A stretch of DNA of 64,000 nucleotides from Jaapia argillacea MUCL 33604 (Eukaryota; Basidiomycota; Agaricomycetes; Jaapiales; Jaapiaceae): the NCBI GenBank assembly GCA_000697665.1, contig KL197714.1, forward strand, positions 210,407 to 274,406, read 5' to 3'. Positions 1-64,000 of the stretch are shown here, one piece after another; position 1 is the first letter of the stretch, and each line of letters opens with the position of its first letter. Both the position numbers and the translations under genes were made by a program. The notes beneath the pieces are model-generated. The model ran no database searches and had not been told where the DNA came from. It saw only the letters and a list, made by a program, of their open reading frames with translations.

Positions 1-722
1 GTCAACTCAGTTGTTTTCTCACCAGATGGGACAAAGCTGGCCTCTGCATCATGGGACAACACAGTCAGGTTACTGGAATGCAGAGACTGGCCAAAGCATT
101 GGCTCTGCACTTGAGGGACACACTGACAGGGTCAACTCTAGTTGTTTTCTCACCAGATGGGACAAAGCTGGCCTCTACATCATGGGACAACATAGTCAGG
201 TTGTGGAATGCAGAGACTGGCCAAAGCATTGGCCCTGCACTTGAGGGACACACTGGTGGGGTCAAGTCAGTTGTTTTCTCACCAGATGGGACAAAGCTGG
301 CCTCTGCATCATGGGACAACACAGTCAGGTTGTGGAATGCAGAGACTGGCCAAAGCATTGGCTCTGCACTTGAGGGACACACTGACTGGGTCAACTCAGT
401 TGTTTTCTCACCAGATGGGACTGTACTAGCTTCTTTGTCAGGTCATGGTGTTAGAAAGTATTGGAATGCCAGAACTGGTATGGAATTGCATCAGTCCACT
501 CTAGATATTCTACTGTGGTATCCTCAAGAACAGATCAAAATTGACATTGATCAGTCTGGCTTTATTTCTACTGATCAATGGACTGTTTGGATACCACCTG
601 ATTTGAGAGGAATGGCCTGTCTTCATCTAGTCAATGGATCTCAAGTAATAGCTATTGGTGCTAAATCTGGTGCTATCACCTTTATTTATCTCCCCAATTC
701 AACACCCACCCCTATTCATTAG
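1..722 (+). CDS. WD40-repeat protein, 3' end (frame breaks in the first two repeats)
   Basis: This is the C-terminal part of a beta-propeller WD40 protein that enters from the left edge. Near-identical 43-residue blades (129 nt) begin at 1, 131, 261 and 390, each with the FSPDGTKLASASWDNTVRLW core followed by NAETGQSIG and EGHT. The last blade diverges and leads into a non-repeat tail ending at the stop at 720-722. Units 1 and 2 are each 130 nt rather than 129 because each holds one extra base (around 80 and 138), so the reading frame changes twice; from about 140 to the stop it is open. Such near-identical blades are typical of basidiomycete NACHT-WD40 (NLR-like) proteins, but the N-terminal domain lies outside the window, so that is inference. 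The breaks could be real decay or assembly errors in a nearly perfect repeat. Confidence 0.8.
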   Translation, partial: QLSCFLTRWDKAGLCIMGQHSQVTGMQRLAKALALHLRDTLTGSTLVVFSPDGTKLASTSWDNIVRLWNAETGQSIGPALEGHTGGVKSVVFSPDGTKLASASWDNTVRLWNAETGQSIGSALEGHTDWVNSVVFSPDGTVLASLSGHGVRKYWNARTGMELHQSTLDILLWYPQEQIKIDIDQSGFISTDQWTVWIPPDLRGMACLHLVNGSQVIAIGAKSGAITFIYLPNSTPTPIH

Positions 723-858
723 ACCTAGACTTTTATTGCTCTGCAACCTGTTTTGAATTGAAAATATGCTCCACTTTGTACAATGTATACTCCATCTATG
801 CAATATAACTTCTACTGACCAAATTTTCAAAAAAGCCAGGGCCCTACTAACAAAGAAT

Positions 859-3321
859 TCAACATTCTGAAAATTCCATCCCTTTATCAGAGTAATGGTA
901 ATGAAACAAGACTGACCTCTTCCCTTAGTTCCCTCTGGCCTGATCTGTAGACAGCTTTGATGAATTAGATTCAGAGCTTTGATGGCATCACGTCCATCAA
1001 TGACACAAGAAATGTTGATCTCGCTAGCACCTTGACTGATCATCTCAATGTTGACATTACCCTGTGCAAGAGTTTGGAACATCCGACCCGCGATACCAAC
1101 CATGTTCCGCATCTGCTTCCCTACGAGAGACAGGATGGCCATGTCGCGGTGACTCGAAACCTACATCAAATTCATCAACCGGAATAGTCTTGATATGAAA
1201 ATGTAAGGTGAGACTGACTGTGCCACTCTTCTGCAACTCCTTCGTCAACCTCTCCAACACCTTCTTCTCCAACCCATGTTCCTCTATAGCCATACTAACG
1301 TGAACCTCACTCGTACTGATCAAATCAACGACAACGCCAAACCGATCCAACGTCCCGAAAATCCCAGCCAAGAAACCGTGCGAGACGCTCTTGCGATTCG
1401 AGTTGATATTGAGGACGACGATATTTTCTTTGATCGTAACAGCCGTCGGGACTTTCAGTGATGACGTTTGTGAGGAGGCGGATGGGTTGAGGAAGGGATG
1501 GAGGGTTTGGAGCGAGAGTGGTTCGGAGAGCGAGAGCTCGGAATGGGAGAGTTGAGCGTGGACGTCGAGGTCTGGGTCTGGGTGGATGACGGTCCCGCCG
1601 CCAGTTGGGTTCTCGACGTTCTTGATACGGATCGGGATCTTTCGTCGAATGACCTAACATACCCCGCGTTAAACACAACCCCTCGCAAAATATCAACATG
1701 TGGATTCAACTCACCTGCTCCATAGTAAACGGATGCACGACTTCACTCCCATAATACGTCAATTCGGCCGCCTCGTCAGGTGAGATGATAGGTATCAACC
1801 TCGCGGTGGGTACTTTCCTCGGATCGGCGGTGAAGATCCCATCGACTTCTTTCCAGATTTGCAGTTCAGAGGCGGAGAGACCGACTGCTGCTAGTGCTGC
1901 TAGGAGGTCGGTGTAGCCTCGACCGACTTGACGGAGGAGAGAACCTGGGACGGGGCCGAAGAAACCTGAATGAGATTAGGTAGGTTTGTTAGTTGAAATC
2001 GAATGAGGTGACGAGGGGGATGTGGGTGACTCACCTGTTACGACAGGCACACGCGGCGCGCATTGTCGAAGACGCTCTCCAACGGCTTCGGCTACTCGAT
2101 CGTAGAAATCTTGGTCGAGGGTTTCGTGAACGCCGGATTCGCTCCCGTTCATTCGACTCGAGTCGCCATCCGGGGAATCGGGGACGACGTTTTCGAGCGA
2201 GACGTATTCTGCATCAATGCCCTACAACGGATGGAGTCAGGTTCGTACGAGAGGAGGTGAAAGTCGGAGTGAAGACGAGGTGGGTACGGGGTTGGGAAGG
2301 GGGAGAAAGAGTGAAGGATGGATGGATGGAAGGGAAGGAAGACTCACTTGATCGCGTAACACAGCAGTCATAAGTTTACAAGCCAACTTCTCTCCAAACC
2401 CAACAATACTGTCCCTTGACCTCGGCGAAATCTCATCAATAACCTATACCCCACCATCAGGTCTCGTCCTTCAATACGAACAAAAGCACAACTGACCTGA
2501 GCAGCAAACAAGAACCCTCTCAGAGCTTCACAATCCCTCTCGATCTCCCCTTCCACCTCTCTCAAAATCACGGGATCCTTAACCGCACTCCGTGCAGCAC
2601 TCAAATGGTCTGCCCTTATCAAATCCACAGTAGTGCTAAACGCCGGTAAACCCCCACCACCATTCCCGAACCCAAAATGACCATGAATGACAGAAGACGA
2701 AACGCTCTGATTGAAGAACCCGGACGATCCATGCGTAGGTGACGAGTTGCCCGGCGAAGAAGGACCGGAAGCGATACCTCTGAGGAGGTGGTGGGAGAAG
2801 GGTGTTATAGTTCCTGGGGTAGCGGGTATGGAGGGGTTTGGGCGGTGTAGGGCTTCGGAGGCGGCGCGGAGGAGGAGGTTGGTTGTACCGAGTGCTTTGG
2901 TCTTGCCTGAACGGGCGGAACAGACTATTACGAGTTTGTGTTGGTCTAGGTAGTTCCTGCAGGGGTGTTAGATGGATTGGATGAGGTGGTTGGGTAGGAT
3001 GAGAACGTAGAACGCAGAGAAGGACGGAACGTGACGAACGAAACGAAACGAAACGAGGGATACTGGCGGAAAGAGAAGAACGAAGGAAACGACTACTCAC
3101 GAAACGATATCCCTAGCAATCTTAACAGCAAACTTCCCCACACTCGTCCCTCCATACTTTTGCACCAACCACTTCGCATCAGGATCAATACTATTCTGAT
3201 GCAAGTTCGGTGGTGTACGCGGGGGCGATAACAACGAATGCATAGATTCAGAATCCGAGTTCGTCGTTGTCGTTGTAGAAGAAGCGGGGTCAGAGAAAGG
3301 TGGTGTGCTGGCTCCCGACAT
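859..3321 (-). CDS. HOM3: Aspartate kinase (aspartokinase)
   Basis: Catalyses ATP-dependent phosphorylation of L-aspartate, the first step to threonine, methionine and isoleucine in fungi. Eight exons fit exactly: 3321-3101, 2956-2497, 2443-2348, 2221-2035, 1965-1715, 1653-1219, 1160-917 and 866-859, total 1902 nt, 633 residues. The N-terminus has the kinase signature KYGGTSVGKF (about residue 60), then VIVCSARSGKTK; the middle has the substrate/nucleotide region GRGYTDLLAAL and DGIFTADPRKV; the C-terminus has two ACT domains (around LAGIFGTLDRFGVVVDLIST and AILSLVGKQMRNMVG). ACT domains in this family carry threonine feedback control. The last exon supplies only two codons and the stop. The ATG at 3321 is the only in-frame start ahead of the kinase signature. 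All eight splice borders are GT-AG. Length is close to that of other fungal aspartokinases. It looks intact. Confidence 0.95.
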
Positions 3322-3956
3322 CTTTCCTTTACGTTCTTTTGCACGAGGGTGAGGGGTGATTAGACGGTATTCGGCTTGATCGGTTGTCGCGGATCGGCAA
3401 GTTAGAGCGAAGAGACGAAAGGCCCTTGTGTTTTCAGAGGTATATCATGGAGCTTCAAGGGCCGTGTGGTGTTTTGGAGTGTCTGGAGGATACGAGGAGA
3501 GACTGGATGGTGATTGTGAGCGATGTCGCGATTTTGGGTTTGACTCGATCTTTTTCCGCCATGTGATTTGTAGTTGGGATGTTGAGTTGACGGCGTTGGG
3601 ATGTTGGGATGATAATGTTTTGCTTTGAGATCTGCACATGGCCGTTTCTTTCTGGGAGAGCGCCCCGATTTTGGCGATCGTCTCTCTGAGAAGGGTAGGA
3701 TGTACCTGGCAGATTGGTCTACCACTAACAAAAAGGATAAAGTCACGATCTGGGTTGCGATACAAGGAACAGGTACATGATACAATGTGATTTAGTCATT
3801 GTTGCTTTGTCGTAAAACATCACAATAAATACCCCACACGAACGAACAACCCGATCATCCAAACCAAAAAAACGATCCGTTCATCAACAACCAACACACT
3901 CTCACCACCTAGACGCAACTGACCTCGATCCGGTATCACCCCACCCTTCCGTTCCC
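3322..3956. other. Intergenic region between HOM3 and the BTB gene
   Basis: No convincing gene. Open frames at 3402-3785 lack domain similarity and splice logic. The stretch next to 3321 should hold the HOM3 promoter, and the 3800-3956 side the 3' end of the BTB gene, which is transcribed leftward. Confidence 0.5.
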
Positions 3957-4598
3957 TCACTTCGCCAACGGCCTTTCGACCGCATAACATCCTTCCAACA
4001 CTTTCCCCAACGCCTCGTGATTCTCCGGTACCCGAATAACACGTTCCCCAGTTCCCCTCACCTCCGACCCCGCAATGGCGTCCTTCAAATACGGACAAGC
4101 ATCCACCCTACTCGCATGAACTCTAAACCCAACATTGTCCCCTGAAATCACCAACAACTCCGCCTTCGGATCATTAAAAGGCGATGAAGCAGGTACGATG
4201 ACCCGTGGCGAGGTAGGAGGAGGGTTAAACCCTTGTAGGTATTCGATGTAGGAGTCTCGTAAAAGTCCTTCGAGAGTTTCTGCTCCTTGGGATAACTCGA
4301 TGGTGGGTAGATGGTTGGAGGTGGTAGGGAATTTAGGAGTCGTTTCGATCAGGTTTTTGAAATAGTCGGATGTTTGGATGAGGATTCGAGATGAAACTCT
4401 GAATTCGATGTTGTCGTGAGATACGAGGATGAGATCCGGTGCGGAGAATGGTGGAGGACCTGGATCGAACCGACGAGGAGGAGGAGAAGATGTAGAGTCC
4501 TTCGATGGAGAGGATGGAGAGTCTTGGAGGGGAGGATCGTGAGCGTGAGCTTGTGGTAGAAAAAGCTGGTGATCTCGATGGGTATGTATGTGGTGCAT
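3957..4598 (-). CDS. BTB/POZ-domain protein
   Basis: Single-exon gene of 213 residues starting at the ATG at 4598. After a His- and Pro/Ser-rich N-terminus of about 50 residues comes a BTB-like fold beginning APDLILVSHDNIEFRVSS, followed by ILIQTSDYFKNLIE, the usual strand-strand-helix start of a BTB domain. A second, weaker repeat of the same pattern follows near residue 145 (AELLVISGDNVGFRVHAS, then CPYLKDAI), so the protein may contain two half-BTB units. BTB domains mediate dimerisation and can recruit cullin-3; basidiomycete genomes contain many short BTB-only proteins of unknown role. No nuclear-localisation or DNA-binding motif is visible. Confidence 0.75.
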   Translation of the reverse strand: MHHIHTHRDHQLFLPQAHAHDPPLQDSPSSPSKDSTSSPPPRRFDPGPPPFSAPDLILVSHDNIEFRVSSRILIQTSDYFKNLIETTPKFPTTSNHLPTIELSQGAETLEGLLRDSYIEYLQGFNPPPTSPRVIVPASSPFNDPKAELLVISGDNVGFRVHASRVDACPYLKDAIAGSEVRGTGERVIRVPENHEALGKVLEGCYAVERPLAK

Positions 4599-4981
4599 TT
4601 GAAGAAGGGGGGGGATTATGGCTGAGTAATAATGGTGGACGGCATGGGATGTCTTATAGCCTGTGAGGAGGACGGTGATTGGTTCAGAATAGCCGTCGAA
4701 TGGAAGGCGATCCAGAAGAGTCCATGGCTGCCGCCGGTCTAGTCCGTGCGAGTGCGAATGTGCGAAGTCCGAGGAGGAAAATCACGCTGGAAATGAAGGG
4801 GGTAGAGATATATGGAAGGGGGCGACGAATAAATGAGAGAGTCTGGTGGCAAGCTGGTGGAGTGAAGACCGACCGCGATGCATGCTGATGAAAGCGACTG
4901 GTCGAGAGCACAGAACGAATCGGCAAAGGACCGCAACGAAAAGGTTAGGGTTTAAGGGATAACACCGATTGGACAGCCGAC
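4599..4981. other. Intergenic region upstream of the BTB gene
   Basis: No supported gene. Presumably holds the BTB promoter. Overlapping open frames on both strands at 4684-4994 look like chance frames. Confidence 0.4.
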
Positions 4982-6410
4982 CACGATCAACCAATCAGCA
5001 GACATGCCATTCATATTCACGCACGAAGCCCAACACAGGCGATCGACAATCACGAGACCAGATGCGTTGGCCAATAGTCTACTCCTCGCTCGCAACAGCA
5101 CCCCCTCGAGTTCCAAGTCGAACGTCGTACCCGGCTGGAGGAGGACAGCACCGAGGACGTCCCGATGTCCGTCATGACACCAGCCCAAACAGGTACCAAT
5201 CGTCGCTCAACAACCCTTCGCTCACTCTTCCTAAACCGAGGCTCCGGTCGTATCCACCTTCCCACTCACCCAATCTCAACGACCTACAAACCCCACCAGC
5301 ACTTCCAGTTCGTCTTCACACCCTCGAACCGTAACTCCGTCAAGGCTCCTCGAGCTCTCTGGTTCGTCGCTTCAAACTCGTTGCCCGAATGATAATCTTG
5401 GAGAGTAACGAGTCGAAATCAGATCGGACGGTCCATTGGTCTCCCCTTCGCGGGGGGTGGAAGGTGAGGTCCAGAGCCAGGCATCCGTTCCTACTGCCCT
5501 TGCTCCCGCCAGTTGACATCGAGTCCATAGCGCAAATTGTTGGAAACCACGCGATGGATCCTCTGCTAACAGAGTTGGATGGCAAACCACTCGACGAACT
5601 TGGGGAACTGAGTGATCGGAGAGAGTTTCAGGAGTGAGAGTAGGTGTCGAGTCCGGACAAGGCCGACATTCGTTCTCTACTCTATCCCAAAATAATTCAT
5701 CTTTAATGTATGTGGCCTGAGCAGGGGAGAACAGACCTAAGACCGTAGGTCTAGTTTCCCTCTAAGATGAATCTCCAAAACCCCATTCGTCTGAATTGGC
5801 GTTGACGAGGTACGCGATCGTTCCAAGAGCTGTATACTTGAGCTGTTCGGAGGGACGCTTCAAGGAGAGGTTCGGTTTTGGTGCCGGGTAACGTCGAGGG
5901 AGCCAGCTATTAGGCATTCATGAGATCGAATGGAAGTACGGAGGGGATGGTCTTCATATCTACCATTTCTGGAATTGAGGGTACGGATTTAGCCAGGTAT
6001 TGGTTCAAAGATGTAACGAGGGGTGGAGTTTGATATGTTTCCGCCCGGGGCCCCTCCCACCGACCAATTCCTTCCAGAGGCGCTCGCCGAAAGCGTGTAG
6101 GTCTTAAGGTGATGAGACAGTTCACCGGGAGCGACGGGACACCTTGAAAGATCGCCAGTTCTCGTAGACGCATATCGTCAGAATCGTTGGCTCGCGCTTC
6201 AATTTAATGAGCCTATGAGTGTTACTGGTGGGATTTGGTGGGCGAGAGTGTTGGGGAAGGAGGGTGCTCTGGAGAAGAAGCCGTATCCTCAACGTCTCAA
6301 CTCTCCCCTCGGTGGCGATTCATTCTCTGAAGTCGGTTCACTCTCTCGGTAAACTGTCGTAGATGAGAATAATTGGGATATCGCGGGTTTCAAAACTGCT
6401 TGAGTGTGAT
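4982..6410 (-). pseudogene. Decayed copy of the divergent acyl-CoA carboxylase locus
   Basis: This region aligns in order and orientation with the intact carboxylase locus to its right. About 5095-5400 matches 7290-7600 (VLLQPGTTF... region), 5400-5640 matches 7610-7880 (DFDSLLSKII), 5640-5890 matches 7880-8160, 5910-6060 matches about 8170-8380, 6080-6190 matches 8600-8730 (RELAI-QGVP region), and 6210-6300 matches 8750-8830 (GYGFLS region). The biotin-carrier end is missing and no frame is continuous. At about 6320-6400 the match jumps to the plus-strand neighbour, exon 2 of the carboxyltransferase gene (9645-9740), so the shared promoter and both gene starts were deleted. A short match (GATCAACCAATCAGCAGACA at 4986, compared with 6781) marks the 3' flank. 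It is a host pseudogene, clearly older than the 11.7/14.1 kb duplication because divergence is high. Confidence 0.8.
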
Positions 6411-6833
6411 GTGCTTTGAGGCGGGCACGGGTCGGGTTTCCTGACGGTTCAGGCCACGAAATGAGAGTGCTGGCTGGCAGTTAAAGGCACCCGCAAGAGG
6501 GTCATCCGAGTATCATAGGACTGCAGAACTGTACAACGCGTGCAGAGAAATGCCTGGGGGTGGGAACGATTGTGTTATCCAATGTATCGGAATGGTCTTG
6601 ATGCCGTGTGATGTCTGTCGAGTCGATGGAACTTGGCCATACAGTATAACGACACCAATCGTCCGGCAGAGAACACATTGGGATTCGTTCAGCATGATAA
6701 TTACGGAGGCAAGTGATGGTATTTCTCGTCAGGTCTATGGCAAGCGCCAGTGACAGTTTGTCGTTCGACATGCATCAATTAATCAACCAACCAGCAGACA
6801 GCACATACGACAATCAACAAACACAATTCAGCA
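6411..6833. other. Intergenic region 3' of the carboxylase alpha gene
   Basis: Nothing recognisable. Possibly further remnants of the duplicated carboxylase locus, but I cannot align them by eye. Confidence 0.4.
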
Positions 6834-9177
6834 TCATAATCTACTCTTTGCTCTCCCAATCACACACAACAACATCCCCTCACCCACAACTATCCCAACC
6901 TCCACGCCCTTCCCCCTCCTCTTCAAAACCCCACTCCGAGGTGCAACAACCACATTCTCCATCTTCATCACACTCAGCACTACCAACGTCTCTCCCTCTT
7001 TCACCCACCCTCCTCCCTCATCCTCGCTAAATGCTGGGTGTAATTCGACTACCTTGCCCGTGAGAGGTGAAGCGATGTGTGATGGGTTCCCTGGGTCTGC
7101 CAATTCGAAAGAGGAGGAGGAGACTGCTGCGGAAGAGGATTGGGTGAGGGAGAACGAGTGAGGCGTGGGTGAGAATGTCGTTTGCACCACTCCGGACAGT
7201 CGATCTGGGAAAGTGTTGTGCGCGATGGACGATAACATCATCGTATGCTTCTGCAGAGGTGATGCACTCGACGGATTCGAGGGATCTTGTGGGGAGAGTT
7301 CGAGGTGGAAAGTAGTACCCGGTTGGAGGAGGACACTACCCGAAACTATCCCAGCACCCTTCATCACGCCAGCCCCAACAGGCCACGATCCCAATCGTCT
7401 CGAAACGATCCTCTGCCCAGCCTCCAGCACCGAACTAAGGTTCCTCTCAAGCCAAGTCGTATAAACCTTCCCACCCACCCAATCCTCATGGCCCACAACC
7501 CCTGCCAGCACCTCCAAATTCGTTTTTACACCACCCTCGAACCTTAGTTCCTTCAAGGCTCTTAGAGCTCTCTGGTTCGTCTCTTCAAAGTCGTTGCCCC
7601 GAACAATAATCTTGGCGAGGAGGGAATCGAAATCAGGCCCAACAGTCCATTCGGTTCCCGCTTCGTGTGAGGTGGAAGGTGAGGTGCAAAGCCAGGTATC
7701 CGTTCGGACTCCCCTACCTGCCGGCCAACTGATATCGGAGGGATGGATAGAACCGACTGAGAGTTGGAAAGCACGCGAGGGATCCTCCGCCGTCAGACGG
7801 AGTTGTATGGCATAACCGCTCGGCGAAGCGGGGAACTTGAACGATCGAAGGGACGTATTGGGGAGGGAGAGCAGGAGCTGAGTTCGGACTAGGTCGACGT
7901 TCGTTATCTCCTCTATCGCACACGAAACAAGAATATCTCAATATCGATTGTGGGGACAGGAGAGACGGAGAGACGGACCTGTGACTGTGTGCTCTACTTG
8001 CACTCTAGGATTAATCTCCAAGAACACCCATTCGTTGGAATACGCGTTGACGAGGTACTCGAACGTTCCGAGACCTTTATACTTGAGATGTGTAGCCATT
8101 TTGAGCGATGCTTCGAGGAGAGGAGAGGTTTTGGTTTGGGGTAACGTCGAGGGTGCCATCTGTTCGATATTTTTGAGATGGAAATGAGAGTTGGGAGGTA
8201 AAGGTACCGACCTCGACGATTTTCTGGAATCTACGGTACGTATTTACTTAGGTGCTGGTTAGGAATATATGAGATAGGAAGGGAGCTGACCTTCGTTGGA
8301 CACTACACTCCCTCTCCCAAAGATGCTTGACTTCACCCGTTCCATCGCCTACTACCTGGACTTCGATATGTTTCCACCCAGGACCCGATAACGCTTTCTC
8401 GACGAATAACTTGCCGGACGGACTTTCTCCTAAACAACTGATACACACGTGGTTTGAGCAAACGATAGGGAAGAGGTGAGAAACAAGGATGTACGTGCCG
8501 TTTGAAAGCTTCTTCCACATCAGAGTCCTTCTCGACAATCCTAATACCCCTCCCACCTCCCCCATCCAGCGCTTTAATGATAACAGGCCAAGCACCCCCC
8601 TTCCCATGTAAACTAACCAAATGCGAAACGAAAGCGCGTACGTCTTGAGGCGACGAAATGTTTACACCGGGAGAGACGGGTACACCTTGAGATATCGCCA
8701 ATTCTCGTGAGCGCATCTTGTCCGAAGCGATGGTGAGTGTTTCGATGGAGGGGCCTATGAACGTTATGCGTGGGATTTGGTTAGAGAGGGCGTGCGGGAG
8801 GGAGGGAGATTCGGAGAGGAAGCCGTATCCTGGGTGGAGGTGGGTACATTCAGTCCTGAGGAAGAGGTGCGGTGAGTGAAGGAAGGGTAGGAGAGGGAGG
8901 AGGCTTACTTGTGAACTACGTTCGTGATGGTAAGGACGTCCGTGTAATGGTGTGTCGACTCAAGCTTGACGGATTGGTCTGCGAAGGTGGTGTGGCTTGT
9001 ATCGTTCTCTGTGTAGACAGCTACGGTGTCCCAACCCAGTTCTCGTGCAGAACGTAAGATACGGATCGCAACTGCACCATGTCAGTATGGCGCGATTGGG
9101 AAGCAAGATGGGTTGAACTCACTCTCCCCGCGGTTGGCAACCAGAACTCTGGGTACGCCTCCAACAGCCTGAGACAT
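6834..9177 (-). CDS. Acyl-CoA carboxylase alpha subunit (biotin carboxylase plus biotin carrier domain)
   Basis: Multi-exon gene, ATG at 9177 ([18 protein letters not shown]). It carries an N-terminal biotin carboxylase: the [19 protein letters not shown] start, the [10 protein letters not shown] motif, the ATP-grasp glycine loop [15 protein letters not shown], then [18 protein letters not shown] and the signature [17 protein letters not shown] linker follows ([11 protein letters not shown]), then a C-terminal biotin carrier domain with the biotin-accepting lysine in VMKMEN, near the stop at 6834. This layout is that of methylcrotonyl-, propionyl- or geranyl-CoA carboxylase alpha chains; the substrate cannot be set from sequence. 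The first intron follows GE (A|TT splits the Ile codon). It is head-to-head with the carboxyltransferase gene at 9373, 195 bp away, so the two chains are very likely co-expressed partners. Acyl-CoA carboxylases of this type are usually mitochondrial; I see no clear targeting peptide. Confidence 0.88.
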
Positions 9178-9372
9178 GGTGGTTGGGAGGACTTGGTGAA
9201 GGGATGCGAGTGTGGGGTAAATATACGTTCGTTATCGAACTATGGTCCCGTGGGGTGCAGGCGAAAAGAATCAACAGATAAACGACATTTCCGGCTTGTG
9301 GGACATCCGGAGCGCTGACTGTTTTTGAACGGCCTGAGATGGTCAGTGAGGGTTTGACTGAGGGCGAACAAC
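9178..9372. promoter_or_regulatory. Bidirectional promoter between carboxylase alpha and beta genes
   Basis: Only 195 bp separate the two ATG codons of the divergent carboxylase genes, so this piece must hold both promoters. A short palindrome, GTTCGTTATCGAAC (9227-9240), lies near its middle and is a candidate shared factor site. No clear TATA box is seen in either direction. The function is inferred from position. Confidence 0.6.
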
Positions 9373-11741
9373 ATGGCTCGAGACAACGACGGTAAATTGC
9401 AGAAAGCTGTCCGGGATGGGAAGGACGACGATGGAGTCAGCTGGGAGGTGATTTGACTTGTCTTTGTCCTCCACGATCAGTTGACACTGACTTTGACGCA
9501 ACCTCAATTGCTCATCTGCAGCATGCTATCTCAGAACTGAACCGCCAACAAACCATTATACGAACTCCCAATCCCAGCGATCAAGGACATACCCGTCAAA
9601 AACAAGCGGGCAAGTTATGGGTCTGGGAACGCCTTGTCTCGCTCCTCGACAAGGATTCTTTCTCTGAAGTGGGTTCCGTGTCTGGGAAACCTGTGGTGGA
9701 CGAGAAGACTGGCGAGGTCGTTAGTTTTACACCTGCGTTAGTATCCCTTTTCAAGTCATGATCATCGTGATTCCTGGTGGGCTGAATGGGTTGGTACAGG
9801 AACATCGTGATTGGGTGGGGAAAGGTTGCGGGACGGAAAGTGTTCGTTACTGCCGATGATTTTAGTGTTAGAGGTGGACATGCTGATGGAGGGATAGCAG
9901 GTAAAGCTGCTTATGGCGAGGTAAGACCCCAATCTAACCCCCTTTCTCTGAATCCGTATACTCAGTTTCATGGTAGGAATTGGCGAGGAAGATGAAGGTG
10001 CCCTTGGTACGTTGTCATCCGAATTCACGTCGATACGTCGTGTTGAAGTCCCCTTTGTAGATTAGGTTATTGGATGGATCGAGTGGAGGAGGGAGCGTCG
10101 CGACTTGTGGGTTATATACCCAGCCATCTCCCTCCGATTTTCTGACCCCTCGTTACAACAGATTTGGCAATGGGTGCTACCTATGTGCCACCCCTCGCAG
10201 GACTCGGACAAAGTATGGAAAGCCTGGCCGTCGTTCCCGTTGCCAGCGCCTTGTTAGGACCCGTAGTGGGGCTTGCAGCAGCCAAGGCAGTCACGAGTCA
10301 CTTCAGGTTCGTCATTCCTCTCCTTCGATCGCCGTCATCCCAGCATTCCAATTCTTTCTCCTCATTAGCGTAATGGTCAAAGATCTCAGTCAGGTAAGCT
10401 ACATTCTCCCCATAGACAACACGGCAATTTCATGAACTGTTCTCAAAGCTATTCGCTGCTGGTCCCCCAGTTGTCAAACAAGCCACATTCGAAGATCTAT
10501 CGAAAGAAGCTCTGGGAGGATGGGAAGTCCACTCTTCAAACGGTACAATCGACAATGTAGCCACATCCGAATTAGACGCCTTCCTCCAAATTCGTACTTT
10601 CCTCTCCTACCTCCCCTCCTCCGTCTTCGCGTTGCCCCCCGTTATCTCCTCTACTGACCCAGCTGAGAGAAGGGAGGAAGAGTTGGTTGGGATCATCCCA
10701 AGGCGCAGGGGACGGGCATATGATATCCGGAAGGTCATTCGATTGATTGTGGATGGTGGGAGCGAGGAGAGTGGAGGGTCGTCGTTCTTTGAGATGGGAG
10801 CTACGTGGGGCAGACCAATCGTCACTGGGTTGGCGAGGTTAAGCGGGAGGACTGTCGGTGTGCTGTCCAGCGACTGTATGGTGAATGGAGGTGCTATCGA
10901 CGCCCTAGGAAGTCAGAAGACGGCTCGTTTCGTGAATCTTTGTGATCACTTCAGGTGGGCTACCTCACGTCTTCCTCGCCATGGAATGATTCTCACGGGA
11001 TCCCCTTGGATAGCATCCCCTTACTCAATCTTGTCGACCAACCCGGATTTGCGATCGGTAAGGCATATTCTCTGGTCGTTTGGGTTTCCATGCCCAATTC
11101 GTTTATGTTCCACAGGTTCTGCCGCCGAGAAATCTGCAACGATCCGTCATGGAGCTTCTGCGATGTCGGCACTCTACGACGCTACTGTCCCTATATTCAC
11201 AGTAATCATTCGTCGGGCGTTTGGAGTGGCTGGAGGAGCATTTGCTGATCCTGAAGATGGCAGGAACTTCCGAGTTGCTTGGTGAGGGAGCTCCCGCTCT
11301 TCTTCGCTTACCTACTCTTCCAAGGCTCATGATTCTTTATTGGCAGGCCTTCAGGGGATTGGGGAAGTCTTCCCTTGGAAGGTGGGATCGAAGCAGCCTA
11401 CAAACGGCAACTCGAGAAGGCGGAGTCGGAAGGCGGACCACCTGCTAGGGAGAAAATGATGAAGGACCTCCTTGCGAAATTCGAGGAAGTTCGAAGCCCT
11501 GTGAAAACTGCGAATAAGTTTGGGATTGAGGAAATTATCGATCCGAGGGATACGAGACCCACGGCCTGTGATGTGAGTGCTCCCCCCCCCAAAAAAAAAC
11601 TCTTATGAATATCTAGTCCCTGACACGATCGGATAGTGGGCCGTCCATGCATACGAGAATCTTTTGCCACAACGGCTTGTGGCGAAGCAGAGCATCTTCG
11701 GTGTTGAAGGTAGATCCAAGGGTCGAGGTTATAAATTGTGA
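9373..11741 (+). CDS. Acyl-CoA carboxylase beta subunit (carboxyltransferase)
   Basis: Transfers the carboxyl group from carboxybiotin to an acyl-CoA. Exon 1 is 9373-9447 (MARDNDGKLQKAVRD), exon 2 starts at 9522 (HAISELNRQQTIIR). Later exons give NIVIGWGKVAGRKVFVTADD, FSVRGGHADGGIAGKAAYGE, the crotonase-like core RLLDGSSGGGSVAT and YLAMGATYVPPLAG, then SVFALPPVISSTDPAERREE, the second CoA-binding half with FEMGATWGRPIVTGLARLSG, LLNLVDQPGFAIG, and a long C-terminal helix (EAAYKRQLEKAE). The last exon begins WAVHAYENLLPQRL after a GT-AG intron containing a run of C then A at 11581-11598. The stop at 11739-11741 lies inside the start of the 216-bp repeat shared with the permease 3' end. About 580 residues. 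Pairs with the alpha subunit to the left. Fungal methylcrotonyl-CoA carboxylase beta is the closest role I can suggest; propionyl-type is possible. Confidence 0.87.
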
Positions 11742-11950
11742 ACAATTTTCTTTCAATCGTTCAATACAAGTGGCGCCTTTTGTCGATGATATACAAGTTA
11801 TGCGTGAAAATCGACCTATCGTAGTCTTCCGACATGGTAGAATCGACGTTCTACCCTTCGAAAACAAACGTACGAAAGACCTGCAGCGATGAATCCGGTC
11901 TCGATCCCGATATCTCCAGTGCCGGCTCTGGCGAATGGTCCAGTATACCA
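11735..11950 (-). repeat. 216-bp duplicated copy of the permease gene 3' end (copy 1)
   Basis: Nearly identical (about five differences seen by eye) and equal in length to 14067-14282, the last coding segment and 3' flank of the purine-cytosine permease. In copy 1 the reading frame still shows WYTGPFARAGTGDIGIE and RRVERRFYHVGRLR before its stop at 11816, but the rest of the permease is absent. The carboxyltransferase stop codon falls at its left border. Confidence 0.92.
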
Positions 11951-12456
11951 GCTCACATTTTGCTTGTGCGACGGGAATATAGTTTGAATTTTGTCGTCAC
12001 ATTTGTGGTTCTGCATTGAGTTCTTCGCTAAGTTATCACCTCTGCCAAACTTCGATGTAAGCTTTGCTGTCTTCTCACTCTCAGGGACTTATCGAGGCAA
12101 TGATACGGAATTTATTCTGACCATGCTACGACGACACATCCGGCCCTGTTTAAGGTGGAGGTACCTACTAGTTAGTACCTAGACTCCAATACACGAACCG
12201 AAGATGGACAAGGAGGCTTATGTCTGTTCTGTTTAGGTAGCATTGCCCTGGTCTCTCTCGACGGAACCTTCGACACCAGCAAAGGAGCTGACACAGCTGA
12301 CGCAAGATGTGGTAGACATTGCGAAAGAGACGGCGAAAATATACAAAGCAACGTCCCTCGGAAGAATCGACAAGTCGCAACAACAGTACGCACATAAAGA
12401 ATGAGAAGGGAGAACGCGCAGTCCTGTTGAGCGAGCGACTGCTCTGTGCGCTGCGT
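11951..12456. other. Spacer between the permease-tail repeat and the kinase-like gene
   Basis: No gene recognised. It probably holds the 3' untranslated region of the leftward kinase-like gene. Open frames here have no supporting features. Confidence 0.4.
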
Positions 12457-13484
12457 TTACCGAACGCGCCTGGACCGGAGTTCCCTCGAAAGGCCTGTGC
12501 AGTACAGTGAGCTCGGCGTTCTTGTAAGAGGGCGAGAAGCAAGGAAAAGAAAAGAGAGCAAGGAGATCTGCTCACCGATATCATTGCTCGAATATGGGGC
12601 CAGCGCGGAAGAGGCGCTTTCCAGTGCCGAAACATTTGTAGACGGCGGTGCTGGATACTCGAGCATACCACTAGAGGCAATGCGGTGTGCGAAACCTCCG
12701 TGTTTCAGCGCCAAGGCGAAGAAGGACGGTGGTAGGAAGGAGTAGCCGCCAAAATCAACGGCCACGATCCTACCCTCCCCATCCTTCATGAAGTTGACAA
12801 TCTTCAAGTCGGATACGCAGAGGAGCAGGCCGGCCTCACTCTTGAAGTCAACGCGCACCGTTCTCCCCGTCTTGGCCAGGATCTGTATCAAGAGATATCG
12901 TCGCGAAAGCAGCCAAGGGGCGAGAGGGACAGAACGAGCAAAAAGAGAACACTTACCCCGTTAACATGACCCTCTAGCTCCTCGACGGTGTTGTACCAGA
13001 TATCGGACTTCCCGTCGACGAAGAAGGGGTGCTCGATGACGCCTCCTCCGACGGGTCCAGGCGTCGAATTGGGGCTCGGAATCTTGATCAGAGCCTGCAC
13101 TGCGACGGCGACGACGCCAATATCGGACGTGTTGCACATCTGCCCGTCGATGTACTCGGAGACGATGAAACCGAAGTCGCCCCACGTGAAGGCGAGGTAG
13201 ACGCGAGGGGCACGCACGTCAGCAATATTTTGCTCTTCAAGGTACTGCGCGACAAAGCGTTGCGTCCTGGCCTCTCCCATCGTTATGGTGCGGCCGAACT
13301 TGACCCAGATGTTGCTGACGTCGAGATCAGAATTTTTGGTGAGAGGGATTCGCACACCGTTTATGTTGATGGCGGTAGCCTGGTGGCGACGTAGTTCGAA
13401 ACTCTTCTTGATGATCGACTCGTAGTCCGGAATGTTCATCGGCTTGCCTCTGTCGTCAATGTAGACGGTGACTGTGGAGGACAT
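12457..13484 (-). CDS. APH-like (aminoglycoside phosphotransferase fold) fungal kinase
   Basis: Three exons, 13484-12957, 12882-12576 and 12494-12457, total 873 nt, 290 residues. Start is the ATG at 13484 (MSSTVTVYIDD). It shows the kinase-like pattern of the large Agaricomycete APH family: VKFGRTITMGEARTQRFVAQ (N-lobe), WGDFGFIVSEYIDGQ (hinge), and a catalytic/metal region VSDLKIVNF followed by VAVDFGGYSFLPPSFFALAL. The usual catalytic H-x-D is replaced by V-S-D here, with Asp and Asn retained. The final exon adds a short Arg-rich tail (LSRELRSRRVR). Substrates of this fungal family are unknown. The gene sits between two halves of a segmental duplication (11735-11950 and 13739-14282), so it was either inserted into or captured by that event. 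Confidence 0.75.
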
Positions 13485-13655
13485 GGTGGTAGCTACCAAC
13501 GAGACAGAGGATTGTGTCAGTCACGGTCAACACAAGGGGAGGAAGGGCGGGTCACTAATTTGAGCAATTACGATGGCGAGTACGATACTGTACGAAGACA
13601 ACCTCGACCAAAGGGGGACTTGGTGGAGAGTGAGGGGAAGGCAAGAAAGAGCAGA

Positions 13656-13695
13656 GACGAGGGCGAGGGCGAGGGCGAGGGCGATGGCGAGGGTA
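13656..13695. repeat. Hexanucleotide microsatellite (GAGGGC)n
   Basis: Short run of GAGGGC-type units with one GATGGC variant, about 40 bp upstream-side of the kinase-like gene. Simple-sequence repeat with no other meaning seen. Confidence 0.8.
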
Positions 13696-13738
13696 CTACT
13701 ACTAGTAGTAGAAGGGGGAAGTAACTTTCTACACACTC

Positions 13739-14066
13739 GTGTCCTCCACGATCACTTGACACCCATACGAAAGGATTGCTCGCTATCAACTTTCGTATGA
13801 GAGACGCCGTTCCAAGTCTAACTTGACACTAACTTTGACACGACCTGAATTGCTCCTCTGCAGTATGCCATCTCACAACTAAACCACCAACAAACCATCA
13901 TCCGAACCCCCAATTCCAAAGATCAAGGATACATCCGTCAAAAACAAGCGGGCAAGTTATGGGTCTGTGACTAGGATTCTTTCTCTGAAGTTGGTTCCGT
14001 GTCTGGGAAACCTGTGGTGGATGAGAAGACTGACGAGGTCGTTGGTTTTTTACACCTGCGTTAGTG
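13739..14066 (+). pseudogene. Duplicated fragment of carboxyltransferase intron 1 and exon 2
   Basis: Matches 9460-9741 of the intact gene: the end of intron 1, the CTCTGCAG acceptor, and exon 2 through its donor site. It lacks about 21 nt in the WVWERLVSLLDKD region and carries a 58-bp foreign insertion at 13763-13820. It ends exactly at the exon 2 donor (CACCTGCGTTAG) and is joined directly to the permease 3' end at 14067. Only this exon is present, so it is a dead fragment. Confidence 0.9.
13763..13820 (+). mobile_element. 58-bp hairpin-bearing miniature insertion (copy 1)
   Basis: The sequence from CCATACGAAAGG to CAAGTCTA is absent from the parental carboxyltransferase intron at 9470-9490 and is bordered by a perfect 9-bp direct repeat ACTTGACAC (13754-13762 and 13821-13829). 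It contains a perfect 10-bp inverted repeat, CATACGAAAG (from 13764) and CTTTCGTATG, followed by a 21-nt tail. The only other copy found lies at 57850-57912. Too short to code; the class is unknown. Confidence 0.75.
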
Positions 14067-14282
14067 ATTGTGAACAATTTACGTTCAATCGTTCAATACA
14101 AGTGGCGCCTTTTGTCGATGATATACAAGTTATGCGTGAAAATCGACCTATCGTAATCTTCCGACATGGTAGAATCGACGTTCTACCCTTCGAAAACAAA
14201 CGTACAAAAGACCCGCAGCGATGAATCCGGTCTCGATCCCGATATCTCCAGTGCCGGCTCTGGCGAATGGTCCAGTATACCA
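14067..14282 (-). repeat. 216-bp repeat, permease 3' end (copy 2, in place)
   Basis: The copy that belongs to the intact permease gene. Equal length and almost identical to 11735-11950, which points to a recent duplication. Confidence 0.92.
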
Positions 14283-16386
14283 CGCTTGCGACATTGACGG
14301 GACGATAATACCGAATGCACCCAAGAAAGCGAGCACGGCTGCGAAGCCGGGTGGAAGACGACGAGGTTGATCCCAGTCGTCAATATCGTAGAGTGAGAAC
14401 TTGTTCTTGCGGAAGATGAAGTGTTCTGCGAAAATTATGGCTGCGAATGCGGTGCTCCAGTAACCGATGACACCTAATGAATGAATATCCGGTGATCTGG
14501 GAACGTCAAATTCATAGCGGGAAGAACATACTGAGGATATCAACAAATGTCGTGTAGAATCGAGTCGCTCCGACCACTGCAACTGGAATCAAACTAAGCC
14601 AGGATGGTCAGAACAGCAATCCCCCGACCAAATGGAACCCACGTACACCGCCTCCGAAATGATGATGAAAACATATCTAGGTATCCGAGCGAAGAAGGGC
14701 GCAACCGTCATGAAGCTTGTACTAAACGTATACATCGTTGGAGCACAAGCGGATGGTATGGACAGCGCAAGAATCGCGGTTAGAAACTTGCCGAAATTCC
14801 CGGCTGGTGAAAGGATGGCGGCTATGAGACCACCGACGTCGTTCCCGTTACCCAGGCCAGTTGTCCAGGAAGGTACAGAAGGAGCTGCTGCTGCGAATGC
14901 TGCTCCTATCATGTGGCCGGTGATCTAACGGAGTGGCTTTAACGGAAGATAAGGCGTATGTGAAGCCGAACTAACACTGGATGTGAAGAATCCCAAGTAG
15001 GTGTAAATGAATATCCGCATACTGTACGAGGGTGAGTGTTATAGGAGGAACTGGAGTTAAAAGGCAATGGCGAACCTTGAGGCCGACCCATCGTGGTATA
15101 CCCCATAGTCAGGTGTCATAGTGCACCAGCTGATGACACTTGAAGCAACAGTAGACACGAAGGACAACACACTAGCTGCAGTAGCAGGCGTCGGTGGAGG
15201 TGCGGACGCGTGAAGATGCTTCCCCCCAATCCCGAGCATCACGATAAAAGTTATCACGTTCGGTATCCAGGCGATACTTTCGTACCTAAAGGGCCGTGAG
15301 CCACGCCAATAAAGAAACGGGATACAGATCTACCAGTGGATGACTTTGTATCCGCAGAACGTGACCTGAGAGATTCAATGATGAATGGCGGGATGGATCC
15401 CTCATTGATACCTACTCACAACAAGGGAGATAACTCCAATGATAACAATCCCCAACGTATCATTCAATTGATCAGAGACACTTGCAAGAGTTTGGCCGCC
15501 AATGATACAGTTGAGGATCAAGAAACCTTGCATTGAGAAAACGTTCAGGACGCTGGGCAAGATGGACCCATAGTATCTGATTGGGACACGAGGGTAAGTC
15601 AACGTCTACGATCGTCGATATCGCGATTAACCTCACCCCCAAGAAAATCGAGATTGTACCATGCCGCGAGTGCCAAGCTTGGGCCCAAATACAGCACTGA
15701 TTGTTGAGCGATGTGAACCAGAATCCGCAGTAGAAATGGAAAATCCCCTACAAGTAAGCTGGGATGGCGCATACTCTAACATTTTGAGGGAAGGATGATA
15801 TTAACATTCAAATTGCGTTGTGACGCATTGTGAGAGGAAGACCTACATCAGATCGACTAGAAAGACGATGACTATACTGTCTCTAGCGCCAAGCCCAAAG
15901 AAAAGAGGTCCCGCTGAGCCTGTACTGAAACTACACATCGCGAGTTCTGAGTAGTATTCTCCAGGGGGCGATATGGTGAGACACAGACGCTAGGATATTC
16001 ATGTTTGCGGAAAACCACACGAGGAACATTTGATACAGCCTGACGTCCGTCCTTGCCTCAGGAGGGACTGGCGCGATTCTGCGGACATGAATATGATGAG
16101 ATCCACCCAAATACGGATCCGAGGAAAGCAAAGATGCAAAATTCAAGTTGACTGACCCATGAGTCTCTATTCCCCAATTTGCCAGAGCGGTGCTTAAGTT
16201 TCGGAATACGCGGGACGTCTTATCGGTGTCGTGGAGCACCTTGTCAAGTGAAGGGGGACCGTCGGTGAGTGCCTCGAGCGGGACTTCCTCATCCTCGTGC
16301 TCCATCGTCTGGAGAGGTTGATAGTGATGTTTGAAGGGCTCCCCGCTCTCCGCACCGCCGATGCTAATTGAGGTTCCCAGGTGCAT
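14148..16386 (-). CDS. NCS1-family purine-cytosine permease (Fcy type)
   Basis: Plasma-membrane proton symporter of purines and cytosine. The N-terminal exon begins MHLGTSISIGG (ATG 16386; an alternative ATG is at 16305) and has the cytosolic tail TSRVFRNLSTALANWGIETH, then RIAPVPPEARTDVRLYQMFL and WFSANMNILA. After a GT-AG intron comes FSTGSAGPLFFGLGARDSIV, matching the conserved first membrane segments of Fcy2-like carriers. The middle shows FGPKLGTRGMVQSRFSWG. The last exon holds GVIGYWSTAFAAIIFAEHFI, SLYDIDDWDQPRRLPPGF and WYTGPFARAGTGDIGIE, ending RRVERRFYHVGRLR at the stop at 14148. About 500 residues with many short exons and about 12 membrane segments expected. The final 135 nt of coding sequence plus 3' flank were duplicated to 11735. 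I did not fix every internal exon border. Confidence 0.85.
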
Positions 16387-17404
16387 GCTGACAGGACATG
16401 GAAGTGCCGAAGTCCAAAGAAAGAACGGGACCCAGCCTGAGCACGCCGGACTTTCCCTCACGAATACTGCGACCCTGTATAGTCTGTGGCAGCTTGGTCG
16501 ACGATATTCACTGCACGCGGACCTGGATGTATGATGGACAAGATAGCAAGACGAAAAACTTCGAAAACAGATGCCTGGTCATCGTCGCCGCCGAAAGAAG
16601 GATGCTGAGGTCGGAAAGGGGAATTCGGACGCTATTTCCCCTGACCACCCACCGCCACTAGGCCATCCACCCGCGTTTGCCCCCCGCCGACTGGTGCCCC
16701 CACATGTGGATACAGGAGAACACATGAACGCCTCTCCTCACCTTCATGTACAATCCTGAAATAATCAGAAATTGGTGCTTGGACTCTGGGCCGTTTTGGT
16801 TGGTTGATTGGCTGAAGGTCCGCGTCGCCGCGTCGAGGCTAGACTCGCAAAATCGTTTACTATCTGGAGTTGATACCCCCGTACCTGATTCATCTGGTCG
16901 TGGTGGAGGACACGCTCTATGGTGCAAAAGTGGATTAGATCCGACAACGGCGTTCTACTGGGTCCTGAAGTCTCGCTGGTGTGCGCCGTTTTCTTCGTTA
17001 TGTGCTCTTGTGAATAGCACGGCTCTGCTTACAATTCCTGATCGTTTCTGCATTTTCAGTGCTCTAACTCGCATTTCGCTGACAGGAATGCAGTACGTCA
17101 ACAGGAACGTGAACAAGTGACTCGCCCGAGAAGTTGGCGTTGTGCTGTCGTGTCCAGCCTCAAGTTGGTCGGCGCACCCTGACATGGCCTTGTGGTTGGC
17201 CTCGTGATAGACACGACTGGTGATATGTATCCTGTTTTCTAACCGACCTCTTCACAGTCGATTTGACTACCAAGATTGGTGAGCGCGAGCGCTTCAAGTG
17301 TCGAGGCCTTCATCGCGGACCCGGTACTTTTGACCAACTTTACCTTAGTCTTGTCCTTGACACTATGGTTCTTCCGAAATCTGGGCGAGCTGGTATCCCT
17401 TGCC
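16387..17404. other. Intergenic region upstream of permease and SDR genes
   Basis: About 1 kb without a recognisable gene, between divergent genes; it should hold both promoters. Open frames on both strands here show no domains. Confidence 0.5.
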
Positions 17405-17411
17405 TATAAAA
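17405..17411 (+). promoter_or_regulatory. TATA box of the SDR gene
   Basis: TATAAAA, 79 bp ahead of the ATG at 17490, followed by pyrimidine-rich sequence typical of a fungal transcription start. Confidence 0.65.
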
Positions 17412-17489
17412 GCACCATCCTTCATTCGTTTCGCTCACTTCCATCTGTCGCTGCCAATCGAACTTGACACCCAAATATAATCGCACACC

Positions 17490-18706
17490 ATGGCTTCTGC
17501 TCTTTTACCTCGTGTCGCTATCGTTACTGGCGCTAGCCAGGGCATTGGCCGAGCAATTGCACTTCGTTTGGCGAACGATGGACTGAACGTTGTTGTTAAT
17601 GACATTCCCTCCAAGTCTTCCAAGGTCGACTCTGTGGTTCAAGATATCTTGGCGAAAGGCACCGTAGAGTCCTTTGGGTTCTGTGCAGACGTTTCCACAG
17701 AATCCGGCGTGAAAGGGCTTATTGAGAAGACTGTCAAAGAGCTTGGGGCTGTTGACGTTGTAAGTGGTTCTAACATCAGAACCCTGGTTCAGAAATGATA
17801 CGCCACTTCCGCTCAAGATGATAGCGAATGCTGGTGTTTTGTCTCAAAACCCCATTATCGAAAGTAAGGTTACCGAGGATCCACCAACTCAGGAGCTGAC
17901 CACTATCATAGCCACGGTGGAGGATTGGGATCGGGTTCTCGGCATCAACGCTCGTGGCGCATTTCTGCAGTATAAGTTTGCTGCACAGCAAATGATTAAG
18001 CAAGGAAGGGGAGGTAGAATCATTGGTATGCACAATTTTATCCCTGTTCCTTATCGTCGCCATAATAGTCGTTAGGTGCATGCTCCGTGGCTGGCAAGAG
18101 CGGTTAGTCCATTTTGTTAGGTCTCCCAGACACCGTCCTCATTAGATGTGAAGGATACGTGGGCGTAGCCGCCTACGTAGCTTCCAAGCATGCCATCCGT
18201 GGCTTGACAGAGACCGCAGGTATTCAATCTCCATTAATATCCTGCGTTGAAATCTGATCTTCATTTGTTTTCAGCGTTAGAATGGGGTCCACATGGCATT
18301 GCCGTTAACGCTTACTGCCCAGGACCGGTTGATACAGATATGAGTATGTCAATAAACCTTCTCACATTACCTTTGTATTGATCTCCTCGGCAGTTCGACC
18401 ACCAGGATATAAAGAAGAGTTGGGACCTGGGGCATTACTGGAGGTTTGTGCAAGCCGCGTTGACCTCTTGGGTGGCCACTAATCCAAATATTATTTCCCT
18501 GTACGCCAGGCACTTCAGTTACCCCCTGGGGGCCAAGTCGGAACCGTTCACGATATCGCAAATCTGGTATCTTTCCTCGTTAGACCTGAGTCACACTTCA
18601 TCTCAGGTTGGTCCCGTTGTTGTCGGTCATTTCCCTTGGATGAAAGTCTCATTATTATTATTCCCTAGGTCAAGCGATAACAATTTGCGGTTGGAACAAA
18701 GTCTAG
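17490..18706 (+). CDS. Short-chain dehydrogenase/reductase (classical SDR)
   Basis: NAD(P)-dependent oxidoreductase. Exon 1 (MASALLPRVAIVTGASQGIG) holds the TGxxxGIG dinucleotide motif and ends at VDV before a GTAAGT donor. Exon 2 starts MIANAGV (NAG motif). Then come TVEDWDRVLGINARGAFLQY and IKQGRGGRIIG, then the active-site YVASK in VGVAAYVASKHAIRGLTE, and EWGPHGIAVNAYCPGPVDTD. The last exons read GTVHDIANLVSFLVRPESHF, then after an intron QAITICGWNKV and the stop at 18704-18706. About 260-270 residues, eight or so exons. Similar to acetoin/diacetyl reductase or glucose dehydrogenase-like SDRs; the substrate is unknown. Complete motifs suggest an active enzyme. Confidence 0.85.
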
Positions 18707-18950
18707 ATACCATCCTCTTCTCTTATGAATCTTATGTTCGCTTCGTCGAAGACTCTGTACAGTGTACTGTAACTTACTGTACATTACCGTGAGTGTGTTT
18801 TGCCACATGTGATATTCGTGAGGTCGCGACATGGCTACGAACGGAAGTGCCCACGCTGCTTCGAGGTGCGTACGACGACATGCCCGGCTGCAATCACATT
18901 CTGAACAGAACACGCCACGATTTTGCTCCACTGGCTCATGGCCAGCATCG

Positions 18951-18957
18951 TATAAAA
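18951..18957 (+). promoter_or_regulatory. TATA box of the acyltransferase gene
   Basis: TATAAAA 108 bp ahead of the ATG at 19065. Confidence 0.6.
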
Positions 18958-19064
18958 CCCGCTGCATTTCATATCCTTATTTCTCTGCATAGTACGAGCT
19001 GCGCTCGCCAGCTGTTCCAGACCCTTTCGAACTACAGTTGATAGCTCAATACTTTGAAAGCACC

Positions 19065-20926
19065 ATGGCTGCCAAGCGCCGCCTCTCGATGTCGATGGAC
19101 GACTTGTCCCGCAGAATTGGCGAGATTGAAGCAAGTCAGAAGAAGGGCTTGATGAGCGGGGCCTTTGGTAGTTGGTTGGAGGCTGAATGGGACTACCAGA
19201 AGCATATGTTGCCTGGAGTTGATAATATGTGGTTTCTCTTGGAGCGAGGAACCGATTTCAACCCGGTCTGGTGAGTGTTCTCATTGCTCAAGTGTCGTTT
19301 CATTCTAACATGTTCGTAAACGTAGTGCCGGTATATACACCTTCAAGGAGGAGATTGACCTGAAGGTCATCACCCGCAGCTGGAAAGCCATGACTGATCG
19401 ATACCCCATTTATCGTCAGAAAGTTACCGGGCTCGGCCGTCGCTTCCATACTGCACGACTGCGAGACGACCCGGATTTCGACGTGAGAAAGGCTGTTCGA
19501 GTGATACATATGAAGGACGGGAAGAACGGGAAGGCGGATTTGGAGGATGAGATGGCTCGGTTCGTTGCTCAGGAGTGGGACCTGAGTCGGCCGCTTTGGG
19601 AAGTGGAGATGTTGTACAATTATCGAGACGACACTGGAGCGAAATGCGCATTGATAACTCGTGCCCATCACGGTGAGCCCCGCTTGTAGCTTCCCGCCTC
19701 GCTCTCGTCTAACCTGTGCCAAGCCCTTTCGGACGGGCAGGGTTTCATCATGTCGCAGCTTTTCACGACGTCTGCTAGACCAATGATCGAACAGAAACTA
19801 AACGGTGTCGCAAAGAAGGTGAACAATCTGGAGAACGGGAAGGCCAAGATATCCGATTTGCCTGTCAACGGGCTTGGGAAGCGCCTTCAGCCCCTTGACC
19901 CTTTCATTCCTAGTCTCGTTGTTACCTTCATATTCTGGGCGTTGTGGATTCTCTTCACGTGCGTACGCATCCTGTACGACGTTTATGCCGCGACTCGCTA
20001 CGGGATCATGTTTTTGACATTCCATCGTCGTGGTTTGCGATATGACGGACCCCGCCCGGAGGAGAGAGAGTTTTCGTTCTCAGAAGCTGTATCTCTGCAA
20101 GACATCAAAGTGATCCAAAAGGCATTCCAGTCGTCAAAGAGGAGGATTACCTTGAACGACGTGATGTGTGCTGTAGTGGTGAAGACAGTCGGGGAGTATT
20201 TTGATAGTATTGGAGAGACCAAGGATAAACGGTAAGTGTTTTCCGACGGATGTCGAGTGGGTCGGCTCTAACATTACGTTCTAGCATCTCGTTCTTCATC
20301 CCGATTTCCATACGCACTCCCTCCGACTCGCGGATGAAGAACCTCTCCACGGGCGGGACCACTTTCTTCAACGCCCATCCACAATCCACGCAAGACCTCA
20401 TCTATTCTTGCCATGACGAAATGCAGAAGCTCAAGACGGCGTTCTGGCCCATCATCGCCTTCCAATTCCTGGAATGGGTTTATCGCATACCCGTGTTGTT
20501 CCCGGGCAGTGCATCGCTGGTTGAATGGGTGCTGTCGTCGTTCCACGGTGTTCTGACGAATGTACCCGGACCTCCGATGCCGATCGATATCGACGGCGTT
20601 GAGATTTTGCGATGGGCTGCTAGTCCGCCTCAGGCTGGCAAGGGTACTTTGGGCCTTGGGATGATCTCGTACAACGGACATCTGATTTGGACTGTCACTG
20701 GTAAGTTTGCTGGTTCCAATAGTATTTGTTGAATGGTTGAAACTGAAGTCTTTGAATTAGCTGACAAGACACCACACCATGAAGGAATTGCTCGGAAACT
20801 CACAGCTGGGTTCCGTCAAACGTTTGTTGAGTTTTTGGCGGAGGCTAGAGCGCTGGAAGACAAGAAGATTATCGGGGACGGTGTGAATGGGGCAGTCAAC
20901 GGCGCAGGAAAGGTTCATGACGACTA
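19065..20926 (+). CDS. Wax ester synthase/diacylglycerol O-acyltransferase-like protein (WS/DGAT family)
   Basis: Joins acyl-CoA to a long-chain alcohol or diacylglycerol. Five exons; ATG at 19065 in a good context (CACCATGG). The N-terminal half starts with a Ser-rich segment and LEAEWDYQKHMLPGVDNMWF, continues with ITRSWKAMTDRYPIYRQKV and FVAQEWDLSRPLWEVEML. The catalytic HHxxxDG motif is split by an intron (ITRAHH, then ALSDGQG), giving H-H-A-L-S-D-G. A hydrophobic segment, SLVVTFIFWALWILFTCVRI, follows and would anchor it in the ER or lipid droplets. The C-terminal half (WSD1 C domain) has RRITLNDVMCAVVVKTVGEY, ISFFIPISIRTPSD and SSFHGVLTNVPGPPMPIDI. About 550 residues. The motif is intact, so activity is likely; wax ester or triacylglycerol specificity is not decidable. 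Confidence 0.88.
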
Positions 20927-21260
20927 ATAATGGATTTTCTCGATTTCTTCTGGGTGAATACTCGGCGATGATAGACATTCTGTACAAGATTGTACAGGCA
21001 TACCATACATATGTTAACCTAATGCACACATCGGTGAGATTCGCAGAAGCCCTGATGTCGTATGGAACGTATGAAAATCGACGATCGTATGGAACTGGTG
21101 GACGTGGATATAACTTGAGCTGATCTCGTACTCGCCTTCGACATCTGGACACCATAATACGAATTGTACGTTTTTATGCTGGGAGAAAGGGAAACGTACA
21201 TTCAATCGGCATGATGTCAAATCGCCAGTCGGTCCGACGTCACCAAGGATATCTGCATCC

Positions 21261-21578
21261 TCATGGTCGTCTTTGAAAGGCGGTACTACTTGAGGAAACA
21301 GAATCCAGCGCTGCGAGACGATCTACGAGATCTTCCATCACATCCCTTGGTTGACCCTGTACTGAAAGTCCAAACATATCGGGAGTTCCGGGCTCTGGAT
21401 TGGACAGGCTCTTCTTGACAGGAATGAGAGGGGCACCTCGCGGTTCGAAGCCAGGTGCAATGCGATGGAGAGCTTCACGCTTTCTACGCTCTTTCTCCTC
21501 TTCCCGCGAGCGCAGATAAGCCTCTCGACGGGCCGCATGGGCAGCAAGTGTAGATCTGCGCGAAGATTCTAGTGTCAT
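21261..21578 (-). CDS. Small Arg/Glu-rich protein of unknown function
   Basis: Single-exon frame of 105 residues from the ATG at 21578. A strongly charged helix (ARREAYLRSREEEKERRKRE) is followed by ALHRIAPGFEPRGAPLIPVK and an acidic amphipathic end (DVMEDLVDRLAALDSVSS). The helix-then-HRIAPGFEP layout has the look of a conserved short fungal protein, but I do not recognise a family. Lies 3' to 3' with the acyltransferase gene, about 330 bp away. Confidence 0.55.
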   Translation of the reverse strand: MTLESSRRSTLAAHAARREAYLRSREEEKERRKREALHRIAPGFEPRGAPLIPVKKSLSNPEPGTPDMFGLSVQGQPRDVMEDLVDRLAALDSVSSSSTAFQRRP

Positions 21579-23934
21579 GATATGTGGCTCGATTGTGAAC
21601 GGGTATACGAACTGAAGGGGGTTGAATCATGGTTATGAGAGTGTTCAATGAGGCCACATAAAGCACTCACGTATGCATTCACATCCTCGGGTAAAGGGTG
21701 GATATCTGAGGGTAATTCCACCTGAAGGGAAGTTCGTCAGGGAAATCATACAAGACAACCACTCGAGATTGGCGCTTACTGGACGAGGAACTCTTAGGCT
21801 TGGAGATTTGATCAGTGGTACATGTGCAACCGCTGCATATTGGGGTTGGAGTAGACCTGGAGCAGTATTAGTGCTGAATATTGGTCGGGTTTCCTGTGCT
21901 TAGTAGTACCGACCGTGCTCAGATGTGGAGGAAGACTGTTGCATGATTGTGGTGGCTTGTGTAAAGCGGAACGGAAGCTACGCCACCATCGCCACGTTTC
22001 TTGCTCACTGTTGCGCACAAGCCTGCAGCAGTCTGCGATCACAACGGCGGTCCCTGCTCCCCCGGTATACTCTCACAGATGCTCACAAAATTCACTTTGT
22101 CTCTCTCCAACTGTCTGGCATCGGCTCTGGTGCCGAGAGCTTGAGACCGCCTCCTGAGCCGTTGGCTTTCTGGTTCAGACCGCCCCGTCTCATTTGCGTG
22201 ATACAACGGGGAGAACCGGCGTCTGTTTTCTTCTCCCGTCCTCGCAAGCTACACTTTCACTGATTCAAACAAGATCCAAAGCTGAAACGGCCATCACGAG
22301 GACGTCCGTTCGTAGATGATGGTGACTATCTTCCTGTAGTTGGGATCTGGGCACGGCCCAACGATAAGTGCCCACCGCTGACTTGCCTCGTTTACCTCCA
22401 GCTCGCTCTTATGATCTGTTCTCCATCCCTGAGGCTTTTTGCACCGGCCCAGCCAGGTAGAATTCTGGTTACCCAGACCATCATTGTTCCGCTACCTCGC
22501 ACACGTTGTGACTGTTCTGTGGTGTCGAGGCGAAATTCGTGTTTCTTGGCCTCCAGTTGACTTGCTTCTGAAAGAACGTCCGTTATTCGGACTCGATGAA
22601 GCTTGAACTCAAGTGTATCTGGCGGAAGCACGCCAAGGCACAATCCTGAAACCGTGGCTCTGTTGTTATGGTAAGTGCTACTTTCTTCCCATTGCTCCTC
22701 TTGATGAATAGTTATACCACTTCAGATGCACCTCGTTTGCAGTTAAGGGTGAGTTCGATCCGGGAAGGTGCGAATGTGTTCGCCTTCTTTGTCCTTGGAC
22801 ATCCAAATCAATACCTTGAGAGTTGTACATTGCCACCCCCATGACTTCGCAACAGTTTCAGTTTTCTTGAACCGGAAGAGTATACACACCAGGGTTTCGA
22901 GGGCAACTCGGTCACTTTCGCCAGTTTTCACGAGTTTCGTTTCATTTGAATCGGCCAATTCATTGATGCCTTGTGATGGTATCTATGCCGGATATCCGCC
23001 GGTCAGTCCTCGCCATACAAGCCTGTCTGATTTATGTTGAACGGATCCTTCGATTTGGGGTTCGAATGCACCCGGAGCTGTTGCTTTTCATATCTTCGTG
23101 CCCTCTGTTGTGCGTCCCCGTCTCGGACTTCGGATTTACTCGACGTTGGTATGTTTGAACATTCTCACCGTCCTTCCCATTTCCGGACATCACTTCACGC
23201 ACATTGCTTCAACGAAGTCTCTGCGTTCAACGCGTTTGCCACGGAAAAGGTTGGGGTGGAGCTACGGGATGATGATCCTATTGACCCTGATCGTCCCATC
23301 GCTCTCATGTGCGATCAACTTCATGGTCAGACGAGGTCAGACCACACTTGGTGTGAATTGCGATCCTTTCTATCAGCCCGTTGTGCTCTCACATTCTCCC
23401 ACCTCTGAGTTCCGTTGATCTCTTTGTCGTTCTTTTCCCCACACTCGCACGACGGAACAATGTTAATCGATTCCCAGCGGCCATCATGGAGGATATCAGA
23501 TGTGCATTGCACAGTCAATGGAGCCCTGACCTGAACCCGAACGGAGGTTCTCTAAAAAGGAGCCTTATCACCTCGTGGCGAAACCTTGTTGTTGGCGCAC
23601 CACAACTGAGCAAAAAATGACGACGCAGTGCCTGCAGCATCAATTCAGTGCTCGTGGCTAGATCGTTGGGCCAGATTGCGACATGAGATTATCTGGACAG
23701 GAGGTTTATCTCAACATTTCATAGTCAACCGATCATTGGCCGGGGCGGAACTACGACAAACCGTGGATTTCTTTTGGGCTCGCACGGCACAGACCTTCTC
23801 CTTCTGAATGCTCTCGGAATGACCTAGGACGCCACCTATTTGCTTCTTCTCCATCACAAAATTAGATTCCTCCTGCCTAGAACTGCGCGTATGAAGCGTT
23901 TCGAATACCCTCATGGCCGAAGCATGTCGGAAAG
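21579..23934. other. Gene-poor stretch
   Basis: More than 2 kb with no gene I can support. Minus-strand frames at about 22958-22743 (ETLVCILFRFKKTETVAKSW) and 22643-22392 (TMMVWVTRILPGWAGAKSL) could be two exons of one small gene, but neither has an ATG start in place nor a recognisable domain. Confidence 0.4.
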
Positions 23935-23941
23935 TATAAAG
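23935..23941 (+). promoter_or_regulatory. TATA box ahead of the 24013 frame
   Basis: TATAAAG, 72 bp ahead of an ATG at 24013 on the same strand, supporting transcription of that frame. Confidence 0.5.
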
Positions 23942-24012
23942 GCTAGCCGTGCAATTGCTCTACAGTCTCCAATCATCACCCTCCCTTATCTCGAGTTCAC
24001 CCCCCCAGCGAT

Positions 24013-24480
24013 ATGGCTACAATGACTTGCACATCGTCTCTCTATCCTTCAGACTCTGGGGTCATGCGGACTTCCATCCCTCCCCCCTCGCCAAAGCGGT
24101 TCGCGTTGGCTCGGATAAAGGGTGATGTACACCTCGTACAAGGTATGCCTCTTGCCAATGTCGAAAGTCCCCGGGTGTGGCTCACACGACCATTAGTTTC
24201 CCAGCACCTTGCTGGCACAACAGCATTTGCGTTGTCCGTCGTTGATGTCAATATCTTCCGACACGAATTCACCACGATCTTCCGCTACTCTCATCACGAT
24301 ACGATACACCCAGCGGACATTCAGATCATCGAGACAGTCGACGACTCTCACGTCCTGTATGAGGAGGAGAATGGGACGGCGTTTTTGGCGAGGGGGGTGA
24401 TAGAGCGGTTGCAGAAGGTTACACCCAGAATCTCTCCAGTTACCCGTGTCAGCACATCACGGTATCGGCGGCGGGTTTGA
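24013..24480 (+). CDS. Hypothetical single-exon protein
   Basis: Frame of 155 residues with an upstream TATA box at a plausible distance. Contains RFALARIKGDVHLVQGMPLA and a segment rich in beta-branched residues. No domain recognised. Long open frame and promoter signal make it a plausible small gene; a chance frame cannot be excluded. Confidence 0.4.
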   Translation: MATMTCTSSLYPSDSGVMRTSIPPPSPKRFALARIKGDVHLVQGMPLANVESPRVWLTRPLVSQHLAGTTAFALSVVDVNIFRHEFTTIFRYSHHDTIHPADIQIIETVDDSHVLYEEENGTAFLARGVIERLQKVTPRISPVTRVSTSRYRRRV

Positions 24481-24999
24481 GGAGGGGCTGTTCCGGAGAT
24501 GAGATACGGGTGACGAGACGGTGGAAGCTTTTGTATCGATATGCTAGAGTTCGAGGCTAACTTACTACATCAGATTAGTTGTATCATTATGCTGTATCAT
24601 CTACCTTTGCTTCCATTCCATGTTGACCATGGCCAGAGATTCATGTAGCCAGACACCTAATTGGTTCCATCATGACTCACGCTGAGCGCTCGGCAGTAAC
24701 AAAACAGATGACAATCACTGGCATCATCGAATTCGTTGCCATCAGCGTTTCGAAACCTCAAGCCTATAAGGCTCACCAGCTTTTGCTCGTTCGCTTGCAA
24801 GGGATTGATAAGAAAGGTTCGGTACAGACTGCTGTAGGCCGCTGATGACTGGTCAACCGGTCACAACCGTGCCTCAGACTGACTCGAAACGTCCACGTGG
24901 AGGATTTATCCCTTTTCCACACTGGCTCTGATGGATGACTTCACCCACAACAGCTCTGCTGGATCTCAACTGATCTCTCAGTGAACTCGCACATCAGAG
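24481..24999. other. Intergenic region upstream of LTN1
   Basis: About 520 bp without a recognisable gene; holds the LTN1 promoter by position. No clear TATA box, as expected for a housekeeping gene. Confidence 0.5.
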
Positions 25000-27900
25000 A
25001 TGGTGAAAGGGCAAAAGTCTTCAGCGTCGTCCGGGACACGCAAGAAGCACGCTCGAAAAGCTGGCGGACCCCAGCAAGAACCCCCTCCTCCGAAGGAAAA
25101 GAAAGCGAAAGGAAAAGATAAGGGCAAGAACAAGGAGCCTAGGAAGAAGGTGTATATTCCTCCAGTCAAGCCAGCGCCTATCCAGCCCGATCCTTTGGAA
25201 ACCCTCGGCCTTGCGAGCCAACTCCCACCAGAGTTGCTGATCATTTTGAGGAGTTTACGGAAGAAGGATGCTGTTACGAAAACCAAAGCTTTGGAGGAGC
25301 TTCAGTTTGCGTGGGTTGACCGAGCCGGGAAGGAGGGCGATGATAGCATTACCTTGCCTGCATTGAAGCTTATGCTACCTGTGTGGGTGAGCATTGCTTT
25401 TAGTGCGGTCGTCATTGTCGTGTGGTAGTTGACTGCTATCAAAGATCCATCATCTCCCCTCCCTTTTTCTCAATCCCTCCCGTCGAATACGTCTATTGAC
25501 AGGAGGTCTACACTACTCAATTCTTCGACTATCGTCCGTACGAGACGATGCCTTCACGTTCCTTCGAGAATTTGCCACTTCAGACCAATTGGAATCAGTC
25601 CTCGGTAGTTGGTGTATGGCCGCACACGATATTGATCGCCAGGTTTCGTTGTATGCCTCGAAGTCATGGGGAGAATTTGTCTCAGTCTTGCCTGCCCCTC
25701 ACAAACTAGAACTTGATCGGGCTCTCCTTTCGCCGCTCGTTTCCTTCCTGCAGAAAACGGTCCTCGACCCGGAAGGCATCTATCTCTCTGTGAATCCACC
25801 CCAGCCCGTGGTCTCTCCACCTCAAACCAAGAAGGGTGGTGGGAAGCAGACACCGACAACGCAATCGAGGAGAAGGGAATTTGAAGAAACTCCACGAGAG
25901 GCTCCTGGGGAAGACGAGGAGAAGATACAGGATCGGAAGGCAAGGCTGAGGATTGGTGCCTTAGGGGCGGTCAAATGGCTAATAGGTAGTCTGACGTAGC
26001 CTTCTGCATTCCGTACTCTCAATCACTCATAAGTTTCATTGCGCAGACGCCCTTTCGACAGGCGAGGGCAACTCCATCACAGACATTAAGGACTTATTGT
26101 CCAACCCAGCCACCTGGTCGTCACTCTACCACGCCCACACTCCACCTTTCGTCGAGTTAGAAGGCTTCGGATATGACCAACCTGCTGTGCGCAGGGTTGC
26201 TTGGCTGTTGCTGCAAGGATTACTGAAGAATTACAAAGGTTGTGAATATGGGGTTACTGTGTTTCTATCCTCGTCTCGCTTACATATATTCACAGATAAT
26301 ATGGAGCCATTCCTGCCAGTCCTGAGTTCTGCGGTGCTGAGATCGGCTTGGGTAGAACCCGATGCTTCAGTTAGGGATGCAATGTGGTCGCCTCTCTTAA
26401 CTTTCCTTACAGGTTCGTCTTCTTCACTTCGTACTTGGCAATGCTTCATTGCCCTGCGTTAGCGTTTCCCCGGTCGTGGGAGATCGAAGGGCAGGATATT
26501 TCCGGTAAAGATGAGAAGGAGGTTGACTCAGAGGAAAGCGGATCTGACGAGGATGAAGAGCCTCAGGAACCGCCAAAAGCGTCGACTGGTCCGTCAGGTG
26601 GACGAGAAAGTTACAGAGAGTTTCTTCAATTCTTGGAACTGGGCTGTTCAGGTTCTCCTTTGCAGGGCTATCCCACCGTATTGGTGATTTTGTCGACAAT
26701 CCCATCATCTGTATGTCTCGTTCGTCCATCCCTCTGTTTCCTTGATATTGAATTTATCTTAGGTCCTCAAATCTTCCACATCCGATTTTAGTGATCTGTT
26801 CACTTCGTTCTGGGCAGCGATTGACGGCCGGGCTCTCAGCTCTCTGGACAAGCTCGCAGCCTCAGCGGCTTTCCTGTCGTCCTTGTTGGAATCGCTTGTT
26901 TTCCTGGTCAAACGACTTCGAAATGACGTGTCTCTGGGTGGCAAGGAAAATGACGGGATTGGACTAGTTCGAGGGCAGTTTGCTCGAGTCGGCGAAGACT
27001 TGACGGCAGGTAGATTACAGCTTCATGAGAGCGTTGCTGGGAGGGTGTTGGCGAAGCATCTGACAATTCTGGAGCAGATCAGTCCAGGTAGGGCTTTTTC
27101 CCCTTCGTTTTTTTCCCTGTTGATCCAATGAGATGCAGATCTACTCGTCGCTGCCTGGGACCCATTAGGCCTGGCGATCAAGAGCGGTGAGGAACAAAAA
27201 GCTTCTGCAAACGTTCTTCGCCTCCTTGGTGCACTCGATGAAAGTTTGGAATCCAGCAGTGGAGCGAAACAAGCGTGTCGGTCATTGATTCAGGATATCG
27301 CGGCCTCTGCGACGGCGCTGTGTGGAAGTACCCTGCAAGATACGGAGGTGGATGGCGTCACGAAGTCGTCCCGACTGCAAATTCTAGTGAACGTTCTAGA
27401 TGCCTTCAGTGACATTCTATTCATGAACGAACAGTCATCCACTGTTCGTACTCTCTCTTCGTCAATTCACTAGTCTCTCACATGTTACGATGACAGGCTG
27501 TCGATACCATCGTGGGAAACAACACTCCCAGTTTGATGACCCACTCACCCCAATTGATCCTCTCTTATCTGAAGCACCGAAAGAGTGAGACGAAGTGCCA
27601 TCAATTATGGGTGTCGGTTCTGGCATCTGTTGCTGCAGTCCCCGCAACAGCAACCACCCGGTTGGCCCCGTTCTTAGAGGCAGCCCAAAACGGTGCTCTC
27701 TCTGAACAGCTAAAGCCGAGAGACGACGAGCTGGATAACCTGGTTAGTAGATTGCTTGGGGATGCGCTAGAAGGCTCTGCAGATGCAGCATCTGTTGTTC
27801 GTCGATTGTTCAAGACTCCAGGTGATCATAGTCCTTCTTCAACCTATCGCGTCGATCCTAACTCATTGTTATAGACCATTTCCTCTCCAACGAGTCGATG

Positions 27901-30900
27901 GAGGCCCTTGTAGGGAGTCTGATCTCTGCATTCAATCTAGGGTTCGAGCAGATTTTACGTGACGCGGATACCTCTACAAAGTCATTTGAAGCTCCCATTG
28001 AGTTGCTCGCGGTGGCTCTGGAGACTCGCCCCGGGATTATGTCTTCGCCTCCTCTCGCCGTCACCCTACTCCCAGATGTCTTCCTTTTCGCCTACCTGCT
28101 ACCGAAAATCGCGCTTGGACAAGACGTCGGCACCTTCAAGACCGCACAGCGCATCTGGTCGTCCTGGGTTGCTATGACCTCGCGGACCTCGCGTTTAGAC
28201 GTCCTTGCGGTTATCAAAGAAAAGCTTCACGACCTTCTCCTTGATATCCAGGTTCGACCGTTGTGAGTCTCCCTTCAGCTGAGCGTCTGATGGAATCTGA
28301 CGACCCATCACTAGACCGGATCACATCCTCCAACTGTTATCGGAGGAGCCGCACGGCGTCCATCTCAACTTCCTCAAAGACGTCATTCCCTCTCATAAAC
28401 GACTTAGTGCCATGCTCGAATCGTTGCCTTCGGACCCAATTGACCCTAGCTTGACGGTGCTGGATCCCTTGGTCCCACCTCCATCTGTTTTCAACAGCCG
28501 ACGTGTCTTCGATCAGCATTTCGATTCTGCGGGCTATTCTGGTTATGCACGAGTAATATATGCTCTCCTCCAGTTCATTATGAAGCATCGACAAGGGGCT
28601 CGGGAGAACACATGGGCGCTGCTCCATCTACTCGCGTTGGCGACCTATGCGCAGGATTTTTTGAAAGTGCCTTCCGGACGAAGCGCTGTCTTTTCGAAAT
28701 CCATATCCAAGTCAAATCTCGAGGATATTATATCCAAAGTTCACCAAGTGGCCACATATTTGCTTTCGTCACCCAGCGAGAGCCAATGGCACTTAAACGT
28801 CATACAATCCGTCGACCAAGAGACAAATAATCCGACGTTGGACTACACGGGTCGTTTTCTTGCCGACCTGATCAAGTTATCAAAGAAGACTGATACGATA
28901 CGGGATTGCCGCATATTATCTTCCGTGTTGCAGCCCGTCCTCAGCGCTGCTGGTAAGGATGATGCTGATCAGTGGATGCTTTTGGCACGCCGGTTGGAAA
29001 AGACAGGTTTGCTTTCGTAATTGTGAACTATCATGTCTATATCTCATCTTCTATCGCATTATCAGCACCGGAGACTTCGTTGGCCATTGTCTTTTCCATT
29101 ACGCAGTTTGGCCCCGAGCCCCCTCGGCTGGACCGGTATAGGAATGAACTGGCGGCGGGGATGCTTGCAGTGCCACCTTCCAAGGCCAATTCAGAGGGAT
29201 TATCTCTTCTGAGAAAGCTAGCCGCGACGGCCCCGGACCCGGAGTCGGATGTTGTCTTCCTATCGCAGCAGAGAGCCATCAATCTGATCAAAGCCTGTCA
29301 GCAATGGATATCTTCTGACGAAGACATTGACGAGGAGGTAGAAAGTGCCATGACTTTAATCTTCTCACCTCTCCTGCCGATTTTGCAGAATGTTCCTGGT
29401 GGGCACTGGGATTTCATCTTCGACGTTTTGGAGAACAACCTTGAGGTAAAGTGATTCCTTAACCCAGCCCACGGTAACTTATCAGTGCATGGGAAATAGA
29501 ACGGCTCTTTTGAAGATGTCTCGACCTTGGTGGTCTTGACAAGAACCTTGCGGGTCGTCATCGGTGTTCAGGACTTGGTTTCCACGAATAAGGGGTTACG
29601 TGCCACTTGGCAAGATAGGGAGCCCTCTGTCCTTAGTCTCATCAGGAATCTTCTCGCGACTAAACAAGGTATGTGCGTTGTAACGTTCGTACGGCTGGGT
29701 CTCAACATACTTGTAGCTGGTGCCATTGGCGTCTCGGCACCGTCATCGATTTGCGTCGAGCAAGCACTCTCTGCTATCCAGGATATGCCTGGTGCTCTCA
29801 TGGACCAGGACACACTCTCATCCGTATGTCGTCTCCTTGCATGTTCTCCCGATTCTGAACCCAATTGTTTGCAGATGTGTCACCTTCTGGTCGATCGGTC
29901 AGTCGACGCCCAAAAGATGGCGTATCACTTACTTCACGAAGCTGCAAAAAAGCGGACAGAGTACCTCGTCATCGAGGCGGGCGTCGATGGCGATACAACT
30001 GTGCATTGTCAGCTTCCTGGAGAACTCCTTGAGATTTTACAACGCACCTTGAACCAAGAAGACCTATCAGACTCTGACAACAATGTACGTTGATTTGTGT
30101 CGCTGTGTATCACATTCTGACGTCATTTTAGGCATCGTTTGGGTATCTACTCGGGTGGATGATCACGTTCGATCTGTTCACTGATGCGGTATGGAGTTCA
30201 CCTTACGCTCATGGACTACAATTGATTTCGACACCTGCAGTCGTTTCGCGTCAAATCAGGATACATTGAACAGCTGAGAGATCTGGACATCATTGCTTCC
30301 CATTTTCTGCCCAGCATCTTCGAGATCCTGGGTTTGTACGGAAGCGCACGGGCGGCCCTCAAGCTGGATATTTGGGGTGTTGACGAGTTTCACATTCCTT
30401 GTGAGATGATGGTCCCATTGAAGCAAACATCAATCCGCTAACTTCTGAACTGCAGTCTACGATCCTGATTCCTCAGTCAGCCTTCAGTTGCTCGCCGCTC
30501 ACCTCTACTATCGAGCTCTCTTGGTGGTGCCATCCCTCATTCGATCGTGGCTGCAAGATTGCAAAGACCGCACTCTTCAATCGACGGTCACCAACTACAC
30601 CTCTCAGCACTTCTCCCCAGTCATAATAAGGACGGAACTCACTCAGGTTGTTTCTCCCGAATCGGAGGAACTCCTTGCACATGAAAACTTGACAGTCAAG
30701 GTGGCGAACAACGTCAGCGAGGTTACAGCTTCATTTGCGGTGGATGAACATCAGCTTGAAATTACTATAAAGCTGCCTAGTGATTGGCCCCTTCATCGGG
30801 TCGAAGTAAGGGACTCGAAGAGAGTTGGTGTCGAAGAAAATCGCTGGAGAGCTTGGGTCCTTGGGGTCCACCAAATCATGTGGTCTCAAGTACGTTTCTC

Positions 30901-31280
30901 CATGTTGGTTTGGGTACTTTGTTGAATGTGTTTCTTTAGAGCGGTACCATCGTCGACGGCCTGAATTTGTTCAAGAAGAACGTCAGCCTTCACTTCGAGG
31001 GACAGGTCGAGTGCGCAATATGCTATTCGTAAGTTGTGAACATTTAGCCGTTATCTCTTGTTGAATTACGCCCCCGTATACAGGATCATCAGTCCGTTGG
31101 ACGACAGCCTTCCAAAGAAGCCATGCCGAACCTGCAAGAATCGATTCCATGCTGCATGTTTGTACAAAGTGAGCCTTGTCCTTTCATGTTGCATCCCTGC
31201 CACGACGTTCACGCCCTTCTTAGTGGTTCAACTCAAGCCATTCCTCGACTTGTCCTTTGTGTCGCTCCGATATTTTCTAG
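25000..31280 (+). CDS. LTN1: Listerin, E3 ubiquitin-protein ligase of ribosome quality control
   Basis: Listerin binds 60S subunits that carry stalled nascent chains and ubiquitylates those chains. The ATG at 25000 opens a Lys-rich N-terminus (MVKGQKSSASSGTRKKHARK), then the conserved block TLGLASQLPPELLIILRSLR followed by KKDAVTKTKALEELQ. The first exon ends at LMLPVW. A long HEAT-like alpha-helical region follows through many exons, with an acidic Ser-rich patch near 26520-26590. The C-terminus has GTIVDGLNLFKKNVSLHFEG, then the RING: VECAICYSIISPLDDSLPKK, PCRTCKNRFHAACLYK, and after an intron WFNSSHSSTCPLCRSDIF, ending in the TAG at 31278-31280. All RING zinc ligands are present (C4HC3-type). 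About 1,700-1,800 residues, close to the family size. I did not map every one of the roughly 18 introns. Confidence 0.93.
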
Positions 31281-31974
31281 ATGTGCAAGTAAATTATTCC
31301 ATCGGACTACCTCCTGTACTGGATCGTTATGGTTCAATAGTGCTTCTTCGAATCGAAGGGCAGTGCTCGGCCGCATGTATTCAACACCGAACTTCCCACA
31401 CGACCACAGTAATTTCGCAAAGGGACAGATTGGAGACGTGTCGGACCAGCGTCGTCCATCAACGAGTGGGCAGGGTTGAGATCTGAGGCCTGAGGCCTGA
31501 TGATGTACTGGTGTCAGAGTCGATGCGTCTCATATGGATGCACGGAGATCAAATGTTGACGGCGACGGGGAACAACAGACCGTAGGCCTGGGGTGCCAAA
31601 TGTTGGAGAAACGCCAGCACGAGGTGGCTCCAATGACATGTTGTTGGCTGCTGGGGGGGACTCAGTGGTGGAATATTACTGTGGAACCAAGGGAGGTCGG
31701 TCAAGATGAAACAAAAACGAATCGCCAGACCGCGTCCGTCATCATTGCAGTATATCCATGACCAAACTATGACTTGAGAAACTCAGCCAATAGTGATCTA
31801 ATAAAATGCTTGCGACATCGTCAATTGCTGCAGCTTTGCAAGAACTCAGCGCACTCGCAGGCCCATGCAATGTGCGAGGAAAGAAGTCGTGGGAAATCAC
31901 GCCACCCCAGGACAAACAAGGCAAGCACATTGTCCGTCAAAGGAGGGGACTTGGGCGCCTGTTGGTGCTATAAG
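31281..31974. other. Intergenic region, LTN1 3' flank
   Basis: Nothing recognised beyond the expected LTN1 3' untranslated region. Confidence 0.5.
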
Positions 31975-32628
31975 TACTGTATAGGAGTGTTCTGTAGCAA
32001 CCGACTCCAGGGTGTGACACCCGAAATCCATTCTATGGTAGCAACCGAGGTCCTGTTAGGCGTGACCAGTGGGCGAAAACACAACGGCCACCCTGTGACA
32101 TCATTCGGAACTGGACATGGATGTGGCTACAATGTGTGGTGTGTGGTCAGTTTATCAGACCATATATGCCTTGGACTGCAATGTAGGCCACCAGATGGCA
32201 AATGTATGCAAAATGGAGATACAAGTAAGTACGGAGTGGATTGCAGGAAAAACACAGTAAAAATCATCTCCGCATCCATTCAAACTGACCATCTCTGGCG
32301 AGTCTCCAATGTTCCTTCGAGATCAAGGCTGTAGTTGATGTTGTTGCCCTGGGTGCTGACGAAGGCTGGGAGTGTCGAAAATGCTCTTCCAGTCATTGGT
32401 TCGATGAATAGTCTCATCACTGGCTGGGGCGCAGAGCACAGTATATGGTTCTACAGGGATATGGGAAGCCAATAGGGGAGGAGTCTGAGCACAGCGGAAA
32501 GTGTGACCAAAAACATTCATTTCATGTTAGCAACTAAAGCCTTGTGAGTCGTGACTGCTGGGCAAATAGGCAACGCAACCGACCCCCTGTGATGCGTGAC
32601 GGTTGCTACAGAACACTCCTATACAGTA
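31975..32628. mobile_element. MITE with 29-bp perfect terminal inverted repeats
   Basis: A 654-bp unit whose ends are perfect inverted repeats: TACTGTATAGGAGTGTTCTG and the next nine bases at 31975-32003, reverse-complemented at 32600-32628. The outermost TA can be read as a TA target-site duplication, which suggests a Tc1/mariner-superfamily non-autonomous element. Inside, a direct repeat of about 75 bp (from 32030, GGTAGCAACCGAGG, and from 32524, GTTAGCAACTAAAG) shows about 70 percent identity. The 186-residue frame across it is not transposase-like. It ends 166 bp ahead of the ATG of the next gene, so it sits in that promoter. Confidence 0.85.
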
Positions 32629-32794
32629 TACGGTCGTCAGCCCACACAATGAATCGAATCCCTTCAGCTTCACCAAGGTTGCTTTCTCCAAGGCCATCTT
32701 CATCGCCCACGATCCCCGAAATCACCAACTTCTTCACCCGTTCCATACATTACCCACATCCCTACTGCTAGTAGGTGCCTCCCTTTCCGATCTC

Positions 32795-33738
32795 ATGAAG
32801 GTCTCGGAAAACCCCCTTGAGGGCGTCCATAAGTATGTACACCAGTCGTCCTACCCTCACTAGCTGACTCACATCGATCTAGGATCATCTCCAGCCTTCA
32901 AAAGAAGGCCTTGGAGACTTCCACGGAGGACATCGCTGGGCAAGGACATCCATCATCCCAATCTGAGTCTTACACACTAATTTGCATCATTCTAGGACTG
33001 TTTCCAATCTCCTGAAAAAGGTGCCGAATACTCAGCCTGAAGCTGTTCCCAGGTTTATTTCCCCATCATCGTGCCCGTATGGTTTTAACGATCTAGCTTT
33101 AGGACCATTGCTGGTCTTCGAAGGGGGATCTTTGGGGTCCGTTCCGCGGCTGTAGCTCCGTGCGTTCTCGAACGATTCTACCCATTCCTATGCCTATTGA
33201 ACGACATGCCTCTAGGTCCTTTTCTCACCTTCAGAAGCAAGCCTCGGAGATTCACTCTGAGGGCGTCCTTCGGTACGCCATTCAAGTATTTCACTTGGTG
33301 TTCCTGATTTCGATGAAAATAGTAGTGTTTTGACCAGTCGCAACGCGCGGATCGTCGGGGCGGGAGTTGCTGGCGTGGCTCTCGCTCCCGTTGTTGTTCC
33401 ACCTTTTCTTGGATTGTTTGGATTCTCATCCCATGGACTTGTTGCAGGTGACGCCTATCTCAACTTACCTGTGTGGACAGTATCTCATCTCCTTTACCCT
33501 GTCTACAGGAACCTTCGCAACGGCCATACATTCCACCATTGGGAACGTAGCTGCTGGTTCACCTTTTGCTGTATGCCAGAGTGTGGCAGCTGGTGGGGCG
33601 TTGCCAGCTAGTATGTCTCTCGCCACCGGTGCCGCTACCGCTGGTATATATGCTGCAGCTAGGAGTCTACGTGGCCCGCTATCAAAGCACTTGAATCTGC
33701 GGGCGCGTTTATCACGGGCAAGCAAAGTCTCTATATAA
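32795..33738 (+). CDS. ISG12 (IFI6/IFI27-like) protein with 19-residue repeat exons (gene A)
   Basis: Seven exons: 32795-32832, four 57-nt exons at 32883, 32996, 33103 and 33216, then 33326-33447 and 33509-33738; total 618 nt, 205 residues. Start MKVSENPLEGVHK is conserved in gene B. Each 57-nt exon gives one module (SSLQKKALETSTEDIAG, SNLLKKVPNTQPEAVPR, and so on). The ISG12 domain is IVGAGVAGVALAPVVVPPFL, GLFGFSSHGLVAG, then TIGNVAAGSPFAVCQSVAAG: small, Gly/Ala-rich membrane segments. Relative to gene B one base is missing near 33672, so the tail is out of frame and stops at 33738 (SRASKVSI). The in-frame remainder of the B-type C-terminus, including its last exon, persists as unused sequence at 33786-33930. 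The second intron uses a GC donor. ISG12 proteins in animals are mitochondrial or ER membrane proteins; the fungal role is unknown. Confidence 0.8.
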
Positions 33739-34815
33739 TTTCAAAACTTGCTACCGCCCTCGATTGACATATATCCAGTCGTAGGTACCATCACCAACGA
33801 CTTGCCGGCTCTTGTCGGTAACCACTGTTGACCGCTCTCCGGCGATCCCTAAGGGTACGGTGACTGGTGCAGTTCTTCCAGTGGCCGCCTCCCCTGATAC
33901 CGTCGATGGACAACATACTCGCGTTCTGCCTAAACTGTAACCTGTGCTTGTTCTGCAGTGTAGTTTCGGTCGGTGCATTTGAAACGCCACTGGCCGGGTC
34001 GCAGCGTATCATATTATGGCCCACTTTTTGACTCCGAGTGTGACATCTTGTCATGAGCTTGCGGCCATGCGAACTCGTGGCAAGCTGTGTACATGCGTGC
34101 AATCGGATCTATCAATGTGTCGTGCTGCCGAGCATCTCAGGCGACAGTCCCAAGGGACGTTGTTTGGTTAGATCTTCTCTACCTTCTTGAAATCCTTTAG
34201 GCGCTCCATCGGCGGATTATCTGAGGGGGCGCCTATATGAGCTCTACGACCACCCACAGACCTTCGCCGGCACTCACACTTCGCGATGTCCTCATGGCTT
34301 AAGCCTGAGCGAATCATCGCTGCAGGCGTTTTAACGACTATTGGTGTGCCCAGTTTCCAAATGTTCCCGAGGGGTGGTTCCTCTCGTTGCTTACGTTTGG
34401 AATTTGATAATGCTCTGAGCGGGTTGGCAGTGGATTGTATCATACTACAGCTTTTGTCGACTTGGTGAGACAGCTTGTCATGAGCGCTCGAGCTCGAACG
34501 ACTGGCAAGCGAACTTATGACAAGGTGTGTGCAGATGCCAACCAGATCTGTGAAGGAGTTTATCGTTTTCAGTCCCTCGTTAATATTCCCCTTCAAGTCG
34601 TTCCGCGGATTTACAAGAGGAATGGTGGTTAACGCTTGATTGACTTCGTGAGACTTCGGGTTCCGGGAATAATCAGATTCGTTCCATGCGCGCCTGTTGG
34701 GACCCACCTTTTCAAAGGGTTGTATACGTATACTCTTTGTGTACAATAAGTACAGCCTCTACTGCCCAGCCTTCCAAACCTCTGACATCTCTTGCTTCCA
34801 TATCGATCGTCAGCC
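33739..34815. other. ISG12 inter-gene region with duplicated promoter-like blocks
   Basis: Contains the relic of gene A's last exon (33786-33930), then a block at about 34000-34100 (CTTGTCATGAGCTTGC...GGCAAGCTGTG) that recurs at 34430-34530 and, inverted, at 47760-47880 upstream of gene D. After the first copy comes GGGGCGCCTATA (34225) and an ATG at 34286, laid out just like the promoter and start of gene D, but its frame (MSSWLKPERIIAAGVLTTIG) stops early. This is probably the remnant of a further ISG12 gene between A and C. Confidence 0.6.
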
Positions 34816-35664
34816 ATGGCGGCTCCAAGTTGTTCTACCTGCAATCTGGCAATCCCTGCAGCAGTTGCTCCCGTTGTCTTCGTTGGGTGCCAGCACAGCT
34901 TTCATCCAGCTTGTCTTCCAAACCCTCCCGCTGCTTGTCCGACATGGTGAGGTCCCCGCTTTATCCTATCAATCTCATCGTAGCTTAAGATCCTTTAATG
35001 TCCCAGCGACTGGCACCGGCGTCTGATTCGGGGTGCTGCTGGCGCTGCGGCTGGCATATGCCTCGCCCCAATCATCGCACCAGCAGCACTCGGAATCGTT
35101 GGGTTTGGTGCTGCAGGCCCGGTTGCAGGTGAGTTGATATCTTCGACGGAGTCGAGAGGCCGTGTAGGCTGACCACTCTTGAGTATAGGGACTTTAGCAG
35201 CCGTTTGGCAAGCTTCAATTGGTAATGTGGCAGCGGGATCTGCCTTTGCTCTATGCCAAAGCGTTGCTGCGGGAGGGGCCCTTCCCATGCTCGGATTCGC
35301 CGCAGGGGCTGCTGCCGGAGCCGCCGCTGGAGTTGGAACCGCAGAGACTCCTCTTGGGAGTGGAGGTGGCGCTGGATCTGGAGGCGGTCCATCAGCAGCA
35401 GGCGAAGGGGGAGCGAAAGAAGGAGGCCCTGGAAGTGGGGAAGGACTCGGTGAGGTTGGTGGACGAGATTCAGGTGGAGCACGAGAGGATCATGCAAGCT
35501 GTGATGGTGATCATAACTGCGACGACGAGATTAATCCAGCCGTATGGTACGGTCGAGGACCAGGTGAAGTTGATGGACCAGGTCCAGATGGAGCACGACA
35601 GGATGTTGTAAGCTGTGGTAGTCGTAATGACTATGGCGACGAGATTAATCCAGCTGTATGGTAA
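34816..35664 (+). CDS. RING-H2 finger fused to an ISG12 domain (gene C)
   Basis: Three exons, 34816-34946, 35007-35128 and 35189-35664, total 729 nt, 242 residues; ATG in good context (CAGCCATGG). Residues 6-44 form a complete RING-H2: C6-x2-C9, C25-x-H27-x2-H30-x2-C33, C41-x2-C44 (MAAPSCSTCNLAI, GCQHSFHPAC, ACPTC; the last Cys codon is split by intron 1). Exon 2 (122 nt, the same length and phase as in genes A, B and D) starts the ISG12 domain: RGAAGAAAGICLAPIIAPAA, LGIVGFGAAGPVAG, then TLAAVWQASIGNVAAGSAFA and LCQSVAAGGALP. A Gly/Ala-rich stretch follows, then two 38-residue repeats each ending DEINPAVW; the stop follows the second. RING-H2 domains recruit E2 enzymes, so this is likely a membrane-bound E3 ligase. 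The terminal TGGTAAGT could also be a splice donor, in which case the protein is longer. Confidence 0.82.
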
Positions 35665-36186
35665 GTTGCTGGAAGCTCAAAGTGGGTGGTGCTCTTCTCG
35701 AAGACTTGTACTGTAATTCCAAGTTCTTCCCTGATCGTTTTTTAACCTTGACTCCTGCCGTTCATGTAAGGGCCGGATACGATTTACCAATTTATCACCC
35801 TTCCAATTTTGCGCGTCGTTTTCTGTGCTGTACTCGATATTGTCTGGGCGGTCTACCATTCCGACTCTATTATAACTCCTTGCCCAGAAACTTGGCTTTG
35901 CTATCGATATCGTTCATGAAGTTCTAAGCATATTCACTTCAACCCACAAAATTTCTCTCCTATGTGGGAGAGATGTCCCCATTTTCGCGGGGCGGGTGTC
36001 CCGGGGGTCCGCCCATGCGATCATGTGACGGTAAATGGTATCCCGGACCGCTCCAATCTTATCGGTCCATCCAACCTTACAAGGTCAAGATGGTGGGGGG
36101 AATTCGTTTACAAACGGTAACGAACGGGTACAACTTTTCTCTTGCCATCCCTCTCTCTCTCACCGACGACAGAACAAACTTGAACC
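35665..36186. other. Intergenic region
   Basis: Between gene C and the hydroxyacid dehydrogenase gene; nothing recognised except possible promoter sequence near 36186. Confidence 0.5.
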
Positions 36187-37700
36187 ATGTCTCCTGGGTC
36201 ACTCAAGTCTCCTATGTCCACTCCGATACAGCGTCGTCTAACCTCCGTCGTTTCACATCTCAGAAATCGTCCAAAGGTTGTGATATGTCGTGATATGGGA
36301 CCGGATGTCATGCCTCTGTTGATGGAGAGGACTGATTTGGATGTGAGTACATCTCCAGTTGAGCTGTCGGTTTTTTCGATTCAGGATTCATGACGATCGT
36401 TACAGGTGGTATTGTGGCCAGAGAACCGAACTTGCGACAGAGCTTGGTTGATGGAGAATCTACCCGGGGCGGTCGGCGTGTTGGTAATGTTGTCTGATAA
36501 GGTGGCGATGATCAGTGCTCTTCATTCACTCGATTTTGAATTCAGGGAATGTTTCCTTCGCAGGTCAATTCTGAGATAATCGAGAAAGGTCTGTATGCTT
36601 TGGCGAATATTCGTTCAAGGAGTTGATTTCGTTCGTAGCCGGTCCAAGCCTCAAGGTTGTCTCGACCATGTCTGTTGGATATGGTGAGATCATCTATCGA
36701 GCATCAAGCATTTTAACTCACGCGGAGTATAGAACACATCGACCTTCCCGTCCTCGCCAAGGCTGGAGTCAGGCTCGGATATACCCCAGATGTTTTGACG
36801 GATGCAGGCAAGTTATTGGATTCAGCCCATTACAGATGTCCGTGTTGAATTAGAAACTCGTCTGTAGTTGCTGATCTCTCCGTCATGCTTGCCCTCATGG
36901 CCGGCAGGAACGTCGGTGAAACTTTGGAGGTCGTGAAGAACAGCCAGGTATTCGCTTCCATCATCTGACACTCACCGTGTACTCACATTCCGCGTCACAC
37001 AGTGGCCCAAATTCACTTGGTCACCGTTCTCATTCTGTGGTCCCCAACTTAGTGCCACGGAAAGATCTCCGACTCGTACAGTTGGTTTCCTAGGCTTTGG
37101 TCGTATCGCCCAAGCCACTCTTGCTCGTCTCGTCCCGTTCGGGATCACCCATTGCCTTTACACCGGTAATCCCTCTTCCCAGGCGGATCCTACCCTTGAC
37201 CAGTCTTTGGCGGAGAAGTTTAAGCTGAAGGGAGTTAGGAGGGTGGATAACGATACGCTCGCTCGTGAAAGCGATATCTTGTTCATCTTGGCACCTGGTG
37301 GTCCAAAGACGTACCATGTTGTGAACGAGGAGTTCTTGAAGAAGATGAAGAAGACTAGTGTGCTCGTTAACACCAGCCGAGGGACTCTTGTCGACTCCAA
37401 TGCACTTGCGAAGGCGTTGAAGGAGGGGTGGCTTTGGGGTGCCGGGTTAGATGTCGTTGAGGGAGAACCGAACGTGACAGCTGATCACCCGTTGGTGAAG
37501 GAGCCGCGGTACGTTGAATCCACCTCTACCTTACCCATACTCACTCTGAGGCTTGTCGATCCAGATGCATTGTGCTTCCTCACATTGGGAGTGCGACGTT
37601 GGATACTCGCGTTGGAATGGCAACGCTTGCCGTCAAAAATCTTCTGGCGGGTATTGCTGGAGAGACAATGGGGGCAGAGTTAGACTTGAGTCGAGCATAA
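36187..37700 (+). CDS. D-isomer-specific 2-hydroxyacid dehydrogenase (glyoxylate/hydroxypyruvate reductase-like)
   Basis: Reduces a 2-keto acid with NAD(P)H. Multi-exon; ATG at 36187 ([18 protein letters not shown]). The substrate-binding half shows [40 protein letters not shown] and [20 protein letters not shown]. The nucleotide-binding Rossmann motif is [20 protein letters not shown]. All three catalytic residues are present: Arg in [15 protein letters not shown], Glu in [11 protein letters not shown], and His in [16 protein letters not shown] in the last exon. The stop is at 37698-37700 after ELDLSRA. About 340 residues. The spacing and the TGNPSSQ-type loop fit GRHPR-like enzymes better than 3-phosphoglycerate dehydrogenase, which is longer and has ACT domains. 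Likely cytosolic or mitochondrial. Confidence 0.85.
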
Positions 37701-37934
37701 TCATTTTTTACCTGTACATTTCATGGGTCCCATACGGTTTCCAATGTTTGTGTATGAAAGTCAATCAGCGGAACCGAGGATGGGAGGAGTCGGCTTTCAG
37801 CTACGTAATGTCGGTGAATAACAGGCGAGTGGCTGTGCCCCGGCTTTCATTTTCTTGATCGCACTCTTTTTCATTTTTCTTGAGAGGCTGGAGCGCACAG
37901 TGACCTTGCTTGTTTCCTATTCTTCATCCCAACC

Positions 37935-40479
37935 ATGACCAAGTACATAGTAGTTTCTGGCGGTGTCGTTAGCGGTATTGGCAAGGGAATCATCGGTGCG
38001 ATGTCATCTTGCGGCGTGTTTTCATACCGTTTTGTTCAATCGTAAAAATGTCTTCCAGCATCCTCGACTGGCTTGCTGTTGAAGACCACCGGCTTGAAGG
38101 TCACAGCCATCAAAATAGATCCTTATATGAACATAGATGCGGGAACCATGAGACCTACCGAACATGGTAAAGTCGCGTCCGTGATCTGCGTCATATCTTT
38201 TGGTATCTCAAGCCCAAGGCAGGGGAGGTCTACGTTTTGAACGACGGAGGTGAAGTTGACTTGGATCTGGGAAACTATGAGCGATATTTGGATGTCACTT
38301 TATGTCGGGACAACAACATCACAACTGGAAAGATCTATCGGGAAGTTATAGAAAAGGAGGTGCGTAGACTAGTATGGTCGCCTGCGTGTTGCGAGTAACA
38401 GAAATTTCGATTTTAGCGGAGAGGAGATTACCTTGGAAAAACTGTACAAGTGAGTACCAGTCTTCGTTGGTTGTTCTTCGAAGCCACACCATGGAAAGTT
38501 GGCCATTCGCCTTCCATCACACACCGGAAGTTTGAGCTACTGGTCAACCTTTTGATTCTGACACGCGTCATCACTACCATAGATCATCCCCCATGTAACA
38601 AATGCCATTCAAGACTGGATAGAACGTGTTTCCAAAATACCTGTAGACGATACCGATGAAGAGCCCGATGTTTGTATCGTGGAGGTGCGAAAATCCCTTA
38701 TGCTTCACCCATTCAGCTACTTACAAGATTGTCGTAGCTCGGCGGTACTGTTGGCGATATCGAATCAGCTCCTTTTGTAGAAGCTATCCGCCAATTCCAA
38801 TTCCGCGTCGGATACGACAACTTTGCTTTAATCCATGTATCCCTCGTTCCTGATATGCATGGCGAACAAAAAACCAAACCCACACAAACTACAGTGCATG
38901 CCTTGAGAGGCTTGGGATTGTTACCGGATCTCGTGAGTTTTCAATTTTTCCTTTCATGCGTCCTTCATTGAGGCCGGTTATTAAGATCGCATGCCGACTG
39001 CTCGCAGCTCAACCCCTCCATCTCGCCACAAAAGAGAAAATATCACTTTTCTGCCACGTAAAAACTGACCAGGTGTTGGGTGTACATGACGTTTCGTCCG
39101 TCTACCACGTCCCGCTCCTGCTTCAATCACAAGGAATAGTCGAGTTCCTCAAAAAGCGCCTCAATCTCGCCGATGTTAATATACCCAAGGGGATGGTGGA
39201 GAGAGGGGTGACCTTGGACAGACGGTGGAAGGAAATGACCAATGGGTGAGGATCGTTCAGATTTTCCGTCGGGCGTTTTCTCATGATGGGGTGCTGATTT
39301 GCTATGCAGTCAGGAGAGATTTTTCGACGACGTAAAGGTCGTGCTTGTCGGAAAGTATACGGATCTGAAGGATTCGTACATGTCCGTGGTCAAGGCACTC
39401 GAACATTCCGCTTTCCGATGCCATAGGAAGCTTGTTCTACAGGTGACTTGACTCTCAAATGAACACCCTGCCGGGACTGACTATTTGATCCTCTTAGTGG
39501 GTGGAATCTTCTGACCTTGAGCCCGAAACACAAGATGGCAATCCCGCCAAGTATCATGACGCTTGGCGAGCTGTTGTTGGAGCAGGGTCAGTCCATCATC
39601 CTTTTCGATTTGTCACGGTCGTTTCATTGTAGTGCGGGAAACAGTGGTATTCTGGTTCCAGGTGGCTTCGGTCAGCGTGGATCGGAGGGGATGATTCTCG
39701 CTATCAAATGGGCGAGAGAACAAAAGGTTCCATTCCTTGGGATTTGTTTCGGCTTCCAGTTGGCTGTCGTTGAATGGGCCCGACACGTCGGTGGATTCAC
39801 CAGTGCGTCTCTCTTCTCTAATCGAGCGACTGCATATCGATGTGGGTTCGTTCGATTATAGAGGGCCAATCTGCCGAGTTTGTCGAAAACACCGAAGAAC
39901 CCGTCATCGTCTTCATGCCTGAAATTTCAAAAACGCACATGGGCGGGACGATGCGTCTGGGACTCCGACCTACGGTGTTCGAACCAGGTACAGAAACTTG
40001 GTCGAAAGCGAGGAAACTCTACGGAGGTGCTGGGAAGATTTGGGAGAGACATCGTCATCGGTACGAGGTAAACCCCGAGTATGTAGAAGCCTTGAACAAG
40101 AGTGGTTGTACTTTTGTTGGGAAGGATGAGAAAGGGGAGAGGATGCAGATTTTGGAGCTGAAAGGTCTGTCGTCCTGAAAGTCGTTTCACCCTTCGAGCT
40201 GCAGACCTGACTTTATCGGTGGCAGACCACCCCTTCTTCATGGGATTCCAAGCGCACCCAGAATTCTGCACTCGACCACTCAACCCTTCCCCTCCGTTCC
40301 TCGGTTTCGTCGCAGCCTCATCCGGCCCCACAGTTCTCCAACAACAGCTCGAGTCCCAATTGAAGTGTTTCCATCCCCCTCACCCCGAACATTCCATGGT
40401 TAGTGAATCAGAACTCATCGAAGGCAAGTCCGTCGGGCTGCAAGGAGAGAATCGACCTCTCGTCAATGGCCATACCTAG
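37935..40479 (+). CDS. URA7: CTP synthase
   Basis: Makes CTP from UTP, ATP and glutamine. ATG at 37935. The N-terminal synthetase domain has [19 protein letters not shown] (P-loop), [20 protein letters not shown], then [54 protein letters not shown]-type sequence, and [20 protein letters not shown]. The UTP-binding RVxGLGLxPDL-like segment [10 protein letters not shown] is present. The C-terminal glutamine amidotransferase has [20 protein letters not shown], the nucleophile Cys in [17 protein letters not shown], and [20 protein letters not shown] with the catalytic His-x-Glu. Several positions are unusual for the family (GICFGFQ instead of GICLGMQ; PDMHGEQ for PVVGEQ-type), but no catalytic residue is missing. 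At least ten introns. The tail [10 protein letters not shown] precedes the TAG at 40477-40479. Confidence 0.93.
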
Positions 40480-40672
40480 TTGTCTTCGATTTTGCTTCCA
40501 TTTGATAACGATGTAATGACTGGTGTGTAGCTCTGATCTATGTGAGCATTGATTATGTTTTGGTAAGCAATAGCGATAACATGCGAATAGCTAATAAGTG
40601 AGGGACTAGAATACACATGAATGGTCATCCCCCCTTGACCCTCAGTCTGCCCCAACCACCTTCGCGACAGAA

Positions 40673-43020
40673 CTAATAACTCGGTCTATTTCTCTGCCGA
40701 CTCCCATCTCCAGATCTCGACATTGGCCTATTGGAGGTATACCTCGACGACCTATACTCCTCCGGTGCGCCCCTGGGATCATCCTCGTCTAACGACCGAC
40801 TCCTCGCCCAATCCGGTCGCTCCTTCACCATCCCCTTATTCCTCTGCGCACCTCTCCCCGCCCAACTAGGACCGTTATCCCTCATCCCGCCTCCACGATC
40901 ATCCCTCCTCAACGCCTTTCCAAAATGTTTCGTACGGTTATCCGACATGCCCAGTTTCTGAAGGAACATATCGGAGATGTAAGGAGGGGCGGGGAGTCCG
41001 CATGCTTGAGTCGTCCAGTCTTTGCAACCTTCGAGAATAACTGATTTTTGGACGCGGAGTTCGGGGGATTTGGGGATGTAATAACCAAGGATCGAAGCGA
41101 GGGTTTCCTTGATGGCGTCCTCGTCGATTTGAGCCAAGAGCTCTCCGATATCCTTTTCCATGTTATCGAGTACTGGGGAGAAAGGCGCCTTGAACACCCT
41201 CGGAGAATTCCTGTTGTTCCTCCCGTGATCATACGATGATGGTCGAGCGACTTCGACATCCTTGAAGAAAGCCTGGGGGTTCTCGTCGAACTTTGCCGCC
41301 AGCTCCTTCACCTGGGCTTTCACCTCGTTGGTGGTTACGGGTTTCATAGGGACCTCAGTCAACTGCCAAGTGAGGAAACCGACTTCCCAAGGGAGGAGTA
41401 CGAGGTCACCACGACCGACGGTGCCTGCACGACCAGTTCGTCCTACACGATGGATATACTGTTCCGTACCAGCAGGCATACCCACTTGGACCACACGGGT
41501 GACTCCTGGGTAATCAACACCTCGAGCTGAGACGTCCGAAGTAACGAGGATAGAGCAACCTGACTTGTCGTTCCGGAAAGACTCCGACGTGCTCGTCCTG
41601 GATTCCTGAGTGCGTTTGGAGTGAATCTCGTATACGCGGGTCTCCCTTCCAGCCGGGAGACAAGTTTTCGAGAGCTCTCGGATGAAAGTAGCGAATAGCT
41701 GGGTCTGTTTTGTCGTGGGAAGGAACAGAATGATCTTGGACTTGCCGGGGTGAGTCAACTGGTCGTGAGCCAATACGCGTAGAACGTGAGGGATTTGGTG
41801 GCCTGCGCTGGGGAGTACAGTACCGAATTGGGGCACGTGTGCGTGGACTGGCGAGGTGTTGTCAGAGACGGTGTTGATGTAGAGGTGGTCCTTCGCGAGA
41901 GAGGCGCGGGCGACTTGTTGGATTGCGCGCGAGAGCGTGGCGGAGAAGAGGAACGTTTGGCGCTCGGGGACTGGAGGGAGGTGCTTAATGATAGCGTCCA
42001 GGTCGTCGCGGAAACCCATATCCAAAAGGGTGTCGCATTCGTCGAGAATAAGCTGGGAGAATAGAGTTGAGTACAATGTCGGAGAGTTAGGTAAGATTGC
42101 GACTGACCATCCGTGCTTTCTTGACACCAGCTAGAACATCGGGCTCGTTCTCGAGTAAATCACGAAGACGACCGGGAGTCCCAACAACGATATCTCTCCG
42201 TCCTTTCATCCAATCCCTCATCTGCATCCTTTTGCTAACCCCACCGACGAACAACCTAACCTCGAATCCATCCTGGTGGTGACTTAACCGTAACGCTTCA
42301 TTGGCGATTTGCGTCGCCAATTCACGTGTGGGACTGATGATCAAAGTACCAACTTCCGTTCGAGTGAAAACCCGTTTGGCGCGTCCTTCGAGATGTTTAT
42401 CCGTCGTTAGACCAGCGTCGCGAACTGCCCGTTTACCGTGATCTTCGATTCCCTTTAACCGTGCTTCGATAGCAGGGACCAAAAATGCCAGAGTTTTACC
42501 AGTACCGGTCTTTGCTCTCACGAGCAAATCTCGGGGTGTGCGAGGTGCCGCGGGAGCGTCGGGGTTGTAGGGCTCCGCGATCTGGGGTAGGAGAGGGAGG
42601 ACGGCTGCTTGTACGGGAGTCATGTGCGTCATTTTGAAGGGTTTGACGGTGATAGCTTTGATTGTATCATGGGAGACTCTGCCCTTGAGCGTTGAGAACG
42701 CGAGGTCGTCAGAGGGTTTGGTCCTGCCAACAGGTGCGTCTAAGGGAGCAGCTGGTGAGCCAGGGTCAAGGTCGAGTTGCTTCGGCGTGGGGTTCAGCCT
42801 TTCTTGTATGGCTGCGGTGGCTTCCCATCTTCGAAATGGTACACCCGAGTGAGGGATGTCTTGATGAAATCATGAGGTTCAGGTCGTGAAACTGGAAAAT
42901 GGGGAGATACGCACTTTTGTGTCGGATAGACAATGAGAGAAGGCCTGGTGAAGGGCCTGTACAGGCGGAGGTCGCCCTGTGGGCAGACCTGAGTGTGCTA
43001 GACCATAGCGAAGTGGCCAT
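40673..43020 (-). CDS. Mitochondrial-type DEAD-box ATP-dependent RNA helicase
   Basis: Three main exons from the ATG at 43020. The N-terminus (MATSLWSSTLRSAHRATSAC) is rich in Ser, Arg and Ala without acids, as in a mitochondrial targeting peptide. Helicase motifs in order: Q-motif region MTHMTPVQAAVLP; motif I VRAKTGTGKT; Ia SPTRELATQI; Ib VGTPGRLRDLL; motif II as LILDECDTLLDMGF (DECD rather than DEAD); motif III FLFSATLSRAIQQ; IV IILFLPTTKQTQLF; V VTSDVSARGVDYPGV; VI HRVGRTGRAGTVGRG. The C-terminal tail after about residue 560 is rich in Arg, Gly, Ser and Asn and likely binds RNA. About 720 residues. Resembles yeast Mss116, which acts in mitochondrial intron splicing, though orthology needs a tree. 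Shares a roughly 1-kb upstream region with the mannanase gene. Confidence 0.88.
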
Positions 43021-43955
43021 CAAAACAACACGACTGGACCGTCGTGGTTGTGGTTGCAGAGACAGGCACTTACTTCGAAGTTTTGGAGGCAAAAAATACG
43101 CGCGCTTCCTTTTTTGGCAGTCCCTGGACTGTGGTCTCTATGCTCCCACGATCCATACTCCCAAACAAATGAAACTCCTTGACCTGATTCCACCTCCACC
43201 CCCATGCTCAGCGTCCAGCATTATGAAGGCCCTGGTTCTGTCTTCCGCCTCGGAGCTGAAATCGATGTCTTCAGAGCCAATAACTGTGATCAAACAACCC
43301 TTTTCCGTCTCATCTCACCTCCATTACTCCGATTGAACACAAGTCGACACCATGGATGCAGTCATATCCCATCCAAGTCCTAGGTACGAGTGGTGCCAAA
43401 AGCACCTGTGAAGATGAGCTTGATGGTGGCAGATCTCTCCAACTATCACTTGGCCTCTCTTTTCTGCGCGTCCTGCTGAATTTTCTGGCGGCATTTTTTC
43501 CGAACTGGAATTTGTCCCCGTGTCTCTTACGCCTTTGCCCCTTTCCAGCCTCTCGGATTTTATCGAAAAGCATCTGCCGAATACCATCTCCACCGTTGCC
43601 CTGACTTCTAGCGGAGTGTATTCGGTGGTGGTCCAACCACGTGGCTCTCTAGATGTACCCTCTGCTTGCAAAACATCCGGTTACTGTCCTTCTAAACTCG
43701 AGACGCGTCTTCCTCCCTCTTCTCAATATTCCGAACCCATTCTTTTCTCTCCATGGCGCAACTTGCCACCCCTCCCTCGTTTATTCCCGTCCACCACAAG
43801 CCGGTTCCGAAAAGTATCCGCGTTTGATCCCTCCACCTTGGGCTTGTGCCTTTCATCACCTGAACCACCAAAATTTCCGGATATTAAGCTACAAACTAGA
43901 ATCTCCTGCGAGATGCTTCCGTTCAGCCGTTGTCTCTCACGTTCGACGGGTGTGG
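43021..43955. other. Divergent promoter region between helicase and mannanase genes
   Basis: Nearly 1 kb without a convincing gene. A 146-residue frame at 43520-43960 lacks any domain and overlaps the mannanase TATA box. Confidence 0.5.
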
Positions 43956-43962
43956 TATAAAA
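43956..43962 (+). promoter_or_regulatory. TATA box of the mannanase gene
   Basis: TATAAAA 72 bp ahead of the ATG at 44028, typical of inducible secreted hydrolase genes. Confidence 0.65.
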
Positions 43963-44027
43963 CCCCTCCGTTGGCAGGCATTTCCCCCAGATCCTCTTTG
44001 CTCCGTGCTAGAGACCCCTCTGGAAAT

Positions 44028-45865
44028 ATGGCGATCAAATCCTCGTTTGTGTTGGCTGCACTTGCGCTCCTTCCCTTCGTTTCCGCTCAGCAATCGGTGT
44101 ACTCACAGTGTGGTGTCCGTTGTCTTCCTTTTGTCTACAAAAAGCTTCGCTGATGTGATTCTGGTAATCATCAGGGTATTGGATGGACAGGTGGTACCAC
44201 TTGTGTTGCCGGGACAACCTGCACGGTTCTCAATTCATACTACTACCGTAGGTCTCATTCTCTCCCGTCTTTCAGAGTGCCACACACCCACCTCTTCTTA
44301 TCAGAATGCCTGCCCTCGTCGTCAACGACCTCCAAGTCTAGCACCACAACCTCTTCCCACCCAACAACTTCCTCTCCACCTCCAACAACCACCCCAACAA
44401 CCACCGCTTCATCAACCTCTTCCGCCCCGAGCTCCACCGTGACCGGATACGTTAAAACATCTGGCCAAGTAAGAATATTCTCGTCCTTGATGACTACCCA
44501 CATCCAACATACTAACTGAACCTGTTTCTCTATGTAGAAATTCACGCTGAACGGAGCTGACTACGTCGTAGCCGGGACTAACGCTTACTGGCTGGCCCAA
44601 CAAACCGACGCAGATATCGATACCGCCTTCGCAGACATCGCAGCTGCAGGTTTAACAACCGTCCGCACATGGTACGCACCACTCTTGTATCCCTTTTGAC
44701 ATGATACTAACATCACCACATTGCAGGGGTTTCAATGATGTTACGACTGCTCAAACCTACGGCGCGTACTACCAACTATGGACGAACGGAACAGCAACGT
44801 TCAACACTGGTGCATACGGAATTAGCCGATTCGATTCAGTCGTCGCAAAGGCCAAGGCCCACGGTTTGAGGTTGATCGTCGCACTTACCAACAACTGGTC
44901 GGATTATGGTGGAATGGACGTTTATGTCTCCCAGTTGAACTCTGGTGGCACGCACGATACCTTCTACACCAACGCCAAGATCATCGCGTCAGTATTCATT
45001 TTCACTTTCCCAACCAAGTCGTTTTGGCTGATGGAGAAGCGATATAGTGCCTACGAAAACTACATCAGTGAATTCGTTGGGCGCTACGTTAACGAGCCCG
45101 GTATCATGGCTTGGGAACTTGCCAATGAACCCCGCTGCTCTGGTTCCACGGGCTCTGCTTCGTCCGCATGCGATACCACGGGTAGCACCATCGCCACATG
45201 GGCTAAAACCATCTCTACGTACATCAAATCCATCGATCCAAACCATTTGGTTGCCATTGGTGATGAGGGGTGGTTCCAGGAGGCCAACCCACCCACCTAC
45301 CCGTATGCTCCGGGTGTCGGCATCAACTTTGTCACGAATTTGGCGATTAGTACTTTGGACTTTGGGACGTTCCATTCTTATCCTGAGGTATGTGCCGCCG
45401 CCTTGTTTGGTGGGGGATGTTGTTGGTTAATGGTGTCGCTTTGTAGAGCTGGGGTCAGTCTGCAAACGAGAGTGCTTGGGGTGTTCAATGGATTATCGAC
45501 CACGCTTCTGCACAGAAGTCGGCTAACAAGCCAGTTCTCCTTGGTGGGTGCTAGGTCCTTCCTTCCCGTCGTCTTTTCTTCTGATCTCTTGGAATTTAGA
45601 GGAATTCGGTGTGACCACCAACCAAACGGGCATCTACACCCAGTGGTGGAACACTGTCATCTCCTCTGGCTTGACCGGTGAGTCTACTATTATTGCTACG
45701 GCTTTCGCTCGGAGTCTAACTTTCTATCAAGGCGACCTCATCTGGCAAGCCGGCTCGCAGCTCACCAATGGAGCTTCCCCCAACGACGGCTATGCCGTCT
45801 ATCCCACCGGCACGGTTTACCCAATCATGGAATCTGCGGCTGCCGCTCTGAAAGTTCGAGGATGA
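44028..45865 (+). CDS. Secreted endo-beta-1,4-mannanase, GH5_7, with N-terminal CBM1
   Basis: Hydrolyses mannan in plant cell walls. ATG at 44028; signal peptide MAIKSSFVLAALALLPFVSA. A CBM1 cellulose-binding module follows: QQSVYSQC, an intron, then GIGWTGGTTCVAGTTC and LNSYYYQC, with the aromatic and Cys pattern of the fungal module. A Ser/Thr/Pro-rich linker leads to the catalytic domain: KFTLNGADYVVAGTNAYWLA, DIAAAGLTTVRTW, GFNDVTTAQTYGAYYQLW. The acid/base Glu is in IMAWELANEPRC, and the nucleophile Glu in VLLEEFGVTTNQTG after an intron. Also present are DEGWFQEA and FGTFHSYPESWG. The stop at 45863-45865 follows AAALKVRG. About 430 residues, eight or so introns, one between the CBM1 first cysteine and its core. 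Complete and probably active; suggests a plant-litter or wood-decay lifestyle. Confidence 0.93.
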
Positions 45866-46511
45866 CCTCGACACGTGGATGTAAAGGTGTAAATTATCAA
45901 ATGTGCTTCACTATGTATGCTTGTCTAGTCTCGTGGAATAAACTCGTCTGGTATCTGTTCGTCAGGAGATGTGCTTCGTAGCCGTGAGGGAAGTGGAATG
46001 CAAGAGCATTAGGAAGTCGGATCCGTTTCCATCACACCCCACCTAACTTGCTCGTCACTCAAAGGCATCTCCCACTTGCCCTCGGACCTTCTGCAATCAA
46101 TCGCAAGAGTTCTGGTGATAACTCGGGTCGGGTGGATGATGAGACGAGTCGTAAGATCTTGTACATCCAAGGTAAAGAGTTCAGTCCGCGAGGGGGGTCC
46201 CACAGGTCGCGGTGATCTGAGTAAGTTCCAGACGAGGTATTGTCTTCGACGTCTTCAAGCTTATGTGAAAGGTAGGGCCATTCAGTCCACACTCGTCAGA
46301 GACTCGGACTGCGAGATTACCCAAGCGTCGGCGGGTTTGACGATCTCTATTGTCAGCTTGCCACGAGTCCGCGTGAAGTCGGGGCTCGTGACAAGCTGTT
46401 ATAAGCGAAGTGGACAAAAATTGTGGAACAGTACAATCGCCTCCCAAGTTAACACTCACCAACCAGACGAACTACGCAAACCCATGCCAGAGACAAAAAA
46501 AAATACCAAGC
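45866..46511. other. Intergenic region between mannanase and ISG12 gene D
   Basis: Convergent 3' flanks. A 150-residue plus-strand frame at 46076-46528 overlaps the end of gene D and has no recognisable domain. Confidence 0.5.
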
Positions 46512-47525
46512 CTACTCTTTCACCTTGAACGCCTTCTTGAACCATTGACGGACCGTGTTCCCTGCATGGATCACACCAGTGCTAACAGCATCGGTGGCGG
46601 CAGACGCAGCAGCTGGTAGCCCTGCGCCAGCCGCCACCCCCTGGCGCATCGCAACATTCGAGCCGATAGCCACCCTTTCGGCTGAAATCTGCCAATATTT
46701 GACAAGAGTTGCTATAAAACACATTCAATACTGCTCAAGGAGTTAGAGGGACGGCGTACCTGCGATGAAACCCTTCGAGGTCAATTCGAGAACTTTGCGA
46801 GTATGGGGAGCAATAGCCCGAATGGCAGAATACATTCCAGCGCTGACAGCACCGCTTGCAATAGGCACTATAATCGGCAACGCTCCGCCAGCTGCGATGC
46901 TCTGGCACATAGCAAAAATCGAGCCAGCAACCACATTGCCGATCGAAGACTGCCAAAGGGCCGCGAGAGATCCTGCAGAGACCACGGACCGCCCGAGGTG
47001 AGAGAGATGAAGTTCGTACCAAATGATTGGCTTACCGGCGACGGGACCGGCAGCAGAGAAACCGATCAAACCAAGGACAGGATGTATGATGACTGGCGCT
47101 AATACTAGCCCAAAAATCCCTGCAGCGATGATTTGGGCCTTGCGACTCGTCAGAATCCTAGAGCCGCATCAAATCAAAGTACGGGGAGGAATGGCGAGTG
47201 GATGTACCGGACGATATCCTCGGATCGGATTTCCATGAGCTTCTGTTGAAGGGCAAAAAAGAACCTATGTTTGGTTACTCAACAAGGTATGATGGAATGG
47301 CTAGAACACATACGCGGCCACGTCCTTGGAGCTGATTTCAGAAGCTCTCTTCCGCACTTTGGAAATGGGCAACAAGGAAGGTCTGTCAACGTTGGCAGAT
47401 AGCAAGCGAAATTTTTCTGGGGGATTTTGGGCGGCAGGGTCCGGTGTGATCAATGTACGCCTTTGGGAGATGGTGGAAACCATCTGAGAATCCGATAGAG
47501 CTCCTTGAAACGAAGGGGAAGACAT
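46512..47525 (-). CDS. ISG12 protein with low-complexity N-terminus (gene D)
   Basis: Five exons, 47525-47314, 47264-47208, 47157-47036, 46972-46760 and 46711-46512, total 804 nt, 267 residues. The first exon encodes a Ser/Thr/Pro-rich tail (MSSPSFQGALSDSQMVSTIS) ending in a repeat-like module (SKVRKRASEISSKDVAA). A single 57-nt repeat exon follows (FFFALQQKLMEIRSEDIVR). The 122-nt exon starts the ISG12 domain (ILTSRKAQIIAAGIFGLVLA, PVIIHPVLGLIGFSAAGPVA), then SLAALWQSSIGNVVAGSIFA and MCQSIAAGGALPIIVPIASG. The last exon contributes a second, degenerate ISG12-like half (SNVAMRQGVAAGAGLPAAAS) and a basic end (VRQWFKKAFKVKE). Membrane-embedded, target organelle unknown. It is the inverted-block counterpart of gene C, which has a RING in place of this N-terminus. 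Confidence 0.83.
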
Positions 47526-47931
47526 CGTAGGGGCAGAGCGGCTCTCTGGGAAGGAAAGTAAGAGCGTCCGAAGGTGGTTACATAGCTTATTATAGGCGCC
47601 CACATCAGCTGACTCATGGGGCGCCTACAGCAATGCAGCTACAAAGGCCGACAAAAAACACCACCTCGCACCATCGTATCTATCACAGCATCGATCGGAA
47701 GGTGACTATATGCAGGGAGTGCGAAAGCGGATTACGAAAACGATACGTTGGCAGCTGCAATTGTATCCATGTCCACAGCTTGCCATGAGTTCGCAACGTC
47801 TGCAAGCTCATGACAAGACGACACACTTCGGGCTCACAAATGGGCGATAATAATACAACCACCTGGCGAACGCACCAACCAAAGCTACTTTGCAGAAAAC
47901 GCGCCAGCTACAATTTAGCGATGGGACCCTT
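47526..47931 (-). promoter_or_regulatory. Promoter region of gene D
   Basis: Carries a TATA-like TATAATAAG on the minus strand (about 47594-47586) just inside GGGCGCCTATA, and about 180 bp further upstream the block CTTGTCATGAGC / TGGCAAGCTGTGG (about 47760-47815 on this strand's complement). The same blocks in the same order occur between genes A and C. Confidence 0.6.
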
Positions 47932-49085
47932 CTACTGTCCATCAGCATTGCTCTTTGTTTGATAAACACCAGCGCTGGCGGCACCATGGGATGCAGCGAC
48001 TGGAAGAACTAGACCAGTCACCGCACCCTTAGCTTTCGCCAGAGCGGAGTCAACAGCGCCTTTGTTGACAAGAGCTGACAAGTCGTTGGCGACGGTAGCT
48101 GTAACAAGGTATGTATCAATCGCTAGCGGGAGCAAGAGTTGAAATTACAGAGCACTGTGTACTTACCCGCAATAAAACCCCCTGCAGACTCAAATACTTT
48201 CACAGCAGGCGGCAAGATCTCCGCAGCTGCAGCATACATACCAGCAGTGGTGAGACCGCTGGCGAGAGACACACCAACCGGCAAGGCTCCACCAGCCGCC
48301 ACACTCTGGCACACAGCAAACGCTGAGCCAGCAGCTACATTTCCGATAGAAGACTGTATAGTGGCAGCGGCGGTGCCTGTACACAGGGTAGAGGACATCA
48401 GGTACACTTCACAGAGAGAGAAGTTGAGACTGATGGCACCTGCAACGGGTCCTTGGGCTGAGAACCCAAAAAGTCCAAGCACAGGTGGAACAATCACGGG
48501 AGCGAGAACGACTCCAGCAACCCCTGCACCGACGATCTGCGCTTCACGACTGGTCAAGATCCTATATTGATGTAAATCAAGAGTAACAAGTGGAATAATC
48601 GAGAAGCCTACCGAAGGACATCCTCAGAGCGAATCTCCGAGGTCAGCTTCTGAAGGCCGACAAGGGAGCTAGAGGGATGACAATCAATAGGCCTACGTAT
48701 AGGTGGAATCATTGGAGCACGCACCGAGCTAGATCTTCGGGGTGAATATCCAAGATTTTCTTTTGAATATCGGAGACGGTCCTAAAGCCAGTTCGATAAA
48801 CCCATACAGTCACAATGAATGGGTATATAAACCTGGCAACGTCTTCTGGCTGAATATTCGGCGCCGCCTTCTGGAGATCGGCAACAGTCCTAGAGTCATC
48901 CACATTAGCGTGTGAGAGTGGAACGATGGATGCCTTTGCCTAGCAATGTTCTCCGGGGAAATTCGCAAGGCCCTCTTTTGAAGATCGGCGAGGAGACTAG
49001 ATCAATGTAAACCAACTGGTGCGGGGTAGAACGACCGATGTACATACTTGTGGACGCCCTCAAGGGGATTTTCTGAGACCTTCAT
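47932..49085 (-). CDS. ISG12 protein with four 19-residue repeat exons (gene B)
   Basis: Eight exons: 49085-49048 (38 nt), 48996-48940, 48889-48833, 48781-48725, 48668-48612 (57 nt each), 48561-48440 (122), 48376-48167 (210), 48098-47932 (167); total 765 nt, 254 residues. Start MKVSENPLEGVHN. The repeat exons give LLADLQKRALRISPENIAR, TVADLQKAAPNIQPEDVAR, TVSDIQKKILDIHPEDLAR and SLVGLQKLTSEIRSEDVLR, all flanked by phase-2 introns. The ISG12 domain follows: ILTSREAQIVGAGVAGVVLA, PVIVPPVLGLFGFSAQGPVA, then TIQSSIGNVAAGSAFAVCQS and VAAGGALPVGVSLASGLTTA. The last exon gives a C-terminal Gly/Ala-rich helix pair (ATVANDLSALVNKG, GLVLPVAASHGAASAG). This is the intact relative of gene A. The intron after repeat 1 has a GC donor (GCAAAG), as in gene A. 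Function unknown; probably an organelle membrane protein. Confidence 0.88.
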
Positions 49086-49665
49086 GAGATCGGAAGGGGT
49101 GGTAAAGAATGCACCTGGAGGGGTAAAGTATGCAACGCTTTGAAACGATTGCGACCTTGCGGGGCTGAAGAAATCCGGTCAATGGCGCCGTTAGACTAGA
49201 TAGCACGGAAAAGCGCCTGGTAGAAGGCAAAGAGAAGCAGCAACGATGGAAGGTAACGCTGGTGACTCGTCATCTTGTCGCCATCGACATTTGTGTGGTT
49301 GAGACCAAGGCTCTCGCGAACATTTTCATACAGTACATCGTTGCACAGTGGGTTGCGGAGAATTCACCCAAGAATCACCAGAATATTTTGGAACGAACTC
49401 AATATACCTTGAGTTTTGCGACTTCGGTGGACGAAGATGTGCAGGTGAATCACCGCCCAGTCGATACAGACAGCTGGACCGATGTCGGACGTTCTTGAGT
49501 AGTGTTCAAGTTGAAGTGTCCACGCGCGACGCGCGGAACCGTTTCTCAGTGTCCCACTGCTTCCGATGACTTGGAGTGACTTCACTTCCCAGTTTTCTGA
49601 TTCCTGAAAAAACTCGCTTGCTCAAGGATGCAGAGTGAAATTATACATCCTGTATATCCACATCC
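49086..49665. other. Intergenic region, divergent promoters of gene B and SDR1
   Basis: About 580 bp without a supported gene. Near 49085 the sequence resembles the leader of gene A (CCGATCTCATGAAGGTCTC in both). Confidence 0.5.
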
Positions 49666-50760
49666 ATGTTCTGGAGGTTGTTCACCTCCGGTATTGATCG
49701 CGTTTGTCCCCATTCCCTCACCTGCACCAGATGCCCATGGATGCTCATCTCGTTTGTTTTAGTATCGTCATGGAGAAGAATCTTGGGCGCTGGTCACAGG
49801 CGGCTCAGACGGTATCGGCAAAGGGTGGGTCCTCAAGCATATGGTTGCTACCTATCACAACATCAGTCTTCATTCTGTGTGCACCCCAGACTCTGCGAAG
49901 TCTTAGCTTCGAAGGGATTCAATGTCTTTATCCATGGCCGAAACCAAACTAAGCTCGTCTCAGTTTTGGAGGAGCTGAAAGTGACTTATCCGACACGTCA
50001 ATTCGAAGTCATAGTCGCCGATGCCACGAACCCTGCCCTTGCGTCTGAGGTGGCTGCTGCCGTCGCACAGAAGAATCTTACAATATTGATCAACAACGCC
50101 GGTTATACCGACACAGCGATCAGGGCTTTTGTTCTGACAGATCACCAGGGTCACATTTCCAATTTGCGCTACTCCCAGCAAAAAGCTGATTACCACCCCT
50201 GGAACAGAATTTGACAAGGCAATCGCAATTGGTGTGGGGTGGATCACCCATTTGACGAGAGAGCTGCTCCCTCTATTGATGAAGAACGAGCCTTCGTTGA
50301 TGGTGAACGTTGGGAGCTACGTTCAGTCCCACCCCCCTCCTTTCCTAGCCGTCTACTCGGCCACCAAGGGCTACACTCTCGTATGTCACCCCATTCGTCT
50401 ACTTCGACTCTTGTAATCACTTACCCGTTCACCTAGGCCCTAACCCAATCACTACGCACCGAAATGCAGTACACCAGCCACCCCAATGTCGAAATCCAAT
50501 ACCACGAAATCCACTCCGTGTCTACGCACTCCAATCGCAAAGCACCTGGGTTAACCCGTCCGACTGCTCATCGGATGGCTGAGGCGATCGTCGGTGCGGT
50601 GGGTAGTGGAAGGGGATTTGTGGTACCATACTGGCCTCATGAATTGGTTTCGTGGGTTTTGTGGATCTTGCCCGAGGGTGTTGTCAATAGTTTGGCAGCG
50701 GGGGTGTTGCAGGACAGGAGGGTGGACGTGGAAGGCAAAGGCAAAGGCAAGGATGATTGA
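49666..50760 (+). CDS. SDR of the 17-beta-HSD/3-ketoacyl reductase-like type (SDR1)
   Basis: First exon codes MFWRLFTSGIDR, then an intron (donor GTTTGT), then YRHGEESWALVTGGSDGIGK with the TGxxxGIG motif. Further: LCEVLASKGFNVFIHGRNQT, FEVIVADATNP, NLTILINNAGYTD (NNAG), GWITHLTRELLPLLMKNEPS, VNVGSYVQSHPPPFL (catalytic Ser region), and the active-site Tyr/Lys in AVYSATKGYTL. The tail has VVPYWPHELVSWVLWILPEG, a hydrophobic C-terminal anchor as in ER-bound very-long-chain 3-oxoacyl-CoA reductases and 17-beta-HSD12. About 310 residues; stop at 50758-50760 after GKGKGKDD. One of three paralogues in this window. Substrate unknown. Confidence 0.85.
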
Positions 50761-50907
50761 TTCAGAATCAGACTTTAGAAATTTTCAGACATATGTATCT
50801 ACGATTCGAGTGTGAGGCGCCATGGGGTCACCCAAGAGCGCAACAATCAAGTAGGCCAACAAAGATATAAGGTGACAAGAATGGTTCGTCAGATTCTAGT
50901 CGACGCG

Positions 50908-52038
50908 TCACTCGGCTTTTTGTTTCTGCTTCTGCAACTCGCTCTCCATCTTCGCACCAAAAGCCCACGCAATTAATAGCGCAACAATTCTCTCTGGCAT
51001 AAACCACATGACCCAAGCGGATACCTCATGAGTCCAATACGGCACCACAAATAGCTTTTTCCGACCAACAGCATCTACGATGGCGGTAGCCATGTCATGC
51101 GAACTAGGTCGCAACAACGTTGGGGGTTCACGATTCGAGTTGGAACAGACGGCATGGAGCTCGTGATACTGTACCTCGACTGCGGGATTTGACGTGAAGG
51201 AATTTTGGAGTTTCATTTCTGCACGGAGACATTGCGTTAGAGCCTATGAAGAAGAACGAAGAAGTTAGTATACAGGGATGGTGAAGCCGATCAAGGGGTA
51301 CAGACCAAGGTATAGCCTTTGGTAGCAGTGTATAGGGCCAAGAAAGGGGGTGGGTGAGAGAGGGCACCGCTACCGATGTTGATAACCAAGGAAGGTTCGT
51401 TCTTTAACAGTTGAGGGAGTAAGGCTCGGGTGAGATGACTAATCCAGCCAACACCAATCGAAATGGACTTGTCAATCTCTACGAAGGATCCAACACAGAC
51501 AAATCAGCGTGCTGGAGCGTAGCAAGGGATGACGAAGTGGATGAGAGTGTACCGGCGTGGCTTATATCCGCGAACAGACGGATATCCATCTCAGTATACC
51601 CTGCATTATTGACAAGCACTGTCAAGTTCCTTTGAGCGCCAGCATCGGCTACTCGATCTACGAGGGAGATGTCGGTGGCATCTGCTACGACGATTTCAAA
51701 TTGGCGGTTGGGATTAGATGTTTTGAGTTCCTGAAGAACAGAAAGGAGCTTTGGCTTGGAACGGCCGTGGATTAAGATATTGAAACCTCGAGCGGCGAGG
51801 ACCTCGCAGAGCCTGTCGGGGATGAGTACGCGGACTGAAAAATCTAGGGGAGACATTTCTCACCCTTTTCCTATACCATCTGAGCCTCCAGTTACCAAGG
51901 CCCAAGGTTCTTGGCCATGATGATACTAAGTCCAAAACAGAGCAATCGTACATGGTTCTTCTCCTGAGTACTTGCGAAGGAAGGAAATGAACGTACGCGA
52001 TCAATGTCGCCTGTACTGGTGAACAGTCTCCAAAACAT
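50908..52038 (-). CDS. SDR paralogue (SDR2)
   Basis: Minus-strand copy of the same family, convergent with SDR1 (147 bp between stops). ATG at 52038: MFWRLFTSTGDIDR, an intron, then YHHGQEPWALVTGGSDGIG. Further LCEVLAARGFNILIHGRSKP, FEIVVADATDISLVDRVADA, NLTVLVNNAGYTEMDIR, LTRALLPQLLKNEPSLVINI, ALYTATKGYTL with the Tyr and Lys of the active site, then VVPYWTHEVSAWVMWFMPER as hydrophobic tail and a charged end (ESELQKQKQKAE). About 310 residues. All catalytic motifs are present, so it looks functional. It is head-to-head with F-box gene 1 (302 bp between ATGs). Confidence 0.85.
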
Positions 52039-52339
52039 ATTGTGGCCTAGTTGGGATGTAAAGGGGAGAGGTGGGATGCTTGACTGCCATTCGGTTTTGA
52101 CTTTAAGGGGGTCCACGGCGGATCCAACGTCATGATACTGTTCATGATCGTGGGTGGCATCCGCACATAACTCCTTTTATTGCCGCTAGAAAAGGACGAG
52201 GAGATCAAGGATGCATGCAAGATGAAAGAACTTTGTCGCTTGCCCATCGGCACCTGAATTTCCGCGGTCACGTTGTCTGGCCGCTCGCCCCTTTGTCTTT
52301 CTCTTCCACTCGGTCTTCAGACTGCCGGCTGCGACAGCG

Positions 52340-54790
52340 ATGGCAGACAGACTACCAGACGAGCTCATCAAGGAAATTATCTCACCTGTTCTATACGTAT
52401 CGGATGAGAAATTCGCCGACACCTCCAATGATTCGGTATTCCTTCGGTTTGACCTCTCGACTTCAGCTTTGCTACTCGTCTGCAAAAGATGGCTACGAGT
52501 GGCAACACCTCTGCTCTACGAAGTCGTCGTCATACGCTCGAAGGGGCAGGCACAAGCACTGTCCCAGGTTCTAGCATCAAACAAGCTCCTTGGTACTTTC
52601 GTCAAGAAACTACGAATCGAAGGTGGCTATGGAGTCCCGACTGGGAAAATTATCTCTGCCTCTCCCAATATCACGGATCTGTACATCAGTTTGGCTGTCT
52701 ATTCCAACGACACTGTCTCTGGCCTCTGTCGCACTCTCGCTTCAACAAGTCCTTTGCGGCTCGTTCTCCACGAAGCTGTCCATGACAGACTCGACAATAC
52801 CAATACCCGCCAGCTAACCAAGGTCTTGTGCGAATGCATTTCGACGGTTTGGAAGCGATTGGTGAGTGTCGTTATCGTTTTGTACCTGACATGTTCATGC
52901 CTCGTTGTAGGAAGTATTCCAAACGCCATACGACTACAGCGGCAGCCTGCATCACTACACATCGGGGGGCAAGGTGATTGCAAGGGAGCGTGCCATTACC
53001 TTAGCCTTGACCAAATGTCCCAGTCTACGAATTGTGCGCTATGTTGGACGCATCAGGATGGTCCCGGATAGTATGAAGGAACTGGGCAAAATTCCTCATT
53101 TGGAAGCCATTCAGATCAATGCGCCACACGATGCCTTCTCATCCTACTTCAAAGAGATGTTGGAACGGGAGCCCCGTCTCGTACAGTTGGTTCAATTTGT
53201 GGGAATTCCGTGAGTGCCAAGTCCAGAGATCCCCCAGTTGATAACTAAGTTTCGTAGCCCCCCTACCCCAACAGGAGTCGAGATAACCTCAGCCATTCCG
53301 AGGACAGATTATATCCCAATGGCATCAGCACCTCCTGATGTCCGAAACCAGATCTGGACTCTCATTCTATCTTTTGCGGTTTCCGACCACTGTTACGACC
53401 GAGAAATCGATTCCCCGGATATCTCTCTGCTTCGACGCCGTGCACTCGATACGATTCGCAAGATTGTCATGGTTTCCAAAACCTTTAATGTGGGTTGGTC
53501 ATCTATGCATTCTCTGCGCCAAGGAGCTCATTGTTACCCCAGAACCTTGCCACACCGCTAATATATGCACACATTGTAATTTATAGTGGAAGCGCTCTCA
53601 CGTCCCTCGCAGCACAATTGATGAAAAATCGGTCTCATGGCTCATACATCAAATCGCTGTGCTTGGCTCTCCCTATAATCGATTATCTTGATGATGAGGT
53701 GGCGGAGTCTCGCATCAACGACGAAGTGGCTGAGGTTCTGGCCAGGACTCCTAACCTCGCTCGCATCTACGATTATCCATGTTGGGCACTTCCTGCCTCT
53801 GTCACCTTGAGCTGGAACGCATTCGAGACGCTCGCCGAAGTTGCAGGCTCATCTCTGCTCTCCTTCAAAGGGGTCCGTATCGAGAGCATCGGCGTGGACG
53901 ACGCATCTTTCAACGTGTTCACTGGTTTCAAAAAGCTTCACTCTCTGGAGTGGAGAAGTCTGATCTTACTTCGAGTCACCCCAAGCGAGACGCCACTCGA
54001 TTGTCTCTCATCCCTCCAATCATTGACGTTGCATCGGTATCACGATTCTTTCTTGAAGGGATTGTCAGCTTTGAGGTACGTCATTACATGCTCCCTGTGG
54101 AAATAGCCTTGAAAACCGTGGTTCTCAGCCTCCCTTCCTTGACTCATGTCGCTGCAGAGCTAGAAATGGGGTTCTCTCGCACATTGCACTTTTTCGAGCG
54201 TCATGGTTCGAAGCTTCGCACGATTGAACTTTCGGCCGTCAGCGATGCCTTTCCAGTGTTCGACCTTTGTCCGAATTTGCACACTTATACATCAACATCG
54301 ACTAGTAGTGTCCGTGGACTCACTTCTCCGCCACTTACAAATACTTATTCGTTCTCTCTCCTCAGCTTCCCGAACCCTCCTTTTTCCATTGTACAACCGT
54401 CCATAATTCCCTCATCAAAATCGTCATCACGGCTTTCCGGTGTGTGGCCCCGTTTTGTTAGAGGTGGAGGGCTCGGTGTTGACGGTTATTGCTCAGGTAT
54501 GAACGGGAATCGAAGATTTCGCCTGATCGTCGAGACATGTGGTCTACCTTCTTTCAGGGACTTGACTTGGGTTCCTTCCCAGCTATACGTGAGCTCCAGG
54601 TCCTAGCTTGTGTTTGGCCTAAACACGAGTAAGCGTGTCTCATGCTCTATGGCAGACGACTGATGAGTTCGGTTTCAGACGGAATGTCGCAAAGAACATC
54701 TGGATTCCGCTGGCGGAGGAGATGAAAAAGAAATCGAACATCTCGTTGGTTGATGAACAGGGGAGGGCATGGAAGTCGAGGTTGAGATGA
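52340..54790 (+). CDS. Double F-box/LRR-like protein 1
   Basis: ATG at 52340. The N-terminus is F-box-like: MADRLPDELIKEIISPVLYV, then LSTSALLLVCKRWLRVATPL. A leucine-rich region follows (KKLRIEGGYG, SPNITDLYISLAVYSNDTVS, CPSLRIVRYVGRI). After an intron at about 53212 a second F-box-like segment appears: SAPPDVRNQIWTLILSFAVS, IRKIVMVSKTFN, then LATPLIYAHIVIYSGSALTS, again followed by LRR-like sequence (LHSLEWRSLILLRV, CLSSLQSLTLHRYHDSFLKG). The last exon codes RNVAKNIWIPLAEEMKKKSN and stops at 54788-54790. F-box proteins recruit targets to SCF ubiquitin ligases; the target is unknown. Close relative of the gene at 58071. About 640 residues. Internal exon borders around 54290-54480 are uncertain. 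Confidence 0.75.
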
Positions 54791-55289
54791 TATGATATTG
54801 TGCCACTCTCAGTTACACTCTGTATATTGCCTGATTTGTTTTCATTGCCTTTGGCATCTGGGTGTGCAGAAGTCTTCCCAGTATCCTCTGAAGCGAGGTT
54901 CTATTTGGGATACTTGATCCCAACTTCGATTTTTCAATGCACTTTGCCCTCCTCCAAGGGTGTGGACCTATTTTCCCAGGGCCGGTATCCGGCTAGATCT
55001 AGTTGGTTACCACAGGTATCCCAGCAACCTCTTCATTCCCTCCAGATCCTCGACACTTCAACAACGTTGCATGGCTTTCTACACGTGGACGAGGTCACAC
55101 CACGTCAACCACGGCATATTTGGTACTTGATTCTCGAAGTAATTTCAATCTATTTTCGGGTGTACTTCGTCGTCACCGTGTTCCCCTCATGCCAGTGGGC
55201 ACTCCACGAAGTTCCCAAGACCTCTTGACCGGCACAAGCATAGCTATCCCCGCCTATTCGAATTTTGACTTGTATATCTGACCTCGGAG
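54791..55289. other. Intergenic region
   Basis: Half a kilobase between F-box gene 1 and SDR3; no gene recognised. Confidence 0.5.
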
Positions 55290-56432
55290 ATGCTCTGGAG
55301 ACTCGTTTGTACCTCTGGTATTGAGCAGGTGCGTTCTTCGACGCTCGGCTGTTCGGCTCAGCATTAGGATGGACCAAAGGGCTGAAACTGCGCTCATCTT
55401 GCGTAGTATCATCATGGGGAGGAGCCTTGGGCTTTAGTGACAGGAGCCTCAGACGGTATCGGGAAATCGTATGTGGTGTTCCTTCTCTAGCATATAACCC
55501 CGAGTGTATACTGACTTTCGCTGTTCCGGCCCACAGACTTTGTGACGTGCTTGCCCACCGAGGGTTCAATGTCTTTATTCATGGTCGTAACCCTCAGAAG
55601 CTCGCCGCGGTTATGGCTGAATTATCAACTTCCCATCCACGTCGACACTTCGAAGTCATAGTGGCAGATGCTAGCAAACCATACCTTGTGCCAGAGGTGG
55701 TCGCTGCTACTTCTGACAAGAATTTGACGATTTTGATCAATAATGCTGGGTATACCGGTACCCCAATCAGGCCTTTGGTTACCATGGGGGTCTCAGGTAC
55801 TGCTTCGCCTTATTTCTTATCTGAGTCGGATATACCAACCATAATACTCCCCAGAAATTGAACGTGCGTTCAACATTGGCGTTGCATGGACGACTCATTT
55901 GACTTGGGCCCTTCTACCGCAATTGATGAAGAACGAGCCGTCGTTGTTGGTTAACGTCGGAAGCTTTGCCCAGGCGCATCCTCCGCCGTTCCTTACGACC
56001 TATGCTGCGAACAAAGGCTACTTACGGGTAAGTCACATAGGAACTGCTCGAATCCAAGGTTGGATATGTCGTGCCTTTCTCATATTGTGGAATCCATAGA
56101 CGTTCACCCAAGCTCTCCGCGCCGAAATGACCTTCACACATTACCCCTCTATCGAAGTTCAATATCACGAAGTCCATGCCGTCTCCACCGTCTCCAACCC
56201 TCAAGCTACCTCCTTCTCCTGTCCTACACCACAGGTTATGGCAGAAGCCATGGTCGATGCTGTGAGGAAGAAGCAGGCCGTTGTGATTCCGTATTGGGTA
56301 CATGAGTTGATCGCGTGGATTTTGTGGCTATTGCCCGAGGTACTAGTGATTTGGATGACGGGGAGCATTTTGGAGAAGAGAAGAGATGATTTGAAAGACA
56401 GGGAGAGAGCTGATAAGGGGAAGGAGGATTAA
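55290..56432 (+). CDS. SDR paralogue (SDR3)
   Basis: ATG at 55290: MLWRLVCTSGIEQ, an intron, then YHHGEEPWALVTGASDGIGK (TGxxxGIG). Further LCDVLAHRGFNVFIHGRNPQ, FEVIVADASKPYLVPEVVAA, NLTILINNAGYTGTPIRP, LLPQLMKNEPSLLVNVGSFA, TYAANKGYL with active-site Tyr and Lys, and the hydrophobic tail VIPYWVHELIAWILWLLPEV followed by a charged end (DDLKDRERADKGKED). Same exon layout as SDR1 and SDR2, including the tiny first exon that codes a W-R-L motif. About 310 residues; complete motifs. Stop at 56430-56432. Confidence 0.86.
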
Positions 56433-56677
56433 TTGATTGTATCTTGACTTGTATGTATGTAACTTCATGACACACTACATTCCGTTGTGAACAGAGGACG
56501 GAATCAAGGTGGAATTGATCCGTGCCACGTTCCTGGTCCATAAACGCACGGACCTAACCTCGCTGCAACTGACCACGTCGACGATGCCCACACACGTATT
56601 CTGATTCCGCACTTTCACCTTTCTGTTCCTACGCTCGAACACACGACAAATCAGCCCCTTATCGTCGCTCACTGACC

Positions 56678-57696
56678 ATGGCCCAGTCCTCATTTTGGGA
56701 TGAGATTCGTAAAATCCCCCCAGTCACCCGATTTCTCTGCGGGTCGACTCTGGCTGTCTCCTTGCCTGTGATGCTGCAGGTGCTGCCTGCCACTACTGTG
56801 ATTTTTGTGAAGGAACTCGTTACACAGAGATTCGAGGTGTGTTCAACTGCTGGCGACGTTGGGTCGTCGCATCATTCGCAAAGACTGATCGAGACTGGTG
56901 GCATAGGTGTGGCGGTTGTTTTCCAGCTTTTTCCTTGGAAGTGAGGTGACTGTCTTACACCTGCGGACTTCCCAACCTGACGGAATGCGTCTTCACCAGG
57001 CTCCGGGATCAACTTTATATTTGATTTCGCTATGTTGTAGTACGAATCCCCCGTCTACTCGTTTGGCGTCCGAGCTTGACTAACATGCCTGACATTCGAA
57101 GCCGAAATTCAAACTCCATAGAAACTGAAAACTACCTTGGCCGTTCCGCAGACTACGCATGGCAACTCTTGCTAGCGGCAGCCGGCATACTCGTAGGTCT
57201 CCTGGCTTTGCTGCCGTACCCCCTGTACTGATCCCAAATCAAATAGGCACTGAATATTCCCCTCCGCTCTTACATCCACACACGCCCACTTCTTCTCTGC
57301 CTCACTTACCTATCATCCTCCCTCGCACCACCATCTGCCCAAACATCCTTCTTCGGGCTCCTCACCCTCCCCGTCAAATATCTACCATACGTCCTCGTGG
57401 GCTTAGATCTCATCATGGGAGGGCCACAGTTTGCAGCGCAGAGTATCAGTGGATGTGTGGTGGGACATGCATGGTGGTATCTTGTTTGGAGGGAAGCACG
57501 GAGAGGACCTGGCGGTTGGGAGAAGGCGCCTGGTTGGCTGGTGAATTTAGTTGGAAATGGGCTTGAGGGAGCAGGTGGCAGTGCTAGTGGAGGAGTGGGT
57601 GGCAGTGGAGTGCATGTCATACCGCCGAGGAGGGAGAGAGAACAGACTACGGGAGGGCATCGATGGGGAAGTGGACATCGCCTGGGGAGTGATTGA
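56678..57696 (+). CDS. DER1: Derlin, ER-associated degradation rhomboid pseudoprotease
   Basis: Derlins help misfolded proteins leave the ER for degradation. ATG at 56678. Exon 1: MAQSSFWDEIRKIPPVTRFL, then GSTLAVSLPVMLQVLPATTV and VKELVTQRFE. Exon 2: VWRLFSSFFLG, matching the conserved W-R-x-x-T/S-x-F-x. Exon 3: SGINFIFDFAMLY; exon 4: RNSNSIETENYLGRSADYAW with QLLLAAAGIL; exon 5: ALNIPLRSYIHTRPLLLCLT, then FGLLTLPVKYLPYVLVGLDL and ISGCVVGHAWWYLVWREARR. The C-terminal tail is Gly-rich with no SHP box that I can confirm. The Tyr of AMLYRNS is split by an intron (TA|C). About 270 residues, several membrane segments. Lies between SDR3 and F-box gene 2. Confidence 0.87.
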
Positions 57697-57849
57697 TTCG
57701 AGAGGCAACCACATGTAGTTGACGATGCATGTTCCACAAGTCTTGCTGTGCTGTTGTATGTCTAGGTATTCTTCCTTCGTAGCATATTGCTAAAGTTGCA
57801 CTTGACATGGGTTACAGTACAACAGTTTTGATACAAGCTGGCACCGACA

Positions 57850-57912
57850 CCATACGAAAGGATTGCTCGCTACAGTATCAATGTTCGTATGAGAGACGCC
57901 GCCCAAAGTCTA
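57850..57912 (+). mobile_element. 63-bp hairpin-bearing miniature insertion (copy 2)
   Basis: Matches the 58-bp insertion at 13763: starts CCATACGAAAGGATTGCTCG, ends AAAGTCTA, with a slightly longer loop. The arms CATACGAA and TTCGTATG are complementary. It is bordered by GCACCGACA (57841-57849) and GCACGGACA (57913-57921), a 9-bp direct repeat with one mismatch, just as copy 1 has a 9-bp repeat. Lies about 160 bp ahead of F-box gene 2. Confidence 0.7.
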
Positions 57913-58070
57913 GCACGGACAGAGCCCCATCCTTTGGCCGAACGGCCAATGATTGGCTCGGTGCTGGAGGACCGCGAGAGACCGCGTCGGAGACCGACTC
58001 TGGTGGAATTACTGTCGACCTTATTTCATGCTGGTTTCCTCACTCTCGTCTCTTACACAGAATAATCGCG

Positions 58071-60530
58071 ATGGCAGAGAAACTACCAGACGAACTTATC
58101 AAGGAGATACTCTCCCCCGTTCTCCACGTGCCAGACGAACTGTTCGCAGACGCGTCGGGAGGTTCTGTCTTCTTTCGTTTTGACCTCTCGACCTCAGCTT
58201 TATTGCTCGTGTGCAAACGATGGCTGAGAGTGGCCACGCCTCTCCTTTACGAGGTCGTAATTCTCCGATCGAAGCCCCAGGCTCAGGCCCTCGCGCAAGT
58301 CTTCGCGTCAAACAAGCAGCTGGGAACCTTTGTCCAGAAATTACGAGTGGAAGGAGGGTTTGGTGCGCCGATGGAGAAGATTATCAAGGCATCTCCCAAC
58401 ATTACCCATCTATATCTCAGCATGGCCATATACTCCAACGACAGCGTGTCGGGTCTTTCTCGCTCCCTGGCTTCCATCAGTCCCTTGCAGCTCGTTCTCT
58501 ATGACTGTAGTTTTCCTCAACTGGATAATACAAACACCCGCCAGCTGACGAAGGCCCTTTGTGACGCCATCTCTTCAAGTTGGAAGCTTCTGGTAAGATT
58601 TCATTCCCATTCCAGCTTGAAAATGTTTGATCGATGTATATGCATCATTACAGGCCGTTGTGCACAACCCTTACACCCACGACGACACAAAGACCATCCA
58701 GAGACAAAATGCTATTGTTAACGCTCTTATCAAATGTCCAACTCTTCGACTGGTGCATTATTCCTCTTGTCCCGTTCACGACTCCAAGACTCTCAAGCAC
58801 CTATCAGAAGCATCTCAAATTCACACCATCCGCATCCGCGCCGATAGGAAGGGCAGCGCAAGGTATCTCAAAGGTAAACTCGATCCGGCCTCCCGACTAG
58901 CTAAGATAGTTGATTTTGTCCGCACCCCGTGAGTATTCATACCCTCAGAGTCGCTGCTTTCTCTTTACCATATTTGCCAGGGCCCCGCTCCCGGCGGTGG
59001 TTGACAACCCTATTGTACCCTCTGGTACGGACTATGTCCCCATGTCCTCCACACCAATGGATATCAGCGCCAAGATCTGGACCCAAATCCTTTCGTTTGC
59101 AATGGGGAATGATTGGTGCGACCGAGATTTCGACTTCGCGGACCACCTACTCTATCGACGGAGCAAGTATTCGTCCACCCGAAAGTCTATCCTGACTGTA
59201 TCGAAGGAGTTTCATGTTCGCTCTCTTATTCAGGGATTACCTTCTGAAACTATTTCTAAACTTTTCAAATGCACCCGCAGGAAATCGGACTACCCCTTGC
59301 ATACTCCTATCCAGTCTTGGCGTTGCCGACGCAGCTCCGCCTTCTATCGGACCAATTAGTAAAAAACCCTGCCTCGGGTGCTCATATCCGCTCGGTTTTC
59401 CTCAATCTTCGAGTCTCTCCCGTGCAAAGACCCATCATTGCTGCAATAGAGGAAAATTTAGCTCAGGTTGTTGCATGTTCCCGTAGTCTCATCCGCATCC
59501 ATCAGTCACACGACCGGAACTGCTCCCTTTGGCTACCGATGCGCTGGACGACCTTCAAGGCGCTGGCAGAATCATCTGGACCATCACTCCTCTCCTTCGC
59601 AGGTTTCGAAGTCTCGAATCGCGAAAGAGGGAACAAGATGGAGTTTTGTGTTTTCAATCGCTTCCAAAAGTTGCATTCACTACAATGGACCTCGACAATC
59701 CAACTGGAGGAATCCATGGAACCGATATCGGGGACATGTCTGTCATCTCTCGAAACTCTCAAAATCCGAGACTGCAACAAGTCGTTCTTCGAGCATCTGT
59801 TGCGCCTCAGGTCTGTCTGGCATATTTTGTCGCTCCAGATTTTAGTAATCCCCCCGTGATAGTCTCCCGTCCTTATCGCACGTCGAAATTGGGATCAGCG
59901 ACAACCCAACTGCGATAGAGTTCTTGGAAAGACACGGATCGAAGCTGAAGACCCTCGTTACCACTTCGAACGACCAAATTGTTCCACTGTTCGAACTTTG
60001 TCCGAATATAACCCATTTGAAGTTGGGTTGGATCTTTGAAGTGCGGACCCTCTCCTCTCCTCTCCTCCATTTCCTTTGACAAATTGGGTTCATTAGGCCC
60101 CCGCTCCCTCTCTTTTCCGTTCTGAATTGCCACACACGTGTCTCACCCATATTACGATCTGCGCTTGCCAGTAAACATTTCTCCTGCGTTATTCTGCCGG
60201 AGGTTGACACTTGGAAATTCCAGGCAATACGGTCGAGTCAAAAATTTGGGCAAATACCACCGAAGTCAATGGTCGAGTTTTTTCCAAGATATCGACTTGA
60301 CCCCGTTCCCTGCTTTACTGGAGATAAAACTCATGGCATGTGAATGGCCAACAAATGAGTGAGTGATGCTGCAGTTCTACTGGGGAGTCGGACTTAGATT
60401 TTCTGCAAGGCGCTCTATAGCAAATGACCCTTGGGTCCTGTTCGCGGAGAACTTGAGGGAGAAGTGGAATGTGACATTGACTGATGGAGAAGGGAAAGCT
60501 TGGAGATCGAGGCTCAAAGGCCCACGATGA
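58071..60530 (+). CDS. Double F-box/LRR-like protein 2
   Basis: Paralogue of the gene at 52340. ATG at 58071: MAEKLPDELIKEILSPVLHV, then LSTSALLLVCKRWLRVATPL and LYEVVILRSKPQAQALAQVF. LRR-like part: VQKLRVEGGFG, SPNITHLYLSMAIYSNDSVS. A second F-box-like unit follows at about 59040 (STPMDISAKIWTQILSFAMG, ILTVSKEF, then IGLPLAYSYPVLALPTQLRL), with LRR-like sequence (LHSLQWTSTIQLEE, CLSSLETLKIRD). Toward the end: WSSFFQDIDLTPFPALLEIK, then IANDPWVLFAENLREKWNVT, stop at 60528-60530. Closest to paralogue 1 in the first 170 residues (about 70 percent identical by eye). Probably an SCF substrate adaptor; target unknown. Internal exon borders near 59850-60230 are uncertain. Confidence 0.75.
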
Positions 60531-60997
60531 CTGTCTTGGAGGTATCCTATGCGAGGTCAAAGGTGGCCGATGTTATTTGTTCTCGATCCGATTCAGATCC
60601 CATGTTTAAATTTCTTCTCCTGAGAGGAAGTGAGATCTGTGGTTGAATCGACGTGTTCGGACGTGACCAGCTACGTTCAACTCTGAGCCGGGTCGGAGGA
60701 GTGAAGACGAAAGGAGACGGCAGTTCCGTTCACATTTCTGTATCCTCGCGTGCCGTAGTCTGTTAGCGATTGCGCTGTAGTAGAATCTCTACAAGCTGAT
60801 CGATTAATGGCGACTCGGAGCAGACAATCATCAGTTGCGGTTGAAATCCGATCCAAGATGGCTGGTGTGAGGAGATAAAAGCGAACAGAACACAAAGTTC
60901 CGCAATTACAATCCCAGAAATCAATATTATGTCACTAGAGCCCCATACCAAACACAACCTTTATTTTCGAGAGAGCATAATAATGACTACATAGAGA
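60531..60997. other. Intergenic region
   Basis: Convergent 3' flanks of the double F-box gene 2 and the next F-box gene; nothing recognised. Confidence 0.5.
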
Positions 60998-62643
60998 TCA
61001 ACTGCACCTTGCCCATTGCCACTTCGTAGGGCGAAACCCCCTCAAGCCTTGTGTGAATAAGATCTCAAGACTTTCGAGATTGGGGCACCTCTTAACCATT
61101 GCATCAAAGAATGCATCCTTTACTTCTGGGGTCGGAATGGAACATGACATTTCCAGAGAAAGGGCCTCGAGTGTGGGCGTCATCAATATTGTCAAATATT
61201 GGACCATGTACTGCGGGATTCAGGTCGCTCAGCGGGATTGGAAGAAATCAAAGGCGCAAAACTACTCACATCCCAAATTACTTCCGGTTCGGAGACCCTC
61301 GGAGTTTTGTGATGCTTCTTCCGAATGGTGGAGAGGGACCTCAAACCTTTGAATCGACGACAGATGGACCAAAGCAAAACATTGGTGATGGGAAACACCT
61401 CGATTGTCAAGTATTCCAGGCAATCTGGATGGTCAAAACGATTCAGGATATCAAATACCGCTTGGGACGCGGTCCATTCACGGATAACAAGCTCTCGCAT
61501 CCGGCACGACGTGAATGAAGACAACACGTAGTACGGAGCCTCGAGCTTGTGGAGCCGAGGTAGGATGGTTGAAGGGAGAGGATGACTGGGTCGATTTACG
61601 TCGAACTCCTCATGGAGTGCACCGGTTTCCAATAAGGTGAGTTCTCGTAGATTGGGACACCGTTCGAGGAAAGAAACGAGGTGAGGTGAGTTGATTGCGA
61701 ATTGAGGTAGGCGGAGTGACAAAAGGGAGGAGAACCGAGTGTTCGGGTCCATGATGGGGTACCTCAGTAGGGTGCACATGGGCGGTTCGAATTCCGACTC
61801 TAGGTCGTGACATTTGTGGAACCACACATGAAGGTGAGTGAGACGCGAGGGCTCCGCCATCGCCAAAGTGTAGGTCCACGTATATTCTGGGTCCACCTGG
61901 TGCAACCATCTCGTGTGGCTCTGGGAGATAGAGAATGAAGAGATCGGTAATTGCTGTTCGCTATCATCCTCCTCGCAGAAGAACGAATCCGTAAGGCGGA
62001 GTTCATCCAGGTGTCGTAGTTTACGAATCTGATCAATCCTGTCGGAAGATAGTGCGACGCCGTGTAATTCCAAATGGCACAATGTCGAGAACTTTAGAAG
62101 TAGTGTGAAGAACTCTTGTATCAAGAATTCACCTTCCGTATAATGTGCATCGCGGGGGACCATCCCATTACATCGAAGAGTGAAAAAACACTTCTTCACT
62201 AGGGGAGCTATCTCTTCAGACACGTAGAAATGAAGTCGATTCTTAGCATCGACTGGACCGTCTCCGTAGAGCAGGTAGATTCCTAAATCGTCATTGGGTG
62301 GATCGTCCCGGGAGAGTGGGCGCCATGCGAAACGGATGGCGAATGTGGAGAATAGGTGTGGACGAATCGCGCCACGGAAGGAACGGTTCATCGTAGAGAG
62401 GATAATGTGCTCGTTCTTTCCGAGGTTTGGGAGAACTTTGAGCCACAACTCGACCGGTAGCCGTTGCGCTGCGGGAAGGGCGACTGAGTCCTGGTGTCCT
62501 CCGTTCAGAGAAGGCACAACGTCTTTAGAATTGACGTTGTCCAGAGCATCGATCACCTGTCTCAAACGTGGTGGTTAGATGAGCCATCGCGATGATACGA
62601 CGTCGCTCACATTTCGGTGCGTAATGGTCTTGTTGGTTTCCAT
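60998..62643 (-). CDS. F-box/LRR-like protein
   Basis: Three exons, 62643-62611, 62556-61270 and 61210-60998, total 1533 nt, 510 residues. Start METNKTITHRN, then VIDALDNVNSKDVVPSLNGG. The F-box-like segment is AQRLPVELWLKVLPNLGKNE followed by HIILSTMNRSFRGAIRPHLF. LRR-like sequence follows: FSTLCHLELHGVALSSDRID, KLRHLDELRLTDSFF, RFSSLLSLRLPQFAINSPHL, CPNLRELTLLETGALHEEFD, and MRELVIREWTASQAVFDILN. The last exon has LEALSLEMSCSIPTPEVKDA and CPNLESLEILFTQG. Typical fungal F-box/LRR architecture, a likely SCF adaptor. It is not closely related to the double F-box pair. Confidence 0.82.
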
Positions 62644-62989
62644 GAAATCGGGAGCCTGAGGGCGATGAAAGAGGTCCGACAAGTATAATTGACCTCGCAG
62701 TCAACAGCGAGATGATCCAACTACGATAGGGATTGGGAGGATGGGACTCGAAAGCAGAAACCAAGGATCAGGGCGTGAAATCTCCCTCCTTTGTCCAAGC
62801 TGCCATACTGCAAGTGCGACACCGTCAACACTGTACATTGTTGCCGGAGGACTCCGACAGGCCTCGCGGGCGGTCTCTCGGAACACGGAACGCGTGGCGT
62901 TACGCGTATTGCCACTTGCAATTCGCTTGCAATCATCATGTCTCCATAGTGTCTGTTTGTACCAATGGCGATGGTACTACGTTGAAAAC
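62644..62989. other. Intergenic region upstream of the F-box gene
   Basis: About 350 bp; promoter by position. No further gene seen. Confidence 0.4.
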
Positions 62990-63400
62990 CTACTCCAAGA
63001 ACTCATCAGGGAGACACTCTCACCACTTTCCGGACGAAATGTTTTGGGATGGGTCGAGGGACGGGCGCTTGGTCGTCTTGAGTTATGACCTCTCGACCTC
63101 TGCTTCATACTGCAAGTTCAGGAGCTCTGGCGCAATTTCAACGGAGGTGGAGAGTGGCCCGCCTCTACTATACTACCAGAGCGAGACATTTCTCTCAAAA
63201 TCGAAAGAAAACCGATACCCCCTTCCACTCGGAGAAGGGTACGGCGGGCCCCGGGACATCAAAATTCTAAACCGAGGTCCAGAGGTTGTGACGTTCAGTT
63301 TGTCCCCGGGTGCTCGAGTCAGGCTCGTGAATTGAAAGCATCAAAACGATCACCATTACTCGACGGAGAATGGTAAAGTAAACAACATACTTAATGAATT
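62990..63400 (+). pseudogene. Decayed copy of the double F-box gene 5' part
   Basis: DNA matches the start of the genes at 52340 and 58071: ELIRETLSP (versus ELIKEILSP) at about 63000, ATGACCTCTCGACCTCTGCT at 63085, and GGTGGAGAGTGGCCCGCCTC with TACTATACTACCAGAG at 63150-63185, corresponding to RVATPLLYE. Frame changes separate the matching pieces, and nothing matches downstream of about 63400, so it is a truncated, dead copy. Third member of the array, same strand. Confidence 0.7.
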
Positions 63401-63518
63401 TCTGAATCTGAATGGACAACGACAAGATACTCGAGCAAACACACTCGTTCTCACCACTCCAAACTATCGACAACGCTACCAAATCAACATCGACCTCTTC
63501 GAGCTCTCAGACTCATCC

Positions 63519-64000
63519 CTAGTTGTATTTGGCAATAGCGACGGTCAAGGACCCCTTGAGCATCGTAATTTGGGTGCCAGCAGCGGCAGACTGGGTTGGG
63601 ATGAGCTTGATCAACCCCATGGCGAAGGCCTACATCACCACGGAGGTGGAAACCTTGATAAGAATACGAACGGAGAGAGAAGCCAAGGCAACGTACATCA
63701 ACAGCTTTCTCAATACCGACCAAAGCCAGACGGATGGGAGTGGCGAAAGCGAATTGTGCGAGGAAACCTTCTTTACCGATGAGCTATGTGCGGCGGATGT
63801 CGAGTTAGAAAATGCGTCAGGTGGCAAGTGGATAGGAGAGTTACAGTGCTGAGGAGCAACTGGTGAACCTTGACAAACTAAAAACGATGGACATCAGTAG
63901 GTGTGAGGCGTAATAATGCGGATCGAAGGCCGTACGTTAGTGAGGACGGATACGATCTGGATGGCGACAGCGTCGGGGTATGGCGTGGGCCTTGGCTGCG
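63519..64000 (-). CDS. HsbA-like (hydrophobic surface-binding) secreted protein, 3' end
   Basis: Partial gene entering from the right edge. Exons on the minus strand: up to 63936 (AIQIVSVLTN), 63877-63845 (FVKVHQLLLST), 63783-63697 (LIGKEGFLAQFAFATPIRLA, LVGIEKAVD) and 63629-63519 (AFAMGLIKLIPTQSAAAGTQ, ITMLKGSLTVAIAKYN). The exon lengths 33, 87 and 111 are all multiples of three and all borders are GT-AG. The pattern (VHQ-LL-T-IGK-G-A-F-PI, then E-VD-FA-LI-LIPT, ending in a Tyr-Asn/Ser) fits the C-terminal half of fungal HsbA/galactomannoprotein-like proteins, which bind hydrophobic surfaces outside the cell. The signal peptide lies outside the window. Family assignment is from memory of the pattern, so moderate. 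Confidence 0.55.

Follow-up and report, generated by a model that had tools for sequence, protein, structure and literature searches.

The window, i.e. the whole stretch of DNA that was analysed, comprised 64,000 nt of Jaapia argillacea MUCL 33604 (contig KL197714.1, positions 210,407 to 274,406, forward strand). Its gene content, with partial matches to listerin, a 2-hydroxyacid dehydrogenase, a DEAD-box helicase, and a family 5 glycosidase, and its short introns are suggestive of a fungus. On the plus strand, positions 34816 to 35664 allow a credible model of a three-exon gene, in which a RING-H2-like finger is predicted to be joined to an ISG12 domain. This RING-ISG12 gene has the following parts:

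34816 to 34946, plus strand: exon 1, with the start codon and the RING-H2-like finger, residues 1 to 43 and the first two bases of the codon for the last Cys
34947 to 35006, plus strand: intron 1, 60 nt, phase 2, GT-AG, donor GTGAGG
35007 to 35128, plus strand: exon 2, 122 nt, with the last Cys of the finger and the first half of the ISG12 domain
35129 to 35188, plus strand: intron 2, 60 nt, phase 1 as in the paralogues, GT-AG, donor GTGAGT
35189 to 35664, plus strand: exon 3, with the second half of the ISG12 domain, a Gly-rich tail in a less certain frame, and the stop codon
35449 to 35664, plus strand: two tandem copies in the tail, period 114 nt, with DEINPAVW in each

Spliced together, the three exons (131, 122, and 476 nt) make 729 nt, which translate in frame into 242 residues without any internal stop codon. 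The initial annotation had described a complete RING-H2 ligand set joined to an ISG12 domain in a reading frame of this length. The exons splice as it had claimed, with two 60-nt GT-AG introns, and both the domain order and the splice phases were reproduced when the exons were translated and the phases recomputed. It had also stated that the last Cys of the finger is only completed by splicing into the 122-nt exon, and this codon is indeed split by intron 1, into TG and C.

The identity of the ISG12 domain, also claimed before, was confirmed with the Pfam profile PF06140 (Ifi-6-16/ISG12), which matched residues 57-132 with an E value of 4.9e-8 and 33.2 bits, above the curated cut-off of 29.1 bits. 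Residues 49-91 and 103-136 are hydrophobic on the Kyte-Doolittle scale, and the maximum over 19 residues is 2.09 at residues 61-79, so that membrane-compatible segments are present; the hydropathy turns negative in the Gly-rich tail. The RING-ISG12 protein would thus be expected to insert into a membrane.

A tblastn search of the window revealed three further ISG12 copies and one degenerate half copy, and the paralogues that had been presumed in the neighbourhood therefore exist:

33216 to 33738, plus strand: paralogue A (3' part), with a repeat mini-exon at 33216 to 33272 and ISG12 exons at 33326 to 33447 and 33509 to 33738; PF06140 E 1.5e-8 when spliced
46512 to 47525, minus strand: paralogue C, with an N-terminal region with repeat exons, ISG12 exons, and a further, degenerate copy of the domain core; after splicing, PF06140 E 1.3e-10, with the start and the last intron placed by eye
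47932 to 48998, minus strand: paralogue B (3' part), with repeat mini-exons, ISG12 exons from 48561 downwards, and a stop codon at 47932; PF06140 E 1.2e-8 when spliced, with the last intron placed by eye

When spliced, all three paralogues passed the PF06140 cut-off. Their identities to the RING-ISG12 gene over the spliced domain were 45% (A), 51% (B), and 48% (C), the only gap being that in the last column of the alignment, and exon 2 could be aligned without gaps across the four genes. In all four, this exon is 122 nt long, preceded by a phase-2 intron and followed by a phase-1 intron; accordingly, intron 1 of the RING-ISG12 gene has the same phase and the same place relative to the domain as its counterparts in A, B, and C. 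The degenerate second core of paralogue C is located near its C-terminus (minus strand, 46709 to 46575; tblastn E 3.4e-5).

In the paralogues, the ISG12 exon is preceded by short exons encoding the repeat xDLQKxxxxIxxEDVxR, which looks helix-like, as judged by eye only, and no RING was seen in the front exons of A, B, and C. A matrix built from seven seeds of this repeat gave ten matches over the threshold, including the seeds; nine are situated before ISG12 domains, and one elsewhere (minus strand, 53458). Tandem repeat mini-exons are found before ISG12 domains from 48998 to 48611 on the minus strand and from 32881 to 33272 on the plus strand; by eye, the repeat exons starting near plus 32881 and minus 48998 seem to use GC donors. 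Because the repeat exons adjoining the ISG12 domain end in phase 2 in the three paralogues, the same slot accommodates a finger exon with a phase-2 end. The assembly by exon joining that the initial annotation had proposed is thus borne out by the exon length and phases shared with three paralogues. The comparison suggests that the 5' exons were replaced in one member of the ISG12 cluster, presumably in the direction from repeat exons to finger exon.

The homology between the four genes also bears on the start of the RING-ISG12 gene. Exon 2 lacks an in-frame ATG, and an upstream exon is therefore needed. Exon 1 was assigned on the basis of an open frame, the full ligand set, the match of residues 1-52 to the profile zf-RING_5 (E 3.1e-4, 21.1 bits, below the cut-off of 27.9 bits), and the phase-2 donor GTGAGG; the start codon lies in the context CAGCCATGG. 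When all donor/acceptor pairs were listed that would provide the ISG12 exon with an upstream ATG across an intron of 40-300 nt, eight pairs turned out to be possible. Only one has a GTRAG donor, i.e. the donor GTGAGG of exon 1, and in two the intron length (55 and 60 nt) falls into the paralogue range of 50-63 nt. The argument from the GTRAG donor is weak by itself, because such a donor is present in only one of the six matching paralogue introns and the other five have different ones; one paralogue donor, GTGCCA, is identical in sequence to a rival donor at 34887. This step of the gene model is carried by homology, since exon length and phases are equal in 4 out of 4 genes, which is stronger than donor consensus: as the length and the flanking phases of exon 2 are common to the four genes, the acceptor and the phase required of the upstream exon are the family's own. 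We infer that the gene is transcribed and spliced in this form.

Least secure within the gene model is its 3' end, where the C-terminal tail follows from an open frame only. The two copies of the tail repeat are identical at 81 of 102 compared bases, and the differences are distributed over the three codon positions as 7, 10, and 4, which leaves the frame undecided. Likewise, 18 of 33 positions are kept between the copies in the true frame, 18 of 33 in the next frame, and 22 of 33 in the third, with stops counted as letters; the third frame is full of stops. The stop codon of the gene is overlapped by GTAAGT, and a second frame in the exon 3 region stays open between 35198 and 35608, so that the real 3' end may differ.

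The finger has the ligand series C-x2-C-x15-C-x-H-x2-H-x2-C-x7-C-x2-C within 39 residues, which is the C3H2C3 order and spacing of RING-H2 fingers and accounts for every Cys (six) and every His (two) ahead of residue 45. When the 52 N-terminal residues were permuted, a loose RING pattern was reproduced in 4 of 1,000,000 cases. A strict RING-H2 pattern was sought on both strands and in all frames, either uninterrupted or with a single GT[A/G]-AG intron of 45-80 nt inside it; the real window contained a single match, the finger of the RING-ISG12 gene, and none was found in 12 windows simulated with a first-order chain, splicing allowed. The ligand set is therefore unlikely to have arisen by chance.

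The profile searches were less clear-cut. For residues 1-52, eleven Pfam families were listed, all of them zinc fingers (ten are identified as RING by their name or description, and the other is a C3H2C3 zinc finger), with zf-RING_5 as the best and the Vps41 and fungal Vps8 RING profiles also among them, but the finger remained below the curated cut-off in all eleven cases. With the whole protein as query, zf-RING_5 scored 17.9 bits (E 0.0031). As a control, nine sequences were generated in which the ligands were fixed and the other residues were shuffled; the best of these reached 18.0 bits (E 0.0035), compared with 21.1 bits for the finger, and four of the nine yielded no match at all. Some profile signal beyond the ligands is thus present, with a small margin over the shuffles. 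The RING beside the listerin gene, spliced by eye and used as a further control, gave 34.3 bits with zf-RING_2 (cut-off 27.3 bits). A PDB sequence search with the finger did not yield a significant match, and the first alignment was to synoviolin (HRD1), with an E value of 0.51. A structure model had a pLDDT of 49.8 and a pTM of 0.26, with two short helices and no RING fold; it was a single-sequence prediction of the unspliced exon 1 frame, in which the last Cys is absent, and at this low confidence it speaks neither for nor against zinc geometry.

Twelve ORFs of the window were used to train a codon usage model, and 815 random open windows served as reference. In exon 1, the RING frame had a score of -0.142 per codon versus 0.031 for another open frame, and the lower quartile of the random windows was -0.097. 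However, this test has little power, because the ISG12 exons scored low as well (-0.108 for exon 2 and -0.054 for a part of exon 3). We use the term "RING-H2-like finger" rather than RING E3; the finger is predicted to bind zinc.

Several other elements were observed around the ISG12 genes. A hairpin-like element, CTTGTCAYGAGC ... GGCAAGC, is present in four copies (plus strand, 34047 to 34085 and 34474 to 34510; minus strand, 47778 to 47817 and 46356 to 46395), each on the coding strand and downstream of ISG12 genes or of a possible remnant; a pattern scan of the window did not reveal a copy after the RING-ISG12 gene. It is possibly a common 3' UTR or mRNA 3'-end element. A promoter-like stretch, GGGCGCCTATA, in the region 34227 to 34465 of the plus strand is shared with paralogue C (minus strand, 47601), and is followed by a short ORF whose beginning resembles an ISG12 domain (MSSWLKPERIIAAGV); the RING-ISG12 gene comes directly after it. 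The ORF within this region is perhaps a truncated ISG12 gene.

Further upstream, the region 29500 to 31280 of the plus strand contains listerin (LTN1) sequence, with a PF22999 match (E 1.2e-14) for 29500 to 30090, followed on the same strand by the spliced RING that served as control, and the two probably belong to one gene. The idea that the finger was derived from this RING, which is located about 3.5 kb upstream and whose stop codon ends at 31280, was without support: the two did not match at the DNA level at E values up to 1, and at the protein level only a 10-residue stretch was found, at E 4.3.

Searches outside the window were negative within their scope. Neither the ISG12 alignment nor the 137-residue spliced protein had relatives in the viral contigs or the prokaryote genome contigs that were scanned, and tblastn did not detect relatives of the 137-residue protein in plasmids or phages. 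All of these collections are non-fungal, so they are uninformative about the frequency of the fusion among fungi. The NCBIfam profiles did not yield a match, and neither did a promoter and terminator scan 5' of the RING-ISG12 gene, for which the models were of bacterial type and unsuited to a eukaryote.

Taken together, we regard the gene as a member of the ISG12 cluster in which a RING-H2-like finger exon replaced the repeat 5' exons and which encodes a membrane-tethered docking protein, and assign this reading a probability of about 0.6. The finger exon would have been joined via the common phase-2 intron before the ISG12 domain. The hydrophobic Gly/Ala-rich ISG12 segments would anchor the product in an organelle membrane, leaving the N-terminal zinc finger and the C-terminal Gly-rich acidic tail outside, and a finger on an ISG12 gene is a plausible way of tethering it to a membrane. 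There, the most likely role of the finger would be docking, by which a partner protein is recruited to ISG12 assemblies, and the partners may include components of the ubiquitin system. The product may also assemble with the paralogues. The reading is supported by the PF06140 matches in four genes, the exon 2 phases in 4 out of 4, a ligand set unlikely to be due to chance, and the hydrophobic segments; it is weakened by the scores under the Pfam cut-offs, the small shuffle margin, the codon score of the RING frame, the absence of charged residues before position 45, and the lack of an orthologue in the non-fungal collections scanned.

The main rival is ligase activity. The initial annotation had proposed a membrane-anchored E3 ligase assembled by exon joining, possibly acting on partners of the neighbouring ISG12 paralogues. 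In such a ligase, the finger would bind E2~ubiquitin and the ISG12 part would bring it to membrane substrates, perhaps the paralogues. The complete RING-H2 ligand set and the C-P-x-C at the last pair speak for it, and so do passages of two reports in which human IFI27/ISG12a acts with the E3 SKP2 (PMC10175689, PMC12646010). According to these passages, IFI27/ISG12a, a small hydrophobic and pro-apoptotic protein of 122 residues at mitochondria, acts as an adaptor in the degradation of HCV NS5A, whose binding by SKP2 it promotes (PMC10175689), and IFI27-induced degradation of C/EBPalpha needs SKP2 (PMC12646010). Yet the human protein recruits a separate E3 and, in the same passages, does not bind C/EBPalpha directly (PMC12646010).

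The finger itself also argues against ligase activity. Four features are typical of RINGs that contact an E2 and activate ubiquitin, although some active RINGs do not have all of them: a hydrophobic residue within the first Cys pair, a Trp or similar residue in the C6-C7 loop, a Pro in the last pair, and a linchpin Arg. Judged by these generally known roles, three of the four positions are atypical in the finger, and only the Pro is present. The first pair is C-S-T-C instead of the usual C-x-[I/L/V]-C, with Thr at the hydrophobic position; in the non-significant synoviolin alignment, the C6-C7 loop of the finger is shorter by three residues (WFQ), and the last Cys is followed by Asp where synoviolin has Arg. 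Thus, of the proposed E3 ligase, the exon joining stood, whereas the ligase part stays hypothetical, with the finger below 11 of 11 cut-offs and three of the four positions atypical. From the sequence, ligase activity is possible, but we consider an active membrane-anchored E3 rather unlikely. Still a little more doubtful is the combined proposal that the cluster swaps N-terminal modules by exon shuffling via the fixed phase-2 intron, with a membrane-embedded RING ubiquitin ligase as one of the products.

Two further explanations were considered. The N-terminus could be an uncharged, Cys-rich hydrophobic leader, i.e. a signal anchor or a lipidated segment, with a coincidental RING spacing. The absence of charged residues (Lys, Arg, Asp, Glu) ahead of residue 45, a mean Kyte-Doolittle value of 1.66 over residues 7-25, and the weak profile scores would fit such a leader, but coincidence is difficult to reconcile with the rarity of the pattern in permutations and simulated windows and with its use of every Cys and His in this region, making a leader improbable. 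Alternatively, the gene model could be an annotation artefact, with the finger exon not joined to the ISG12 exons in real transcripts, or a decaying, non-functional member of the cluster could be involved. The truncated ISG12-like start at 34227 to 34465 just upstream implies that the cluster seems to hold remnants, the coding signal is weak, seven alternative upstream joins could formally be made, and the donors of the paralogues often depart from the consensus. Against this stand the exon length and intron phases equal to those of the paralogues, the 242 codons without a stop, the start context, the missing ATG in exon 2, and the sole GTRAG donor among the eight joins; an artefact or decaying copy is the least probable of the explanations considered. 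The preferred reading remains that of a membrane-tethered docking protein.

To our knowledge, the mode of action of ISG12 proteins is poorly resolved. Fungal members seem to be little studied, as only one paper of the open-access literature searched contains the accession PF06140. By analogy with human IFI27 and SKP2, over a great distance, a link of the RING-ISG12 fusion to ubiquitin is plausible. If true, a natural fusion of a RING-like finger with ISG12 would be independent evidence for an ISG12-ubiquitin link, and it would offer a one-protein system for testing this link. If the protein were a ligase, ISG12 and E3 functions, which are separate in human cells (IFI27 with SKP2), would be united in one polypeptide. 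With its exchangeable 5' exons, the ISG12 cluster would illustrate, in compact form, how exons are shuffled in a fungus-like genome.

The initial annotation knew of no described RING-ISG12 protein, and the titles and abstract beginnings of the matches listed from the open-access literature agree with this. As far as checked within that literature, RING plus ISG12 is a new combination of known parts. With the Ifi-6-16/ISG12/FAM14 family (PF06140; human IFI6, IFI27), the RING-ISG12 protein shares a domain above the cut-off and hydrophobic Gly/Ala-rich segments, but it also carries a RING-like finger N-terminal and a Gly-rich acidic tail C-terminal to the domain; as far as we know, IFI27 has no RING. 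Paralogues A, B, and C are alike in exon 2 length and intron phases and differ by having repeat mini-exons instead of the finger. Ligand order and spacing are those of RING-H2 fingers (zf-RING_5, zf-RING_2; Vps41 and Vps8 type), whereas the scores below the cut-offs, the short C6-C7 loop of seven residues, the missing Trp, and the Asp after the last Cys set the finger apart. Synoviolin, the best PDB sequence match albeit not significant, is a membrane RING E3, and its membrane part is not known to be related to ISG12. A table in a predicted-secretome study (PMC10051545) contains a Thielaviopsis punctulata protein with Ferritin_2 and Ifi-6-16 (KKA29592.1). As far as this table entry goes, it resembles the RING-ISG12 protein in being a fungal Ifi-6-16 domain beside another domain, but the partner is Ferritin_2, not RING.
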